Source: Cellulomonas humilata (GTDB lineage: Bacteria > Actinomycetota > Actinomycetes > Actinomycetales > Cellulomonadaceae). From it: DNA of 64,000 nt. The position numbers were made by a program, and so were the translations under genes. Below are positions 1-64,000 of the stretch, piece by piece. The notes below the pieces were generated by a model that made no database searches, was not told the origin of the DNA, and was given only the letters and a program-made list of their open reading frames with translations. Location: positions 496,001 through 560,000 of the forward strand of contig NZ_JAUSVB010000003.1 in NCBI RefSeq assembly GCF_030814415.1, read 5' to 3'. Each line of letters starts with the position of its first letter. Within the stretch, counting starts at the first letter, position 1.

Positions 1-775
<775 letters not shown>

Positions 776-779
<4 letters not shown>

Positions 780-1342
780 ATCGAGGCGGACCAGCGGTGC
801 TCGGTGACGGTGCGTGTCGACCCGTCGGGCATCCGGCCCGAGACCAGCTCGCGGACCACGTCGTCGGGGCCGAGACCGGCGGACGACAGGAACTGCGCAC
901 GCGCGTCGTCCCCGTCCAGCACCCAGGTGTGCACCTGGTCGGCGCCGTCCTCGCGGAGCGTGTCGACGGCCGCGGCGAGCAGCCGCGAGCCGTGGCCCAC
1001 GCGCTGGTGCGCCGGCTCGACCTCGAGCGCGAGGATCGCACCGCCGGGGGCGTCGAACGGCCGGCTCTCCGGGGTCGGGACCGGGGCGACCGACACGACG
1101 CCGACGACGGTCGGACCGTCGCAGGCGACCAGCACGCGGTAGCCCGCCCCGGGCGGGGAGGAGACGGCCGACGCCCACTGCGCCTCGATCGCCGACGCGT
1201 CGAGCAGGTCCAGGGCGCCCTGGCCCAGGACCTCGACGTGGGACAGCTGCCACGCCTCGACCTGGATCCGGGCGATGGCGTGCTCGTCGCCGCGGATGGC
1301 GGGGCGGACCGAGACGTCGGCGTTCTCAGTGAACAGGGGCAC
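776..1342 (-). CDS. GNAT family N-acetyltransferase
   Basis: The product has 188 residues and starts with GTG. It is a single GNAT domain: the beta strand ILALEVEPAHQ followed by QRVGHGSRLL (about residues 105-123) is the acetyl-CoA pyrophosphate loop (motif A, Q/RxxGxG/A). An aromatic N-terminal helix (RIQVEAWQLSHVEVLG) resembles the first helices of the fold. The substrate is not predictable. The start overlaps the stop of the upstream UPF0114 gene by one base (TAGTG), so the two are probably co-transcribed and coupled. Convergent with the preceding gene. Confidence 0.85.
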
Positions 1343-1968
1343 TAGACAACGCTAACCGTCTCGCGCTGGTCGTCCGACGCCTTCGGCGGGTTCGTGACGG
1401 GCCCCCGAGCCTCGGCGACGACGGGTGCCGCCTTCGGCGGGTGCTTGGCCGAGATCTTGTCGATCCAGGCCAGGGCCACGGCGGACAGGATGAAGGCGAG
1501 GTGGATCGCGGTCTGCCACAGGAGCACCGCGTTGCCGTGCGGCTCCTCGAGGATGGCCTCGGCCCGGATGAAGCTGGCCAGCAGGTGGATCGACGAGATG
1601 CCGATGATCGACATCGCCAGCTTGGTCTTCAGCACGTTCGCGTTGACGTGCGAGAGCCACTCCGGCTGGTCGGGGTGGTCGTCGAGCTTGATCCGGGACA
1701 CGAACGTCTCGTACCCGCCGATGATCACCATGATCAGCAGGTTCGCGATCATCACGACGTCCACCAGCCCGAGCACGGCGAGCATGATCGCGGACTCGTC
1801 CATCCCGCCGTGGAAGAACACCTCGGAGAAGATGTGGCCGAGCTCGACCATGAACTGCCAGACGTAGATCGCCTGGGCGACGATCAGTCCGAGGTACAGG
1901 GGGACCTGGAGCCAGCGGGAGAAGAAGATCAACGAACCGAGCGAGCTGCGCTGGGCGGGAGTGGCCAC
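1342..1968 (-). CDS. UPF0114 / TIGR00645 (YqhA-like) integral membrane protein
   Basis: The product has 208 residues with an N-terminal hydrophobic hairpin (FFSRWLQVPLYLGLIVAQAI), a second pair of segments with VVMIANLLIMVIIGGYETFV, and a fourth near residue 150-170. The segments around NLLIMVIIGGYETFVS and LKTKLAMSIIGISSIHLL are typical of the UPF0114 family (E. coli YqhA). Function in the family is unknown. The C-terminal 30 residues are polar and not conserved. The start is GTG with a good Shine-Dalgarno (GGAGGA) at the right distance. It leads the small operon with the GNAT gene. Confidence 0.85.
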   Translation of the reverse strand: MATPAQRSSLGSLIFFSRWLQVPLYLGLIVAQAIYVWQFMVELGHIFSEVFFHGGMDESAIMLAVLGLVDVVMIANLLIMVIIGGYETFVSRIKLDDHPDQPEWLSHVNANVLKTKLAMSIIGISSIHLLASFIRAEAILEEPHGNAVLLWQTAIHLAFILSAVALAWIDKISAKHPPKAAPVVAEARGPVTNPPKASDDQRETVSVV

Positions 1969-2066
1969 GGGGTCCTCCGGAAAGTGGTGGTGCCGGGCGC
2001 GTCTGCAGCACCAGCGGGGCGTTCCGACACCCCAACGGCCGACGGCCGCCGATGGTGCCCACGATC

Positions 2067-2387
2067 TCAGGGCATGCCGAGTGCGCGGAGCACGGCCGCG
2101 GTGACGGCGGCGAGCAGGACGACGACGATGAACGGCGCGCGCAGGGCCAGCGCGATCGCGGCGACGACGAGCGCGGGCAGCCGGGCGTCGAGCACGAGCT
2201 CGTTCCCGCGGGTGGCGGTCTGCACCGCGACGAGCGCGGACAGCAGGGCGACCGTCACCAGGGCGGCGGTCCGTGCGACGCGCGGTTCGGCGAGCCAGTG
2301 CTTGGGCACCAGGTGGCCGGCGAGCTTGAGCGCGAAGACGACGGCGCTGGCCACGACCAGCGCGATCCAGGTGGCGACGGTGCTCAT
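2067..2387 (-). CDS. azlD: AzlD-family branched-chain amino acid export subunit
   Basis: The product has 106 residues with four hydrophobic stretches (about 5-24, 40-56, 68-85, 86-102). The pattern matches the small AzlD partner of AzlC/BrnFE exporters. The ATG start overlaps the azlC stop by 4 bases (ATGA), so synthesis is coupled to the large subunit. The family exports branched-chain amino acids and, in some members, methionine or analogues. The substrate here is inferred from the family only. The following 99 bases to the UPF0114 start hold no other gene. Confidence 0.88.
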   Translation of the reverse strand: MSTVATWIALVVASAVVFALKLAGHLVPKHWLAEPRVARTAALVTVALLSALVAVQTATRGNELVLDARLPALVVAAIALALRAPFIVVVLLAAVTAAVLRALGMP

Positions 2388-3076
2388 GCGACCGGTTCCC
2401 GTTGACGTGCGACGAGGCCCGCGACGATCGCGACCACGGCGGCCAGCAGTACCGGGATCCCCGCGGGGACCAGGGGAGTGAGCGCGAGGGCGACGACGAC
2501 CGCGCCGGCGGCCACCGTCTGCGCGAGGCGCGAGCCCGGGCCGGTGATCCGCGGCCAGACCAGACCGAGGAACGCCGCAGCCGCCGCGGCGTCGAGCCCG
2601 TACCTCGCCGGGTCGCCCATCCGGTCCCCGGCCACGGCGCCGACCAGCGTGAACAGGTTCCAGAGCGCGAACACGCCCACGCCGGTCCACCAGAAGCCGA
2701 GCTGGGCGGCGTGGGGCGCCTTGTGGGCGGTCGCGACCGCGGTCGACTCGTCGATGGTCAGCTGCGCGGCCAGCGGCCGACGCCAGCCGCGGGCGTCGAT
2801 GAGCGGCGCGACCTGCGGCCCGTAGAGCCCGTTGCGCACGCCGAGCAGGCCCGCGGTCGCGATGGCCGCGCCGGCGAGCCCACCTGCCCCGACGACCCCG
2901 ATGAACGCGAACTGCGAGCCGCCCGAGAACATCAGGAGGCTGAGCGCCATGGCCTGCGGGACGGTGAGCCCGGCGGCGACGGCGAGCGCGCCGAACGAGA
3001 CGCCGTACAGGCCCGTCGCCAGGGAGACCGAGACGGCCTGCCGGATGGCGGCCCGACCTTCGGCGTCCTGTGTCAC
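2384..3076 (-). CDS. azlC: AzlC-family branched-chain amino acid export large subunit
   Basis: The product has 230 residues from a GTG start. The N-terminal region [24 protein letters not shown] and the stretch [19 protein letters not shown] are signature regions of AzlC (BrnF) permeases. [12 protein letters not shown] is another conserved family segment. About seven hydrophobic segments are visible. It pairs with azlD downstream through an ATGA overlap. Upstream in-frame codons exist but carry antisense of the dehydrogenase gene, so the GTG is the only sensible start. No adjacent Lrp-type regulator, which often controls brnFE, is seen. Confidence 0.9.
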
Positions 3077-3105
3077 GCGGGCAACTGTGGCACAGCGTCC
3101 CAGGA

Positions 3106-4578
3106 CTAGATCGCGACGTACACGCTGTCGAGATACTCCTCGATGCCGGCCTCGCCGCCCTCGCGCCCCAGGCCCGAGGACTTCACGCCGCCGAACGGAG
3201 CGCTCGCGTCGGACACCAGCCCGCGGTTCACGCCGAGCATCCCGGTCTCCACCGACTCCGCCAGGCGCATCACGCGGGCGATGTCGCGGGTGTACGCGTA
3301 GGCCACGAGCCCGAACGGCGTCGAGTTCGCCAGGGCGACCCCCTCGTCCTCGGAGCCGAACGTCACCACCGGGGCGACGGGGCCGAAGGTCTCCTCCGTG
3401 ATCACGCGCAGGTCGGCGGAGACCCGGTCGAGGACGGTCGGCGCGTAGAAGTAGCCCGGGCGGTTCGGCCGGTCGCCGCCGATCCGGACGCGCGCGCCGG
3501 CGTCGACCGCCTCCGCGACGACCTCCTCGACCCGGTCGACCGCCGAGGACTCGATGAGCGGACCGACCGTGGTGCCCTCGTCGGCACCGTGCCCGACGAC
3601 CAGCTTGTCGAACGCCTCGGTCAGGCCGGCCGTGAACTCCTCCGCGACAGACGCGTGCACGAGGAACCGGTTGGCGGCGACGCACGTCTGGCCCGCGTTG
3701 CGCATCTTGGCCTGCACGGCGCCCTGCACCGCCGCCGGGATGTCGGCGTCCTCGAACACGAGGAACGGAGCGTTGCCGCCCAGCTCCATCGAGGTGCGCA
3801 GGATGTTGTCCGCCGACGCCTTGAGCAGCGCGGCGCCCACCTCGGTCGAGCCGGTGAACGACAGCTTGCGCAGCCGCGGGTCCGCCAGCAGGGGACCGGA
3901 GATGGTGCGCGCCGACGCCGACGGCACCACGTTGATGACGCCCGTCGGCAGGTCGCGGGCCTCGAGCTCCTCGCGGATGATCTCCGCGACGTACGCGGTG
4001 GTCAGCGGGGTCAGCTGGGCGGGCTTGATGACGACTGTGCACCCGGCGGCGAGGGCCGGGGCGACCTTGCGGGCGATCATCGCGATCGGGAAGTTCCACG
4101 GCGTGATGAGCAGCGCCGGACCGACGGGTCGGCGCAGGACCAGCTGGTGGTTGGCGCCGGAGGGCGCGCGACGGGCCAACCCCTCGAAGCGGACGGCCTG
4201 CTCGGAGTACCACCGGACGTAGTCCGCGCCGTAGGCGACCTCGGCCCGGGACTCGGCCAGGGGCTTGCCACCCTCGGCAGTGACCAGTGCGGCGATGTCC
4301 TCCGTGCGTGCGGTCAGCGTGTCGAAGACCGCCCGGAGCAGCTCGGCGCGCACGCGCGGTGCGGTCGCGCGCCACTGCGGGAACGCGTCGTGCGCTGCGG
4401 TCAGGGCGTCGAGGGCGTCCTGCTCACCGCCGTCGGCCACGTCGAAGAGCGTCTCGGTGGTCGCGGGGTCCGCGACCTCGAACGTCCGGCCCGTGCTCGC
4501 GGGGCGCCATGCCCCGTCGATCAGGACCCCGGTGGGGACGTGGGCAGCGACGGTGGGCGGCAGGGACGGCGGCGTCAT
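3106..4578 (-). CDS. gabD: NAD(P)-dependent aldehyde dehydrogenase, succinate-semialdehyde type
   Basis: The product has 490 residues. It is a full aldehyde dehydrogenase: the Rossmann domain has [20 protein letters not shown] (about 160-179) and FTGSTEVG (241-248). The general base lies in MELGGNAP (Glu265) and the catalytic thiol in GQTCVAANR (Cys299). SFTGSTEVG and the C-terminal [15 protein letters not shown] are typical of the GabD/succinate-semialdehyde subgroup, so oxidation of succinate semialdehyde to succinate is the likely reaction, though other small aldehydes are possible. A CATACT hexamer 7 bases before the ATG suggests a leaderless mRNA. Confidence 0.85.
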
Positions 4579-4585
4579 ACCGAGG

Positions 4586-4591
4586 AGTATG
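4586..4591 (-). promoter_or_regulatory. possible leaderless -10 element of gabD
   Basis: CATACT on the minus strand ends 7 bases before the ATG at 4578. The first base departs from TANNNT, so this is weaker than the others. Confidence 0.35.
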
Positions 4592-4649
4592 TCTCCCGAG
4601 CGGCTCCGACGCACGGACGGAACGGCACAGGGTTTCCGCACCTGCGACC

Positions 4650-4655
4650 TACCAT
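4650..4655 (+). promoter_or_regulatory. leaderless -10 element of thyA
   Basis: TACCAT ends 7 bases before the ATG at 4663. The hexamer overlaps the alternative ATG at 4654, which argues against that start. Confidence 0.5.
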
Positions 4656-4662
4656 GACGACC

Positions 4663-5472
4663 ATGACGGACCTGCGCGTGCCTTCGCCCTACGAGGACCT
4701 CCTCCGGCTCGTCCTCGAGACCGGCACCCCGAAGGCCGACCGCACGGGGACCGGGACGCGCAGCGTGTTCGGCCACCAGATGCGCTTCGACCTGTCGGCG
4801 GGCTTCCCGCTGGTCACGACGAAGCGCGTGCACCTGCGCTCGATCGTGCACGAGCTGCTGTGGTTCCTGCGGGGAGAGTCGAACGTCGCGTACCTGCACG
4901 AGAACAACGTGACCATCTGGGACGAGTGGGCGTCGCCCGACGGTGAGCTGGGTCCGGTGTACGGCGTGCAGTGGCGCAGCTGGCCGACGCCCGACGGCGG
5001 CCACATCGACCAGATCACCGAGCTGCTGGCCAACCTGCGCCGCGACCCCGACTCGCGCCGGCACATCGTGTCCGCGTGGAACGTCGCCGACATCCCCTCG
5101 ATGGCGCTCGCACCGTGCCACGCGTTCTTCCAGTTCTACGTCGCCGACGGCAGGCTCTCCTGCCAGCTGTACCAGCGGTCGGCGGACCTGTTCCTCGGGG
5201 TGCCGTTCAACATCGCCTCGTACGCGCTGCTGACCCACATGGTCGCCCAGCAGGTGGGCCTCGACGTCGGCGACTTCGTGTGGACCGGCGGGGACTGCCA
5301 CATCTACGACAACCACGTCGACCAGGTCCGCGAGCAGCTGAGCCGCACGCCGTACCCGGCACCGACCCTCGAGCTGCGCAAGGCCGACTCGCTGTTCGAC
5401 TACACGTTCGACGACGTGCAGGTGGTCGACTATCAGTACCACCCGGCCATCAAGGCCCCGGTGGCCGTGTGA
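4663..5472 (+). CDS. thyA: thymidylate synthase ThyA
   Basis: ThyA methylates dUMP to dTMP using methylene-tetrahydrofolate. The product (269 residues from this ATG) is close to E. coli ThyA throughout: DRTGTGT phosphate loop, [16 protein letters not shown], and the catalytic cysteine in [11 protein letters not shown] (Cys152 from this start), then [19 protein letters not shown] and the C-terminal APVAV. An in-frame ATG lies 9 bases upstream at 4654. I chose 4663 because TACCAT at 4650-4655 ends 7 bases before it, fitting a leaderless transcript, and no Shine-Dalgarno is present. The folA start overlaps the stop, matching the pathway: ThyA produces the dihydrofolate that FolA recycles. Confidence 0.95.
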
Positions 5473-5969
5473 GCCTGGCGCTCGTCTGGGCCCAGACCCC
5501 CACCGGGATCATCGGGCGCGACGGCACGCTGCCGTGGCACGTCCCGGAGGACATGGCCCACTTCCGCGACCTCACGCGCGGGCACCCCGTGATCATGGGG
5601 CGCGCCACGTGGGCGTCGCTGCCGTCGCGGTTCCGGCCGCTGCCCGGCCGCGACAACATCGTGCTGACCCGGAGCCCCGAGTTCGAGGCCGCGGGCGCGC
5701 TCGTCGTGCACGGGATCGACGAGGCGCTCCGGCTGGTCGGCGACCGCGACGCCTGGGTCATCGGCGGGGGAGAGGTCTACCGGGCCCTGCTTCCCCTCGC
5801 GCACCGCGTCGAGGTCACCGTCGTGTCCCTCGACGTGGGCGGTGACACCCGAGCCCCGTCCCTGGACAAGAGATCCTGGCGGCGCGCCGGCGCCGATCCC
5901 GACCACGGCTGGCACGTCTCGTCGGCCGGCGGCACGCGGTACCGGTTCGAGACGTACCTGCGCGCCTGA
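5469..5969 (+). CDS. folA: dihydrofolate reductase
   Basis: The product has 166 residues, usual for bacterial DHFR, and begins with a GTG overlapping the thyA stop by 4 bases. It reduces dihydrofolate to tetrahydrofolate with NADPH. Visible hallmarks are the substrate loop [19 protein letters not shown] (Asp of the PED segment is the catalytic acid), the NADPH-binding [15 protein letters not shown], and the [13 protein letters not shown] strand-turn. The overlap with thyA couples production and recycling of the folate cofactor. Confidence 0.95.
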
Positions 5970-6007
5970 GGGGCGGAACCCCACGACGTCGGGCGCGCGC
6001 GGGGCGG

Positions 6008-6013
6008 TACCGT
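6008..6013 (+). promoter_or_regulatory. leaderless -10 element of dapA
   Basis: TACCGT ends 7 bases before the ATG at 6021 and overlaps the alternative GTG at 6012. Confidence 0.5.
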
Positions 6014-6020
6014 GGGCCCC

Positions 6021-6938
6021 ATGCCGCGCACCTCCACGCCCGCCCGCCCGTTCGGGTCCGTGCTCACCGCGATGGTCACGCCGATGACGGCGGACGGCGC
6101 GGTCGATCTCGCCGGAGCCGTACAGCTGGCGAAGCACCTCGTGGACCACGGCAACGACGGGCTCGTGCTCAACGGCACCACAGGCGAGGCGTCGACGACG
6201 CACGCACCCGAGAAGGCGGAGCTCGTCCGGGCCGTCGTCGAGGCCGTCGGCGACCGTGCCTCCGTCATCGCCGGCGCTGGGTCCAACGACACCGCGCACG
6301 CCGTCCGCATGGCGGAGCAGGCGGCCGAGGCCGGAGCGCACGGCCTGCTCGTCGTCAGCCCGTACTACTCGCGCCCCTCGCAGGACGGCGTCCGCCGGCA
6401 CGTCGAGGCCGTCGCCGACGCCACGGACCTGCCTGTGATGCTCTACGACGTCCCCGGCCGCACGGCCGTCCGCTTCGCACCGGCGACCATCGCCGCGCTC
6501 GCGGGCCACGACCGGGTCGTCGCCATGAAGGACGCCGGCGGCGACACCTACGCGGCGGCCAAGTCGATCACCGAGACCGGCCTCGCCTGGTACTCCGGCG
6601 ACGACAGCGCCCTGCTGAGCCTGCTGGCGCACGGTGCCGTCGGCATCGTCAGCGTCTCCGGCCACGTCGTGGGCCGCCAGCTCGCCGAGGTCGTCGCGGC
6701 GTTCGACGCCGGCGACCACACGGCGGCCCTCCAGACCTTCCGATCGATCATGCCCGCGATCGACGCACTCAACGGTGCCGGCTTCCAGGCCGTCGCCGCG
6801 AAGGCCGCGCTCCAGGTGCTGGGCGTCCTGCCCGAGCGCTCGGTGCGCCTCCCGCTCGTCCCCGCGACCGACGACGAGCTCGCGCTGATCCGCGACGGCC
6901 TGCGGGCCGCCGGGCTGCTCGACGTCGTCGTGCGCTGA
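6021..6938 (+). CDS. dapA: 4-hydroxy-tetrahydrodipicolinate synthase
   Basis: DapA condenses pyruvate and aspartate semialdehyde at the start of the diaminopimelate branch. The product has 305 residues. Motifs are all present: NGTTGE (51-56, with the Thr pair of the proton relay), SPYYSRP (113-119), YDVPGRT with Tyr142, and the Schiff-base lysine in VVAMKDAGG (Lys170). TACCGT ends 7 bases before the ATG, so a leaderless transcript is likely. A GTG 9 bases upstream is in frame but fits less well. It is followed by rnj after 16 bases, the same order as in mycobacteria. Confidence 0.95.
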   Translation: MPRTSTPARPFGSVLTAMVTPMTADGAVDLAGAVQLAKHLVDHGNDGLVLNGTTGEASTTHAPEKAELVRAVVEAVGDRASVIAGAGSNDTAHAVRMAEQAAEAGAHGLLVVSPYYSRPSQDGVRRHVEAVADATDLPVMLYDVPGRTAVRFAPATIAALAGHDRVVAMKDAGGDTYAAAKSITETGLAWYSGDDSALLSLLAHGAVGIVSVSGHVVGRQLAEVVAAFDAGDHTAALQTFRSIMPAIDALNGAGFQAVAAKAALQVLGVLPERSVRLPLVPATDDELALIRDGLRAAGLLDVVVR

Positions 6939-6954
6939 TCCCACCAGGAGTCAC

Positions 6955-8640
6955 ATGAGTCACCCGCACCCCGAGCTCACCCTGCCGCCGGCACTGCCCG
7001 ACGGCGCCCTGCGCGTCGTCGCACTGGGTGGGCTCGGAGAGGTCGGCCGCAACATGGCCGTCCTCGAGCACGCCGGACGTCTGCTCGTCATCGACTGCGG
7101 CGTCCTGTTCCCCGAGGACCACCAGCCCGGCGTCGACCTGATCCTCCCCGACTTCGAGTACATCAAGGACCGGCTCGACGACATCGAGGCGATCATCCTC
7201 ACGCACGGCCACGAGGACCACATCGGCGCCGTCCCGTACCTGCTGCGGCTGCGCAAGAACATCCCGCTGGTGGGCTCCAAGCTGACGCTCGCGTTCATCG
7301 AGGCGAAGCTCAAGGAGCACCGCATCCAGCCCGTGACGCGCGAGGTGCGCGAGGGGCAGACCGCCACGTTCGGCGGGTTCGAGTGCGAGTTCGTCGCCGT
7401 GAACCACTCCATCCCCGACGCGCTCGCGGTGGCCGTGCACACTGCCGCCGGCACCGTGCTGCACACCGGCGACTTCAAGATGGACCAGCTGCCGCTCGAC
7501 GGCCGGATCACCGACCTGCGGGCGTTCGCGCGTCTCGGCGAGCGCGGGGTCGACCTGTTCATGGTCGACTCCACCAACGCCGAGGTGCCCGGGTTCGTGG
7601 CCCAGGAGCGGGGGATCGGTCCCGTCCTGGACCAGGTCTTCGCCGACTCGACCAAGCGGATCATCGTCGCGTCGTTCGCGTCGCACGTGCACCGGGTCCA
7701 GCAGGTGCTCGACGCGGCCTACACGCACCAGCGTCGCGTCGCGCTCGTCGGCCGCTCGATGGTCCGCAACATGGGCATCGCCGCCGACCTCGGCTACCTC
7801 AAGGTGCCCGACGGCGTGCTGATCGACCTCAAGCAGGTCGACACCCTGCGCGACGACGAGATCGTGCTCATGTGCACCGGCTCCCAGGGCGAGCCGATGG
7901 CGGCGCTGTCCCGGATCGCCAACAACGACCACAAGGTCTCCGTCGGCCCCGGCGACACCGTGATCATGGCGTCGTCGCTGATCCCCGGGAACGAGAACGC
8001 CGTCTTCCGCGTGATCAACGGCCTGACCCGGCTCGGCGCCCGCGTCGTGCACTCCGGCAACGCCAAGGTGCACGTCTCCGGCCACGCCAGCGCCGGCGAG
8101 CTCCTGTACTGCTACAACATCCTCAAGCCGCGCAACGTCATGCCCGTGCACGGCGAGATCCGGCACCTCGTGGCCAACGCGGCGCTCGCGGTGCAGACCG
8201 GCATCCCCGCCGACCGCGTGGTCCTCGCCGAGGACGGCGTGGTGGTCGACCTGATCGACGGCCGCGCGCGGATCGTCGGCGCCGTGCCCTGCGGGTACGT
8301 GTACGTCGACGGGTCCAGCGTCGGGGAGATCACCGAGGTCGAGCTCAAGGACCGCCGGATCCTCGGCGACGAGGGCTTCATCTCGATCTTCGCGGTGGTC
8401 AGCTCCGCCGACGGCAAGGTGCTCGCCGGGCCGCAGATCCACGCGCGCGGGTTCGCCGAGCAGGACGCCGTGTTCGACGACATCCTCCCGGAGCTCACCG
8501 CTGCGCTGGAGGAGTCGGCCCGCAACGGCAACTCTGACGCGCACGTCCTCCAGCAGGTCATGCGCCGCGTCGTCGGGCGGTGGGTGTCCAACCGCCTGCG
8601 CCGTCGGCCGATGATCATCCCCGTGGTCGTCGAGGCCTGA
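6955..8640 (+). CDS. rnj: ribonuclease J
   Basis: RNase J is a dual 5'-3' exo- and endoribonuclease of the metallo-beta-lactamase/beta-CASP fold that matures rRNA and degrades mRNA. The product has 561 residues, the usual length. The metal site is complete: HGHEDHIG (His84, His86, Asp88, His89), HTGDFKMD and the beta-CASP segment with GNAKVHVSGHAS. PVHGEIRHLVANA is typical of the RNase J subgroup. The start has a good AGGAG. The gene sits in an apparent operon with dapA, and a terminator-like hairpin follows at 8656-8686. Confidence 0.95.
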   Translation: MSHPHPELTLPPALPDGALRVVALGGLGEVGRNMAVLEHAGRLLVIDCGVLFPEDHQPGVDLILPDFEYIKDRLDDIEAIILTHGHEDHIGAVPYLLRLRKNIPLVGSKLTLAFIEAKLKEHRIQPVTREVREGQTATFGGFECEFVAVNHSIPDALAVAVHTAAGTVLHTGDFKMDQLPLDGRITDLRAFARLGERGVDLFMVDSTNAEVPGFVAQERGIGPVLDQVFADSTKRIIVASFASHVHRVQQVLDAAYTHQRRVALVGRSMVRNMGIAADLGYLKVPDGVLIDLKQVDTLRDDEIVLMCTGSQGEPMAALSRIANNDHKVSVGPGDTVIMASSLIPGNENAVFRVINGLTRLGARVVHSGNAKVHVSGHASAGELLYCYNILKPRNVMPVHGEIRHLVANAALAVQTGIPADRVVLAEDGVVVDLIDGRARIVGAVPCGYVYVDGSSVGEITEVELKDRRILGDEGFISIFAVVSSADGKVLAGPQIHARGFAEQDAVFDDILPELTAALEESARNGNSDAHVLQQVMRRVVGRWVSNRLRRRPMIIPVVVEA

Positions 8641-8655
8641 CCCGTCCCGACCGTT

Positions 8656-8686
8656 CGGCCCCGTCCTGCCACGCAGGGTGGGGCCG
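8656..8686. terminator. intrinsic-terminator-like hairpin between rnj and the EamA gene
   Basis: A 14-bp stem (two G-T pairs) closes a 3-base loop: CGGCCCC pairs with GGGGCCG outside and CCTGC with GCAGG inside. It lies 16 bases after the rnj stop and 8 bases before the end of the convergent EamA gene, so it can serve both strands. It is followed by TCGTTCGT rather than a clean T run, as usual in high-GC actinobacteria. Confidence 0.7.
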
Positions 8687-8693
8687 TCGTTCG

Positions 8694-9617
8694 TCAGGTG
8701 GGGGTGACTCTGACCTCGTCGGCTGTCGGGACGTCCTCGGTGGTCGGCGCCGCATCGTCGACGTCACGCGTGCGCCGGGAGGCAGCCGCCGAGCCGATCA
8801 GGATGAGCGCGGTCGCGGCGAGCACGGTGACCGTGATGACCTCGTCGAGCACCAGCGCGCCCAGAGCCACCGCGACGACCGGGTTGAGGTAGGCGACGAG
8901 GGTGGACCGCGCGGCGCCGACCTCGACGATCAGCCGGAAGAACAGCACGAACGCCAGCGCGGTGCAGAGCGCGCCGAGCCCCACGAGGGCCAGCACGGCG
9001 TCCACGGGCGGCCACGGGTGCGGACCCGTCACGAGCACGACGGGTGCGTACGCGAGCGCCGTGATGCCGAGGCAGGTGGCGGTCAGCGGGATGGCGGGCA
9101 CGTCACGCAGCGCGCGGTCCGCGATGATCGGCGCGGCCGCGTACCCGAGGGCCGCGAGGAGCACCTGGGCGACGGCCCACGGGTCCCCACCGGCCGCCCC
9201 CGGTCCGAGCAGCAGCGCCACGCCGCCGAGGCCGACGAGCAGGCCGACCCAGCGCACGAACGCCACGGGACGTCGGTCGCCCACGAGCCGGCCGAGGATC
9301 ACCGCGGCGATCGGCACGGTCGCGACGAGCAGTCCTGTGGTCGAGCTGGACAGCGTGCGCTCGGCGTTCGACAGCAGGATCCACGGCAGGACGATCTCGA
9401 GCACCGCGAACCCCAATACAGCCGGCCAGTGTCCGCGCAGCACCCGCAGGCCCCCTCCGCGCAGCGCGAAGGGCAGGAGCAGCAGGGCTCCGAGCGCGGT
9501 CCGCACGAACACGACCATGACGGGCGTGACGTCCGTGACGGCGATCTTGATGAGCAGGTACGGGATGCCCCAGATGACTCCGACGGCGACCAGGAGGATC
9601 CAGCCGCGGCGGCTCAC
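8694..9617 (-). CDS. EamA-family (DMT) transporter
   Basis: The product has 307 residues with ten predicted hydrophobic segments arranged as two EamA repeats. The first begins ILLVAVGVIWGIPYLLIKIAV and the second near LLAALGYAAAPIIADRAL. DMT carriers usually export amino acids, metabolites or drugs. No substrate can be read from the sequence. The GTG start overlaps the stop of the GlxA-type regulator by 4 bases, so the regulator and transporter are made together, which suggests the regulator controls this export function. The C-terminal 35 residues are charged and probably cytosolic. Confidence 0.88.
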   Translation of the reverse strand: MSRRGWILLVAVGVIWGIPYLLIKIAVTDVTPVMVVFVRTALGALLLLPFALRGGGLRVLRGHWPAVLGFAVLEIVLPWILLSNAERTLSSSTTGLLVATVPIAAVILGRLVGDRRPVAFVRWVGLLVGLGGVALLLGPGAAGGDPWAVAQVLLAALGYAAAPIIADRALRDVPAIPLTATCLGITALAYAPVVLVTGPHPWPPVDAVLALVGLGALCTALAFVLFFRLIVEVGAARSTLVAYLNPVVAVALGALVLDEVITVTVLAATALILIGSAAASRRTRDVDDAAPTTEDVPTADEVRVTPT

Positions 9618-10630
9618 GAGGGCGCCGCGAGAGAACGAGAACGCATACCGCCCACCGTAGGACCGGCCACCGACATCATTGACGGGGCCGTGCGGAACGC
9701 CGCCCGGTGCTGGCGCGGGCTGGTGCGGAACTCGCGCGCGAAGTGCTGGCGCAGCGCCGCCGACGACCCAAACCCGGCCGACGCAGCCACCTGCTCGACG
9801 GGCGCGTCGGTCGACTCCAGCAGCACCCGGGCACGCACCAGTCGCTGCCGCAGGAGCCACTGCGACGGGCTCGCGCCGGTGCGGGCACGGAACTGGCGGG
9901 TGAACGTCCGCCGCGACAGGTGCACGCTCTGCGCCCAGGTGTCGAGGTCCAGCGGCGCGTCCAGCCGGGCGGTCGCCCAGCCCATCGCGACCTCGACCGG
10001 GTCCGCCGACGGAGTGGGGGCCACCGGCGCGGGGATGTACTGCGCCTGGCTCCCGTCCCGGTGGGGTGCCAGCACGAGCGCCCGTGCCACGTCGGCGGCG
10101 AACGCGGCGCCGTGGTCGGTGCGCACGACGTGCAGGCAGCAGTCGAGGGCGGCCGCGACCCCGGCCGAGGTGACGACGTCGCCGAGGTCGCACCACAGCA
10201 CGTCGGACCGCACGGTCGCCGACGGGTGCCGTCGGGCGAGCTCGGGCGCGGCGGACCAGTGCGTCGCCACCTCGCGGCCGTCGACGAGCCCGGCCGCGGC
10301 GACCACGAACGACCCCAGGCAGAGCCCGACCACGCGGGCGCCACGGTCGTGCGCGACGCGCACCGCGGTCAGCAGGGCGTCGGACGGGGCACGCTCGACG
10401 AGCCAGCTGGGGATCACCACGGTCTGCGCGTCGGCGAGCGCGTCGAGCCCGCGCGCGACGAGCAGGTCATAGCCGGCGTCGGTGGCCAGTGCGCCGGGCT
10501 CCTCGGTGCAGACGGTGACGCGGTAGCGGGGGGTCGGTGCGCTGCGCGAGCGTGCCGCGAAGACTGTGGAGGGCACGGAGAGGTGGAACGGGCTGATCCT
10601 GGGGAACGCGACGACGGCAACCTCGTGCAT
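9614..10630 (-). CDS. GlxA-family transcriptional regulator (DJ-1/PfpI plus AraC)
   Basis: The product has 338 residues. Residues about 1-180 form a DJ-1/PfpI class I amidotransferase-like domain, with a cysteine at the nucleophile elbow position in VVGLCLGSFVVAAAGLVDG. Residues about 215-315 are two helix-turn-helix motifs of the AraC family (LDTWAQSVHLSRRTFTRQF and PVEQVAASAGFGSSAALRQHF). Such proteins sense a small ligand through the DJ-1-like domain. TAGGAT ends 6 bases before the ATG, indicating leaderless expression. The stop overlaps the EamA transporter start, the most likely target. Confidence 0.9.
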   Translation of the reverse strand: MHEVAVVAFPRISPFHLSVPSTVFAARSRSAPTPRYRVTVCTEEPGALATDAGYDLLVARGLDALADAQTVVIPSWLVERAPSDALLTAVRVAHDRGARVVGLCLGSFVVAAAGLVDGREVATHWSAAPELARRHPSATVRSDVLWCDLGDVVTSAGVAAALDCCLHVVRTDHGAAFAADVARALVLAPHRDGSQAQYIPAPVAPTPSADPVEVAMGWATARLDAPLDLDTWAQSVHLSRRTFTRQFRARTGASPSQWLLRQRLVRARVLLESTDAPVEQVAASAGFGSSAALRQHFAREFRTSPRQHRAAFRTAPSMMSVAGPTVGGMRSRSLAAPS

Positions 10631-10636
10631 GGCCCG

Positions 10637-10642
10637 ATCCTA
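10637..10642 (-). promoter_or_regulatory. leaderless -10 element of the GlxA-type gene
   Basis: TAGGAT on the minus strand ends 6 bases before the ATG, so transcription should start at or next to the start codon. No clear -35 is visible. Confidence 0.55.
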
Positions 10643-10700
10643 GCGAACAGCGTCCTTCGGGCCACTGGTCGTCATCAACCCGCGCGACGAGGCTGGCCGC

Positions 10701-11453
10701 ATGACCTCGATCACCGCGAGCTACGTCGGCGGACCCACCGTGCACCTCCGCTACGCGGGTCAGGCCTTCCTGACCGACCCGACGTTCGACCCGCCGGGGG
10801 AGTACCCCGGCACCGGCACCACGCTGCGCAAGCTCGTCGGTCCGGCCGTGCCGCTCGCCGAGCTCGGTCCGGTCGACGTCGTGCTGCTCTCGCACGACCA
10901 GCACGCCGACAACCTCGACCACGCAGGCCGGTCGCTCCTGGCGTCGGTCCCGACCGTGCTGTCGACGCCGGACGCCGCTGCGCGGATCCCGGGCGTCCGG
11001 GGCCTGGTCCCGTGGGAGCAGGCGACCGTTGGTGCCGTCACGGTGACGGCCGTTCCCGCGCGGCACGGTCCGGAGGGCGCCGAGCCGCTCAGCGGCGTGG
11101 TGACCGGGTTCGTGCTGCGGGCCGACGGCTGGCCGACGGTCTACGTGTCGGGGGACAACGCGTCGCTGGACGTGGTCGACGCGATCGCCCGACGCGTCCC
11201 GGACATCGAGGTCGCCGTGCTGTTCGTGGGCGGCGCCAACGTCGGCCGGTTCGGGGCCGAGCCGCTCACGCTCGACGCGGCCAGGGCCAGTGCGGCGGCG
11301 GACCTCCTGCCCGGCGCGCGGATCGTGCCTGTGCACCACACGGACTGGGCGCACTTCGTCGACCCGCTCGCCGCCGTCGAGGAGCGCTTCACGGTGCACG
11401 GCCGGCGGGACCGGCTGGTCGTGCTCGAGCGCGGGCGTCCGACCGAGCTCTGA
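10701..11453 (+). CDS. MBL-fold metallohydrolase, UlaG/NAPE-PLD-like
   Basis: The product has 250 residues of metallo-beta-lactamase fold. The first metal motif is SHDQHADNLD (His65, His68, Asp70), which deviates from the canonical HxHxDH by an extra residue between the histidines and Asn in place of the last His. This variant occurs in a subset of UlaG-like proteins. Further conserved points are YVSGDN and IVPVHHTDWAHF near the C-terminus. The substrate is unknown. The gene is divergent from the GlxA-type regulator with 70 bases between starts, so it may share that regulator. Confidence 0.85.
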   Translation: MTSITASYVGGPTVHLRYAGQAFLTDPTFDPPGEYPGTGTTLRKLVGPAVPLAELGPVDVVLLSHDQHADNLDHAGRSLLASVPTVLSTPDAAARIPGVRGLVPWEQATVGAVTVTAVPARHGPEGAEPLSGVVTGFVLRADGWPTVYVSGDNASLDVVDAIARRVPDIEVAVLFVGGANVGRFGAEPLTLDAARASAAADLLPGARIVPVHHTDWAHFVDPLAAVEERFTVHGRRDRLVVLERGRPTEL

Positions 11454-11456
11454 CGC

Positions 11457-12569
11457 TCACGCAGGCGTCACCCCACGGAACTCCGCGAGCCGCTCGTGCT
11501 CGACCCCGACCGCCGCCTTCGTGCGACCCGACCACGGCACCCACTCGTCGAGCTCGAGCGCGAGCTGCTTGCCCTTCGCGCGCGGTCGCCAGGTGCCGAC
11601 GAGCTCCCCGTCGGCGAGGACGGCACCGGGCCGGCCGATGGTGGGCCAGAGCGCCTTGTGATGGGCCTTGTCGGGGACCAGGAGCTCACGGTCGCGTCCC
11701 TGCAGGAACAGGTCGTACGGGCCCAGCAGCCGGACGAGCGGTTCGTGCGGCGGATCCTGCAGCGCGGCGAGGTCGGCGTCGAGGATGCTCGCACCGTCCC
11801 GGTCGACCTCCACGGCGTCCTCGGGCCACCGGGCCTTCACGTCCCGGACGGTCGAGTCGAGAAACACCGCCGCCTGCTTCGGCGTGACCGGCCCGAGCAG
11901 GTGCAGGAGCCCGCGCAGCAGGTCCACCGGTCCGTCGTCGCTGTCGTCCGCCCGCTCGAGGTTCCCCACCTGGCTCGCGGGCCAGCGCGGGATGCGGCGC
12001 ACGACCGGCGGGGACGTGTACGGCTCCAGCTCCAGCCCCGCGTGCAGCGCGGCGAGCCGGAACGGCATCTCGTACATGTGGGTGGCGTGGCAGCCCGGGC
12101 ACCAGCGCAGGTACGGCTCGGTCACCTCCGCCGTCATCCGGGTGGAGAGCGTCCCCTTGACCATGGGCTCGGCGACGACCTCACGCATCGTCCGGGACAC
12201 CGTCGCGAGCGCGTCGAGGACGGGGATGCCTGCGTCCGCCAGGGGAGCCGAGGCGTTGATGACGCGCTTGGCGGCGTCGGCCTCGGAGTAGGGGCGCAGC
12301 GCCTTCTCGACGGCCGGCAGGTCGGAGCGGCGGTAGGCGTGGGGCGCAGCCCGGACGGTCCACGCGAGCGCGAGCTCGTGCGGCCAGTGGTGTGCGGTCA
12401 CGGGGACGCCGCGCAGCGCGAGCGCCCAGAGCGCACCGTCCGGGCCGGTGTCCTGCACGCCGAGATCGAGGATCGTGGCCGCGTCGGGACGACGATCCTT
12501 TCTCGGCGCCCGGTCCAGCTGCTGGGCGTGAATGCGATAGCGGAGCACCTGCGTTCGGGTCACGGCCAT
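11457..12569 (-). CDS. winged-helix DNA-binding protein, AlkZ/HTH_42-like
   Basis: The product has 370 residues. The N-terminus (TQVLRYRIHAQQLDR) and the pattern of three winged-helix units ending in a beta-rich C-terminus (GELVGTWRPRAKGKQLALEL) match the winged helix DNA-binding domain family (HTH_42, formerly DUF1006). Its studied members (AlkZ, E. coli YcaQ) are DNA glycosylases that unhook crosslinks. The segment FLQGRDRELLVPDKAHHKALWP is typical. A glycosylase role here is family inference; I cannot confirm the catalytic glutamine motif by eye. It ends 3 bases from the convergent MBL gene and lies 56 bases after the lipoprotein gene on the same strand. Confidence 0.78.
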   Translation of the reverse strand: MAVTRTQVLRYRIHAQQLDRAPRKDRRPDAATILDLGVQDTGPDGALWALALRGVPVTAHHWPHELALAWTVRAAPHAYRRSDLPAVEKALRPYSEADAAKRVINASAPLADAGIPVLDALATVSRTMREVVAEPMVKGTLSTRMTAEVTEPYLRWCPGCHATHMYEMPFRLAALHAGLELEPYTSPPVVRRIPRWPASQVGNLERADDSDDGPVDLLRGLLHLLGPVTPKQAAVFLDSTVRDVKARWPEDAVEVDRDGASILDADLAALQDPPHEPLVRLLGPYDLFLQGRDRELLVPDKAHHKALWPTIGRPGAVLADGELVGTWRPRAKGKQLALELDEWVPWSGRTKAAVGVEHERLAEFRGVTPA

Positions 12570-12625
12570 GCGTCCACCGTGGCACGCGCCTCCGACAACC
12601 GGCAGGGTCGGTCCCGCCGCGCGGC

Positions 12626-13423
12626 TCAGAGACCGTGCGCCGCGACCAACGCGTCCAGCTGGTCCTGGTGCGCGTCGACGAACTCCTGCTGGACGGCGTG
12701 CCACGCGACGCGGGTGGACTCCGTGAACCCCGTCGACGCGCGGCAGGTGAGGTCGGCGACCGCCAGCGCGATCTCCGCCTGCTGCACCTCGGGGTCGGAG
12801 AAGGTGCCGCCCCGCGTCGCGGCCGCCGCCTGTTCCTCGGCCTCGTCCGGCGACCCGACGTCGTAGCCGGCCTCGGCCATGCACGCGGACCACGACGCGT
12901 CGGCCACGTGCACGCGAGGGTCGTCGACCGTCGCAAGCACCCAGCTGCTGATCTCCACGTCCAGGTCGGCGAAGGCCGGGTCGGCCCGCCAGCTCTGCGC
13001 GGGCTCCTCGACGTCGGCGGGCGTACAGTCGGTGAGCGCGGCGTCGTACCGGTCGCGGTCCGGTCCGGACAGGGTGCGGACGAATGCGGCGTTGAGCTCC
13101 GCCGTGGTCTCGGTCTCCAGGCTCAGGCCGCCGTACCCCCACGCGCGCGCGAACGGCAGGGTGTCCTGCATGAGCTCATGGTTCGGGTCGTCCGGCCAGT
13201 ACATGAACCCCGCGTCGGCCACGCACGCCCGGGTCCGCTCCTCGTTCACCTGCGTCGCGAGGCGCACGTCGACCTGGTCGAGGTAGGCCCACAGCGGTCC
13301 CGGGGCCGGGCGCGCGACGGACGGGACCGCCGGTGGGAGCGGCTTCGTCGATGCCTGGGCGGCGCAGCCTGCGACGAGCGCGGTGACCGCGAGCGCGACC
13401 ACGAGGGCGGTCCGGTGCGACAC
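12626..13423 (-). CDS. putative lipoprotein of unknown function
   Basis: The product has 265 residues from a GTG start preceded by GGGAG. The first 20 residues form a lipoprotein signal (basic start, hydrophobic core, lipobox LVAGC with Cys20), so the mature protein should be anchored on the outer face of the membrane. The body has several cysteines (ACVADAG, LTDCTPAD, SACMAEAG, LTCRAST) that could form disulfides, and repeats a pattern of short cysteine-containing helices (RACVADAGF and SACMAEAGY are similar). No enzyme motif is recognised. Same strand and 97 bases after the TetR gene. Confidence 0.75.
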   Translation of the reverse strand: MSHRTALVVALAVTALVAGCAAQASTKPLPPAVPSVARPAPGPLWAYLDQVDVRLATQVNEERTRACVADAGFMYWPDDPNHELMQDTLPFARAWGYGGLSLETETTAELNAAFVRTLSGPDRDRYDAALTDCTPADVEEPAQSWRADPAFADLDVEISSWVLATVDDPRVHVADASWSACMAEAGYDVGSPDEAEEQAAAATRGGTFSDPEVQQAEIALAVADLTCRASTGFTESTRVAWHAVQQEFVDAHQDQLDALVAAHGL

Positions 13424-13520
13424 GGTGCGGCTCCCGTCGTCCGACGACCGGCCCCGGCGCCCGTCGCGTCCCGCCGACCCTAGCGGCGGTGCGGGACTGC
13501 CGGGGGCGGTTCGAGCGGCG

Positions 13521-14108
13521 TCAGCCCTCGAGGATCGCCAGGCCCGCAGTGCGCAGCACGTGCACGTACCGCTGCGCGGATCCGTCCGGCAGCAGGCCGC
13601 CGAGCTCGAGCTCGACCAGGCCGTGCACGACGGCCCACAGCCCCAGCGCAGGTTCCTCGGCGGCGACGGTGTCAGTCGGGTCCGTGCCGAGCACGCGAGC
13701 GACCGCGTCGCGCAGCACCCCGAAGGTCGCGCTCGCGGTCGCCGGTCCGCGGGTGCCGTCCTGCAGCCCGGCGCCGCTCGCACCGAACATGACCCGGTAG
13801 AAGTGCGGTGCGGCCAGGGCGTTCTCCCGGTAGGCGAGGCCGAGCCCGAGCAGGTCCGCGCCGGGGTCCGCGGTGCGGGGGACGGCGGCGAGCCGTGCGG
13901 CGAAGCGCGCGAACGCCTCGTCGCCGACGGCCCGCACCAGGTCCTCGCGGCTGCCGAAGAGGGAGTACACGGCCGACGGCGACGTCCCCGCGCGGGCGGC
14001 GAGGTCGCGGACCGTCAGGCCGGGGGCGCCGGAGGTCGCGACGATGGCCGACGCCTCCTCGAGCAGGCGGGCACGGAGAGCGTCGTCGTGCACGCGGGGA
14101 CGGGCCAT
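13521..14108 (-). CDS. TetR/AcrR family repressor
   Basis: The product has 195 residues. The N-terminal helix-turn-helix is clear at about residues 30-55 (LTVRDLAARAGTSPSAVYSLFGSREDL). The C-terminal ligand-binding part has the WHG-type pattern (ALGLWAVVHGLVELELGGLL) of the TetR_C_33 class. TAGACT ends 6 bases before the ATG, giving a leaderless start. The large inverted repeat at 14136-14171 sits between this gene and the divergent membrane protein and overlaps the likely promoter region of both, so autoregulation plus repression of the neighbour is the probable scheme. The inducer is unknown. Confidence 0.9.
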   Translation of the reverse strand: MARPRVHDDALRARLLEEASAIVATSGAPGLTVRDLAARAGTSPSAVYSLFGSREDLVRAVGDEAFARFAARLAAVPRTADPGADLLGLGLAYRENALAAPHFYRVMFGASGAGLQDGTRGPATASATFGVLRDAVARVLGTDPTDTVAAEEPALGLWAVVHGLVELELGGLLPDGSAQRYVHVLRTAGLAILEG

Positions 14109-14114
14109 CGGGCG

Positions 14115-14120
14115 AGTCTA
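14115..14120 (-). promoter_or_regulatory. leaderless -10 element of the TetR gene
   Basis: TAGACT on the minus strand ends 6 bases before the ATG. Its -35 region would fall inside the left arm of the palindrome at 14136-14171. Confidence 0.5.
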
Positions 14121-14126
14121 GAGGGC

Positions 14127-14158
14127 TTGACGTCGGTTTGCGAACGGTGTTCTATAAC
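14127..14158 (+). promoter_or_regulatory. promoter of the TetR-controlled membrane gene
   Basis: TTGACG at 14127-14132 is a good -35. The -10 is either TCTATA at 14151-14156 (18-base spacer) or TATAAC at 14153-14158 (20-base spacer). The -10 lies in the middle of the operator palindrome, so bound repressor would block it. AGGAGG at 14173-14178 is the ribosome binding site of the gene starting at 14185. Confidence 0.7.
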
Positions 14159-14171
14159 GCTGTTCGCAAAC
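14136..14171. promoter_or_regulatory. TetR operator: 36-bp imperfect palindrome
   Basis: The outer arms GTTTGCGAAC (14136-14145) and GTTCGCAAAC (14162-14171) are perfect inverted repeats of 10 bases. Extending inward, 15 of 18 positions are symmetric. It is A/T-richer than its surroundings and lies between the divergent TetR and membrane genes, over the -10 of the latter and the -35 area of the former. This is what a TetR dimer-pair operator looks like. Confidence 0.8.
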
Positions 14172-14184
14172 TAGGAGGACTCCC

Positions 14185-14595
14185 ATGATCGAGCTGACCG
14201 AGGCCGCTCGGGTCACCGCCGGCATCGTCGCGCTGTCGGTGGTCGCGATCGAGTCCGGAGGTGCCTTCCTGCTGCGCGTCGTCACCGGCAAGGAGCAGGC
14301 CACCGACTTCCAGAAGAGCTTCTTCCGCGCCGGGCACGCCCACGCCGGCGTCCTCGTGACGCTCGGGCTCGTGTGCCTGCTCCTCGGCGAGGCCACGACG
14401 CTGACGGGCTTCTGGCGATGGCTCGCGCAGACGGGGGTGCTGCTTGCCGCGATCGTCATGTCGGCCGGGTTCTTCTTCGCCGCGATGGGGCGCGGGCGAC
14501 AGCAGCCCAACCGGGCCGTCGTCCTGCTCGGCGTCGGCGCCGTCCTGCTCGCCGCAGGGGTCGTGACCTTGGGTATCGGCCTGCTGCTCGGGTGA
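14185..14595 (+). CDS. small four-helix membrane protein under TetR control
   Basis: The product has 136 residues with four hydrophobic helices (about 8-31, 52-69, 77-98, 108-134). [21 protein letters not shown] carries two membrane-embedded histidines (GHAHAG), a feature seen in several uncharacterised small membrane proteins and reminiscent of metal or haem contacts, but I would not assign a function. It has the strongest Shine-Dalgarno in the region (AGGAGG) and a near-consensus promoter buried in the TetR operator, so it is probably expressed strongly once derepressed. It is the only obvious target of the divergent regulator. Confidence 0.8.
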
Positions 14596-14646
14596 ACGCG
14601 CGCCCGACACGCGCCCGACGGTCGACGTGTCACGGGCGGCCCCGAC

Positions 14647-14652
14647 TAGTTT
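14647..14652 (+). promoter_or_regulatory. leaderless -10 element of ftsK
   Basis: TAGTTT ends 7 bases before the ftsK ATG at 14660. A GAGGA also precedes the ATG, so a leadered transcript cannot be excluded. Confidence 0.45.
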
Positions 14653-14659
14653 GAGGACC

Positions 14660-17326
14660 ATGGCGACTCGCACGTCCACCCCTCGCGCCCGCTCCGGTGC
14701 GCCGGCGACGTCGCGCGCGTCCGGCAAGACGACCGGATCGTCCCGCCCGCAGGGGCGCAGGCCCGCGCCACCGCCGCCACGACCGGCCTTGCCGGTCCGC
14801 ATCGTCAAGGGCATGTTCATGGGCACCGCCCACCTCGTCGGCGGGACCGCCCGGCGCGTCGGGCACGGCGCCCGGGACCTCGACCCGGCGCACCGCCGGG
14901 ACGGTCTGGCGTTCACGCTCCTCGGGCTCGCGATCGTCATCGCCGCGCGCGAGTGGTGGGACCTGTCGGGGACCGCCGGTGCCGTGGTGCACAACATCGT
15001 GGCCGGCACGTTCGGCAAGGTCGGCGTCGCGGTTCCCCTCGTCCTGCTCGGGCTCGCGCTGCGGCTCATGCGGCACCCGGAGCGCGTCGAGGCCAACGGG
15101 CGCATCGTCATCGGGATCGGCGCCATCACCCTCGCCGTCTGCGGCCTCGTCCAGATCGGCGCCGGGCTGCCCGGCACGGACGACATGGCGGCGCTGCGCG
15201 TGGCCGGCGGGATCGTCGGCTTCCTGGTCGGCACGCCGCTGGCCAGCCTGCTCACCCCGGGTGTCGCCGTCGCGCTGCTGATCCTGCTCGCGTTCTTCGG
15301 TGTTCTTGTGGTGACCGCGACCCCGGTGCACCAGATCGTCCCGCGCCTGCGCGGCGTGTACGACAAGCTGACCGGGAACACCCGCAAGCCGGCCGAGGAG
15401 GCCGACGACGACGCGCCGCTCGTCATCAACGCGGGTCACACCGCAGTCGCCGAGATCGAGGCTCCGCCCGCCAAGCGCGGTCTGCTCGGGCGGCGACGCA
15501 AGCGCGCCGACCAGGTCGAGGACCCCGACGACACCCGGCTCGACGCCTACGACGGCGACGAGGCGTTCGAGCGCGCGGCGATCGTCGCGGCGGCCGAGGC
15601 CGAGGCGGAGGCCCAGGCGGCCCGCGACGCCGCACCCGACACCGTCCCGACGACCGTCGTGAGCACCAAGGCCCCGCTGCGCGCACCCGAGCCGACCCCC
15701 GTCCCGCGGGGCGAGCAGCCGATGCTCGGGGGAGACGTGCTCTACACGCTCCCGTCCGAGGACGCCCTGGCCAAGGGCGCGCCGCACAAGGTGCGGTCGG
15801 CCGCCAACGACCGCGTCGTCGAGTCCCTCACCTCCGTGCTCGAGGCGTTCGAGATCGACGCGCAGGTCACGGGCTTCACGCGCGGGCCCACAGTCACGCG
15901 GTACGAGGTCGAGCTCGGCCGGTCGGTCAAGGTCGAGCGGGTCACGGCGCTGAGCAAGAACATCGCCTACGCGGTGGCCAGCGCGGACGTCCGCATCCTG
16001 TCCCCGATCCCCGGCAAGTCCGCGATCGGCATCGAGATCCCCAACACCGACCGCGAGACCGTCTCGCTCGGCGACGTCCTGCGCTCCAGCGCGGCGAAGC
16101 GCACCGAGCACCCGATGGTCATCGGCGTCGGCAAGGACGTCGAGGGCGGCTACGTCGTCGCCAACCTGGCCAAGATGCCCCACCTGCTCGTCGCCGGCGC
16201 CACCGGGGCGGGCAAGTCGAGCTTCGTCAACTCGATGATCGTCTCAATCCTCATGCGCGCCACGCCCGACGAGGTCCGCATGGTGCTCGTCGACCCCAAG
16301 CGGGTCGAGCTCACGCTCTACGAGGGCATCCCGCACCTGATCACGCCGATCATCACGAACCCCAAGAAGGCCGCCGAGGCGCTCGAGTGGGTGGTGCGCG
16401 AGATGGAGGCGCGCTACGACGACCTGGCGAACTTCGGGTTCAAGCACATCGACGACTTCAACACCGCGGTCCGCGCCGGCAAGGTCAAGCCGCTGCCCGG
16501 CTCGGAGCGCAAGATCGCGACCTACCCGTACCTGCTGGTGGTCGTCGACGAGCTGGCCGACCTGATGATGGTGGCCCCGCGCGACGTCGAGGCGTCCATC
16601 CAGCGCATCACGCAGCTCGCCCGCGCCGCCGGCATCCACCTGGTCCTGGCCACCCAGCGCCCGAGCGTCGACGTCGTCACCGGTCTCATCAAGGCCAACG
16701 TGCCGTCCCGCCTCGCGTTCGCGACCAGCTCGCTGACGGACTCCCGGGTCGTGCTCGACCAGCCCGGCGCCGAGAAGCTCATCGGCCAGGGTGACGCACT
16801 GTTCCTGCCGATGGGTGCCGCCAAGCCGATGCGCACGCAGGGTGCCTGGGTGTCCGAGTCGGAGATCCACGCGGTCGTGGAGCACGTCAAGAAGCAGCTC
16901 AAGCCGGTGTACCGCCAGGACGTCACGGCGGCGCCGGTCAAGAAGCAGGTGGACGAGGACATCGGCGACGACCTCGACCTGCTGCTGCAGGCCGCGGAGC
17001 TCGTGGTCACCACGCAGTTCGGGTCGACGTCGATGCTGCAGCGCAAGCTGCGGGTCGGGTTCGCGAAGGCGGGTCGGCTCATGGACCTGCTCGAGTCGCG
17101 TGAGATCGTCGGCCCGTCCGAGGGGTCGAAGGCCCGCGAGGTCCTCGTGCAGGCCGACGACCTGCCGGCGACCCTCGCGATGCTGCGTGGCGCGCCCGGC
17201 GAGGACGAGGGTGACCGGTACGCCACCACGGACGGTGCCCTGCCGGGCGAGCCGCCGGTGGCGACCGACTACTTCGACGGCGCTGAGGAGGACGACGCCG
17301 GACGCTGGTCCGGCGGGGGTCGGTGA
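14660..17326 (+). CDS. ftsK: FtsK/SpoIIIE-type DNA translocase
   Basis: The protein pumps chromosomal DNA through the division septum. It has 888 residues: a basic Ala/Pro-rich N-terminus, four to five membrane helices (about residues 80-240), an acidic linker, and the RecA-like motor. Walker A is GATGAGKSS with Lys519 and Walker B is [13 protein letters not shown] near 630. [29 protein letters not shown] is the conserved translocase core. The C-terminal gamma winged helix (about 770-840: [26 protein letters not shown]) reads KOPS-type sequences. The last codons overlap the GTG of the PAS-GGDEF-EAL gene. Confidence 0.96.
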
Positions 17327-19521
17327 GCGCCGCGTTCCCCGACCCCTGGGGGGTCGTCAGCACGGTGATCGCCGGCGTGGCGGTCCTGGCGCTCGTCGCC
17401 GTCCTCATCCTGCTCGGCCGGCAGCGCGCGCAGGTCCGGCGGGCGAACGAGCTGCTGGAGCTGTCCCGCGAGCTGCGGCACCGCTACGACGCGCTCCAGG
17501 CGGTGACCAAGGAGGGTGTGCTGGTCCAGTCGCTGGCCGGCCGGGTGCTCGACATCTCCGAGCGGGCGGCGGCGATCCTGGGCATCGACGCGAAGACGTC
17601 CGTCGGCATGTCCGTCGGGGACCTGCCGGTCGTGCTCGTGAACGAGATGGGCCTCGCGATGAACCCGGCGGCCGTCCTGGGCCACCGGTCCGGGGTGGTC
17701 CGCGCCGGCTGGACGGTCGACTCCGAGCTCGTCGGCGTGGCGCTGCCCGGCACCGACACCACCCAGGCGCGCATGGTGCAGGTGGCCAGCCAGCTGGTGC
17801 CCGCCGGGGACGGGGACGCCGCGGCCGTGCTCACCACGCTCGTCGACGTCACCGGGCGCCGGGAGGTCGAGGCCGCGCTGACCCGCAGCGAGATGCAGTT
17901 CCGGGTCGCGATGGAGAACGCCCCGATCGGCATGGCGCTCGTGGACCTCGAGTGGCGGATCGTGGAGGCCAACGCGGCGTTCGCCGAGCTGCTGGGCACC
18001 AGCGTCGGGGCTCTGCGCGGATACCGCATGGAGGACCTCAGCACCCCGGAGGGGCGGCCCGCGGAGCGGCTCGAGGTCGACCACCTGCTCGGCGGCGGCC
18101 AGCACCGGTTCTCCCTCGAGAAGCGGTACCAGCGAGCCGACGGCCACCAGGTGTGGGTCGCGCTCGACGCCGCGCTCGTGCGCACCCCGACCGGCGCGCC
18201 GGACCACTTCGTCGTCCAGGTGCGCGACTCGACGGAGTCGCGGCTTCAGGCGGAGATGCTCACGCACCGGGCGATGCACGACCCGCTCACGGGGCTGGCC
18301 AACCGCACCCTGCTGCAGGAGGTGCTGCAGTCGGTGCTGGAGCAACCGGGCGTCGTCGACCGCGTCGCGGTCCTGGCCTGCGACCTCGACGGGTTCAAGG
18401 AGATCAACGACCGGTACGGCCACGCCGCCGGCGACGAGGTGCTCGTGCACGTCGCCGGCGTCCTGCGGGCGGCGACCGCGCGCCGGGGCACGGTGGCGCG
18501 GCTCGGCGGCGACGAGTTCGTCGTGGTGGTGCAGGACCTCGACGGTCCGCGCGCCGTGTTCGAGGTCGCCGGCGCCATCCACGCCGGGCTGCAGGAGCCC
18601 GTCCGCGTGGGTCGGCGACGGCTCAACGTCGCGGCCAGCATCGGGATCGCCCTTGCCGACCCGGACTCGATCGAGGGCGGCGCACCGGGCCTGCTGGCCG
18701 CCGCCGACGCAGCCCTCTACAGGGCCAAGGGTGCGGGCCGCGGACGGACCGAGGTCTACGACGCGTCGATGGCCATGGGCTCGCCGTCGGACCTGCACCG
18801 CGAGCTCGCCGCGGCCATCGCGGAGGACCAGCTGGTGGTCCACTACCAGCCGATCGTCGACCTGGCCGACGCCCGCGTGGTCGGGTACGAGGCGCTCGTG
18901 CGCTGGGAGCACCCGCACCGGGGGCTCCTGCTGCCCGCCTCGTTCCTCAGCCTGATCCAGGAGGCCGGCATGTCCGTCGCCCTCGGCCAGCTGGTCGCCC
19001 GGCGCGTGGTCGAGTTCGTCGCGTCGATCCACGACCGGACCCGGTGGGTGTCGGTGAACGTGTCCGCCGACCAGCTCGGGGACGGGGAGTTCGCGACGAC
19101 CCTGCTGTCGGAGATCTCCCGGCACCGGCTCACGGCCGGCCGGATCGTGGTGGAGCTGACCGAGTCGTCGCTGGTCGCGTCCGGCACCCGGATCCGCCAC
19201 GAGCTCACGCAGCTGTCCGCGGCGGGCGTCCCGATCCTGCTCGACGACTTCGGCACGGGCGTCTCGCCGCTGTCCTACCTGCGGGACCTGCCCGTCGCGG
19301 GGGTGAAGCTCGACATGTCGTTCACGTCGGGCATCCCGGAGGACCCGACGGCCGGCAAGGTCGCACGGGCGCTCGGTGCGCTGGCGCGCGAGCTCGCCAT
19401 GGTGACCATCGCCGAGGGGATCGAGCACGAGGAGCAGGCCGAGTACCTGCACCGCAACGGCTGGCGCTACGGGCAGGGCTGGTTGTACGGCAGCGCCCAG
19501 CCGGGCGACATCACCCGCTGA
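17323..19521 (+). CDS. membrane PAS-GGDEF-EAL c-di-GMP turnover protein
   Basis: The product has 732 residues: one membrane helix (about 10-30), a PAS-like region (45-190), a second PAS (about 193-305, starting [31 protein letters not shown]), a GGDEF domain with intact GGDEF at 395-399, and an EAL domain with the intact [13 protein letters not shown] signature (EAL at 523-525) and the downstream DDFGTG loop. Both cyclase and phosphodiesterase motifs are unbroken, so either or both activities are possible. The inhibitory RxxD site is not obvious. The GTG start overlaps the ftsK stop by 4 bases, linking c-di-GMP signalling to the division translocase. The end overlaps the convergent CapA gene by 11 bases. 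Confidence 0.92.
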
Positions 19522-20833
19522 CGGCGCGGGGCACGACGACGGGCGGCGGCCCTCTCGGCGTCAGGGGAGCGGTGCACTGCGGCGCTTCCGTGCCTGCCGC
19601 GGAGACGACCCGAGCCAGCCGGTCCGCCACCTGGGTGGTGCTCAGCGAGCCGGTGCCGCCCGGGATGTCCACCAGCGCGTGCACCTGGTGCCCGCCGAGG
19701 CGGTCCACGGTGATCGGAGTCCACTCGACCCCGGTCACGCGCGCCGGCCCGGCGGGACGCCGCTGCGCCGCGAACGCTCCGGTCGCCTCGATGTGCGCCG
19801 TGAGCAGCAGCCCCGAGTCGGTGTTCGGTGAGCAGCAGGCGCCGTCCTGGTTCGAGACGTAGTTGCCGAGCCCGTAGGCCACCCACATGCCCTCGCCGCG
19901 CGGTCCGCCGCTCAGGTGCGCGACGGGCTGGGGGACGTGGGCGTGGTGCCCGATGACGAGGTCGAACACCCCCGAGTCGGCCAGCGCCTGGTCGATGGCG
20001 ACCTGCTCCGTGGTGGGTTCCGTCCGGTACTCCACGCAGCAGTGGATGCTGGCGACCACGAGGTCGGCGCCGCCCGCCCGGGCGGCGGTCGCCTGCGCCA
20101 CCATCGCCGGGACGTCGATCCGGTTCACCGACCACGGCTTGTCCGCGTCGACCGGCATCCCGTTGGTGCCGTAGGTCGCGGCGACGTGCGCCACCGTGAT
20201 CGTCCGGCCGGCCCGGTCGAGCGTGTACAGCTGCGGCTGTGCCTGCTCGCCCGCGGTCCGGGCCGTCCCGACATGCCCGAGGCCCGCCGCGTCCAGCGCG
20301 TCGAGAGTCGCCGTGACCCCGGCGAAGCCGCGGTCGACGGAGTGGTTCGACGCCGTCGAGCAGCCGTCCCAGCCCTGCGTCCGCAGCGACGACGCGATCG
20401 CCGGCGGGGTACCGAACAGCGGGTACCCGCTCGGCGCGGTGCCGGGCGGCGTGACGGGCACCTCGAGGTGGCACAGCGCGAGGTCGGCACCCTGGACCCA
20501 GGGGTCCAGCGGACCGAGCACCGGCCCGAAGTCGTAGCCCCCGTCGGCGGACCGCGCACTGGAGAGCACCGGGAGGTGCGGCAGCACGTCGCCGGCTGCG
20601 ACGAGCGAGAACTCGGCGTCCGGGTCGGGCGTCGGGGTGGGGGTTGGAGTCGGGGTCGCGCCCGGGCTCGCCGTGGCGGCGGCGCCCAGGACGGTCGGCT
20701 CGGCTGCGGCGACCGGTTCGTCCCGCGGCCGGAGCGCTGCCGCAGCCGCTGCGAGGCTCGTGACCACGAGCAGGAGGATCGCGAGGACGAGGACCGCGGG
20801 CTGACGTCTGCCGGCGCGGGCGTGCTGGGTCAC
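19511..20833 (-). CDS. CapA-family metallophosphatase-like protein
   Basis: The product has 440 residues from a GTG start. An N-terminal membrane anchor (about 12-34) is followed by a Pro/Thr linker of alternating PT (about 59-69) and a CapA/PgsA-type domain related to calcineurin-like phosphoesterases. Conserved points are LVAAGDVLPH, TASNHSVDRGF, a histidine-containing SIHCCVEYRTEP segment and VIGHHAHVPQPV. The family was named for poly-gamma-glutamate capsule synthesis, but most actinobacterial members have no known product. The pairs CC at SIHCC and GACCSPN are unusual and may form disulfides outside the cell. TAGAGT ends 6 bases before the start. Confidence 0.85.
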   Translation of the reverse strand: MTQHARAGRRQPAVLVLAILLLVVTSLAAAAAALRPRDEPVAAAEPTVLGAAATASPGATPTPTPTPTPDPDAEFSLVAAGDVLPHLPVLSSARSADGGYDFGPVLGPLDPWVQGADLALCHLEVPVTPPGTAPSGYPLFGTPPAIASSLRTQGWDGCSTASNHSVDRGFAGVTATLDALDAAGLGHVGTARTAGEQAQPQLYTLDRAGRTITVAHVAATYGTNGMPVDADKPWSVNRIDVPAMVAQATAARAGGADLVVASIHCCVEYRTEPTTEQVAIDQALADSGVFDLVIGHHAHVPQPVAHLSGGPRGEGMWVAYGLGNYVSNQDGACCSPNTDSGLLLTAHIEATGAFAAQRRPAGPARVTGVEWTPITVDRLGGHQVHALVDIPGGTGSLSTTQVADRLARVVSAAGTEAPQCTAPLTPRGPPPVVVPRAVSG

Positions 20834-20839
20834 GCCCGG

Positions 20840-20845
20840 ACTCTA
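20840..20845 (-). promoter_or_regulatory. leaderless -10 element of the CapA-like gene
   Basis: TAGAGT on the minus strand ends 6 bases before the GTG start. It lies 31 bases from the divergent pgsA -10, so the two promoters are back to back. Confidence 0.5.
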
Positions 20846-20876
20846 TGGGGTGGACGGGGCATCTCCTGCGCCGCTC

Positions 20877-20882
20877 TAGGCT
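20877..20882 (+). promoter_or_regulatory. leaderless -10 element of pgsA
   Basis: TAGGCT ends 6 bases before the GTG of pgsA. No Shine-Dalgarno precedes the start. Confidence 0.55.
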
Positions 20883-20888
20883 GTCCGG

Positions 20889-21482
20889 GTGATCGACGCC
20901 GTGCCCTCCGCCTGGAACCTGGCGAACGTGCTCACGGTGCTGCGCATCGCGCTGGTGCCGTTCTTCGCCTGGGCCCTCCTCGCCGACGGCGGACACACGA
21001 CGACCGGCCGCCTGATCGCGACAGGGCTCTTCGTGATCGCTGCCGCGACGGATCGCCTCGACGGATGGCTCGCCCGCCGCTCGGGCCAGGTCACCGACCT
21101 CGGCAAGATGCTGGATCCCATCGCCGACAAGGTCCTCATCGGCACCGCCCTGGTCCTGCTCTCGTGGCTCGGGGACCTGGCGTGGTGGGTGACCGTCATC
21201 ATCCTCGTGCGCGAGCTCGGCATCACGGCGATGAGGTTCTTCCTCCTGCGCTACGTGGTGCTGCCCGCCTCGCGCGGCGGCAAGCTGAAGACCGTGCTGC
21301 AGTCGGTCGCGATCGGCCTGTACCTCCTGCCGCTCGACGTCCTTCCCGACTTCGTCTCGGTGGTCGCGGTGATCTTCATGGGCGCCGCGCTGGTGGTGAC
21401 GGTGGTGACCGGGATCGACTACGCACGCACCGGCCTGCAGATCCGGCGCACGGCCAGCCGCCCGCCCGCCGCCGGGCTGTGA
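20889..21482 (+). CDS. pgsA: CDP-alcohol phosphatidyltransferase (phosphatidylglycerophosphate synthase type)
   Basis: The product has 197 residues. It transfers a phosphatidyl group from CDP-diacylglycerol to glycerol-3-phosphate in the membrane, the step towards phosphatidylglycerol. The full family signature is present: Asp55, Asp58-Gly59, Ala62-Arg63, Gly72, Asp76 and Asp80 (TDRLDGWLARRSGQVTDLGK then LDPIADK). About five to six membrane helices surround it. The order pgsA-cinA-clgR downstream of ftsK matches the mycobacterial ftsK-pgsA3-clgR arrangement. The spacing to cinA is 1 base. Confidence 0.93.
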   Translation: MIDAVPSAWNLANVLTVLRIALVPFFAWALLADGGHTTTGRLIATGLFVIAAATDRLDGWLARRSGQVTDLGKMLDPIADKVLIGTALVLLSWLGDLAWWVTVIILVRELGITAMRFFLLRYVVLPASRGGKLKTVLQSVAIGLYLLPLDVLPDFVSVVAVIFMGAALVVTVVTGIDYARTGLQIRRTASRPPAAGL

Positions 21483-21483
21483 C

Positions 21484-21957
21484 GTGTCGATCGCGTCGGA
21501 CCTTCTCACGGCTCTCGCAGCCCGCGGCTGGTCGCTGGCGGTCGCCGAGTCGCTGACCGGCGGGCTGGTCTCGGCCACGCTGGTCGACGTGCCGGGGGCG
21601 TCGAGCGTGCTGCGGGGTGCTGTCGTCGCGTACGCCACCGACCTCAAGGCGACGCTGCTCGACGTGGACCGTGCGCTGCTCGACGCGCGCGGCGCCGTCG
21701 ACCCCGACGTCGCCGGGGAGATGGCGCGTGGCGTCCGGGCCCGGCTCGGAGCGGACGTCGGTCTCGCGACGACGGGGGTCGCCGGCCCGGACCCCCAGGA
21801 CGGGCAGCCGCCCGGCACCGTGCACGTCGCGGTGAGCACGCCGGACGGCACGACCGTGCGGTCGCTCCTGCTGGCGGGCGACCGGGCGCAGGTCCGTGCT
21901 CGGTCCGCGGAGGCCGTCCTGGCGCTGGGGGTGGAAATCCTGGGCCGATCGGGGTGA
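21484..21957 (+). CDS. CinA C-terminal domain protein (nicotinamide-nucleotide amidase)
   Basis: The product has 157 residues and is the stand-alone amidase domain of CinA (PncC type), which converts nicotinamide mononucleotide to nicotinate mononucleotide in NAD recycling. The signature AVAESLTGGLVSATLVDVPGAS, VAYATDLKATLL and TTGVAGPDPQDGQPPGTVHVAV is intact. The N-terminal competence/pyrophosphatase domain of full CinA is absent, as usual for actinobacteria. It starts one base after pgsA, so it is co-transcribed and probably coupled. The next 276 bases form the clgR control region. Confidence 0.92.
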   Translation: MSIASDLLTALAARGWSLAVAESLTGGLVSATLVDVPGASSVLRGAVVAYATDLKATLLDVDRALLDARGAVDPDVAGEMARGVRARLGADVGLATTGVAGPDPQDGQPPGTVHVAVSTPDGTTVRSLLLAGDRAQVRARSAEAVLALGVEILGRSG

Positions 21958-21993
21958 ATCTGCGGGCGGGGCTGGGTGGACCACCCCGCGAGC

Positions 21994-22020
21994 GGGAACA
22001 CTGTGAGGGGTCACGTCGTT
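21994..22020 (+). promoter_or_regulatory. ECF-sigma-type promoter candidate for clgR
   Basis: GGGAAC at 21994-21999 and CGTT at 22017-22020 are separated by 17 bases. This fits the stress ECF sigma factors of actinobacteria (GGAAC/T, about 17-19 bases, CGTT: SigE, SigH, SigR). clgR is known to be driven by SigE in mycobacteria and by SigH in corynebacteria. The start of transcription would lie near 22027, leaving a leader of about 200 bases. I see no further clear element in 22030-22220. Confidence 0.6.
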
Positions 22021-22233
22021 GGAACGACCGTGATGAGCACTCGACCTCCGGCACGACGCATGACATCGCGTGTCGGCGGTGCAAGGTACGGTGGAATCCT
22101 CCCGGTGAAGGGACAGCCGGGTTCTGGTTCTGTGGTCAAGAGTCCCGAGGTGAAGAGTTCCGAGGTTCCGGGTCCGCGACGGACTCCGGCTCCCGGAGTG
22201 GACGTGGCACGTGACGCGAGAGGGGGAGCCCGA

Positions 22234-22575
22234 ATGGTTGTACTCCGTCGAGAGATCGGCGATGTGCTGCGGGACGCGCGACAGCGCCAGGGGCGCACCC
22301 TGCGTGAGGTGTCGTCGGCAGCCCGTGTCTCGCTCGGGTACCTGAGCGAGGTGGAGCGGGGTCAGAAGGAAGCGTCGTCGGAGCTGCTCAACAGCATCTG
22401 CGAGGCGCTCGACGTCCCGATGTCGCTCGTCCTGCGTGAGGTCAGTGACCGGGTCGCTGTCGCCGAGGGTCTGCTGATCCCCGACACGGTGCCTGCGGAC
22501 CTTGCGGCGTCGGTGGCCGGTGCCTCCGACTTCGGATGGGCGCGGTCGCGGTCGGAGCTCGCCGCCATCGGCTGA
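22234..22575 (+). CDS. clgR: ClgR-type XRE transcriptional regulator
   Basis: The product has 113 residues with an N-terminal helix-turn-helix ([37 protein letters not shown]) almost identical to actinobacterial ClgR. ClgR activates clpP1P2, clpC and other proteostasis genes under stress. The C-terminal half carries the variable tail that ends in small residues (ELAAIG), the kind of end that makes ClgR itself a Clp substrate in relatives. I chose the ATG at 22234 because GGGGGAG lies just upstream and because family N-termini begin at MVVLR. Position after pgsA-cinA is the conserved one. Confidence 0.93.
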
Positions 22576-22685
22576 TCGGATGGCCTCGGCCATCCTCGAA
22601 TGACCGGGCGGTCTTGTCGCCCCGGTCGACGGGTCGCTGCCCAGCGCCCGTGACGACGGACAGCGATGTCCGCTCGTCCTCCTGC

Positions 22686-22715
22686 ACGGTCCGTGGACTC
22701 CTGTCCGCGGACCGT
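22686..22715. terminator. terminator-like hairpin between clgR and nei
   Basis: A 13-bp stem (one G-T pair) with a 4-base loop: ACGGTCCG pairs with CGGACCGT and GGAC with GTCC. It lies between the convergent clgR and glycosylase genes and can act on both. The rest of the 156-base gap shows nothing else. Confidence 0.7.
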
Positions 22716-22731
22716 TGCCATGTCCGGCGGC

Positions 22732-23499
22732 TCACCCGCCGGCCGGCTCCTGCTGGCAGCGGGGGCAGTAGAAGATCGGCCGCTCCATCGGTGGCTTGCG
22801 CGCCTGGCCGACCGCGATCCGGGTCCCGCACCGGTGGCACGGCTGGCGCAGCCGACCGTGCACGTGCCCGGGCGGCCGCCCGTCCGCGACCGACCGCTGG
22901 AGCTGGCGGCGGGCGACCCCCAGCAGCTGAGCGGGGTCCGCAACCGCGTCGGCCGGGGTCCACGGCCACAGCCGCTCCGCGAACAGGGACTCCGCCGCGA
23001 AGATCGTGCCGATGCCCGCGACGACCGTCTGGTCGAGGAGCACCTCGGCAACCGGCGTCGACCCCCGGGCGGTCCAGCGCCGCAGCGCCTCGTCGAGGTC
23101 GACCGTCTCGCCCAGCAGGTCCGGGCCGAGATGACCGATGAGCGTGCGCTCGTCGCGGGTGCGCACGACGTCGAGCATGCCCAGGTGGTACCCGACCGTC
23201 GTCCACTCCTCGGTCGCCAGGACGGCGCGGACCTGCGGCGAGCGGGCCGCCGCCTCCGGGGAGCCCGTGCGCGCGATCCGCCAGTACCCCTCCATGCGCA
23301 GGTGCGTGTGCAGGGTCCGGCCGTCGTCGAAGCGGGTGAGCAGGTGCTTGCCGTACGACCGCGTCTCCAGGACGGTGCGGCCCACCAGGTCGACCGTGGC
23401 GGCCGTGGGCCAGCGCAGGTCGGAGCGGACCAGCACCCGTCCGCCGATCGCCAGCTCGAACCGGTCGGCGGTCCGCCGCAGGATGTCGCCCTCAGGCAC
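22732..23499 (-). CDS. nei: Fpg/Nei-family DNA glycosylase (endonuclease VIII type)
   Basis: The product has 255 residues. It removes oxidised bases and nicks the abasic site. The start is VPEGD: after removal of the initiator the N-terminal Pro is the Schiff-base nucleophile and Glu the next catalytic residue, as in Nei. Helix-two-turn-helix (AGIGTIFAAESLF) and a C-terminal four-cysteine zinc finger (CHRC then CPRC) are intact. It lies 6 bases downstream of lhr on the same strand, the same pairing as mycobacterial lhr and nei, pointing to a shared repair role. Confidence 0.92.
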   Translation of the reverse strand: MPEGDILRRTADRFELAIGGRVLVRSDLRWPTAATVDLVGRTVLETRSYGKHLLTRFDDGRTLHTHLRMEGYWRIARTGSPEAAARSPQVRAVLATEEWTTVGYHLGMLDVVRTRDERTLIGHLGPDLLGETVDLDEALRRWTARGSTPVAEVLLDQTVVAGIGTIFAAESLFAERLWPWTPADAVADPAQLLGVARRQLQRSVADGRPPGHVHGRLRQPCHRCGTRIAVGQARKPPMERPIFYCPRCQQEPAGG

Positions 23500-23505
23500 G
23501 CGCGG

Positions 23506-26500
23506 TCACGACTGACCCCGCAGGCGCAGGCCGCGGGGGGTCGCCGCGAACCCCGCTGCCACGAACGCCTGCCCCAGCGGGCTGTGCAGAGCCCCGGCCA
23601 GGACCTCGACGCCGTCGACACGCTGGATCGTGAGGCGACCCGTGTGGCGCCTGCGCGCGGTCGTCGCGAGCCCTTCGGCGGCGGCCGCCAGGACGGGGAG
23701 GGCGGCGGTGAAGGACAGGACGGTCCGCCCGCCGCGCTCCAGGTAGAGCACGAGCGCGCCGTCGACGAGCACCACCAGCGCACCCGCCTTCCGACCTGGC
23801 CGGTGCCGTCCCGCTCCGGCATCCGTCGGGTCGGGGCCCGCGACCGGCCACGGCAGCGACGCGCCGTAGGGGTTGGCGGGGTCGGTGGCGGCGAGGACGA
23901 CGACCTGGAGGTCGGTCGGTCCGTCCTCGTCGGCGGACCGCTCGACCACCTGGGCGTCGACGCGCAGCCGGTCGACCGCGCCGGGCAGCGCGAACTGCGA
24001 GCCGCCGAGCCGCTCGACGAAGTAGCCGCGTCGCACCTGTCCGCCCTGCTCCAGCGCGGACAGCACGCGGTACACGTCGGTGAACCGCGCGCCGATGCCC
24101 TCCGCCGGTGCCACGGCCCGCGTGAGGATGCCGTGCCGGTCGAGGAGCTGGGCGGCCAGCGCGTGCGCGCGCAGCGTCGGGTCCGGCTCGCGCCCGGGCA
24201 GCAACGACCAGCGCCCGCCGCTCGCGGCACCGCTCAGCCCGAGGGCGCTCGACCGGGTCCCCGGGTCGCCGGCCAGCTGGACGGCGGCGCGCAGGCCGAG
24301 CCGCGGGCGCAGGGGACGGCCGCGCGGCGTGGCGGCGCGCGTCCGGTGCGCCGTGCTCCCGCTGCCCAGCCAGGCGCGCAGCGGGGCGAGCCCGTCGTTG
24401 GTCACGTGCCCCGACCAGACGAGGTCCCACACCGCCGCGGACACCTCCGCCTGGCTCGGGGCCGCGTCGTCCGGGCGCAGCTGGCGGACCCGGTCGGTGA
24501 GCGCCCCGAGGAACCAGGCGCCACCACCACCGAGCGCCTCGAGGAGGGCGTCGTGCAGCGGCGTGTCCGGAGACGCCTCCGCCGCGCGGAGCGTGAGGTC
24601 CGCGACGGCGGTGGGGTGCACCGAGACCAACCCGTCGTGCCCGGCGAGCGCGCCGTGACCCGCCCAGACCACCTCGCCCGCGGCGGTCAGCTCGTCGAGC
24701 ATCGCGGGGCTGTAGTCGACGACACGGGCGGGCAGGACGTGCGTCTCGAGCGCCGACGCCGGCATGACCGCGCCGGCCAGCTGCTCGACGACGCGCGCGA
24801 CGCCGTCCACCCCGCGCAGGGTGCCCGTGGCGGAGCTGCGTCCCGTCCGACCGACCGGTTGCACGCCCTGCCAGCGCGGCAGGAAGACGCCGAGCGCCTG
24901 CGGGTCGACCGGCTCCACCTCGGCCCGCAGCGCCGCGAGCGACCGTCGGCGAAGCGTCCGCAGCACGTCGGCGTCGCAGAACTCGTCGCCGGTGCCGCCG
25001 AGCACGTCCGGACGCAGCCGACCCTGCACGAGAACGCCGCGGCCCTCGAGCCGGCGCAGGGTCTCGGTCACGACCGCGACGCCCCAGCCGTAGCGCGCGG
25101 CGGCCTGCGCGGCGGTGAACGGCCCGTGCGTCCGGGCGTAGCGGCGCAGGAGGTCGCCCACGGGATCGGGGACGACCTCGGTGAACACCTCGGGCACGCC
25201 GACCGGCAGAGCGACCCCCAGCGCATCCCGCAGCCGCCCGGCATCCTCGATCGCCGCCCACTGCTCGGCGCGCTCGGGTGCCACCCCGCCGAGCCGGACG
25301 CGGATCAGGCGGCGCGCACTCTCGAGCTCGACCAGCCAGCCCGGGACCTCGTCGCGCACCTCGGGTCTCGTCCGCTCCGCGACCTGCGACGCGGTGAGCG
25401 GTCCGTGCCGCCGGACGGCGTCGGCCAGCTGCTCGAGCGTGCCGGCCTGCCGTTCGGGCGCCCGTCCGCTGAGCTCCGCCTCGGTGCGCACCACGGCCTC
25501 GGGGTCGAGCAGGTCGGCCAGCTGGGACTCGCCACCCTGACCGAGCAGCTCGGCCAGCAGGGTCGGGTCGAGCGTCAGAGCAGCGGCACGGCGCTCGGCC
25601 AGCGGGGCGTCGCCGTCGTAGAGGAACTGCGCCGTGTAGCCGAACAGCAATGACTGCGCGAAGGGGGACGGCTGGGTGGTCGTGACCTCGACGACCCGGA
25701 CCCGGCGGGCCACGACGTCCCGCATGAGGGTGGTGAGCGCGTCGGTGTCGAAGTCGTCCTGGAGGCACTCGCGCACGGCCTCGAGCAGGATCGGGAAGTC
25801 GGGGTACTCCGACGCCACGGACAGCAGCTGCGCGGACCGCTGCCGCTGCTGCCAGAGCGGCTGGCGGCGGTCCGGCCGGCGGCGGGGGAGCAGCAGGGCG
25901 CGGCTCGCGGCCTCGCGGAACCGGGCGCCGAACATCGCCGACGAGCCGAGCTCGGCCTTGACCGCGTCGAGGACCTCGTCGGGGTCGACCAGGAGGTCCG
26001 CCAGGTCGATCGCCGGTCCGCTGGACTCGGCCCACGGGTCGTCGACCAGCGAGCCATCGCCGGCGTCGAGCATGTCCGGCAGCCGCAGGACGATCCCGTC
26101 GTCGGAGTGCATGGCCGCGGCGTCGACGCCGTACCGCTCGCGCAGGCGCGCGCCGATGACGATCGCCCACGGGGCGTGCACGCGTGCCCCGTAGGGGGAG
26201 TGCAGGACCACCCGCCAGTCGCCGAGCTCGTCCCGGAACCGCTCGACCACCAGCACCGTGTCCGACGGGAGCTCACCGGTCGCCTCGCGCTGCTCGCGCA
26301 GGTACGTGAGCAGGTTGTCGGCCGCCCACGGGTCCAGCCCGGCTGCCTCGACACGGCTGCGGGCGTCGTCGTCGGGCAGCGCGCTGAGCTCGCGGACCCA
26401 GGCGCCCATCGCCTGACCGAGCTCCGCGGGCCGCCCGGGGGAGTCGCCCTTCCAGAAGGGCAGCCGGCCCGGCACCCCCGGGGCGGGCGTCACCAGGACG

Positions 26501-28377
26501 CGGTCGGGCGTGATGTCGTCGATGCGCCACGTGCTGGAGCCGAGCGTGAACATGTCGCCGACCCGCGACTCGTAGACCATCTCCTCGTCGAGCTCGCCGA
26601 CGCGCTTGCCGCCCCGGACCGTCCCGCCCGACCGCTCGGCGTCGACCGGGACGTCGCTGGTGGTCGCACTGCCGGCCAGGAAGACGCCGAACAGGCCACG
26701 GTCGGGGATGGTGCCGCCGCTGGTCACCGCGAGCCGGAGCGCGCCGGGCCGCCCGCTGAGCACGTCCCGCACCCGGTCCCACACGATCCGGGGTCGCAGC
26801 TCCGCGAACTCCTCGCTCGGGTACCGGCCCGCCAGCATGTCGAGCACCGCGCGCAGGGTCGCCTCGCCGAGCCCGGCGAACGGGGACGCGCGCCGGACGA
26901 CGGCCGAGAGCTCGTCGAGGGACCAGTCCTCCACCGCGACCATCGCCACGATCTGCTGCGCGAGGACGTCGAGCGGGTTGCGCGGGATCCGCATGGCCTC
27001 GAGCGCGCCGTCGCGCATGCGCTGCGCGGTGACCGCCGCGGGCACCAGCTCGCCCCGGAACGTCGGGAACACGATCCCGCGGGACACGGCGCCCACCTGG
27101 TGCCCGGCGCGGCCGACGCGCTGCAGGCCGCTGGCGACCGACGGCGGAGACCCGACCTGCACCACCAGGTCGATGGCCCCCATGTCGATGCCGAGCTCCA
27201 GGGAGCTGGTGGCCACCACCGCGGGCAGCAGCCCGGCCTTGAGCTCCGACTCCGTCCGGGTGCGCTCCGCGCGGCTCATCGAGCCGTGGTGCGCCCGCGC
27301 CAGGATGGTCGCCGCGTGCCGGGTGTCGATGCCGACGGCCGTGCCCGACTGCGCCGGGACCGCCGCTGCGCGCAGGGTCGCGGGATCCGGCACGTCCTCG
27401 CCCGAGCGCTCGGCCCAGACCTCGTTCATCCGTGCGGTGAGGCGTTCCGCGCCGCGCCGGGAGTTGGTGAACACCAGCGTGGACCGGTGCTCGGCGACCA
27501 GGTCGACGACGCGCTCCTCGACGTGCGGCCAGATCGACGGCCGGGGCAGCGGGCCGGCCGCGGCGCCGGACAGGTCGAGGTCGTCCGGAGTGACCTCCGT
27601 GCCGCGCAGGTCCGACAGGTCCGGCACCGGCACGACGACGTCGACCACGATCTTCTTGGTCGACGGCGGCTGGACGATCGTGACGGCACGCCCGCGGTCC
27701 TCCGGGCTCCGGGCGCCGCCCAGGAACGCGGCGACCGCGTCGACCGGCCGGACGGTGGCGGACAGCCCGATCCGCTGGGCGGGGCCCGGGCCGCCGGGGT
27801 GGTCGAGCAGGGCGTCGAGCCGTTCGAGCGACACGGCGAGGTGGGCGCCGCGCTTGGTGCCGGCGACCGCGTGGATCTCGTCGACGATCACCGTCCGGAC
27901 CCCGGCCAGCCCCGCCCGGGCGCCGGACGTCAGGACCAGGTAGAGCGACTCCGGCGTCGTGATGAGGATGTCCGGAGGCTTCGTCGCGAAGGCGCGCCGC
28001 TCGTTCGGCGGGGTGTCGCCGGTGCGGATCCCGACGGTGACGTCCGGCAGCTCCAGCCCCAGGCGGGTCGCCGCCTGCCGGATGCCGACGAGGGGCGAGC
28101 GCAGGTTGCGCTCGACGTCCGTCGCGAGCGCCTTGAGGGGAGAGACGTACACGACGCGGCAGCGCTCGACGGGATCGTCGGGCCGCTCGCCCGTCAGCAG
28201 ACCGTCGAGCGCCCAGAGGAACGCGGCGAGCGTCTTGCCGGAGCCGGTGGGTGCGACGACGAGTGCGTGCTCCCCGCCGGAGACCGCGGTCCACGCACCC
28301 AGCTGCGCGGTCGTGGGCTCGGCGAACGCACCCGCGAACCAGGTCCTGGTCGGGTCGGAGAAGCGCTCGAGCACCAC
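23506..28377 (-). CDS. lhr: Lhr-family large DNA helicase
   Basis: The product has 1623 residues, in the range of full-length Lhr. It is a 3'-5' superfamily 2 helicase implicated in DNA repair. Motif I is APTGSGKT (Lys48), the DEIH box lies at 166-169, and the second RecA domain has STLVFTNSRRGAERL and QRVGRAGHQVG. The remainder is the Lhr core winged-helix, beta-barrel and C-terminal domains. The double GTG at 28377/28374 is the start: CACAAT ends 6 bases before 28377, which suits a leaderless mRNA, and no Shine-Dalgarno is present. It is followed by nei after 6 bases. Confidence 0.94.
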   Translation of the reverse strand: MVLERFSDPTRTWFAGAFAEPTTAQLGAWTAVSGGEHALVVAPTGSGKTLAAFLWALDGLLTGERPDDPVERCRVVYVSPLKALATDVERNLRSPLVGIRQAATRLGLELPDVTVGIRTGDTPPNERRAFATKPPDILITTPESLYLVLTSGARAGLAGVRTVIVDEIHAVAGTKRGAHLAVSLERLDALLDHPGGPGPAQRIGLSATVRPVDAVAAFLGGARSPEDRGRAVTIVQPPSTKKIVVDVVVPVPDLSDLRGTEVTPDDLDLSGAAAGPLPRPSIWPHVEERVVDLVAEHRSTLVFTNSRRGAERLTARMNEVWAERSGEDVPDPATLRAAAVPAQSGTAVGIDTRHAATILARAHHGSMSRAERTRTESELKAGLLPAVVATSSLELGIDMGAIDLVVQVGSPPSVASGLQRVGRAGHQVGAVSRGIVFPTFRGELVPAAVTAQRMRDGALEAMRIPRNPLDVLAQQIVAMVAVEDWSLDELSAVVRRASPFAGLGEATLRAVLDMLAGRYPSEEFAELRPRIVWDRVRDVLSGRPGALRLAVTSGGTIPDRGLFGVFLAGSATTSDVPVDAERSGGTVRGGKRVGELDEEMVYESRVGDMFTLGSSTWRIDDITPDRVLVTPAPGVPGRLPFWKGDSPGRPAELGQAMGAWVRELSALPDDDARSRVEAAGLDPWAADNLLTYLREQREATGELPSDTVLVVERFRDELGDWRVVLHSPYGARVHAPWAIVIGARLRERYGVDAAAMHSDDGIVLRLPDMLDAGDGSLVDDPWAESSGPAIDLADLLVDPDEVLDAVKAELGSSAMFGARFREAASRALLLPRRRPDRRQPLWQQRQRSAQLLSVASEYPDFPILLEAVRECLQDDFDTDALTTLMRDVVARRVRVVEVTTTQPSPFAQSLLFGYTAQFLYDGDAPLAERRAAALTLDPTLLAELLGQGGESQLADLLDPEAVVRTEAELSGRAPERQAGTLEQLADAVRRHGPLTASQVAERTRPEVRDEVPGWLVELESARRLIRVRLGGVAPERAEQWAAIEDAGRLRDALGVALPVGVPEVFTEVVPDPVGDLLRRYARTHGPFTAAQAAARYGWGVAVVTETLRRLEGRGVLVQGRLRPDVLGGTGDEFCDADVLRTLRRRSLAALRAEVEPVDPQALGVFLPRWQGVQPVGRTGRSSATGTLRGVDGVARVVEQLAGAVMPASALETHVLPARVVDYSPAMLDELTAAGEVVWAGHGALAGHDGLVSVHPTAVADLTLRAAEASPDTPLHDALLEALGGGGAWFLGALTDRVRQLRPDDAAPSQAEVSAAVWDLVWSGHVTNDGLAPLRAWLGSGSTAHRTRAATPRGRPLRPRLGLRAAVQLAGDPGTRSSALGLSGAASGGRWSLLPGREPDPTLRAHALAAQLLDRHGILTRAVAPAEGIGARFTDVYRVLSALEQGGQVRRGYFVERLGGSQFALPGAVDRLRVDAQVVERSADEDGPTDLQVVVLAATDPANPYGASLPWPVAGPDPTDAGAGRHRPGRKAGALVVLVDGALVLYLERGGRTVLSFTAALPVLAAAAEGLATTARRRHTGRLTIQRVDGVEVLAGALHSPLGQAFVAAGFAATPRGLRLRGQS

Positions 28378-28438
28378 CCGGCCATTGTGTAGGTCGTGAC
28401 TGACACCCGCGCCCCCCGGAGGGTGGCAGGCTGTCGTC

Positions 28439-28672
28439 GTGAGGTTACGAGAGTTCTGGCTGCTGGTGGACGAGGTCCTCGGCAGCGCGCACGGCCGGGA
28501 GCTCACGCGTGAGCTCGTGCTCCGGGGACTGGACCAGCGCACCGCGATGCAGGCGCTCGACGACAACGTCGAACCCCGTACGGTGTGGCACGCCCTGTGC
28601 GACGAGCTCGAGATCCCGGAGACCGCACGCTGGGGCGCCGACGCCCGCCGACCGGCGCCCCCACGGGCCTAG
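28439..28672 (+). CDS. DUF3046 protein
   Basis: The product has 77 residues and starts with GTG. The sequence MRLREFWLLVDEVLG, GLDQRTAMQALDDNVEPRTVW and HALCDELEIPE matches DUF3046, a small actinobacterial family found close to recA. Function is unknown. The central part resembles a helical bundle. CAGGCT lies 6 bases before the start. It is divergent from lhr with 61 bases between, and followed after 12 bases by the membrane phosphodiesterase gene. Confidence 0.88.
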   Translation: MRLREFWLLVDEVLGSAHGRELTRELVLRGLDQRTAMQALDDNVEPRTVWHALCDELEIPETARWGADARRPAPPRA

Positions 28673-28684
28673 GAAAGAGCACCG

Positions 28685-30760
28685 ATGACGTCGAGCCGAC
28701 CGCGCACACCGTCCTGGATGCCCACGCTGCGCGACATCGGCGAGGCGGTGCTGACGCTCCTGACCACGACCGTCGGCCTCGCGGTCGCCGTCGCGGTGAT
28801 CGACGGCGTGCGGTCCGACACCCCGTGGGCCATCGTGCTCGCGGCGGCCGTGGTCGCGGCCGGCGACCTGCTCCTGCGTGCCCCGCTGCGGTTCCTCGCA
28901 CGCCGGGGGAGCGCCGCGCTCGCCCTGGGCCTCGGGCTGCTCGCCCAGGTGGCTGTGCTGTGGCTGGCGCTCTCGGTCGTGCCCGGCATCGGAGCCGACA
29001 ACCTCTGGTCCGTCCTCGGCGTCCTCGTGCTCACCGCGATCGTGATGGCGATCGGCCGGTGGGTGATCGGCTCGAGCAACAGCGACTACGTGGTCTCCGA
29101 CCTCGTGCGGCGCGCGGGCCGGCAGGCCCGGCGCGAGGGCGTCCGTGCGCCGTCGGCGGGTGAGCCGCGCCCGGCGGGGATGCTCGTGGTGCAGCTCGAC
29201 GGTGTCGCCGCACCGGTGCTGCGTGAGGCCATCGAGGCGGGGCTGGCGCCCAACGTGCAGCGCTGGATGAGCACGGGCACCCACACGCTCGAGGACTGGT
29301 GGGCGCGGATCCCGTCGACGACGCCCGCCAGCCAGGCCGGCCTGCTGCACGGCGACTCGTCCCAGATCCCCGCGTTCCGCTGGTGGGACCGGGACCTCGG
29401 CCGGCTCGTCGTGACCAACCACCCGGAGGACGCCGCGCTCGTCGAGCAGCGCCTGACCACGGGCAAGGGACTGCTCGCGGGCGGCGGGACGGCCGTCTCG
29501 ACGATGTTCTCCGGGGACGCCGCCACGAGCTTCGTGGTCATGAGCCGGTCGCGCACCAAGGGACCCGACGGCGGCCTCGGCCCGGGTCCGGCCTACGTGC
29601 GCTTCTTCGCAAGCCCGTTCGTGCTGGCCCGCGCCGTGAGCGTGTCCGTGGGCGAGATGTTCAAGGAGCTCTACCAGGCGCACCGCCAGCGGATCCGCGA
29701 CGTGCAGCCGCGCATCTCCCGCGGCGGCTGGTACGTGGTGCTCCGGGGGATCACCAACGTCCTCCTGCGGGACCTGAACACCTCCCTGGTGGCGGAGGCG
29801 CTCCTGCGCGGCTCTCCCACGATCTACGTCGACCTCGTGGACTACGACGAGATCGCGCACCACGCGGGACCGACGCGCCCCGAGTCGCTGCGGTCGCTCG
29901 AGGGCCTGGACCGCGTGCTCGGCACGTTCGAGCGCGTCGTCGCCGTCGCGCCCCGGGACTACGAGATCGTCGTGGTCTCCGACCACGGCCAGGCGCTCGG
30001 TGCCACCTACGAGCAGCTCGGGGGCGAGACGCTGCTCGACTCGGTGCGCGCGCTCATGGCCGAGCCCGCCGCCGACGGCGTCACGAGCGACACCGGGGAG
30101 GACTGGGGGCTGCTCAACGCCCTGGTGAACAGCGCGCTGAACCTCTCGCGCGGGTCGACCGTCCTCGGCCCCGACCAGGGACGGCCCAAGCAGGCGGCCG
30201 CGGCGGGGGACCTGCCCGACGTGGTCACCGTCGGCTCCGGGAACCTCGGGCTCGTCTGGTTCCCGCAGGTGCCGCACCGGTTGACGCTCGAGGACTTCCA
30301 GGAGCGCTGGCCCGGGCTCGTGACAGGTCTCGCGGCCCGCCCGGGGGTCGGGGTCGTCGTGGTCGACACGGAGGAGCAGGGCCTCGTCGCGATCGGCCCC
30401 CGCGGGCTGGTCCTGCTGGAGCAGGACGGCGCCGTGCCCGAGGGGGAGGATCCTCTGCTGCGGTACGGCCCGCGCGGGCACGCGGACCTCCTGCGCGCGG
30501 CACGCCTCCCGCACACGGGCGACCTGCTCCTGATCTCGACCGTCACCGATCGCGGGCACGTGCACGCGTTCGAGGGGCAGGTCGGGTCGCACGGTGGCAT
30601 CGGCGGCGCGCAGAACCACGCCTTCCTCCTGCACCCGACGCGGTGGGCGATGGCCGACGAGCTGCGCGAGCCCGTCGGCGACGACGAGATCCTGGTGGGC
30701 GCCGAAGCGGTGCACGAACAGCTGGTGCGCTGGGCGGACGCCGCCGGCCTGCGCCCATGA
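28685..30760 (+). CDS. membrane-anchored alkaline-phosphatase-superfamily phosphodiesterase
   Basis: The product has 691 residues. Residues about 18-130 are four hydrophobic helices resembling the small PF04020-type/phage holin-like membrane domain. From about residue 165 comes a type I phosphodiesterase fold with all expected metal ligands: LDG (Asp172), the nucleophile region [11 protein letters not shown] (Thr212/213), [25 protein letters not shown], and a late SHGG. Such enzymes cleave phosphodiesters or phosphomonoesters of lipids, teichoic-type polymers or nucleotides. The substrate is unknown. The stop overlaps the ATG of the MBL gene (ATGA). Confidence 0.88.
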
Positions 30761-31533
30761 CCCTGCGGCTGCGCTGGCTGGGGCACGCGAGCACCGTGCT
30801 CGACGTCGACGGCGTCCGCCTGCTCACCGACCCGCTCCTGCTGCGGCACGCCGGGCTGCTGCGCCGCCGGGGCGCCGCCCCTCGTCCCGCGGACTGGCAG
30901 GGCGCCCAGGCGGTCCTGCTGTCCCACCTGCACCACGACCACGCCGAGCTCGGCTCGCTGCGCCTGCTCGACGACGTCCCGGTGCTGACCGCCCCCGCGA
31001 ACGCCCGCTGGCTGCGCGGGCGGGGCATCGGCGCGGCCGTCGGGCTCGCGGACACGCACTGGTGGCAGGTCCCGGGGTCCGACGTCCGGCTCCGGCTGGT
31101 ACCCGCCGTGCACGTCCACCGGCCGATGCCGCACCGGCCGAACGCGACGCACGGGTTCGTGGTCGCGACCGAGTCGTTCCGGATCTGGTTCGCGGGGGAC
31201 ACCGCGCCGTTCGCGGCGATGGCGGACATCCCGGCGCTCGCGGGCGGACCGATCGACCTCGCGCTGGTGCCCGTCGGCGGATGGGGTCCGCGGCTGTCCG
31301 GGGGGCACATGGACGCGGTCCAGGCGGCCCGGGCGTGCGCGATCGTCGGCGCGCGGACCGCGGTGCCGGTGCACTGGGGGACGTTGCACGCCCCGGTGTC
31401 GCGACGGCTGCCGCCGGGCTGGATGGACCGCGCGGGACCCGCGTTCGCGCACGCCGCCGCGCGGGTCGCGCCGTCCGTGCAGGTGCACGTGGTGGAGCCG
31501 GGGGAGCAGATCGAGCTGGTGCCGACACGCTGA
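30757..31533 (+). CDS. MBL-fold hydrolase, NAPE-PLD/UlaG-like
   Basis: The product has 258 residues. The metal motif is canonical: SHLHHDHAE (His57, His59, Asp61, His62). Further ligands are [15 protein letters not shown] and WFAGDTAPF, and [10 protein letters not shown] near the end. [24 protein letters not shown] at the start is the typical opening of NAPE-PLD-like enzymes, which split phosphodiester bonds in N-acyl phospholipids in eukaryotes. The bacterial substrate is unknown. Overlap of start and stop with the membrane phosphodiesterase gene suggests a joint task on a membrane or envelope phosphodiester. Confidence 0.87.
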
Positions 31534-31551
31534 CGGCGTGTCGCGTACATC

Positions 31552-31572
31552 GAACACCTGTTCGTCTAGGGT
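31552..31572 (+). promoter_or_regulatory. recA control region: LexA (SOS) box and -10
   Basis: GAACACCTGTTC at 31552-31563 is a perfect GAAC-N4-GTTC LexA box of the Gram-positive/actinobacterial type. TAGGGT at 31567-31572 is a likely -10, so bound LexA would cover the promoter core. The recA leader would be about 160 bases. Confidence 0.85.
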
Positions 31573-31739
31573 GGTGGATGCGGGTGCACGACCGACCCGC
31601 CCACAGCCCCGCCGGCAGCAGCCGGATCCCGGGGACGAGGGCGGTGCGGCCGGGATGTCGGTGGTCGGACATAGCGTCGCTCGCAACAAGACCAGCCCCC
31701 GTACCGCAGCAGACGCTGCTCGAGACAGACGAGGTCGAC

Positions 31740-32780
31740 ATGCCCGCACCGAAGGATCGCGAGAAGGCCCTCGAGGCCGCGCTCAGCCAGATCGACCGCC
31801 AGTTCGGCAAGGGGTCGATCATGCGGCTCGGGGACGACGGCCGCGCGCCGGTCGAGGTCATCCCCACCGGCTCCATCGCCCTGGACGTCGCTCTCGGCAT
31901 CGGCGGGCTGCCGCGCGGCAGGGTCGTCGAGATCTACGGCCCGGAGTCCTCCGGCAAGACCACGCTCGCGCTGCACGCGGTCGCCAACGCGCAGAAGGCC
32001 GGCGGCATCGCCGCGTTCATCGACGCGGAGCACGCACTGGACCCCGAGTACGCCAAGAAGCTCGGCGTCGACACCGACGCGCTCCTCGTCTCCCAGCCGG
32101 ACACCGGTGAGCAGGCGCTCGAGATCATGGACATGCTGATCCGCTCCGGCGCCATCGACGTCATCGTCGTCGACTCGGTCGCCGCGCTCGTGCCCAAGGC
32201 CGAGATCGAGGGCGAGATGGGTGACAGCCACGTCGGCCTCCAGGCCCGGCTCATGTCCCAGGCGCTGCGCAAGATCACCGGTGCGCTCAACTCGTCCGGC
32301 ACCACGGCCATCTTCATCAACCAGCTCCGCGAGAAGATCGGCGTGATGTTCGGGTCGCCCGAGACGACCACCGGTGGCAAGGCGCTCAAGTTCTACGCGT
32401 CGGTGCGCCTGGACATCCGCCGCATCGAGACGCTCAAGGAGGGCACGGAGGCCGTCGGCAACCGGACCCGCGTGAAGATCGTCAAGAACAAGATGGCCCC
32501 GCCCTTCAAGCAGGCGGAGTTCGACATCCTCTACGGGGTCGGCATCTCCCGCGAGGGCAGCCTCATCGACATGGGCGTGGAGCACGGCTTCGTGCGCAAG
32601 TCCGGTGCCTGGTACACGTACGAGGGCGACCAGCTGGGTCAGGGCAAGGAGAACGCCCGCAGCTTCCTGCGGGACAACCCGGACCTGGCCATCGAGCTGG
32701 ACAAGAAGATCAAGGAGAAGCTCGGCATCGGAGCACGGGTCGACGCGCCTGCCGACGCCGTGCCGGCCGTGGACTTCTGA
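31740..32780 (+). CDS. recA: recombinase RecA
   Basis: The product has 346 residues without an intein. RecA forms filaments on single-stranded DNA, promotes strand exchange and triggers LexA self-cleavage. Walker A is GPESSGKTT (67-75), and the L1 and L2 regions ([21 protein letters not shown] and [21 protein letters not shown]) are intact. An upstream in-frame region is open but carries no homology. The ATG has GAGG in front. recX follows 8 bases after the stop, with a strong hairpin at 32807-32842 across the junction. Confidence 0.98.
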
Positions 32781-32788
32781 GCAGTCGG

Positions 32789-33376
32789 ATGACCGGCAGT
32801 ACCCGACGTCGGGGGCGGTTCGGCACCGAACCGCCCCCGACGGGCGCCGCAGCACAGGACACAGAGCCGGACCAGGAGTCGGTGGCGCGGGCGATCGCGC
32901 TGCGGCTCCTGACCTCCTCGCCGCGCAGCCGCGCGCAGCTCGCCGAGGCGATGGCGCGCAAGGACGTTCCCGACGAGGTCGCGGAGCGGGTGCTCGACCG
33001 GTTCACCGAGGTCGGGCTGATCGACGACGCCGAGTACGCCCGGATGATCGTCCGGACCCGGCACGCGGAGCGCGGGCTCTCGCGCCGGGCGATCGCCGTC
33101 GAGCTCCGCCGCCGCGGGATCGACGACGAGCTGGCCGGTGACGCGCTCGAGCAGGTCGACGCGGACGACGAGGAGGCCGCGGCGCGGGCCCTCGTCCGGC
33201 GCAAGCTCGCCTCGACCTCGGGGCTGGACGCACCGACGCGATCGCGGCGGACGTTCGCGGCGCTCGGACGCCGGGGATACCCACCCGGACTCGTGGCGCG
33301 CCTCGTGCGCGAGGAGCTCGCTGCGCAGGGCTCGACGGCCGACGGCGACCTGGACGGACTCCACGGGGAGGCATGA
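32789..33376 (+). CDS. recX: regulatory protein RecX
   Basis: RecX binds RecA filaments and limits their activity. The product from this ATG has 195 residues. The helical repeats VARAIALRLLTSSPRSRAQLAEAMARKDVP and FTEVGLIDDAEYARMIVRTRHAERGLSRRAIAVELRRRGI are typical RecX. The first 30 codons encode a low-complexity stretch that coincides with the perfect hairpin at 32807-32842. A GTG at 32882 with AGGAG just upstream would give 164 residues, nearer the size of other RecX proteins, so the true start is uncertain. The residues before that GTG (EPDQES) still resemble family sequence. Confidence 0.9.
   Translation: MTGSTRRRGRFGTEPPPTGAAAQDTEPDQESVARAIALRLLTSSPRSRAQLAEAMARKDVPDEVAERVLDRFTEVGLIDDAEYARMIVRTRHAERGLSRRAIAVELRRRGIDDELAGDALEQVDADDEEAAARALVRRKLASTSGLDAPTRSRRTFAALGRRGYPPGLVARLVREELAAQGSTADGDLDGLHGEA
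32807..32842 (+). terminator. 17-bp perfect hairpin at the recA-recX junction
   Basis: CGTCGGGGGCGGTTCGG (32807-32823) and its exact complement (32826-32842) flank only CA. The stem starts 27 bases after the recA stop. No T run follows. It overlaps the annotated 5' end of recX and resembles the recA terminator that limits recX expression by partial read-through in E. coli. CCCGACGTCGGG at 32802-32813 overlaps the left arm. Confidence 0.65.
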
Positions 33377-33512
33377 CCTTTCGGACGGCTCGGGACACAC
33401 CGGTCGCACCCCGGGTGCCCGCGTACCCGAACGGCGGTTGGTGTGCGCGACAATGGCCGCTACCCGCGCACCGGCACCGCTGCGCGTCGTGCGGTCTGAC
33501 CAGGAGGACGTT

Positions 33513-35012
33513 GTGGACGCAGGCGCCATCGGCACGATCGTCGGGCTGCTCGGCGCCTGCCTCGTGGCCCTCGTGCTCGTCCTCGTCGCCCGTCGCGAGG
33601 CCGGTCTGCAGCGGTCCCGCGCGGAGGCGGACGTCGCCTCCATCAAGGACGCGGCACGCGCGATGCGCGACGACGTCGAACGGCGCGAGAAGCGGCTGAC
33701 CGAGCGTGAGCAGTCCGTCGCGGCCGAGCGGGTCGAGATCGAGCAGCTCGAGCGCCGGGCCCGCGTGGAGGCAGAGGCGGCCGCCGAGGCGCACCGGGCG
33801 AGCGCCCGGGTCCTGGAGGAGTCGGAGCGTGCCGCAGCAGCCCGCGCGGCAGCGGCGGAGCGGGCCGCGCTCGCCGAGCTCGAGTCGGTGACCGGCCTCA
33901 CCGCGGACGATGCCCGCGCCGAGCTGACCCGTCGGCTCGTCGAGCAGGCGCAGAACGATGCCGCCGCCCAGGTCCGTCGTGCCGAGGCGCAGTCGCGCCG
34001 GACCGCGGAGTCCCGGGCACGGCGCATCGTCACCACGGCGGTCCAGCGGCTCGCCGTCCCGACGAGCACGCAGTCGCCCCTCACCGTCCTGCCGCTGCCG
34101 TCCGACGAGATGAAGGGCCGGATCATCGGCAAGGAGGGCCGCAACATCCGGTCCTTCGAGGCGCTGACGGGCGTGAACGTGCTCGTCGACGACCAGCCCG
34201 ACGCCGTCGTCCTGTCCTGCTTCGACACAGAGCGCCGCGAGGTCGCCCAGGTCGCCCTCGAGGCCCTCATGGCGGACGGTCGGATCCACCCGCAGCGGAT
34301 CGAGCAGGCCTACGCGGAGGCGCTCGCCGGCGCCGACGAGCGCACCGACTCCGCCGGGCACGACGCCGCCGAGCGAGCCGGGGTGAGCGGCCTCCACCCG
34401 ACCCTGGTGCGCACGCTCGGCCGGCTGCGCCTGCGCACGTCCTACGGGCAGAACGTGCTGGAGCACCTGGTGGAGACCGCGCAGCTCGCCGCCGCGCTCG
34501 CCGCGGAGATCGGCGCGGACGTCGAGGTCACCCGTCGCGGCGCGTTCCTGCACGACCTCGGCAAGGCCCTGACGGCGGAGCTGTCCGGGACGCACGCGAA
34601 GCTCGGCGCGGACCTCGCCCGGCGGCACGGGGAGTCCGCCGCGATCGTGAACGCCATCGCCGCGCACCACGACGAGGTGCCGCCGGAGACGGTCGAGGCC
34701 GTGCTCGTGCAGGTCGCGGACGCGATCTCGGCGTCCCGCCCCGGGGCGCGTCGGGAGGAGCTGGGTCAGTACGTCGAGCGCATCGACAAGCTGGAGCAGC
34801 TCGTCGCCGCGCACGCCGGGGTGCGACGCGCGCTGGCCATGTCGGCGGGCCGTGAGGTGCGCGTCATCGTGGAGCCGTCCGAGGTCGACGACTTCGCTCT
34901 TCCGCAGCTCGCGGTCGCGATCGCCCGCCACATCGAGGCCGACCTGGCGTACCCGGGCGAGATCACGGTGACGGTCGTGCGCGAGATGCGCGCCAGCGCG
35001 ACCGCGGGCTGA
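33513..35012 (+). CDS. rny: ribonuclease Y
   Basis: RNase Y is a membrane-anchored endoribonuclease that starts mRNA decay. The product has 499 residues: one N-terminal helix (about 5-26), a long coiled coil rich in Arg, Glu and Ala (27-175), a KH domain (GRIIGKEGRNIRSFEALTGVNVLVDD) and an HD domain with His347-Asp348 in GAFLHDLGKAL. I chose the GTG at 33513 because AGGAGG lies 5 bases before it and the membrane helix begins at once. An ATG at 33453 would add a charged, unlikely extension. It follows recX and ends 3 bases from the convergent gluD-type gene. Confidence 0.92.
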   Translation: MDAGAIGTIVGLLGACLVALVLVLVARREAGLQRSRAEADVASIKDAARAMRDDVERREKRLTEREQSVAAERVEIEQLERRARVEAEAAAEAHRASARVLEESERAAAARAAAAERAALAELESVTGLTADDARAELTRRLVEQAQNDAAAQVRRAEAQSRRTAESRARRIVTTAVQRLAVPTSTQSPLTVLPLPSDEMKGRIIGKEGRNIRSFEALTGVNVLVDDQPDAVVLSCFDTERREVAQVALEALMADGRIHPQRIEQAYAEALAGADERTDSAGHDAAERAGVSGLHPTLVRTLGRLRLRTSYGQNVLEHLVETAQLAAALAAEIGADVEVTRRGAFLHDLGKALTAELSGTHAKLGADLARRHGESAAIVNAIAAHHDEVPPETVEAVLVQVADAISASRPGARREELGQYVERIDKLEQLVAAHAGVRRALAMSAGREVRVIVEPSEVDDFALPQLAVAIARHIEADLAYPGEITVTVVREMRASATAG

Positions 35013-35015
35013 CGG

Positions 35016-35876
35016 CTAGTCCTTCCCGGTCGCGACCACCAGGCTCGGCGCCTCGGTGCGCGGCTTGCCCGCGGTGCGGTTGCCGACGCGTCCGGCGAGC
35101 AGGTCGGCCAGCCGGGTCAGCCCGTAGTTGATGACGATGAAGATCAGTGCCGCGACCACCAGCGCCTGCAGGATGTTGCCGTTGCCGGAGCCGAACCGCC
35201 GCGCCGCGTCCAGCAGCTCGGGGTACGTGACGATGAGGCCGAGCGCGGTGTCCTTGAGGATGACGACGAGCTGGCTGGCGATCGCCGGGAGCATCGCGAT
35301 GAGTGCCTGCGGGACCTCGATCAGCCGCAACGACTGGCCGCCGCGCAATCCGACGGCCAGCGCCGCCTCCCGCTGACCGCGCGGCAGGCCGTGGACTCCG
35401 GACCGGACGAGCTCGGCGAACACCGAGCCGTTGTAGAACGTCAGGCCGAGGACGACCGCGACCAGCGGGACGTCGGACGGGTCGAGGATCTGGAGCTTCC
35501 CGAGGCCGAGGTAGAAGAAGATCATCATCAGCAGCACGGGGACGGCGCGGAAGAACTCGACGATCGTGCCGCTGACGGCACGCACCGCCCCGGACGGCGA
35601 GAGCCGCCCGAGCCCGAACACGAACCCGAACAGGCCGGCGGTCACGATCGAGATGCCGGCGGCCCGGAGCGTGTCGATCAGTCCGGGGATCAGGTAGTCG
35701 ACCCAGGGGCTGGCCGTCAGGAACGGCTTCCACAGGGCGGCGTCGAGCTGGCCCTTGGCGTTGAGCCGGAGCAGCACCCACACGGCGATGCCGGCGACGA
35801 CGATCGTCGCGGCGATGTTGACCCACACCATCCGTCGGCGGGCGACGGGGCCGGGGACGTCGAACAGGGCGCTCAT
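35016..35876 (-). CDS. gluD: glutamate/polar amino acid ABC transporter permease (GluD type)
   Basis: The product has 286 residues, with an N-terminal helix (about 17-40) and five further helices of the HisM/GlnP permease family. The EAA loop that contacts the ATPase is visible: RSGVHGLPRGQREAALAVGLRGGQSLRLIEVPQA. The ATG overlaps the stop of the partner permease by 4 bases. Order gluA-gluB-gluC-gluD next to recA-recX is the same as in Corynebacterium, where the system imports glutamate, so that substrate is likely but inferred. Confidence 0.9.
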   Translation of the reverse strand: MSALFDVPGPVARRRMVWVNIAATIVVAGIAVWVLLRLNAKGQLDAALWKPFLTASPWVDYLIPGLIDTLRAAGISIVTAGLFGFVFGLGRLSPSGAVRAVSGTIVEFFRAVPVLLMMIFFYLGLGKLQILDPSDVPLVAVVLGLTFYNGSVFAELVRSGVHGLPRGQREAALAVGLRGGQSLRLIEVPQALIAMLPAIASQLVVILKDTALGLIVTYPELLDAARRFGSGNGNILQALVVAALIFIVINYGLTRLADLLAGRVGNRTAGKPRTEAPSLVVATGKD

Positions 35877-36562
35877 CGGGCCACCGCCAGTCGTCGCGAG
35901 AGTGCGGTGGTCGCCAGGCCGATCGGCACGACGATGAGGACGAACCCGAGGGCGAAGGTGAGGAAGATGGCGACGATCACGTCGGGCCGGAACTCGATCA
36001 TCGTGCGCATGAGGCTCGAGGCCTCGGCGACGGACGCGGCAGCGGCGACGGTCGAGTTCTTGGTCAGCGCGATGAGCACGTTGCCCAGCGGGGCGACGGA
36101 GCCGCGGAACGCCTGCGGCAGGATGATCAGCCGGGCGGCCGGCCAGAACGACAGGCCGATGGCGCGGGCGGCCTCGGCCTGGCCGACGGGCACGGTGTTG
36201 ACGCCGGACCGCAGCGCCTCGCAGACGAACGCCGCGTGGTAGACGGTCAGTCCGACGACGGCGAGGCGGAAGAAGTTCGTCGTGAAGTCGGGGGAGAGCG
36301 TGATGCCCAGCTGCCCCCAGAGCCCGAGCACGCAGAAGACCATGATGATCGTCAGCGGGGTGTTGCGCAGGAGCGTCACGTAGGTCGAGCCCGCCCACTG
36401 CAGGCTCGGCACGGGCGAGATCCGCATCGTCGCCAGGACCGTGCCGAGGATCAGGGCGAGGATCCCCGCGAAGAACGTCAGCTGGATGTTGACCCAGAAC
36501 GCGGCGAGCACGTCGAACTCGTCGAACAGCGACAGGTACTGCTGGAGGAAGCCGTCGTCCAC
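35873..36562 (-). CDS. gluC: glutamate/polar amino acid ABC transporter permease (GluC type)
   Basis: The product has 229 residues with five membrane helices. The family EAA region is RSGVNTVPVGQAEAARAIGLSFWPAARLIILPQAFRG. It forms the membrane channel with GluD. The start lies 80 bases after the substrate-binding protein gene, and that gap holds a strong hairpin (36600-36628) that may lower permease expression relative to the binding protein. The stop overlaps gluD's ATG. Confidence 0.9.
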   Translation of the reverse strand: MDDGFLQQYLSLFDEFDVLAAFWVNIQLTFFAGILALILGTVLATMRISPVPSLQWAGSTYVTLLRNTPLTIIMVFCVLGLWGQLGITLSPDFTTNFFRLAVVGLTVYHAAFVCEALRSGVNTVPVGQAEAARAIGLSFWPAARLIILPQAFRGSVAPLGNVLIALTKNSTVAAAASVAEASSLMRTMIEFRPDVIVAIFLTFALGFVLIVVPIGLATTALSRRLAVAR

Positions 36563-36599
36563 CGACGCTCCTTGCTCTCGGAGGGCTCTCGGCAGGACA

Positions 36600-36628
36600 G
36601 GGGGCCCGCGCGGTGTGCGCGAGCCCCC
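36600..36628 (-). terminator. intercistronic hairpin between gluB and gluC
   Basis: On the minus strand a 12-bp stem (one G-T pair) with a 5-base loop starts with GGGGGC and ends with GCCCCC. It begins 14 bases after the gluB stop, inside an otherwise continuous operon. A partial terminator or mRNA-stabilising stem that raises the binding protein over the permeases is the likely role. Confidence 0.65.
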
Positions 36629-36642
36629 GGTCCGTCAGAGGG

Positions 36643-37518
36643 TCAGGCGCAGGCGGCGGGCGTCGGAGGGTTGAGCTCGTCGTTCGCCACGTAGCCGGAG
36701 GCGCCGACGTTCTTGTCGAGCAGCTCCTGCCAGGTGCCGTCGTCGATCATCTTGGTGATGGCCTCGTTGATGGCCTCGCACTTGTCGCTGTCCTTCGCGA
36801 TGCCCACGCCGTAGTTCTCCTCGGAGAACGGGTTGCCGACGACCTTGACCTTGCCCTCGTTGGCGGGCACGGCCGCGAGTCCGGCCAGGATGATGTCGTC
36901 GGTCGTGACCGCGTCGACCGTGCCGGCCGTCAGCGCGGTGACGCACTCGGCGTACCCGGGCTGCTCGAGCAGGTTGGTGCCGGCCGCGTACTCGTCCTTG
37001 ATGCGCTGCGCGGACGTGGAGCCGGTGACCGAGCAGAGGTTCTTTCCCTCGAGGTCCTCCGGGCCACTGATCGAGTCGTCGTCCGCGGCGACCAGGAGGT
37101 CCTGGCCGGCGACGAAGTACGGTCCACCGAAGGAGACGACCTCCTTGCGCTTGTCGGTGATCGAGTAGGTCGCGAAGATCATGTCGACCTGGCCGTTCTG
37201 CAGGAGCGTCTCGCGCTGTGCGGAGGGCGCCTGGACCCACTCGATCTGGTCCTCGCCGTAGCCCAGCTCGCCGGCGACGAACTTCGCGACGTCGACGTCG
37301 AACCCGGTGTACTCGCTGCCGTCCTGGTAGCCCAGCCCGGGCTGGTCGAACTTGATGCCGATCTTGATGGTGCCCTCGGCGCCGCCGGTCTCCTCGGTCG
37401 CCTCGCTCGTCGCACCGGCGTCGGCGTCGGCGTCGTCTCCGCCGTCGCCGCTCGAACAGCCGGCAAGCGTCAGCGTGGCAGCCGCAGCGAGTGCCAGTAC
37501 CAGTCGTCCTCTACGCAT
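36643..37518 (-). CDS. gluB: ABC transporter glutamate-type substrate-binding lipoprotein
   Basis: The product has 291 residues. The signal peptide ends in the lipobox TLAGC (Cys21), so the protein is lipid-anchored outside the membrane. An acidic Asp/Gly/Ala linker of about 30 residues follows, then a family 3 solute-binding domain (IKIGIKFDQPGLGYQDGSEY, GFDVDVAKFVAGELG, NGQVDMIFATYSITDKRK). These are typical of polar amino-acid binding proteins. Residues of the ligand pocket suggest glutamate/aspartate-like substrates by analogy to C. glutamicum GluB. Confidence 0.92.
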   Translation of the reverse strand: MRRGRLVLALAAAATLTLAGCSSGDGGDDADADAGATSEATEETGGAEGTIKIGIKFDQPGLGYQDGSEYTGFDVDVAKFVAGELGYGEDQIEWVQAPSAQRETLLQNGQVDMIFATYSITDKRKEVVSFGGPYFVAGQDLLVAADDDSISGPEDLEGKNLCSVTGSTSAQRIKDEYAAGTNLLEQPGYAECVTALTAGTVDAVTTDDIILAGLAAVPANEGKVKVVGNPFSEENYGVGIAKDSDKCEAINEAITKMIDDGTWQELLDKNVGASGYVANDELNPPTPAACA

Positions 37519-37570
37519 CGTGTCGTCCCCTTCGTGTGGTGTGCAGTGTCGGTTCGGTTGCCGTGGGGTG

Positions 37571-38353
<783 letters not shown>

Positions 38354-38359
38354 TGGATG

Positions 38360-38365
38360 AACCTA
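38360..38365 (-). promoter_or_regulatory. leaderless -10 element of gluA
   Basis: TAGGTT on the minus strand ends 6 bases before the ATG of gluA and would drive the whole transporter operon. Confidence 0.55.
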
Positions 38366-38462
38366 CGGGTGGTTTGCCCGATCTGGCGAGCCGCGACGGT
38401 CACGGTTCGGCAACGTACCCGTCAAGCATGAGCCCAGGTGAGGGGCGCATGACGAGCGGCCG

Positions 38463-38468
38463 TACCCT
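38463..38468 (+). promoter_or_regulatory. -10 element candidate for miaB
   Basis: TACCCT lies 8 bases before the ATG at 38477 and 5 bases before an in-frame GTG at 38474. It is close to leaderless geometry, with the exact start codon open. Confidence 0.4.
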
Positions 38469-38476
38469 TGTCGGTG

Positions 38477-40054
38477 ATGTCCACGACCCTGCCCGCCGTC
38501 CTGCCCGACGCCTCGACCCCTGAGCGCGACGGCGCTGCGCGCACCTATCTGGTCAAGACCCTCGGCTGCCAGATGAACGTGCACGACTCGGAGCACATGG
38601 CCGGGATGCTGGAGCAGGCCGGCTACGTCGCGGCCAGCCCGGTGCAGGCCGCCGCGGAGGACGCGGACGTCATCGTCATCAACACGTGCGCGGTCCGCGA
38701 GAACGCGGCCGACAAGCTCTACGGCAACCTCGGCCGGCTCGCCGCCTCCAAGCGGGCGCGGCCCGGTATGCAGATCGCGGTCGGTGGCTGTCTCGCGCAG
38801 AAGGACCGCGCGGGCATCGTCGAGCGGGCGCCGTGGGTCGACGTCGTGTTCGGCACGCACAACCTCGACGTCCTGCCGGTGCTGCTGGAGCGCGCGCGCC
38901 ACAACGCCGAGGCGCAGGTCGAGATCGAGGAGTCGCTCAAGGTCTTCCCCAGCACGCTGCCCACGCGTCGCGAGTCGGTCTACGCGGGCTGGGTGTCCAT
39001 CAGCGTCGGCTGCAACAACACGTGCACCTTCTGCATCGTCCCGCACCTGCGCGGCAAGGAGCGGGACCGCCGGCCGGGGGAGATCCTCGCCGAGGTCGAG
39101 GCGCTCGTGTCCCAGGGCGCCATCGAGGTGACGCTGCTGGGGCAGAACGTGAACTCCTACGGCGTCGAGTTCGGGGACCGCGGCGCGTTCGCGCGGCTGC
39201 TGCGTGCCGCCGGTGCGATCGAGGGCCTCGAGCGGGTGCGCTTCACGTCCCCGCACCCGGCCGCGTTCACCGACGACGTGATCGAGGCGATGGCCCAGAC
39301 ACCGACCGTCATGCCGCAGCTGCACATGCCGCTGCAGTCGGGCTCCGACCGCATCCTGCGGGCCATGCGCCGCTCGTACCGGTCGGAGAAGTTCCTCGGC
39401 ATCCTCGACCGCGTGCGGGCCGCGATGCCGGACGCGGCGATCACCACCGACATCATCGTGGGCTTCCCGGGGGAGACCGAGGAGGACTTCGCCGAGACCC
39501 TGCGCGTCGTGGAGGCGTCCCGGTTCGCCTCCGCCTTCACGTTCCAGTACTCGCCCCGTCCGGGGACCCCGGCGTTCGACCTCACCGACGAGGTTCCCAA
39601 GGCGGTCGTGCAGGAGCGCTTCCTGCGGCTCACGGCCCTGCAGGACCGCATCGCGCACGAGGAGAACCTGGCGCAGGTGGGTCGGACGGTGGAGGTGCTG
39701 GTCGCCGAGGCGGAGGGTCGCAAGGACGACGCCACGCACCGCGTCACCGGACGCGCCGCCGACAACCGCCTGGTGCACCTGGCCCTGCCGGCCGGCGGCG
39801 GCGACGTGCCTCGTCCGGGTGACCTGGTGTCCGTGACCGTCACGCACGCCGCGCCGTACCACCTGGTGGCCGACTCCGCGCTGACGGGCGGCACGTTCAC
39901 CGTGCGACGCACGGCGGCCGGCGACGCGTGGGACCGGCGGCAGAACGGTCAGGACGAGCACAGCCATGGTGGCGCGGGCGACTCCTGCGGTACAGGCGGT
40001 CCGGCCGGACCGGTCGTACTGGGCCTGCCGACGATCGGGCTCGCGCGCCGCTGA
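38477..40054 (+). CDS. miaB: tRNA-2-methylthio-N6-dimethylallyladenosine synthase
   Basis: MiaB is a radical SAM enzyme that adds a methylthio group to i6A37 of tRNA. The product has 525 residues: UPF0004 domain with [13 protein letters not shown] and NTCAVRENA (auxiliary cluster cysteines), the radical SAM motif CNNTCTFC ([20 protein letters not shown]), and a C-terminal TRAM domain (about 410-475). The last 50 residues (after about 475) are a variable tail rich in Gly and polar residues. miaA, which makes the i6A substrate, lies 2.5 kb downstream. It ends 3 bases from the convergent YbjN gene. Confidence 0.95.
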
Positions 40055-40057
40055 CGC

Positions 40058-40579
40058 TCAGTTGTCCGGCACGTCCGGTGGCGGCGCGTCGTCGCGGGGG
40101 AGCACGGCCTCGAGCGACGAGAACATCTGCACACCCGTGCCCAGCCCGCAGGCGAGCAGCTGCGCCAGCTGCGGCTCGGTGACCCCGGGCTCGAAGTCGG
40201 CCGACACCTCGCTGTAGAGGGCGAGCACGCCCTCCTCCTCGCGCAGGTACGCCTTGGGCCAGATCCGCTCGCGGTTCCAGTCGTTGACGGCCAGGGACGC
40301 GATCTCGCGCTGGTCGAGCTGGAGGCTCCGGTGCCAGCGGCCGCGGACCTGGAGGATCTCCTGCTGCTCGCCGAGGAGCAGGAACCAGAAGCGGCTCCCG
40401 TCCCACGTGCCCGTCAGGTCGCCGTCGTCGTCGACCACGAACCGGTAGCCGCGGGCGACCAGGTAGTCCGCGATCCGTTCCCGGGTCAGCGGAGCGGGCG
40501 GCTCGTCGTCGGGCGTGGGTCGCTTGGTCGGCTTGGGCAGCCCGCCGAGCACCCGCAGCAGCCAGCCCGGCCCGCTCAC
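40058..40579 (-). CDS. YbjN-domain protein, copy 1
   Basis: The product has 173 residues. The YbjN domain covers about residues 30-150. It shares with its two neighbours the blocks GDLTGTWDGSRFWFLLLG, ILQVRGRWHR and RIWPKAYLR. It is a single soluble domain resembling a type III secretion chaperone fold. In E. coli YbjN overexpression affects stress and motility, but actinobacterial copies are unstudied. The GTG start overlaps the stop of copy 2 by 4 bases, so the two are translationally coupled and may form a heterodimer. Confidence 0.85.
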   Translation of the reverse strand: MSGPGWLLRVLGGLPKPTKRPTPDDEPPAPLTRERIADYLVARGYRFVVDDDGDLTGTWDGSRFWFLLLGEQQEILQVRGRWHRSLQLDQREIASLAVNDWNRERIWPKAYLREEEGVLALYSEVSADFEPGVTEPQLAQLLACGLGTGVQMFSSLEAVLPRDDAPPPDVPDN

Positions 40580-41172
40580 GGGGCGACTCCTGCCGGGTCG
40601 GGGTACCGCTCGTCGAGGGCGTCGAAGAACATGCTCCCGGTGGACAGGCCGCAGAAGAGCATCTGGCTCAGCTGGGCGTCCGTGGCGCCGTGCTCGAGGT
40701 CGGTCGCCACCTCGGAGACCACGTGCACGCGGCCGTTGTCCCGGACGCGGACGTACGCCTTGGGCCAGATCCGGTCGGCGTTCCACTCGTTGCAGACGTC
40801 GAGCACCTCCTCGAGCCGCTCGATCGCCACCTCCCGGTGCCACTGGCCGCGCACCTGGAGGATCTCCGACTTCTCGCCGAACAGGAAGAAGTAGAAGAGC
40901 CGGCCGCGCCACAGGCCGCCCAGGTCACCGTCGTTGTCGACGAAGTAGCTGAACTGGTTGTTGGTCATCCACGCGGCGATCCGGGCCGGCGTCACGTCGG
41001 ACGGGAGGTCCGCGGCGGGCTCGGCGACCCCCAGCTCACGGGCGAGCAGCTCGGCGACGCGGTCGTGCAGCTCGTCGTCGGCAGGCTCGAGCGCAGAACC
41101 CGCGTCCGAGGCAGCCGCAGGCCGCGGACGCCCCAGCCACCAGCGTCGTGCACGATCCCCGAGCGACCCCAT
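40576..41172 (-). CDS. YbjN-domain protein, copy 2
   Basis: The product has 198 residues with a basic N-terminus (ARRWWLGRPRP) and an acidic linker before the YbjN domain (about 65-185). Shared blocks are GDLGGLWRGRLFYFFLFG, ILQVRGQWHREV and RIWPKAYVRV. TACTGT ends 7 bases before the ATG, giving a leaderless start back to back with the divergent dioxygenase-like gene. Its stop overlaps the start of copy 1. Confidence 0.85.
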   Translation of the reverse strand: MGSLGDRARRWWLGRPRPAAASDAGSALEPADDELHDRVAELLARELGVAEPAADLPSDVTPARIAAWMTNNQFSYFVDNDGDLGGLWRGRLFYFFLFGEKSEILQVRGQWHREVAIERLEEVLDVCNEWNADRIWPKAYVRVRDNGRVHVVSEVATDLEHGATDAQLSQMLFCGLSTGSMFFDALDERYPDPAGVAP

Positions 41173-41179
41173 GCGCACG

Positions 41180-41185
41180 ACAGTA
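41180..41185 (-). promoter_or_regulatory. leaderless -10 element of YbjN copy 2
   Basis: TACTGT on the minus strand ends 7 bases before the ATG at 41172. Confidence 0.5.
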
Positions 41186-41237
41186 CCGGCGGTCGGCCAC
41201 ACCGGGGTGCCGTCATTCGGGTGGCGGAGGTCTCCCG

Positions 41238-41243
41238 TAGGTT
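41238..41243 (+). promoter_or_regulatory. leaderless -10 element of the extradiol-like gene
   Basis: TAGGTT ends 6 bases before the ATG at 41250. Confidence 0.55.
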
Positions 41244-41249
41244 CGGGGC

Positions 41250-41975
41250 ATGCTCGTCGTCGCCGCCCTCGTCCCGGACACCGCGCTCCTCGTCCCGGGC
41301 ACCGCCGGCGACGCGGACGTGCTCGTCGGGCTGCGTACCGCGGCCGTCGAGGCGGTGACCGAGGTCGTCGACGCCGACGTCGCCACGATCGTCGTGGTGG
41401 CGCCCGGCCCGGTCGCGCGCGAGCTCGCCGGGACGGTCCGTCCGTCCCTCGGGGCCGCGGGGGTGCCCGACGAGTCGCTCTGGTGGCCGCCCGAGACCGT
41501 GGAGCTCCCGGGGCACGGTCAGGACGCGCCGGCCGTCCCGAGCGCGGTCGGTCTCCACCTGCTCGCGCGGGCGCGGCGGCACACCGGTCTGCGGGTGGTC
41601 GAGGTGTCCGGGCGGCAGAGCGCGGAGGCCCTGGCGGACCTCGGACGTGCGCTCGTGGGCGACGGGCCGACCGGGCTGGTCGTCGTGGGTTCCGGCAGCG
41701 GCCGGCACGGACCCGACGCCCCGCTCGCGGACGACGAGCGGGCTCCCGGCCACGACGCGCGCGTGCTGGCCGACCTCGCGGACGCCGGTCCGGAGGCCCG
41801 GGCGCGGCTCGCGGCCGACGACGCCGACCTCGCCGCCGAGCTGGCGGTCCGGGGCTGGGCGCCGTGGCAGGTGCTCCTGGGTGCAGCAGGAGAGCGGCCG
41901 GTGCGGTCTCGCGTGCTCGCCGAGTCGACCGAGCTCGGGGCACATCACGCTGTCCTGGTCTGGGACGCCCGGTAG
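41250..41975 (+). CDS. class III extradiol dioxygenase-like protein
   Basis: The product has 241 residues, Ala-rich. The opening MLVVAALVPDTALLVPGTAG and the central VVVGSGSGRHGPDAPL and GHDARVLADLAD resemble the LigB/class III extradiol fold found in an actinobacterial family that lies between miaB and miaA (Mtb Rv2728c position). The metal-binding His pair of true dioxygenases is not clearly conserved, so enzymatic function is doubtful. It opens a run with YbjN copy 3, miaA and dapF on the same strand. The stop TAG doubles as part of TAGGGT (41973-41978), a possible -10 for the next gene. Confidence 0.7.
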   Translation: MLVVAALVPDTALLVPGTAGDADVLVGLRTAAVEAVTEVVDADVATIVVVAPGPVARELAGTVRPSLGAAGVPDESLWWPPETVELPGHGQDAPAVPSAVGLHLLARARRHTGLRVVEVSGRQSAEALADLGRALVGDGPTGLVVVGSGSGRHGPDAPLADDERAPGHDARVLADLADAGPEARARLAADDADLAAELAVRGWAPWQVLLGAAGERPVRSRVLAESTELGAHHAVLVWDAR

Positions 41976-42013
41976 GGTCTCTCGCTGTCCGTCCACGAGC
42001 CCCCGAGGTCCTG

Positions 42014-42529
42014 ATGTCACCCGCCGAGCACGAGCCCACCACCCTGCCGCCGCTGACGACCGCACGGATCGCCGAGAGGCTCGACGCGCGCGGGTCGGTC
42101 TACGGCACGGACAAGGACGGCGACCTCGTGGGCCGCTGGGACGGTCACCCGTTCTGGTTCATCACGCTGGGCCGCGCGAAGGAGTACCTGCAGGTCCGTG
42201 GTCGCTGGGCGCGCCAGGTCCCCGGCACCGAGTTCGGCAACGTGCTCCTGGGCGCGAACGCGTGGTCCGAGACGATGGTCTGGCCCAAGATCTTCGTGCG
42301 GATCGAGGGCGAGCAGGTGGCCGTCTACACCGAGCACACCGTGGACTACGAGCACGGCCTCACCGACGAGCAGCTGGACCTGCACCTGACCGTCGGGATC
42401 GCCAGCGCGCTGCGCTTCTTCGCCGGGCTCGATGAGAAGTACCCCGACGCGGTCTTGACCGTGCCCCTCGCGCCCGCGTCTCAGGACCCAGTCGCCTACA
42501 CCGACCCCGCCCGACCGACCCTGGACTGA
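42014..42529 (+). CDS. YbjN-domain protein, copy 3
   Basis: The product has 171 residues. The YbjN domain has blocks parallel to copies 1 and 2: GDLVGRWDGHPFWFITLG, YLQVRGRWARQV and MVWPKIFVRI. It keeps the order and spacing of blocks but differs widely between them, so the copies are old. GAGG precedes the ATG. A promoter may overlap the previous stop (TAGGGT at 41973-41978). miaA starts 5 bases after its stop, so it is linked to tRNA modification transcriptionally. Confidence 0.85.
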   Translation: MSPAEHEPTTLPPLTTARIAERLDARGSVYGTDKDGDLVGRWDGHPFWFITLGRAKEYLQVRGRWARQVPGTEFGNVLLGANAWSETMVWPKIFVRIEGEQVAVYTEHTVDYEHGLTDEQLDLHLTVGIASALRFFAGLDEKYPDAVLTVPLAPASQDPVAYTDPARPTLD

Positions 42530-42534
42530 CGCCG

Positions 42535-43491
42535 ATGACCCTCGTGGTCGCGCTCGTCGGCCCGACGGCGACCGGCAAGTCCGACCTCGGGCTGGCGCTC
42601 GCGCACGCACTGGGCGGCGAGGTCGTGAACGCCGACGCCATGCAGCTCTACCGCGGCATGGACATCGGCACCGCCAAGCTCTCCCCCGACGAGCGGCAGG
42701 GCGTCCCGCACCACCTCCTGGACGTCCTGGACGTGCACGAGGACGCCTCGGTCGCCGACTACCAGGCACGCGCCCGCTCGGCGCTCGAGGAGATCGAGGG
42801 ACGCGGCCACCGGTCCGTCGCCGTCGGCGGCTCGGGCCTGTACGTCCGGGCACTCCTGGACCACATGGAGTTCCCCGGGACCGACGCCGAGATCCGGGAA
42901 CGGCTCGAGGACCGCGTCGAGGCCGAGGGCGCCCGGGCGCTGCACGCCGAGCTCGCGGCAGCGGACCCGGTGGCGGCCGACGGGATCGGCCCGCGCAACG
43001 CACGGCGGATCGTGCGCGCGCTGGAGGTCATCGAGATCACCGGCCGCCCGTACTCCGCGAGCCTCCCGCAGCACGTCTACGAGGTGCCGGCGGTGCAGAT
43101 CGGCCTGGACTGCGACCGGGCGGTGCTGGACGCGCGGATCACGGAGCGCGTCGAGCGGATGTGGTCGCGCGGGCTCGTCGACGAGGTCGAGCACCTGCGC
43201 GAGCACGGGCTGGGTCGCACGGCGTCGCGGGCCGTGGGCTACGCCGAGGTCCTCGCGATGCTCCGCGACGAGCTCACGCCGGAGGAGGCGCGGGCCGCGG
43301 TCGCCGCCGGCACCCGTCGTCTCGCGCGCAAGCAGATGGGCTGGTTCGGCCGGGACCCGCGGGTGCACTGGCTGGACGCGCAGGACCCGGACCTCGTCGA
43401 GCGTGCGCTCGCGCTCGTCGCCTCCGCGGACGCCGGTGACCTGGGGCTCGCCACGGACGACCCGGCCCCACGACGTAGCCTGGGCTCATGA
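42535..43491 (+). CDS. miaA: tRNA dimethylallyltransferase
   Basis: MiaA transfers a dimethylallyl group to A37 of tRNAs that read codons starting with U, making the substrate of MiaB. The product has 318 residues. The P-loop GPTATGKSDLG (9-19), DAMQLYRGMDIGTAK, and PHHLLDVL are all standard, with the tRNA-binding region GPRNARRIVRALEV present. The last 20 residues vary. dapF overlaps the stop by 4 bases and has its own -10 inside this gene. Confidence 0.95.
   Translation: MTLVVALVGPTATGKSDLGLALAHALGGEVVNADAMQLYRGMDIGTAKLSPDERQGVPHHLLDVLDVHEDASVADYQARARSALEEIEGRGHRSVAVGGSGLYVRALLDHMEFPGTDAEIRERLEDRVEAEGARALHAELAAADPVAADGIGPRNARRIVRALEVIEITGRPYSASLPQHVYEVPAVQIGLDCDRAVLDARITERVERMWSRGLVDEVEHLREHGLGRTASRAVGYAEVLAMLRDELTPEEARAAVAAGTRRLARKQMGWFGRDPRVHWLDAQDPDLVERALALVASADAGDLGLATDDPAPRRSLGS
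43476..43481 (+). promoter_or_regulatory. internal leaderless -10 element of dapF within miaA
   Basis: TAGCCT in the last codons of miaA ends 6 bases before the dapF ATG, so dapF can be transcribed independently of miaA. Confidence 0.5.
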
Positions 43492-44444
43492 CCGTGGTGG
43501 CCGCCCCGACGCTGCACGTGACCAAGGGTCACGGCACCCAGAACGACTTCGTGCTGCTCGACGACCGGGACGCGCGCGTCGACCTGTCGGCCGCGCTGGT
43601 CCGCGGGCTGGCCGACCGCCGGGCCGGCGTCGGTGGCGACGGGGTCATCCGGGTCGTCGCCAGCGAGCACCTGCCCGAGGGTGCCGCAGCGCTGGCGGAG
43701 GACCCCGACGCCCGCTGGTTCATGGACTACCGCAACGCCGACGGCTCGGTCGCGGAGATGTGCGGCAACGGGGTCCGGGTGTTCGCCGCCTACCTGGAGC
43801 GCCTCGGGCTGTGGGACGCGGCCGACGGCGAGCTCGCGCTCGGCACGCGCGCGGGGGTGCGCCGAGTCCGCCGCGTTCCGGTACCCGCCGAGGTCGGCGA
43901 CGACGTCTGGTACGCCGTGGACATGGGCCGCTGGCACCTGCCCGGCGGGTCGCAGGCGGTGCGCGACGGCGCCGACGCGGAGGTCGTCGTCGCGGGTCTC
44001 GAGGTCGCGCGCGCGGGACTGAGCGTCGACGTCGGCAACCCGCACGTGGTCCTCGCGCTCGGTGACGAGGACGAGCTCGGCGCAGCCGACCTCACGCGGG
44101 CGCCCGAGGTCACACCGGTGCCTCCGCACGGCACGAACGTCGAGCTCGTGGTCCCGCTCGGTGAGCACGAGGCAGCGGACGGGTCGCTGGTCGGCCGGGT
44201 CCGGATGCGCGTGCACGAGCGTGGCGTGGGGGAGACCCGGTCCTGCGGGACGGGCGCGTGCGCGGCCGCCCTGGCGGTCCGCACGTGGGCCGGAGCAGGA
44301 GCGCCCGACGTCTGGTTGGTCGACGTGCCCGGTGGCACCGTCCGCGTGAGCGTCCTGCCGGACGGGCACGTCGAGCTGGCCGGCCCCGCGGTGCTCGTGG
44401 CCGCGGCCGACGTCGACCTCGCGGCCCTGGTCGCCGGACACTGA
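43488..44444 (+). CDS. dapF: diaminopimelate epimerase
   Basis: DapF converts LL- to meso-diaminopimelate for cell-wall peptidoglycan and lysine. The product has 318 residues. The two catalytic cysteines are present: Cys92 in EMCGNGVRVFAAYL and Cys253 in TRSCGTGACAAALAV. KGHGTQNDFVLLDD at the N-terminus is the usual opening. Order miaA-dapF-hflX is conserved in mycobacteria. Here a thioredoxin-like gene and two minus-strand genes sit before hflX. Confidence 0.96.
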   Translation: MTVVAAPTLHVTKGHGTQNDFVLLDDRDARVDLSAALVRGLADRRAGVGGDGVIRVVASEHLPEGAAALAEDPDARWFMDYRNADGSVAEMCGNGVRVFAAYLERLGLWDAADGELALGTRAGVRRVRRVPVPAEVGDDVWYAVDMGRWHLPGGSQAVRDGADAEVVVAGLEVARAGLSVDVGNPHVVLALGDEDELGAADLTRAPEVTPVPPHGTNVELVVPLGEHEAADGSLVGRVRMRVHERGVGETRSCGTGACAAALAVRTWAGAGAPDVWLVDVPGGTVRVSVLPDGHVELAGPAVLVAAADVDLAALVAGH

Positions 44445-44449
44445 CGGTC

Positions 44450-44773
44450 GTGCGCCTGGCCCCCGTAGACCTCGGCGTGCCCCTCGGCGAGCGCGCCACC
44501 GTGGTCCAGTTCTCGAGCACGTTCTGCGCGCCGTGCCGCTCGACCCGCTACGTCGTCGAGCGCGCCGTGGCGACGACGGACGGGGTCGCGTACGCCGACC
44601 TCGACATCGCCGACCACCTGGCGCTCGGCGAGCGGCTCGGCATCGACGTCACGCCGACGGTCCTCGTGCTCGACGCCCGCGGTGACGTGATCCGTCGCGC
44701 GACCGGGGTACCGACGCTCGCTCAGCTGCGCAGCGCGCTCGACGTGGCGTCGTCGGCGGTGCCCTCCAGCTGA
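44450..44773 (+). CDS. thioredoxin-fold protein
   Basis: The product has 107 residues from a GTG start 5 bases after dapF. The thioredoxin fold is clear: VVQFSSTFCAPCRSTRYVVERA with an active-site CAPC (Cys26, Cys29), the segment YADLDIADHLALGERLGIDVTPTVLVLDARG containing the cis-proline after Thr, and a final helix. CAPC differs from the CGPC of classical thioredoxins, so redox partners may differ. The 3' end overlaps the convergent MFS gene by 52 bases. Confidence 0.87.
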   Translation: MRLAPVDLGVPLGERATVVQFSSTFCAPCRSTRYVVERAVATTDGVAYADLDIADHLALGERLGIDVTPTVLVLDARGDVIRRATGVPTLAQLRSALDVASSAVPSS

Positions 44774-46101
44774 CGGCGTCCCTCGCCCACCCGGGGTCCG
44801 ACGAGTGCGGCGCCGGCCGCGAAGACGGCGGCGACCGCCAGGGCAGCGGTGAACGGCGCGTCCGGGCTGCGGTCGGCCGCGGCGAACGCGAGGCCCGTGA
44901 GCGCCAGGGCGAGGGCTGCGCCGATCGAGTCGGCGATCGACAGGGCCGAGCTGTTGACGCCCTGCGTGCCGGGGGCGGAGTAGGCGAGCACGAGCACGGT
45001 CAGGCGGGAGTACACGAGCCCCATCCCGGCGCCGGCCAGGGTCCAGGACGCGATCGCGACCCCGGGCGGGAGGTGGGCGGCGGCGGTGACCAGCACCCCG
45101 GCGACCGAGACGACGACGAGCGCGGAGCCGACGACGACGGCCGTCCGGTGGGGGAGCCGGTCCCCGAGGCGCCCCTGCAGCCAGGACGTCCCGGCCCAGG
45201 CGACACCTGCGAACGTCAGGGCGATCCCCGCGGTGGTCGGCGAGAACGCGTACCGCTCGGTGAGCAGGTACGGCAGGTACACCTCGGCGCCCAGGAACGC
45301 CCCCGAGACCAGGCCGCGGGTCGCGATGACGCTCGGCAGGCCGCGGGCCGCACGCATGGTGCCGGAGGGGACCACGGCGCGGAGCGCGACGAGGGCGCCC
45401 AGCCCGGTGCCGACGGCCACGACGACGGACCACGGCAGCGGGACCTGCGCGGCCAGGTTGAGGCCGAGGACGGCCGCGGCGGCGAGCGCGGCCCAGGCGA
45501 GCCGGCCGCGCGGTGCCGCCTCGCCTTGGGTCTCGGGCGGCCCGATCCGGCGCAGCGCCGGGACCAGCATCAGCGTCGTCGGGATGACGAGCAGGGCAAC
45601 CCCGAGGAACACCCAGCGCCACCCGGCGTGCTGGGCGACCGCACCGGCTCCCGCCGGGCCGACGAGCGACGGGATGATCCAGGCCGCCGCGAACCACGCG
45701 AACACCCGCGGGTGCAGCATCGCCGGGTAGAGCCGGGCGACGACGACGTACAGCGCCACCGTCATCGCGCCGCCGCCGAACCCCTGGAGCAGGCGCCCCG
45801 CGACGAGGACCTCCATCGACGGTGCAGCGCCGGCGACGAGGATGCCCGCGGTGAACAGCCCGACCGCCACCAGCAGGGGCGTCCGGGGCCCGCTGCGGTC
45901 GCTCCACGGACCGGCCAGCACCATGCCGACGACGCCGGTCGCCAGCGGGCCGGCGAACGCGAACGCGTACAGGGAGGCGCCGTCGAGCGCGTCGGAGACG
46001 GTCGGCATCACGGTCGTCACGGCCAGCGACTCGAACGCGACCATGAAGATCAGCGCGACCATGCTCCAGGTGGTGGTGCGCAGCTCCCGCCAGTCGCTCA
46101 T
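44722..46101 (-). CDS. MFS transporter, drug-efflux type
   Basis: The product has 459 residues with 12 to 14 membrane helices. The first loop has the major facilitator motif A variant GMVLAGPWSDRSGPRTPLL. The helix 5-like segment (RVFAWFAAAWIIPSLVGPAGAGAVAQHAGWRWVFLGVALLVIP) is a good motif C of drug/H+ antiporters. The substrate is unknown. The ATG overlaps the stop of the methyltransferase gene by 4 bases, so the two are coupled. The last 52 bases overlap the thioredoxin-like gene on the other strand. Confidence 0.88.
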   Translation of the reverse strand: MSDWRELRTTTWSMVALIFMVAFESLAVTTVMPTVSDALDGASLYAFAFAGPLATGVVGMVLAGPWSDRSGPRTPLLVAVGLFTAGILVAGAAPSMEVLVAGRLLQGFGGGAMTVALYVVVARLYPAMLHPRVFAWFAAAWIIPSLVGPAGAGAVAQHAGWRWVFLGVALLVIPTTLMLVPALRRIGPPETQGEAAPRGRLAWAALAAAAVLGLNLAAQVPLPWSVVVAVGTGLGALVALRAVVPSGTMRAARGLPSVIATRGLVSGAFLGAEVYLPYLLTERYAFSPTTAGIALTFAGVAWAGTSWLQGRLGDRLPHRTAVVVGSALVVVSVAGVLVTAAAHLPPGVAIASWTLAGAGMGLVYSRLTVLVLAYSAPGTQGVNSSALSIADSIGAALALALTGLAFAAADRSPDAPFTAALAVAAVFAAGAALVGPRVGEGRRQLEGTADDATSSALRS

Positions 46102-46703
46102 CGGTCGTGCACGGCGAGCACGCGGAACCCCTTAGCGCTCGCGGTCCGGTCCACGGCGACGCCGAGCTCGGTCGCGATCCACCGCTGCAGCGAGTCCGCG
46201 CCGAGGTTCTTGCCCACCACCAGGTGCGCCTCGCCGCCGGGGGTGCGACGACCGAGCCAGTGCGTCAGCATCGCGTGCAGCGCGACCTTCCCGACGCGGA
46301 TCGGCGGGTTGGACCAGATCGCCGCGAAGAGCACGTCGTCGGGCACCTCGTCGGGACGCACGGCGCGCAGGTTGGTCGCGCCGAGGCGTTCCGCGTTGCG
46401 ACGCGTCAGGTCGAGCGCACGCTCGTTGACGTCGACCGCCCAGACGCGCGCGGCGGGGGACTCCAGGGCCAGCGTGAGCGCGATCGGGCCCCACCCGCAG
46501 CCGAGGTCGAGCAGGTCCCCGGTGGCCGGTGGCGCGGGGACCTGGTCGAGGAGCACCCGCGTCCCGAGGTCGACGTGGTCCGGGGAGAAGATCCCTCCGG
46601 CGGTCTCGACCTCGACCTCGCGGCCGGCCAGGTGCACGCGCAGCAGCCGGCGCTCGTCGGGGGAGGCCGGCTGTGCCGTGAAGTAGTGGTCCTGCTCGCT
46701 CAC
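46098..46703 (-). CDS. class I SAM methyltransferase, RsmC/RlmG-like
   Basis: The product has 201 residues from a GTG start. SAM-binding motif I is DLLDLGCGWGPIALTLA, and AIWSNPPIRVG is the NPP[IR] motif of N2-guanine methyltransferases acting on rRNA, which favours an rRNA m2G function (RsmC/RlmG family). The N-terminal DHYFTAQPASPDERRLLRVHLAG and GIFSPDHVDLGTRVLL match the family. It heads an operon with the MFS gene, and is divergent from hflX with 106 bases between starts. Confidence 0.85.
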   Translation of the reverse strand: MSEQDHYFTAQPASPDERRLLRVHLAGREVEVETAGGIFSPDHVDLGTRVLLDQVPAPPATGDLLDLGCGWGPIALTLALESPAARVWAVDVNERALDLTRRNAERLGATNLRAVRPDEVPDDVLFAAIWSNPPIRVGKVALHAMLTHWLGRRTPGGEAHLVVGKNLGADSLQRWIATELGVAVDRTASAKGFRVLAVHDR

Positions 46704-46809
46704 GGCGCCGACGATACCCACGCGCAGCCGCTCGGCCCGCAGCGAAATACCTCGTGCACTGTCGGCACCCCGTGGGACTCTGGAGGCACCCGACGAGACG
46801 AGGAACCCC

Positions 46810-48330
46810 TTGACCGACGCGCAGCACACCACCAGCCAGACCGAGGACGCCCCGCCGACGCGCTCCGCGCAGGAGGTGGCCGACGACGTCGTGGCCCGTG
46901 TGCTCGCCAGGGCAGGGGCCACGCTGCACGCCGGCGCCACGGTGCACTCGTCGTACGACGGGGACCAGCTCGAGCTCGAGGAGCGCACGTCGCTCCGCCG
47001 GGTCGCAGGGCTGTCGACCGAGCTCGAGGACGTCACCGAGGTCGAGTACCGCCAGCTGCGGCTGGAGAAGGTCGTCCTCGTCGGTGTCTGGGGCTCCGGC
47101 ACCGTCACCGACGCCGAGATCTCCCTGCGCGAGCTCGCCCAGCTCGCCGAGACCGCCGGCTCCCAGGTCCTCGACGGGCTGCTCCAGCGCCGCCAGAAGC
47201 CGGACCCGGGCACGTACCTCGGCTCGGGCAAGGCAGCCGAGCTGGCCACCCTCGTCGCGGCCGTCGGCGCGGACACCGTGGTCGTCGACGGCGACCTCGC
47301 ACCGTCGCAGCGCCGCGCGCTGGAGGACATCGTCCGCGTCAAGGTCATCGACCGGACCGCGCTGATCCTCGACATCTTCGCCCAGCACGCCAAGTCCCGG
47401 GAGGGCAAGGCGCAGGTCGAGCTCGCGCAGCTGGAGTACCTGCTCCCGCGCCTGCGCGGCTGGGGCGACTCGATGTCCCGGCAGGCAGGTGGCCAGGTCG
47501 GCGGCGCGGCCGCGGGCATGGGCTCGCGTGGCCCCGGTGAGACCAAGATCGAGCTCGACCGGCGGCGCATCCGCAACCGCATGGCCAAGCTGCGCCGCGA
47601 GATCGCCGCGATGGAGCCGGGCCGCGTCACCAAGCGGGCGTCGCGCAAGAAACACGCGATCCCGTCGGTCGCCATCGCCGGCTACACCAACGCGGGCAAG
47701 TCGTCGCTGCTCAACCGGCTGACGCACGCCGGCGTCCTCGTCGAGAACGCGCTGTTCGCGACGCTCGACCCCACCGTCCGGCGCGCTGAGACGGTGGACG
47801 GGCGGATCTACACGCTCGCGGACACGGTCGGCTTCGTCCGAGCGCTGCCGCACCAGCTGGTCGAGGCGTTCCGCTCCACCCTGGAGGAGGTCGCGGACGC
47901 GGACCTGATCCTGCACGTCGTGGACGCGTCGCACCCCGACCCCGAGGGGCAGATCGCTGCGGTCCGGCACGTGTTCGCGGACATCCCCGGCGCCATGGAC
48001 GTGCCCGAGATCATCGTGCTGAACAAGGCCGACCTCGCGACGCCCGAGGCGATCGCCCGACTGCGCTCGCGCGAGGTGCACTCGATCGTCGTCTCGGCGC
48101 ACAGCGGCGAGGGCATCGACGAGCTGCAGGCGCTCGTCGCCGACCAGCTGCCGCGCCCCGGCGTCAGCGTCGACCTGGTCATCCCGTACGACCGTGGCGA
48201 CCTGGTCAGCCGCGTGCACGAGCACGGCGACATCGAGACCGAGGAGCACACCGCCGACGGCACCGCCCTGCGCGCGCGGGTCGACGCGGGACTGGCTGCC
48301 GAGCTGGAAGCTGCACAGCACCGGTCTTGA
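46810..48330 (+). CDS. hflX: GTPase HflX
   Basis: HflX is a ribosome-splitting and rescue GTPase acting under stress. The product has 506 residues: N-terminal HflX domain (about 90-200) with EYRQLRLEKVVLVGVWGSG, GADTVVVDGDLAPSQRRALED, then LEYLLPRLRGWGDSMSRQAGG, the linker GMGSRGPGETKIELDRRRIR, and the G domain with P-loop GYTNAGKSSLLNRL (about 290-303) and DTVGFVRALPH. The start is TTG with GAGGA upstream. In corynebacteria hflX belongs to the ClgR regulon. No site could be confirmed here. Confidence 0.94.
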   Translation: MTDAQHTTSQTEDAPPTRSAQEVADDVVARVLARAGATLHAGATVHSSYDGDQLELEERTSLRRVAGLSTELEDVTEVEYRQLRLEKVVLVGVWGSGTVTDAEISLRELAQLAETAGSQVLDGLLQRRQKPDPGTYLGSGKAAELATLVAAVGADTVVVDGDLAPSQRRALEDIVRVKVIDRTALILDIFAQHAKSREGKAQVELAQLEYLLPRLRGWGDSMSRQAGGQVGGAAAGMGSRGPGETKIELDRRRIRNRMAKLRREIAAMEPGRVTKRASRKKHAIPSVAIAGYTNAGKSSLLNRLTHAGVLVENALFATLDPTVRRAETVDGRIYTLADTVGFVRALPHQLVEAFRSTLEEVADADLILHVVDASHPDPEGQIAAVRHVFADIPGAMDVPEIIVLNKADLATPEAIARLRSREVHSIVVSAHSGEGIDELQALVADQLPRPGVSVDLVIPYDRGDLVSRVHEHGDIETEEHTADGTALRARVDAGLAAELEAAQHRS

Positions 48331-48347
48331 GCGCGGCCGGCCGCCAC

Positions 48348-48353
48348 TAGGCT
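48348..48353 (+). promoter_or_regulatory. leaderless -10 element of the dinG-like gene
   Basis: TAGGCT ends 6 bases before the GTG at 48360. No Shine-Dalgarno is seen. Confidence 0.55.
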
Positions 48354-48359
48354 GACGCG

Positions 48360-50432
48360 GTGCCAGACGCCGACCCCTCCGTCGAGAACCTCCTCGACGT
48401 CGCGGTCACCGCGCTCGGCGGGGTCCGTCGTGACGGCCAGCACCAGATGGCGGTCGCCGTCGCGGAGACCATCGACAAGGGCGAGCACCTGCTCGTGCAG
48501 GCGGGGACGGGTACGGGCAAGTCGCTCGGCTACCTGGTGCCCGCGCTGCGGCACGCGGTCCTCGAGAACGAGCACGTCGTCGTCTCCACCGCGACGCTCG
48601 CGCTGCAGCGCCAGATCATCACGCGCGACCTCCCGCTCGTCGCGAAGGCCCTCGAGCCGCACCTGCCACGCACGCCCGCGATCGCCCTGCTCAAGGGCTG
48701 GCACAACTACGTGTGCGTGCACAAGGTCGCCGGTGGGTACCCCGACGACGACACGGGCACGCTGTTCGACCTGGGGGACCACGCCGGCGCGGCGGAGCAC
48801 CCCGCACCGGCGCGCACCGGGGCGTCCGCGTTGTCGGAGAGCCTCGGCGAGCAGGTCCTGCGCCTGCGGGAGTGGGCCGACGAGACCGACACCGGGGACC
48901 GCGACGACCTCGTGCCCGGCGTCACGGACCGTGCCTGGCGGCAGGTGTCCATCACCTCGCTGGAGTGCCTGGGCGGCAAGTGCCCGATGCTCGCCGAGTG
49001 CTTCCCGGAGAAGGCGAAGGCGGCGTCGCGGGAGGCCGACGTCGTCGTCACCAACCACGCGATGCTCGGCATCGCCGCCTCCGGCTCGCCCGGCGTGCTG
49101 CCGGAGCACCAGGTGATCATCGTCGACGAGGCGCACGAGCTGACGGACCGGGTGACGGCGCAGGCGACCTCCGAGCTGTCCGTCGCCACCATCGAGCACG
49201 CGGCCCGGCTCGCGCGTCGGCACGGCGGGGTCCCGACGACGGACCTCGACTCGGCCAGCCAGGCGCTGGCGTCCGTGCTCGTCGGGCTGCCGGAGACCCG
49301 GTTCCGCGACGGGCTGCCCCCGGCCGCCCGGGACGCCGTCGCCAGCGTGCGCGACGCCACCCGCGCGCTGCTGACGGTGCTCAAGCCGGAGACCGGCCCG
49401 AACGCTCCCCCCGAGGGTGGTCGCAAGGTCGCGCAGGCCACGATGCTCGCGCTGTACGAGGTGGCGGACCGGATGGCGGCGGACCCGGAGGACCACCGGC
49501 ACACCGTCCTGTGGTGCAGCCGCAGCGAGGACCGCCGGGGCTCGGTGCTCACCCGCCTCTACGCCGCGCCGCTCGCGGTCAACGGCCTCATCCGCACCAA
49601 CCTGCTCGCCGGGCGTTCGGGGGTGCTCACCTCCGCGACGCTCGAGCTCGGCGGCTCGTTCGACCCGATCGCCCGGGCCGTCGGCCTCGAGGTCCGCCCG
49701 GACGCCGAACCCGTCGGCCCCACGTCGCTGGCCGGCGAGGCGCCCGCCACGCCGACGGGGGTGCCGTGGCGCGGGCTCGACGTCGGCAGCCCGTTCGACT
49801 ACCCCCGGCAGGGGATCCTCTATCTCGCCCGGCACCTGCCGAAGCCGGGTCGTGAACCCGCGACGGACGCACAGCTCGACGAGATCGCGGACCTCATCAC
49901 GGCGGCGGGCGGGCGGACGCTCGGACTGTTCTCGTCGCGCCGCGCGGCCAACGCGGTGGCGGCCGCGATGCGGGAGCGGCTCGACGTCCCGATCCTCGCG
50001 CAGGGCGACGACCAGCTGCCGACCCTCGTCTCGCAGTTCATCGCCGACGAGGCCACGTGCCTGTTCGGGACGCTGTCGCTCTGGCAGGGCGTCGACGTCC
50101 CGGGCTCGACGTGCCGACTGGTCATCATCGACCGCATCCCCTTCCCCCGGCCGGACGACCCGGTGAGCTCCGCGCGGTCCGACGCGATCGAGAAGGCCGG
50201 TGGCAACGGGTTCCTGGCCGTGTCCGCCACGCACGCGGCGCTGCTCCTCGCGCAGGGCGCCGGCCGGCTGATCCGGACCAGCGAGGACCGGGGAGTCGTG
50301 GCCGTGCTCGACCCCCGGCTGGCGACCGCGGGGTACGGCAGCTTCCTCACGCGATCGCTGCCGGCGTTCTGGCGCACCACGGACCGTGCTGTGGCCATCT
50401 CCGCGCTGCAGAGGCTCGCTGAGGCCGGTTAG
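48360..50432 (+). CDS. DinG/XPD-like ATP-dependent helicase
   Basis: The product has 690 residues and is a superfamily 2 helicase of the DinG/XPD type. Walker A is QAGTGTGKS (47-55), the DEAH box is at 256-259, and late motifs are FGTLSLWQGVDVPG and LAQGAGRLIRT. Four cysteines at NYVCVHK and ECLGGKCPMLAEC are spaced to bind the iron-sulfur cluster of the family. Such helicases unwind R-loops, forks or G4 structures. No LexA box precedes it, unlike dinG of E. coli. It follows hflX by 29 bases with its own promoter. Confidence 0.9.
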   Translation: MPDADPSVENLLDVAVTALGGVRRDGQHQMAVAVAETIDKGEHLLVQAGTGTGKSLGYLVPALRHAVLENEHVVVSTATLALQRQIITRDLPLVAKALEPHLPRTPAIALLKGWHNYVCVHKVAGGYPDDDTGTLFDLGDHAGAAEHPAPARTGASALSESLGEQVLRLREWADETDTGDRDDLVPGVTDRAWRQVSITSLECLGGKCPMLAECFPEKAKAASREADVVVTNHAMLGIAASGSPGVLPEHQVIIVDEAHELTDRVTAQATSELSVATIEHAARLARRHGGVPTTDLDSASQALASVLVGLPETRFRDGLPPAARDAVASVRDATRALLTVLKPETGPNAPPEGGRKVAQATMLALYEVADRMAADPEDHRHTVLWCSRSEDRRGSVLTRLYAAPLAVNGLIRTNLLAGRSGVLTSATLELGGSFDPIARAVGLEVRPDAEPVGPTSLAGEAPATPTGVPWRGLDVGSPFDYPRQGILYLARHLPKPGREPATDAQLDEIADLITAAGGRTLGLFSSRRAANAVAAAMRERLDVPILAQGDDQLPTLVSQFIADEATCLFGTLSLWQGVDVPGSTCRLVIIDRIPFPRPDDPVSSARSDAIEKAGGNGFLAVSATHAALLLAQGAGRLIRTSEDRGVVAVLDPRLATAGYGSFLTRSLPAFWRTTDRAVAISALQRLAEAG

Positions 50433-50435
50433 CCT
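50430..50435 (+). promoter_or_regulatory. leaderless -10 element of ldh
   Basis: TAGCCT overlaps the stop codon of the helicase gene and ends 6 bases before the ATG at 50442. Confidence 0.5.
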
Positions 50436-50441
50436 CGTCAG

Positions 50442-51443
50442 ATGACCGAGAGCCTAGACATGGAGGACGTGGGCATGGCCCCGTTCCGCAGCGGCCGTCG
50501 TACGTCCAAGCTGGCGATCGTCGGGGCGGGGGCCGTCGGGTCGACGATGGCCTACGCGGCGCTCCTGCGCGGTGCGGCCCGGTCCGTGGCTCTCTACGAC
50601 GTCAACGCGGCGAAGGTCGAGGCCGAGGCGCTGGACCTCGGGCACGGCATCCAGTTCATGCCGATGGCCGAGGTGGTCGGGTCCGACGACATCGCGGTGT
50701 GCGCCGACGCCGACGTCGTGATGTTCACGGCCGGCGCCAAGCAGAAGCCCGGTCAGTCACGCCTCGACCTGGCGGAGGCGACCATCGGGCTCGTCCGCAC
50801 GGTGCTCCCCGCCGTGGTGGAGGTGGCGCCGGACGCCGTCTACGTGATGGTCACCAACCCCGTCGACGTGGTGACCTATGCCGCGCTCCAGATCTCCGGG
50901 CTGCCGCCGTCGCAGCTGTTCGGGTCCGGCACCGTCCTCGACTCCTCGCGGCTGCGCTATCTCATCGCGCAGCACACGGGGGTCGCGGTGCAGAACGTGC
51001 ACGCGTACATCGCGGGGGAGCACGGCGACACCGAGCTGCCGCTGTGGGGGTCGGCGAGCATCGGGTCCGTGCCGCTGCTGGAGTGGACCGGCGCGGGCGG
51101 CAGCGGCCCGCTGACCCCGGACGTGCGGGAACGGATCGCGCGCGAGGTCGTCGACTCCGCGTACCGGATCATCGAGGGCAAGGGGGCGACCAACTACGCG
51201 GTCGCCCTGGCCGGGTCCCGGATCATCGAGGCGATCGTCAAGGACGAGGGGCGCGTGCTCCCGGTCTCGTCGCTGCTCGACGACTTCCACGGGATCAGCG
51301 ATGTCTGCCTGTCGGTGCCCGCGATCGTCGGTGCGCACGGGGTCGGTGAGCGGCTGAAGGTCCCGCTGTCGGACGAGGAGCTCGCCGGGCTCCGGTCGTC
51401 CGCCGAGGCGGTCCGGTCGGTGGCGAGAAGCTTCGGGTTCTGA
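50442..51443 (+). CDS. ldh: L-lactate dehydrogenase
   Basis: The product has 333 residues. LDH interconverts pyruvate and lactate with NAD. The nucleotide-binding glycine motif is VGAGAVGSTMAYAALL, the Arg loop MFTAGAKQKPGQSRLDL, NPVDVVTYAALQISG, and the active-site IAGEHGDTELPLWG with His194. The N-terminal 18 residues before TSKLAIVG are extra; an ATG at 50475 would shorten them, but TAGCCT places the leaderless start at 50442. The set of motifs is that of L-lactate, not malate, dehydrogenase. Transcription ends at the strong hairpin 51467-51502 shared with lexA. Confidence 0.94.
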   Translation: MTESLDMEDVGMAPFRSGRRTSKLAIVGAGAVGSTMAYAALLRGAARSVALYDVNAAKVEAEALDLGHGIQFMPMAEVVGSDDIAVCADADVVMFTAGAKQKPGQSRLDLAEATIGLVRTVLPAVVEVAPDAVYVMVTNPVDVVTYAALQISGLPPSQLFGSGTVLDSSRLRYLIAQHTGVAVQNVHAYIAGEHGDTELPLWGSASIGSVPLLEWTGAGGSGPLTPDVRERIAREVVDSAYRIIEGKGATNYAVALAGSRIIEAIVKDEGRVLPVSSLLDDFHGISDVCLSVPAIVGAHGVGERLKVPLSDEELAGLRSSAEAVRSVARSFGF

Positions 51444-51466
51444 GCCGACCCTGCTCGGATGACGCA

Positions 51467-51502
51467 CGCGGGGCCGCACCCCGAGACGGGTGCGGCCCCG
51501 CG
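51467..51502. terminator. bidirectional terminator hairpin between ldh and lexA
   Basis: A perfect 15-bp stem (CGCGGGGCCGCACCC and its complement) closes a 6-base loop. It lies between the convergent ldh and lexA stops, 23 and 9 bases away. It is one of the strongest stems in the window. Confidence 0.85.
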
Positions 51503-51511
51503 CGCCGCGTG

Positions 51512-52264
51512 TCAGAGGCTGCGCAGGACGCTCACGACGCGCCCGAGGATCGTGGACTCGTCGCCCGGGATGGGCGAGTACGCGGGGTTGTGCGGCATGA
51601 GCCAGACGTGGCCGTCGATGCGCTTGAAGGTCTTGACCGTGGCCTCGCCGTCGATCATGGCCGCCACGATCTCGCCGTTCTCGGCCACCGGCTGACGCCG
51701 GACCACGACCCAGTCGCCGTCGCAGATGGCCGCGTCGATCATGGAGTCGCCGCTGACCTTCAGCAGGAACAGGTCACCGTCGCCGACCAGCTGGCGGGGG
51801 AGCGGGAAGACGTCCTCGACGACCTGCTCCGCCAGGATCGGTCCGCCGGCCGCGATCCGGCCGACGACCGGCACGTAGGACGGTGCGGGGAGACGCTCGC
51901 CGTCGCCCTCGTCCGGGAACGCGGAGCGGGTGCCGTCCGGAGCCCTCCAGGTGCCGACACCGCGCGAGTCGTCCGCGTGCACGACCTCGATGGCCCGCGG
52001 ACGGTTGGGGTCGCGGCGCAGGTAGCCCTTGCGCTCGAGCGCCATGAGCTGGTGCTTGACGCTCGACGGGCTGGTGAGGCCGACGGCCTCCCCGATCTCG
52101 CGCATGCTCGGCGGGTAGCCCCGGGACTCCACGGAGGACCGGATGGTGTCCAGCACGAGCCGCTGGCGCGCCGTGAGGCCGTCGGCTCCCGGCGCTCCGT
52201 CCGGGAGCGTGTGAACCGTCGCCAGGTCCTTCTCGGGCTGGGACGTGTCCCCTGAGTCCGTCAC
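51512..52264 (-). CDS. lexA: SOS repressor LexA
   Basis: LexA represses the SOS regulon and cleaves itself when RecA filaments form. The product has 250 residues. The winged helix has [24 protein letters not shown] and [18 protein letters not shown]. The cleavage site is Ala139-Gly140 ([12 protein letters not shown]), with Ser174 in [10 protein letters not shown] and Lys211 in DGEATVKTF as catalytic pair. The start is GTG with GGAGGAG upstream. Between residues 100 and 125 it has an extra loop. Its promoter and three LexA boxes lie at 52412-52517. Confidence 0.97.
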
Positions 52265-52411
52265 TGCGCTCCTCCTCCGTCCGGCGGCCGCCGTGCAGCA
52301 CGCCCGGCCTTCTCCGCCTGTACCGCCTCACGACCCCGAGGTCCTGACCTGCGGCGACGGGCGATCCGGCGGGCGTGTCAGTGGCTCGTGGTGCTCTTGT
52401 GCTGCATCGCC

Positions 52412-52440
52412 AGCCTAGGGAAGTCGAGGCTGAAGATCAA
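52412..52440 (-). promoter_or_regulatory. lexA promoter
   Basis: On the minus strand TTGATC (52435-52440) and TAGGCT (52412-52417) are separated by exactly 17 bases. The first LexA box overlaps the -35. The leader to the GTG would be about 140 bases. I see nothing else in 52265-52411. Confidence 0.75.
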
Positions 52441-52450
52441 ACATCTGTTC
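52439..52450. promoter_or_regulatory. LexA box 1 at the lexA -35
   Basis: AAACATCTGTTC matches GAAC-N4-GTTC at 7 of 8 defined bases. It overlaps the lexA -35 and explains autorepression. Confidence 0.75.
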
Positions 52451-52490
52451 GATCGTGTCTCGACAGTGTCACCGGATGCTGGTAGACATC

Positions 52491-52502
52491 GTACAGACGT
52501 TC
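52491..52502. promoter_or_regulatory. LexA box 2 candidate
   Basis: GTACAGACGTTC matches the box at 7 of 8 defined bases. It is immediately upstream of box 3 and nearly the same in sequence (AGAC spacer in both). Confidence 0.55.
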
Positions 52503-52505
52503 GAC

Positions 52506-52517
52506 GAACAGACGTTC
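52506..52517. promoter_or_regulatory. LexA box 3 upstream of the LysM gene
   Basis: GAACAGACGTTC is a perfect GAAC-N4-GTTC box. It lies 64 bases before the LysM start at 52582, so that gene should be SOS-induced like its mycobacterial counterpart. Confidence 0.85.
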
Positions 52518-52581
52518 GAGGGCGATGAAGGTGATGGAGCGGTACCCCGGGAAGCCGGGCCGAGCAGGAACGAGGGACGTC

Positions 52582-52980
52582 ATGAGCGCGATGGTCATGG
52601 GGCCGGCAGTGTCCGAGCGGGCGTCGTTCCGCGTGAACCCGGCGTCGGGTTCCGCCACGCCAGCTGCACGTCCCTCGGCTCCCTCCGCCGCACACCTGCG
52701 GCTCACCGCGCGCGGTCGTGCCGTGCTGTGGATCCTCGCCGCCGTCGCTGTCGCGCTCGTGACCCTGATCGCGAGCCAGGCGTCCGCGGACGGTCCCGTC
52801 GCCGCCCAGGAGGTCGTCCGGCACGTCGTGCAGCCGGGGGAGACCCTGTGGCAGATCGCCGAGTCGGTGGCCGCGCCGTCGCAGGACGTCCGTGACGTGG
52901 TGGTCGACCTCGTCCGTCTGAACGAGCTCCCCGAGGCCGGCCTCATGGCCGGTCAGGTGATCGTCGTCCCCGCGAGCTGA
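52582..52980 (+). CDS. LysM-domain membrane protein, SOS-linked division-inhibitor type
   Basis: The product has 132 residues. A disordered N-terminus precedes one membrane helix (about 47-66) and an extracellular LysM domain (about 80-130, starting VVRHVVQPGETLWQIAESVA) that should bind peptidoglycan. The position divergent from lexA and before nrdR equals mycobacterial Rv2719c (ChiZ/DivS type), an SOS-induced division inhibitor. That role is inferred. The protein here has no extra hydrolase domain. I chose ATG 52582 for its GAGGGA. An ATG at 52525 is in frame but would start 7 bases from LexA box 3. Confidence 0.88.
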   Translation: MSAMVMGPAVSERASFRVNPASGSATPAARPSAPSAAHLRLTARGRAVLWILAAVAVALVTLIASQASADGPVAAQEVVRHVVQPGETLWQIAESVAAPSQDVRDVVVDLVRLNELPEAGLMAGQVIVVPAS

Positions 52981-53003
52981 GCCTCGATCGAGGGACGCCG
53001 CGG

Positions 53004-53044
53004 TTGCCATCCGATCGCCCGGCGGCTAGGTTAGCCTTACCTCA
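53004..53044 (+). promoter_or_regulatory. promoter overlapped by an IdeR/DtxR-like box
   Basis: TTGCCA (53004-53009) and TAGGTT (53027-53032) are separated by exactly 17 bases. The stretch 53026-53044 (CTAGGTTAGCCTTACCTCA) matches the iron-box consensus TTAGGTTAGSCTAACCTAA at 16 of 19 positions and covers the -10 and start site. This suggests repression by iron-loaded IdeR/DtxR. No protein start codon follows at leaderless distance. Confidence 0.6.
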
Positions 53045-53197
53045 CAAGGCGAGCTGGGGGGCTTGCCGGAGGTGTGAGACTCAGGAGTGTGAGCTCGTGA
53101 GCTCACCGCAGTGCAGCGCGGCACCGAGGCGAGTCGGTCCGTGACCTGGGACGGGGGCGTCCCCGCGAGAGCGGCCATCTTCGGGTGGCCGCTCTCG
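53039..53197 (+). ncRNA. candidate structured RNA upstream of nrdR
   Basis: About 160 bases from the predicted start site contain five successive hairpins: 53041-53078 (CTCACA outer, GGCGAGC inner), 53089-53106 (GTGAGCTC/GAGCTCAC), 53123-53138 (ACCGA/TCGGT), 53148-53163 (GGGACG/CGTCCC) and the terminator-like 53166-53197. No convincing small protein is encoded. It is either a free iron-controlled small RNA or the structured leader of nrdR. I do not recognise a known family. The remaining bases to 53395 show no clear signal. Confidence 0.45.
53166..53197 (+). terminator. terminator-like hairpin before nrdR
   Basis: CGAGAGCGGCCA (53166-53177) pairs perfectly with TGGCCGCTCTCG (53186-53197) around an 8-base loop. 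No T run follows. It would end a short transcript from the promoter at 53004-53032 or attenuate nrdR. Confidence 0.6.
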
Positions 53198-53395
53198 TGC
53201 GTCGGGGCCCGCGACGGCGGTGCCGACGCCACCGCCGGACGCCGCGCTCGACCGGTCCGTAGCGCCCGGCCAGGCGCCTTGCGACACCGCAGCCCGTGGC
53301 CTAGCGTCACGGAGGCGTTCACGACGCGATCGCCGCCGACAGACGTCTGGCCAGATGTCGCGGCGTCGACTCGCCAGCACGAGAAGGGGGCCACC

Positions 53396-53920
53396 GTGCA
53401 CTGTCCGTTCTGCCGCCACCCGGACTCCCGGGTCGTCGACTCGCGGACCTCGGACGACGGGTCCACCATCCGGCGACGCCGGCAGTGCCCGCACTGCAAC
53501 CGCCGCTTCACCACCGTGGAGACCGCGAGCCTGTCGGTCGTCAAGCGCTCCGGCGCCACCGAGCCGTTCAGCCGGGAGAAGATCGCCGGCGGCGTGCGCA
53601 AGGCCTGCCAGGGTCGACCGGTGAGCGAGGACGACCTCGCGCTGCTCGCCCAGAAGGTCGAGGAGACGCTCCGCAGCGCAGGCTCGGCGGAGATCGACGC
53701 GTACGAGATCGGTCTCGCGATCCTCGGCCCGCTGCGCGAGCTGGACGAGGTCGCCTACCTGCGGTTCGCCAGCGTCTACCAGGCGTTCGACTCCCTCGAG
53801 GACTTCGAGGCGGCGATCACGGTGCTCCGCGCGGAGCGTGACTCCGAGCAGGATTCGACGCTGGGAACCGAGCCCGACGGCGAGAGCACGTCGACCGACG
53901 AGGACGTCCGCTCCACCTGA
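53396..53920 (+). CDS. nrdR: ribonucleotide reductase repressor NrdR
   Basis: NrdR represses ribonucleotide reductase genes according to bound ATP/dATP. The product has 174 residues from a GTG start. The zinc ribbon has CPFC (Cys3, Cys6) and CPHC (Cys31, Cys34), followed by the ATP-cone (about 46-136, [31 protein letters not shown]). The tail after 150 is acidic and variable. The start is preceded by GGGGG. The target nrd operon is not in the window. Position after lexA and the LysM gene matches mycobacteria. The upstream RNA and iron box could tie it to iron supply. Confidence 0.95.
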
Positions 53921-53963
53921 GCGGCACCGTCGTCCGACGACTGCAGGTGTCAGCGGCACCACG

Positions 53964-53969
53964 TAGGTT
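53964..53969 (+). promoter_or_regulatory. leaderless -10 element of the S9 peptidase gene
   Basis: TAGGTT ends 6 bases before the GTG at 53976. Confidence 0.55.
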
Positions 53970-53975
53970 TCTCGG

Positions 53976-55970
53976 GTGATTCCTTCTGATCTGCAGCTCC
54001 TCCATGTCCCCGGTGGCCCGGCCGTCCTGGCGGACGGCACCCTAGCCGTCGTGTCGGTCGTCCGCCCCGACCTGACCGCCGACGAGTACGTCGGTCACCT
54101 CTGGTCGGTCGACCTCGAGGGTGCTAACGCCCCACGCGCACTGACGCGAGGGCACCGCGACACGTCGCCGGAGGTGAGCCCGGACGGCCGGTGGGTCGCA
54201 TTCCTGCGGGCCGAGCCGGAGGGCAAGCCGCAGGTGCACGTCGTCGAGGCGACCGGCGGCGAGCCGATCCGCCTCACGGACGCACCGCTGGGCGCGTCGG
54301 AGCCGCGGTTCTCCCCGGACGGTACGCGCATCGCGTACGTGGCCCGCGTCCCCGAGGAGGGCAGGTATGCCGCTGACGGCAAGCCCGGCAACGAGGACCC
54401 GCGGCACATCACCGAGCTGAAGTATCGGTCGGACGGCGTGGGCTTCTTCCGCGACCGCCCCCAGCACGTCTTCGTCGTCGACGTCCCGGTCGACGGCGAG
54501 CGCCCGGCGGAGCTCTCCGAGCCGGTGGCACTGACGGCCGGCGACGTCGGCGTGAGCGGGGTGCGCTGGCTGCCGTCGGGGGACGCACTGGTCGGCGTCT
54601 CGGCACGGCACGGGTCGCGGGAGTCGGACCTGCGCTCCGACGCGGTGCGTGTCGACGCCTCGCCGAGCGGCGCGCCCGGGGCCCCCGTGCCGCTCACCGA
54701 CGCGGACGCCGGGAGCACCCTCGGCGTCGACGCCGTCCTCCCGTCCGCCGACGGGAGCACCCTCTGGCTCCTCGCGGGCGACCTCGGGCCGTCGGGACGT
54801 GACTTCGTTGCGACCCAGTCAGGCCTCTACCGGCTGGCGCTCGACGGCACCGGCGCGGTGCCCGTACGGCTCACGGACCCGGAGCAGGACCAGGTCACCG
54901 CGGTCGTCGCGGAGCTCGACGGCGACCCGTTGGTGGTCGTCGAGCGGCGCGGCGCCGCGCACCTGGTCCGGGTGGCGGCCGACGGCACGGCCACGACGCT
55001 CGTCGGCGGCACCCACGTCGTGTCCGGCGCCGCTGTCGCCGGGTCGTCGGGGCGCGTCGTCGCCACGGCGGCGACGCCCACGTCCGCGGGCGAGGTCCTC
55101 CTGGTCGATGTCGCTGCGGGGACGGTCGAGGCGCGTACGGACCTGGGCGCCGCGCTGCGTGCCACCGGGCGGACCCGTGTCCCGGTCGAGCTCGTCGCCA
55201 CCGCGCCGGACGGCTACGAGGTCCACGGCTGGGCGGTGACGCCCGACGAGGAGCGGTACGGCGCCGGACCGCACCCGACGATCCTGATGATCCACGGCGG
55301 TCCGTTCGCGCAGTACACGCACGGGCTCTTCGACGAGGTGCAGGTGCTGGCCGAGGCCGGGTACGCGGTCGTCCTGGGCAACCCCCGCGGGTCCTCCGGG
55401 TACGGGCGTGCGCACGGGCTCGCGATCCGCCAGGGCTTCGGGACCGTCGACACCGACGACGTGCTCGCTCTGCTCGGCGCGGCCCTGGAGGACCCCGCGC
55501 TGGACGGCGAGCGGGTCGGTGTCATGGGCGGCTCGTACGGCGGCTACCTCACCGCGTGGCTGACCACGCGCACGGACCGGTTCGTCGCGGCGGTCGTCGA
55601 GCGCGGGTTCCTGGACCCGATCAGCTTCGTCGGGTCCAGCGACATCGGCTGGTTCTTCGGCCTGGAGTACCTCGGGGACACCGGCGACGAGGCCGGTGCC
55701 GCCGCGCTGGCCGCACAGTCGCCGATGGCGCACGTCGGCCGGGTCCGGACGCCCACGCTGGTCATCCACTCGGAGCAGGACTGGCGGTGCCCGGTCGAGC
55801 AGGGTCAACGCTGGTTCGTCGAGCTGAAGCGGCGAGGGGTCCACGCGGAGCTGCTGCTGTTCCCCGGGGAGGGCCACGAGCTCACCCGGTCGGGCAACCC
55901 GAAGCACCGCGCGGTCCGGTTCGAGCACGTGCTGCGGTGGTGGTCGACGCACCTGCCCGTCGAGAGCTGA
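53976..55970 (+). CDS. S9 family prolyl-oligopeptidase-like peptidase
   Basis: The product has 664 residues without signal peptide, so cytosolic. Residues about 20-390 are a beta-propeller of WD40-like repeats (DGRWVAFLRAEPEGKPQVHVV and the like), and 400-664 an alpha/beta hydrolase. The catalytic triad can be placed: Ser520 in MGGSYGGYLTAW, Asp602 in SEQDWRCPVEQ and His634 in GEGHELTR. It resembles acylaminoacyl peptidases and dipeptidyl peptidase-like enzymes that remove residues from short peptides. The next gene, convergent, starts its stop 1 base after this stop. Confidence 0.92.
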   Translation: MIPSDLQLLHVPGGPAVLADGTLAVVSVVRPDLTADEYVGHLWSVDLEGANAPRALTRGHRDTSPEVSPDGRWVAFLRAEPEGKPQVHVVEATGGEPIRLTDAPLGASEPRFSPDGTRIAYVARVPEEGRYAADGKPGNEDPRHITELKYRSDGVGFFRDRPQHVFVVDVPVDGERPAELSEPVALTAGDVGVSGVRWLPSGDALVGVSARHGSRESDLRSDAVRVDASPSGAPGAPVPLTDADAGSTLGVDAVLPSADGSTLWLLAGDLGPSGRDFVATQSGLYRLALDGTGAVPVRLTDPEQDQVTAVVAELDGDPLVVVERRGAAHLVRVAADGTATTLVGGTHVVSGAAVAGSSGRVVATAATPTSAGEVLLVDVAAGTVEARTDLGAALRATGRTRVPVELVATAPDGYEVHGWAVTPDEERYGAGPHPTILMIHGGPFAQYTHGLFDEVQVLAEAGYAVVLGNPRGSSGYGRAHGLAIRQGFGTVDTDDVLALLGAALEDPALDGERVGVMGGSYGGYLTAWLTTRTDRFVAAVVERGFLDPISFVGSSDIGWFFGLEYLGDTGDEAGAAALAAQSPMAHVGRVRTPTLVIHSEQDWRCPVEQGQRWFVELKRRGVHAELLLFPGEGHELTRSGNPKHRAVRFEHVLRWWSTHLPVES

Positions 55971-55971
55971 G

Positions 55972-56994
55972 TCAGCGGTCGCTCGACCGCACGCCCCACA
56001 GGTTGATGCCGGCGTCGACGGCGTGCGGCTCGATCTCGGCGAGCTCGTCGTCCGTCAGAGGCGGGAGGGCGACTGCGGCCAGGTTCTCGTCGAGCTGCGC
56101 CGTGGTGCGCGCCCCGACGAGCACGGACGTCACGCGCGGGTCCCGGAGCACCCAGGCGAGCGCCAGCTGAGGCAGCGTCCGACCGCCGGCCCGGGCGATC
56201 GCGTCGAGCGCGCGCACGTGGTCGAGGGCCTCGTCGGTAAGCCACTCGGGCCGCAAAGGTCCTCCGCGAGCCGCTCGGGAGTCGGCCGGCACGCCGTGCA
56301 GGTAGCGCGTGCTGAGCATGCCCTGGGCGAGCGGGGAGAACGCCACGACGGCCATCGCCGCGTCGCCGGCGACGTCGAGCAGCGACCGGCCGTCGGCACC
56401 GGGCTGCTCGACCCACCGGTTGAGCATCGAGTAGGCCGGCTGGTGGACGGCGAGGCGCAGCCCGAGCGACCGGGCGACGGCGAGCGCCTCGACCGTGCGG
56501 TCGGCCGAGTACGACGAGATGCCGGTGTGCCGCGCCTTGCCCGAGCGGACGGCCCGGTCGAGCGCACGGAGCGTCTCCTCGAGCGGGGTGGCCGGGTCGA
56601 ACCGGTGGCTGTAGAACACGTCGACGCAGTCGACGCCCAGGCGGCGCAGCGACTCGTCCAGAGAGGCGCGCAGGTACTTGGCCGACCCGTGCTCCCCGTA
56701 CGGCCCCGGCCACGCGCGGTAGCCGGCCTTGGTGGTGATGAGCAGCTCCTCGCGGTGCCCGCGCAGGTCGCGGGCGAGCAGGCGGCCGACCGACTCCTCG
56801 GCGGCGAACGGCGGCGGACCGTAGTTGTTGGCGAGGTCGAGGTGCACGACCCCGCGCTCGACGGCGTGCAGGACGAGCGTGCGCTGGTCCGCGAACGGTG
56901 TCGTCGCGCCGAAGTTCTGCCAGAGGCCCAGGGAGACGACGGGCCAGGACACCCCGCCGGCGCGCCGATGGGGGAGCGGGGTGGCCGGGAGCAC
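55972..56994 (-). CDS. aldo/keto reductase, YghZ-like
   Basis: The product has 340 residues of the TIM-barrel NADPH-dependent aldo/keto reductase superfamily. Catalytic residues are Asp and Tyr in VHLDLANNYGPPP, Lys in LITTKAGYRAWPG and His in VFYSHRFDP. The NADP-binding end is VLVGARTTAQLDEN. Segments AKYLRASLDESLRRLGVDCVDVFYSHR and RSGKARHTGISSYS match the E. coli YghZ group (L-glyceraldehyde 3-phosphate reductase), which suggests a small aldehyde substrate. TAGCGT ends 7 bases before the GTG start. Confidence 0.9.
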   Translation of the reverse strand: MLPATPLPHRRAGGVSWPVVSLGLWQNFGATTPFADQRTLVLHAVERGVVHLDLANNYGPPPFAAEESVGRLLARDLRGHREELLITTKAGYRAWPGPYGEHGSAKYLRASLDESLRRLGVDCVDVFYSHRFDPATPLEETLRALDRAVRSGKARHTGISSYSADRTVEALAVARSLGLRLAVHQPAYSMLNRWVEQPGADGRSLLDVAGDAAMAVVAFSPLAQGMLSTRYLHGVPADSRAARGGPLRPEWLTDEALDHVRALDAIARAGGRTLPQLALAWVLRDPRVTSVLVGARTTAQLDENLAAVALPPLTDDELAEIEPHAVDAGINLWGVRSSDR

Positions 56995-57001
56995 CTGCCC
57001 G

Positions 57002-57007
57002 ACGCTA
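57002..57007 (-). promoter_or_regulatory. leaderless -10 element of the aldo/keto reductase gene
   Basis: TAGCGT on the minus strand ends 7 bases before the GTG at 56994. Confidence 0.5.
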
Positions 57008-57107
57008 CCTGGCGTGAGAAGAGGTGGCGCCGCACGCGTGAGTCGGTCAGGCTGGGCAGGTCGCGGGCGCAGACGTCCGCCGACACACAGCATCGAAGGA
57101 GACGCCC

Positions 57108-57308
57108 ATGGCCCAGGACGACGACAAGGCGACCACGGAGGCGGCGGTGAGCGACGACACGAAGGCGAAGTTCCGCGAGGCGCTCGAGCGCAAGAAGTCG
57201 AACCAGCACCGCACCGCGGACGGCTCGACCAACACCGGTCAGGTGCACGGTTCGGAGACCGCGGGTCCGTCGCAGCGTCGCTTCCAGCGCAAGTCCGGCT
57301 CCGCCTGA
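57108..57308 (+). CDS. DUF5302 small protein
   Basis: The product has 66 residues, highly polar. KFREALERKKSNQHR and the tail SQRRFQRKSGSA match DUF5302, a short actinobacterial family with no known function. It is probably disordered apart from one helix (about 18-32). It lacks a membrane segment. Its transcript ends at the strong hairpin 57312-57360. Confidence 0.85.
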   Translation: MAQDDDKATTEAAVSDDTKAKFREALERKKSNQHRTADGSTNTGQVHGSETAGPSQRRFQRKSGSA

Positions 57309-57311
57309 GCC

Positions 57312-57360
57312 GCACGACCGAGGGGCCCGACCATCGTCTGGTCGGGCCCCTCCGTCGTGC
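57312..57360. terminator. bidirectional terminator between DUF5302 gene and serA
   Basis: A 14-bp perfect stem (GAGGGGCCCGACCA and its complement) with a 5-base loop is extended outward by a further 7 perfect pairs (GCACGAC/GTCGTGC) after one C-C mismatch, 22 positions in all. It fills the space between two convergent genes. Confidence 0.85.
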
Positions 57361-57368
57361 TCAGGACC

Positions 57369-58568
57369 TCAGGACAGCAGGCGCAGCCGCACGGACTCCG
57401 GGCGGGTCGAGAGCGCGTCGATCACGGCGGGGTCGACCCGCGCACCGGCGTCGGTGACCACGTAGCCGAGCTCGCCGCGGGTCGCGAGCAGCTGGCCCTC
57501 GATGTTCACGCCGTGCTCGGCGAGCGTCGCGTTGACCGCGGCCAGCACGCCGGGCACGTTGCGGTGCAGGTAGGCGAGGCGGTGCACACCGGGCTGCTGC
57601 TCGAGCGCGAGGTTCGGCAGGTTGACGCTCAGGGTCGTCGACCCCGTGGCCAGGTAGTCGCGGACCTTGTTGGAGACGAACTGGCCGATGGCCTCCTGCG
57701 CCTCCTCCGTGGACCCGCCGGTGTGCGGCGTCAGGATGACGTTGGCCAGACCGCGCAGCTCCGACTCGAACGGGTCGCCCTTGCGCTTCGGCTCGACGGG
57801 GAACACGTCGACCGCGGCGCCGGCCACGTGCCCGGCGACGATCGCGTCCCGCAGGGCGGCGTAGTCGACGACGAACCCGCGCGAGAGGTTGAGGAACACG
57901 GCCCCCGGGCGCATGCGCGCGAACTGCTTGGCGCCGAACAGCCCGGCGTTCCCGCTGCGGCCGTCGACGTGCAGCGTGACGATGTCCGCCGTCTCGAGCA
58001 GCTCGTCGAGCGTGCTCATGCGGCGGGCGTTGCCCAGGGCGAGCTTCTCGGCGGTGTCGTAGAAGACGACGGACATGCCGAGGTTCTCCGCCAGCACCGA
58101 CAGCTGGGTGCCGATGTTGCCGTACCCGATGATGCCGAGCGTGCGGCCACGGATCTCGTGCGCACCCGTCGCCGACTTGTTCCAGATGCCGTCGTGCATG
58201 GCCCGGTCGAGCTCGGTCTGGCGACGCGTCAGCGAGATGATGTCCGCGATCGCGATCTCCACCACCGAGCGGGTGTTGGAGAACGGCGCGTTGAACGTCG
58301 CGACGCCCCGCGCTGCGGCCTCGGCGAGGTCGATCTGGTTGGTGCCGATGCAGTACGCGCCGATGGCGACCAGGGAGGGCGACGCCGCGAGCACCTCCGC
58401 GGTGACGTGCGTCTTGGAGCGGATGCCCAGCAGGTGCACGCCGTCGAGCGCCTCGATCAGCTCGGTCTCGTCGAGCGCCCCGGTGCGGGTCGTCACGTCG
58501 AAGCCGGCCGTCTCGAGGATCGAGCGAGCCTGGGGGTGGAGGTTCTCGAGCAGCAGGGCCTTCAGCAC
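57369..58568 (-). CDS. serA: D-3-phosphoglycerate dehydrogenase
   Basis: SerA oxidises 3-phosphoglycerate, the first step of serine synthesis. The product has 399 residues, the E. coli-like short type with a C-terminal ACT domain (about 325-399, VHRLAYLHRNVPGVLAAVNATLAEHGVNIEGQ) for serine feedback. The NAD fold has IIGYGNIGTQLSVLAENLGM. Catalytic Arg, Glu and His lie in NLSRG, DVFPVEP and TPHTGGSTEEAQ. The GTG start has GGGG just upstream. It shares a terminator with the DUF5302 gene. Confidence 0.94.
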   Translation of the reverse strand: MLKALLLENLHPQARSILETAGFDVTTRTGALDETELIEALDGVHLLGIRSKTHVTAEVLAASPSLVAIGAYCIGTNQIDLAEAAARGVATFNAPFSNTRSVVEIAIADIISLTRRQTELDRAMHDGIWNKSATGAHEIRGRTLGIIGYGNIGTQLSVLAENLGMSVVFYDTAEKLALGNARRMSTLDELLETADIVTLHVDGRSGNAGLFGAKQFARMRPGAVFLNLSRGFVVDYAALRDAIVAGHVAGAAVDVFPVEPKRKGDPFESELRGLANVILTPHTGGSTEEAQEAIGQFVSNKVRDYLATGSTTLSVNLPNLALEQQPGVHRLAYLHRNVPGVLAAVNATLAEHGVNIEGQLLATRGELGYVVTDAGARVDPAVIDALSTRPESVRLRLLS

Positions 58569-58649
58569 GCCCCTATGGTGCGCCCCACGGACCCCGGGGC
58601 CTACAGCGGTCCGGCCCTCGGACACGCGTGAGACGCACGCGACGGGCGG

Positions 58650-60887
58650 TCAGACCCAGCCGCGGGGCAGCGGGCGGTCGTGCAGGACGTGCAGCGCCCG
58701 CGTCGGACGGGTCATCGCGACGTACAGGTCGCCCGCGCTCGCGTCGATCACCTCGGCCGGTTCGACGAGCACGACGACGTCGAACTCCAGGCCCTTGGCC
58801 TCGCGCGGGCTGAGCACCACGAGCGGCGCGTCGAGGTCCGCCGCGCTCGACCCCGTGCCGAGAGCGGGGCGCAGCCCGGCGTCGCGCAGCGCGGCTCCGA
58901 TCGCGTCGAGACGAGCGTTCACGGCGATCACCGCGATCCGCCCGGCACCCTCGGCGTCCGTGACCTCGGCGACGAGCTTCTCCGTCCGCTCCGAGATCGC
59001 GGACAGGAAGGCCGAGCTGCCGGTGACCCTGGTCACGACCAACGAGTCGTCCACGTCCCGGGCCGACGTCAGCGGGCTCACGGGCAGGTTCGCCGCCACG
59101 GCCACCCTGCGGGCGGTGTCGGCGACCTCCGCCGGGGTCCGGTAGTTCACGGTCAGCTCGTTGAGGCGCCACGACGAGCGCAGCACCGGGTCCAGCTGAG
59201 CCGCCCAGCTGCGCGCACCCGCGGTCGCGGTGGTCTGCGCGACGTCGCCGACGATCGTCAGCGACCTCGTCGGGACACGACGCAGCAGGGACCGCCAGGC
59301 CATCGCCGAGAGCTCCTGCGCCTCGTCGACGACCACGTGCCCGTAGGTCCACGAACGGTCGGCGGCCGCGCGCTCGGCCGTCGTCAGGGTCGGACCGGTC
59401 GTCGCGAACCGGTCCGCCAGCATCTCCGCCGACACCATCCCGCCGCTGCCCGTGGACTCGAGCACCTGCCGGGCGTACGCCAGCTCGGAGGCCCGTCGCT
59501 CCGTGGCGGCGCGCGCCTCGGCCCGGGCGGCCTGGTCGTCCTCCCCGAGCAGCTCGGCGGCCTCGTCGAGGATCGGGACGTCCGCGGGCGTCCAGGGCGC
59601 ATCGGCCTCCCGCACGAGCATCGCGCGCTGCTGCGGGCTGAGCTGCGGTGCCGCGGACGCGAGCCGGTGCGGCTTGGACCACAGGTCGGACACCAGCTTC
59701 TGCGGCGTGATCGGCATCCACGCCAGGTTGAGCGCGATCCGGATCTCCCGGGTGGAGCGCAGCTCCTCGATGATCTCGCCGCGCTCGTCGGCCGGGACCT
59801 CCTGGCCGAGCTGCTGGACGTACTGCTCGGCCAGGCGGCCGAGCATGTCGCGCACGAACGAGACCCGCGCCTGGTTGTGCGGCTTGTGGTTGCGCCGCGC
59901 GCGGGCCATCGCGGAGGCGATGTCGTTCGGCCGGATGACCAGGTCGTGGCCCTCGACCCGCACGTGCACGGGCTGCGCCGGGATCCGCTCGCGGTCGCGG
60001 ACAGCGCGCGCGATCACGCTGCCCCACAGCGCGCGGCCCTTGAGCTCGGCGACGGCCTCGTCCTCCGTGGCCGTCGCCTGGATCCCGGGGTAGAGCTCCG
60101 CGACGGTCGTCGTGACGACGCCCGTCTCGCCGAGGGACGGCAGGACCTGGTCGATGTAGCGCAGGAACGTGCGGCTCGGGCCGACCAGCAGGACACCCGA
60201 GCGCTCGAGGAGGCGCCGGTGGGCGTACAGCAGGAAGGCCGCCCGGTGCAGGGCCACGGCCGTCTTGCCGGTGCCCGGGCCGCCCTGGACGACGAGCGCA
60301 CCGCCCAGCTCCGAGCGGATGATCGCGTCCTGCTCGCCCTGGATCGTCGCGACGATGTCGCCCATCCGGCCGGTCCGGCCCGCGGCCAGCCCGGCCAGCA
60401 GGGCGCCCTCACCGGACAGCCCGCTCAGCCGTGCGTCGGAGTCCCCGGTCAGGAGGTCGAGGTCGAGCACCTCGTCCTCGACGCTCGTGACGGACCGCCC
60501 GCGGGTGACCACGTGCCGACGGCGCACGACGCCGTCGGGGTGCGCGGCGGTGGCCCGGTAGAACGCCTGGGCGGCCGGTGCGCGCCAGTCGGTGAGGAGC
60601 TGGGTCTGCTCGGTGTCCGTGAGGCCGAGGCGGCCGATGTACCGACGGCTGTCGTCGTCGAGGTCGAGCCGTCCGAAGACGAGACGCTCCTCGACGGCCT
60701 CGAGCTGCGCGATGCGGTCCTCGTACAGCGTCGCGAACGCGTCCCGCTCGCTGCGGTTCTGGGGGGAGCCCGACGGGCCCTCCCGCCGGACGTCGGCCAG
60801 ACGCGCCCGCGTCTGCGCGCGCAGGTCGTCGAGCCGGCCGTACAGCTGGTCGACGACGCGTTGCTCGACGGCCAGCTCGTTGTCCAT
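58650..60887 (-). CDS. helD: HelD-type RNA polymerase-recycling motor (UvrD-like helicase fold)
   Basis: The product has 745 residues. The N-terminal 100 residues are an antiparallel coiled coil (QRVVDQLYGRLDDLRAQTRARLADV) that in HelD enters the RNA polymerase secondary channel. The split UvrD-like core has Walker A GGPGTGKTAVAL (about 204-215), VVVDEAQELSAM, GDVAQTT and MTRPTRALHVLHD. In actinobacteria this family removes stalled polymerase from DNA and some members displace rifamycins. No rifamycin-associated element is seen upstream. I chose ATG 60887 with AGGTGG before it. A helicase IV-type annotation is the alternative. Confidence 0.9.
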   Translation of the reverse strand: MDNELAVEQRVVDQLYGRLDDLRAQTRARLADVRREGPSGSPQNRSERDAFATLYEDRIAQLEAVEERLVFGRLDLDDDSRRYIGRLGLTDTEQTQLLTDWRAPAAQAFYRATAAHPDGVVRRRHVVTRGRSVTSVEDEVLDLDLLTGDSDARLSGLSGEGALLAGLAAGRTGRMGDIVATIQGEQDAIIRSELGGALVVQGGPGTGKTAVALHRAAFLLYAHRRLLERSGVLLVGPSRTFLRYIDQVLPSLGETGVVTTTVAELYPGIQATATEDEAVAELKGRALWGSVIARAVRDRERIPAQPVHVRVEGHDLVIRPNDIASAMARARRNHKPHNQARVSFVRDMLGRLAEQYVQQLGQEVPADERGEIIEELRSTREIRIALNLAWMPITPQKLVSDLWSKPHRLASAAPQLSPQQRAMLVREADAPWTPADVPILDEAAELLGEDDQAARAEARAATERRASELAYARQVLESTGSGGMVSAEMLADRFATTGPTLTTAERAAADRSWTYGHVVVDEAQELSAMAWRSLLRRVPTRSLTIVGDVAQTTATAGARSWAAQLDPVLRSSWRLNELTVNYRTPAEVADTARRVAVAANLPVSPLTSARDVDDSLVVTRVTGSSAFLSAISERTEKLVAEVTDAEGAGRIAVIAVNARLDAIGAALRDAGLRPALGTGSSAADLDAPLVVLSPREAKGLEFDVVVLVEPAEVIDASAGDLYVAMTRPTRALHVLHDRPLPRGWV

Positions 60888-61138
60888 GCCTGCCACCTGG
60901 GCGATCTCCGTTCCGCCGGGGACACCGGCCGCGCGTACCTCCGCCCCTGCGCACGTCGAGGGACGCGACGCCCGGAGCGGCCGTCCATTATCCGACCTTC
61001 GCGGCCCTGTCGCACGCAGCCGACCGGGTGGGGTCTGTCAGCGGGCGGGTGAGATGGCGCGCGGGAGCGGTATGCGACCCCTACGCTTCGGGTGTCCTGT
61101 CGAGAAGAGGCAGGTGAACCGTCGGGAGGAGAGGCCCG
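60888..61138. other. intergenic control region between helD and the REC-PP2C gene
   Basis: Both genes start outward from this 251-base gap. A GATAAT hexamer on the minus strand at 60987-60992 may be the helD -10. TACGCT at 61082-61087 may be the -10 of the signalling operon. No convincing -35 accompanies either, and no palindrome or repeat stands out. Confidence 0.35.
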
Positions 61139-62320
61139 TTGAGCGACGCACGCACCGCCCCCGGCGACATCCGTCGTGGCACGGTGACGAACCCGGCACC
61201 GATCAGGCTGCTGCTCGTCGAGGACGACGAGGGCGACGCGATACTCGTCCGTGAGCACCTGGCCGACGCCGGGCTGCACGTCGACCTGTTGTGGGTCCGC
61301 ACCCTCGACGAGGCCATCGACCGGCTCCACGTCGACATCGTCCTGCTGGACCTCGGCCTGCCGGACGCGATGGGGATCGCCGCCCTCGAGCGGCTGCTGG
61401 CCGCCGGCGCACCCGCGGTCGTCGTGCTCACGGGTCTGGCCGGCACCGACATCGGGCTGGCGGCCGTGGCGGCCGGCGCCCAGGACTACCTCGTCAAGGG
61501 CGAGGTCGACGGCGAGACGCTGGGCCGCTCGGTGCGCTACGCCATCCAGCGCCGCCGCCTCGAGGACACCGACCGCGCCCTGTACCGCAGCCTGGTGCGC
61601 GCCGAGGAGGTCAACCGGCTGGAGCGGGCGCTGCTGCCGACCCCGTCCGTGGTCGACCAGCGGCTCGAGGTGCGGGTCGGCTACCGCGCAGGCCGTGACG
61701 GCGTGCTCGGTGGCGACTTCTACGACGTCGTCGAACGGCCCGACGGCTCCGTCCTCGCGCTCGTGGGCGACGTCTGCGGGCACGGTCCCGACGAGGCGGC
61801 GCTCGGTGCGACGCTGCGCACGGCGTGGCGGACGCTGGTGCTCGCCGAGGTGCCGACGGTCGACATCCTGGGGCTGCTCGAACGCGTCCTGATCTCCGAG
61901 CGTGCGCGGCCGGAGGTGTTCACCACGGTCTCGATGCTGGACGTCGCCGCGGACCGCGCCTCGGTCGACCTCTACCTCGCCGGGCACCCCGTGCCCCTGC
62001 TCCTCGGCGCACCCTCGACCCTCCTGCCGACGCACGGGCGGGGTCGCGCCCTCGGCATCCCGGTCTCCGGCGGCTGGTCGCCGGTCCGGCTGGAGCTCGA
62101 CCCCTCGTGGCGGATCCTGCTCTACACCGACGGCGTCCTCGAGGCGACCATCGCCGGCGGCACCGACCGCGTCGGCAAGACCGGGCTGCTGCGCATCGTG
62201 GACGGTGCCGTCGCGGCTCAGGGCGACCTCGTCGAGCGGGTGCTGCACGACGTCCGCGCGCTGCACGGCGGCGACCTGGTCGACGACGCGGCCGTCGTCG
62301 TCCTCGGGTGGCGTGCGTGA
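61139..62320 (+). CDS. response regulator with PP2C (SpoIIE/RsbU-type) phosphatase output
   Basis: The product has 393 residues from a TTG start with GGAGGAGAGG in front. The receiver domain (about 22-145) has VEDDEGD acidic pocket, phosphoacceptor Asp71 (VLLDLGLPDAMG), Thr98 and Lys120. A short helical linker leads to a SpoIIE-type PP2C domain (about 170-393) with GGDFYDVVERPDGSVLALVGDVCGHGPDEA and DDAAVVVLG, whose aspartates bind metals. Such proteins dephosphorylate anti-anti-sigma factors. None is visible nearby. The stop overlaps the histidine kinase start, its likely donor. Confidence 0.92.
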   Translation: MSDARTAPGDIRRGTVTNPAPIRLLLVEDDEGDAILVREHLADAGLHVDLLWVRTLDEAIDRLHVDIVLLDLGLPDAMGIAALERLLAAGAPAVVVLTGLAGTDIGLAAVAAGAQDYLVKGEVDGETLGRSVRYAIQRRRLEDTDRALYRSLVRAEEVNRLERALLPTPSVVDQRLEVRVGYRAGRDGVLGGDFYDVVERPDGSVLALVGDVCGHGPDEAALGATLRTAWRTLVLAEVPTVDILGLLERVLISERARPEVFTTVSMLDVAADRASVDLYLAGHPVPLLLGAPSTLLPTHGRGRALGIPVSGGWSPVRLELDPSWRILLYTDGVLEATIAGGTDRVGKTGLLRIVDGAVAAQGDLVERVLHDVRALHGGDLVDDAAVVVLGWRA

Positions 62321-63879
62321 GCGCTTCCCCGACGCCCGCGAGGCGTTCGTCGACGCTGCGCCGACGGCTGCGGACCGTGATCGTCGCTGCCGGCCTCGCG
62401 CTCCTCGTCGTCTCCCTGGGCACCGTGTTCGTGCTGGTCCGGCTGTTCGACCGCCAGGAGGCCGTCACCGAGACGTACTTCACGGCGATCGCCCAGGCGG
62501 ACGGCGCGTTCATCCAGCTGGTCGACGCCGAGACCGCGGTGCGCGGGTTCGCGCTCACCGGTGACCCCGTCACGCTCGAGCCCTACGAGCGGTCTATCGC
62601 CGACGACCTGTCGTTCCGCACGCTCGCGGCGCGGGCGGCCCAGGGCGAGGACGAGGAGGTCGCCTCCGCGGCACAGGCAGCCGCGGACGCCGCCCGCCGC
62701 TGGATCGAGGAGTTCGCGGTCCCGGTGATGGAGGAGGTCCGCACCAACGGCGTCGGGGCGGTGACCACGGAGGAGATCGAGCAGGGCCGCGTGCTCTTCG
62801 ACGAGGCGCGGGCCACCGCGGAGGACTACGTCGACCTGCTGCGTGACCGACGCGCGGACGCGGTCGACGAGCTCGGGTTGTGGACCATCGTGGCCGCGTG
62901 CACCGTCGCGCTGCTCGTCCTCGCGGCGGTCGCCCTCGGCATCGCGCTCTGGGTCACGCTCCGCCGCTGGATCCTCGAGCCGCTCGACGCTCTCGCGGCG
63001 GACGCCCGGGCGGTCTCGTCGGGCGAGCTGCGACACCCCGTCGCGACCGTCGGCCCCGGTGAGATCGCCGCGCTCGCGGGCGACGTGGAACGGATGCGCG
63101 TCGCGCTCGTCGACCAGGTCCAGGTCCTCGAGGCGTCGCGCGCCGAGATCGCCCTCGCCCACGAGCTCCTCACGGAGCAGGCCGAAGAGCTACGACGGTC
63201 CAACCGCGACCTCGAGCAGTTCGCCTACGTCGCGTCGCACGACCTGCAGGAGCCGCTGCGCAAGATCGCCAGCTTCACCCAGCTCCTGCAGAAGCGCTAC
63301 GGCGGGCAGATGGACGAGCGTGCCGACCAGTACATCGCCTTCGCGGTCGACGGGGCCAAGCGCATGCAGGCGCTCATCCAGGACCTGCTCGGCTTCTCCC
63401 GGGTGGGCCGCGTCGGCGGTGAGGTCAGCGACGTCGACCTCGCCGAGGTGCTCGCCGACGCGCTGGACAACCTCAGCGAGTCCGTCGCGGAGTCCGGGGT
63501 CGTCGTGACGCACGACGAGCTTCCCGTCGTCCGCGGCGAGCGCCCTCTGCTCGTGCAGCTCTTCCAGAACCTCGTCGGCAACGCGATCAAGTTCCGCGAC
63601 CCGGCCCGGCCCCCGACGGTCCACCTGTCGGCGCGCCGCGTGGCAGAATCCTGGGAGCTCGAGTGTCGAGACAACGGCATCGGAATCGACCAGCAGTACG
63701 CGGAACGGGTGTTCGTCATCTTCCAGCGTCTGCACGCCAAGGACATCTACGAGGGCACCGGCATCGGCCTCTCGTTGTGCAAGAAGATCGTCGAGTTCCA
63801 CGGCGGTCGCATCTGGATCGAGCAGCCCGACGGCGAGGGCACCAGCATCCGCTGGACCCTTCCCGCCGAAGTCGACTGA
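62317..63879 (+). CDS. membrane sensor histidine kinase with CHASE3 and HAMP
   Basis: The product has 520 residues from a GTG overlapping the previous stop by 4 bases. Two membrane helices (about 20-42 and 186-210) enclose an extracellular CHASE3-like domain (AETAVRGFALTGDPVTLEPYE). A HAMP domain (about 212-265) and coiled coil lead to HisKA with His308 in VASHDLQEPLRKIASFTQLL, then HATPase with NLVGNAIKFRD, DNGIGID and GTGIGLSLCKKIVE. The H-box is of the phytochrome-like kind that works with Rcp1-type receivers, exactly what flanks it on both sides. Confidence 0.93.
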   Translation: MSASPTPARRSSTLRRRLRTVIVAAGLALLVVSLGTVFVLVRLFDRQEAVTETYFTAIAQADGAFIQLVDAETAVRGFALTGDPVTLEPYERSIADDLSFRTLAARAAQGEDEEVASAAQAAADAARRWIEEFAVPVMEEVRTNGVGAVTTEEIEQGRVLFDEARATAEDYVDLLRDRRADAVDELGLWTIVAACTVALLVLAAVALGIALWVTLRRWILEPLDALAADARAVSSGELRHPVATVGPGEIAALAGDVERMRVALVDQVQVLEASRAEIALAHELLTEQAEELRRSNRDLEQFAYVASHDLQEPLRKIASFTQLLQKRYGGQMDERADQYIAFAVDGAKRMQALIQDLLGFSRVGRVGGEVSDVDLAEVLADALDNLSESVAESGVVVTHDELPVVRGERPLLVQLFQNLVGNAIKFRDPARPPTVHLSARRVAESWELECRDNGIGIDQQYAERVFVIFQRLHAKDIYEGTGIGLSLCKKIVEFHGGRIWIEQPDGEGTSIRWTLPAEVD

Positions 63880-63899
63880 GCCCCGAACGGAGAGCCCAC

Positions 63900-64000
63900 G
63901 TGCCCACCAGCACCAAGATCATCGACGTCCTCCTCGTGGAGGACGACCCGGGCGACGTCCTCATGACCCGGGAGGCGTTCGAGGACAACAAGCTCCGCAA
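63900..64000 (+). CDS. Rcp1-type response regulator, N-terminal part
   Basis: Only 33 codons are inside the window. The GTG start follows GGAGAG at a good distance and 20 bases after the kinase stop. IIDVLLVEDDPGDVLMTREAFEDNK is the first beta strand and helix of a receiver domain with its acidic pair and is close to the receiver of the PP2C gene (LLLVEDDEGDAILVREHL). It is probably a stand-alone Rcp1-like receiver that serves the upstream kinase. The phosphoacceptor lies beyond the edge. Confidence 0.85.
   Translation, partial: MPTSTKIIDVLLVEDDPGDVLMTREAFEDNKLR

Follow-up and report, generated by a model that had tools for sequence, protein, structure and literature searches.

A small RNA of the Cellulomonas family, probably induced by iron shortage, with a loop that appears to match the translation starts of acn and sdhC

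Judging from their genome sequences, soil bacteria belonging to the Cellulomonas family seem to carry a small RNA with a loop that matches the translation starts of acn and sdhC; expression of this RNA is probably induced when iron becomes scarce. It was found in a 64,000-nucleotide stretch of the Cellulomonas humilata genome (hereafter, the window). We favor, with a probability of roughly 0.8, the reading that the locus is an independent gene for an iron-repressed, trans-acting small RNA that prevents sdhC and acn from being translated when iron is low. Under the proposed mechanism, when iron is present, a repressor of the IdeR/DtxR type would sit on a box covering the -10 element and the start and keep the RNA off, whereas under iron scarcity the RNA would be made. 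The loop of its third hairpin, GGCGAG (extendable to GGCGAGUC), would then pair with (GA)CUCGCC, which lies immediately before the Shine-Dalgarno (SD) sequences of sdhC and acn, and the loop of hairpin 1, GCUGGGGGG, could pair in many species with a C-run located between the SD and the start codon. This pairing would block ribosome binding, such that succinate dehydrogenase and aconitase would not be synthesized and iron would be saved. The seed and the targets are read from sequence, and we infer transcription, the identity of the repressor, the sign of regulation, ribosome blocking and the involvement of any chaperone. The features of the locus are as follows:

52525..52980, + strand: LysM-domain gene (lysM), flanking; Pfam LysM
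53004..53032, + strand: small-RNA promoter TTGCCA-N17-TAGGTT (-35 TTGCCA at 53004-53009, -10 TAGGTT at 53027-53032, 17-base gap), recognized from sequence, with -35/-10-like pairs also noted on visual inspection upstream of the RNA in relatives
53026..53044, + strand: IdeR/DtxR-type iron box CTAGGTTAGCCTTACCTCA, overlapping the -10 element and the predicted start; 16/19
53039..~53203, + strand: small RNA of ~165 nt with a predicted start, indicated by fold, covariation and covariance-model matches
53039..53073, + strand: hairpin 1, outer arm ACCUC/GAGGU
53053-53061: hairpin-1 loop region GCUGGGGGG, kept in 21/21 blastn-found members
53074..53106, + strand: hairpin 2, variable in length and sequence
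53118..53142, + strand: hairpin 3, with a covarying stem
53128-53133: hexaloop GGCGAG of hairpin 3, the proposed seed, present in 21/21 blastn-found members
53148..53163, + strand: hairpin 4, GGGACGGGGGCGUCCC
53164..53199, + strand: terminator hairpin, in which 9/13 pairs change on both sides
53279..53307, + strand: separate nrdR promoter TTGCGA-N17-TAGCGT
53396..53920, + strand: nrdR, flanking gene outside the RNA unit; Pfam Zn_ribbon_NrdR and ATP-cone

The original prediction of a promoter with exact 17-base spacing, overlapped by an iron box, is borne out by the sequence. The box CTAGGTTAGCCTTACCTCA agrees at 16 of 19 positions with the IdeR consensus TTAGGTTAGSCTAACCTAA and is the only site with three or fewer mismatches in the window; none was found in 100 shuffled sequences. 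When the whole genome of the species was scanned with the W-variant pattern TTAGGTTAGSCTWACCTAA, again allowing up to three mismatches, two sites were recovered, one being the RNA promoter and the other located directly upstream of the ATPase gene of an ABC transporter, after which comes a gene for a Peripla_BP_2 protein, with a VIT-family gene alongside. A search with a helix motif did not retrieve an IdeR gene from the ~800 kb of this genome that was read. Like the promoters of the iron-sparing class, that of the RNA carries a predicted operator for the principal iron repressor.

The predicted RNA (53039-53203) folds into five hairpins, the last of which is terminator-like and, in C. humilata itself, lacks a clear U run. 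The folding energy is -99.3 kcal/mol, compared with a shuffle mean of -77.6 (z = -5.03; 0/200 shuffles as good); the five-hairpin arrangement proposed earlier is thus upheld, with the end of the RNA moved from 53197 to near 53203. The covariation check suggested for the stems gave a positive result: in a 21-member MAFFT alignment that was not fitted to structure, 89.9% of the cells pair and both-side changes occur in 16/41 pairs (shuffle mean, 9.8; 1/500 shuffles as high) and in 52 cells (shuffle mean, 17.8; 0/500). As a control, sliding the pair partners in this alignment left no more than 6 pairs and 25 cells; further pair types among the 21 members were not unusually numerous (37 versus a shuffle mean of 34.8; 118/500). 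When 58 members were aligned to the covariance model, an alignment that leans to structure, both-side changes were found in 26/41 pairs. No small ORF was kept, the central part of the RNA being of variable length, and a coding gene was rejected, in agreement with the earlier reading that the region holds no believable ORF. The covariance models of Rfam 15 gave no matches in the window at the gathering score and none over the RNA at E values up to 1.

Two parts of the RNA are constant: the region GCUGGGGGG in hairpin 1 and the GGCGAG loop of hairpin 3 together with its A-U closing pair. Among loci found with the covariance model, which was itself built from members having the GGCGAG loop, this loop is present in 21/23, 20 of them by scan and one (L115) read separately, its loop lying outside the scanned span. 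The two loci with a different hairpin-3 loop, L116 and L117, belong to genus g31. Constancy of the loop is claimed only from the blastn-found and model-found sets because the 47 stretches collected from public genomes were chosen by a pattern containing the hairpin-3 loop.

A blastn search over 58 genomes, C. humilata included, gave matches in 23, with the full RNA at 21 loci, all of one genus, from which 36 genomes were searched. In G029 (L021), only the 3' end of the RNA is left, with nrdR and its promoter still in place, and the match in G055 amounts to 26 bases unconfirmed by the covariance model. The model found the RNA in 26/91 genomes of the family and 8/25 genera, the absence of a detected RNA in the others resting on strict search filters. 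In a sample of the order (297 genomes), 10 matched, with the match in G121 being the terminator-like hairpin only; in a sample of the class (296 genomes), 4 matched, and the 3 besides C. humilata itself lacked the conserved loops when inspected by eye. The matches outside the family (1 genome from the order sample and 3 from the class sample) consist of the terminator-like hairpin only, and so does a second match in G230 (L118), likewise without the conserved loops. The pattern scan of named genomes yielded its 47 stretches from Cellulomonas, Cellulosimicrobium, Oerskovia, Sanguibacter and Luteimicrobium, together with a Micrococcales genome, a record titled Sphaerisporangium and one Actinomadura match. 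The Actinomadura match (L086) was judged to be due to chance: the remainder of the RNA is absent and the covariance model misses the locus. The record titled Sphaerisporangium cinnabarinum ATCC 31213 (L053) has a Cellulosimicrobium-like arrangement, because of which it may be mislabelled or contaminated.

In all 23 model-found loci read, from 8 genera, the RNA lies between lysM and nrdR, beside the divergently oriented lexA. Of the 55 loci read, 53 have nrdR on the same strand, with its alignment starting 220-390 bases downstream; in one of the remaining two, nrdR is 2.2 kb off, and the other locus ends before nrdR is reached. Tandem repeats with a unit of ~27 bases occur downstream of the RNA in L080 / L022 (G001), where nrdR is 2.2 kb away. 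Between lexA and lysM, at 52505-52518, there is a look-alike of the LexA (SOS) box, CGAACAGACGTTCG, and a second similar site is found near 52448.

The position of the RNA directly upstream of nrdR, and in the same orientation at almost every locus read, is what would be expected of a structured 5' leader coupling NrdR to iron, a role that the original prediction had offered alongside a small RNA. This role is very improbable and was rejected: a terminator hairpin separates the RNA from nrdR, and nrdR has a promoter of its own, TTGCGA-N17-TAGCGT, located past that hairpin, and visual inspection of the lysM-nrdR intervals in relatives showed similar sites (TTGC...TAGCGT/TACGGT). Furthermore, the whole RNA unit, including the iron box, is inverted between lysM and nrdR in G010, such that the RNA runs on the strand opposite to nrdR with the box still at the RNA start, all but the 3' end of the RNA is lost in G029, and nrdR is distant in L080. 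Because of the separate nrdR promoter and the inversion in G010, the RNA looks like a gene in its own right. The nrdR reading frame extends, uninterrupted, upstream to 53111, but it is the start at 53396 that is aligned among relatives. The other half of the original prediction, an iron-repressed small RNA, is well supported at the sequence level by the box, covariation, conservation and the RNA's own promoter-like and terminator-like elements.

As for the targets of this predicted small RNA, sdhC was retrieved because iron-repressed RNAs elsewhere target it (PMC11257911). In C. humilata, the sdhC start site, GACTCGCCAGGGAGGCCCCCCAGTG, contains GACUCGCC, which is exactly complementary to GGCGAGUC (the hairpin-3 loop extended by two bases), and GCCCCCCAG, which is likewise exactly complementary to CUGGGGGGC in the hairpin-1 loop, and the order of the two complements fits a single antiparallel complex. 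The acn leader, looked at after sdhC, contains GACTCGCCAGCGAAGGAGCCCCCCGTG. In both genes of this genome, the hairpin-1 loop is complementary to the C-run between the SD and the start. The RNA shares with the iron-sparing class an antisense seed whose complement lies in the start regions of sdhC and acn.

The same complementarity extends to the relatives. Within positions -45 to -1 of sdhC, CUCGCC is present in 22/27 carriers of the RNA versus 3/32 genomes without detected RNA, in 2/32 of which it is next to the SD (Fisher test, 2e-8, a value that is not corrected for descent and overstates independence because carriers and non-carriers differ in descent). By genus, within the family, the counts made by eye and submitted to a Fisher test are 7/8 versus 1/17. 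The outgroup G047, with one weak Sdh_cyt match only, was left out of the sdhC count, and the sdhC start of G137 was corrected by hand beforehand. For acn, for which leaders were counted in carriers only, CUCGCC is found upstream of the SD in 20/20 carriers tested, with AAGGAG in 18/20. When all 4096 hexamers were ranked by their presence in both the sdhC and acn leaders (-60 to -1), CTCGCC came out on top, in 19/20 genomes, followed by two hexamers overlapping it (12 genomes each) and GCCCCC (8). The part of the pairing that involves hairpin 1 is weak, with the sdhC C-run mildly enriched in carriers (14/27 versus 6/32 others).

Background frequencies of the hexamer were determined in several sets. 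In crudely called genes from C. humilata (~800 kb plus the window), CUCGCC occurs in 20/500, acn among them, and by eye no other iron enzymes were seen among the listed N-termini of the genes with the hexamer. Within 0-4 nt of GGAGG, it occurs at 0/24 ribosome-binding sites in the window and 3/169 in the public loci. Among distinct leaders, it was found in 0/31 for lysM, 1/55 for lexA and 1/27 for ldh, two further control genes having too few usable leaders (0 and 2), and in nrdR leaders it appears at background level (3/55 distinct carrier leaders). The nrdR leader of C. humilata (53366-53395) happens to contain GACTCGCC upstream of the SD. In an unrestricted ranking by duplex energy, acn came 25th of the 500 called genes, and sdhC is not among the listed genes that the crude gene finder called for this ranking.

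An alternative in which sdhC and acn share CUCGCC as a transcription-factor or leader element that has nothing to do with the RNA is improbable. Near variants of CUCGCC (CTCGCT, CTCGCA) do occur at sdhC in some genera without detected RNA, as such an element would allow, but the hexamer is the exact complement of the loop and segregates with the RNA in the proportions given above. Moreover, congeners in which no RNA was detected have altered sequences next to the sdhC SD, namely, ATCCCGTC in G275, CTTCGCC in G351, AACCCGCC in G380 and GACTTGCC in G095, with CTCGCC kept in one such congener, G333. G380 retains GACTCGCC farther upstream of sdhC. In the leaders L208, L215 and L230, from genera without detected RNA, CTCGCA or CTCGCT is found near the sdhC SD, and these genera may harbor a diverged RNA, its loop matching, that escaped detection.

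The three G-rich, nearly invariant hairpin regions exceed the structure needed by a short seed and would be compatible with a protein-binding RNA, such as a sponge for an RNA-binding protein or for polymerase, in which case the sdhC and acn matches would be incidental. We consider such a function unlikely, given that the complement of one of the loops is the hexamer most common to the sdhC and acn leaders and that this complement differs where the loop differs. Thus, in genus g31, where the loop has changed, the sdhC site is ACACGCC in G345 and ATTCGCC in G358, whereas in G372 the loop GGCGAG and GACUCGCC at sdhC are both kept. Carriers without a perfect CUCGCC at sdhC are G021, G253, G345, G358 and G370; in G021 and G253, the loop is kept and the sdhC sites are imperfect, and G370 requires a G-U pair. 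In the sdhC leader of L154 (G230), two copies of GACTCGCC flank the C-run, possibly a doubled site for the RNA.

The trans-acting small RNA favored here would work like RyhB, FsrA, IsrR and MrsI. According to PMC11257911 and PMC8628891, iron-sparing RNAs have been described in several bacterial groups, among Actinobacteria as MrsI. A literature search, with most subscription papers lying outside its range, found no description of the present RNA. MrsI (ncRv11846) of Mycobacterium tuberculosis is ~100-106 nt long, is encoded between blaI and rv1847, has an IdeR box in its promoter, is made in iron starvation and, through a six-base seed, represses iron proteins, with hypF, bfrA and fprA as targets (PMC8628891). 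Like MrsI, the RNA described here is actinobacterial, with an IdeR-type box in the promoter and a six-base seed; unlike MrsI, it is ~165 nt long, is located in the lysM-nrdR rather than the blaI-rv1847 locus and has sdhC and acn as indicated targets; by its synteny, it is not MrsI. FsrA of Bacillus subtilis and IsrR of Staphylococcus aureus are iron-repressed and act on aconitase and succinate dehydrogenase, the genes for which are also among the targets of the iron-sparing RyhB of Escherichia coli (PMC11257911). However, FsrA and IsrR are Fur-controlled and belong to low-GC hosts, and RyhB is Fur-controlled and Hfq-dependent, whereas the Cellulomonas-family RNA has a box of the DtxR/IdeR type, the hexaloop GGCGAG as its proposed seed and no Rfam match. 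Ms1, a structured RNA that binds RNA polymerase, is reported in Actinobacteria, including Cellulomonas, and differs in synteny (HAD hydrolase, oxidoreductase and others), nrdR and lexA being absent from the main text of PMC9130861. If the favored reading is true, the same two tricarboxylic acid cycle enzymes as those addressed by RyhB and FsrA are reached via a DtxR-type box, which would suggest independent evolution of the circuit, and the explicit seed and targets make a compensatory-mutation test feasible.

Pairing alone does not give the sign of regulation, and the promoter of one clade lacks an iron box, both of which leave some room for an RNA that activates sdhC and acn, for instance, by opening their leaders, or that serves a response other than to iron. 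Either role seems improbable: the sdhC sites adjoin or span the SD, and known iron-repressed RNAs repress both enzymes (PMC11257911).

The promoters of the putative iron-repressed RNA are of more than one type. Among 67 distinct promoters, 25 have the canonical 19-bp box (15-18 of 19 under the scoring applied), another 30 carry a related dyad, TTAGG-N4-CCTAA/CTAAGTTAG (12-15 of 19), shifted into the spacer between -35 and -10, and 12 have no iron box. The shifted dyad may also be bound by the iron repressor, and in the genus g31 loci L116 and L117, a canonical box is found at the shifted place. The 12 promoters without an iron box (L017-L020, L022, L031, L043, L046, L054, L064, L073 and L079) form a clade that includes C. 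hominis, C. pakistanensis and C. denverensis and, instead, have ATTACG-N14-CGTAAT or close variants over the -35 element and, close to the start, a dyad resembling GGTGCCACC. A more ambitious reading, to which we give even odds, is that of a new actinobacterial family of iron-sparing RNAs that combines a two-loop clamp, with the hairpin-3 loop on CUCGCC upstream of the SD and the hairpin-1 loop on the C-run downstream, with a fixed RNA-target module and an input rewired three ways, through the IdeR box over the start, the TTAGG-N4-CCTAA dyad in the spacer or the unrelated ATTACG-N14-CGTAAT dyad in the promoters without an iron box. The clade with the swapped operator would then be a natural case of RNA-regulator rewiring. 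In seven genomes searched, sites elsewhere with one mismatch to the ATTACG-N14-CGTAAT dyad, and recurring sites with two, revealed no regulator, and the exact dyad occurs once each in G009, G015, G027 and G253, always at the RNA.
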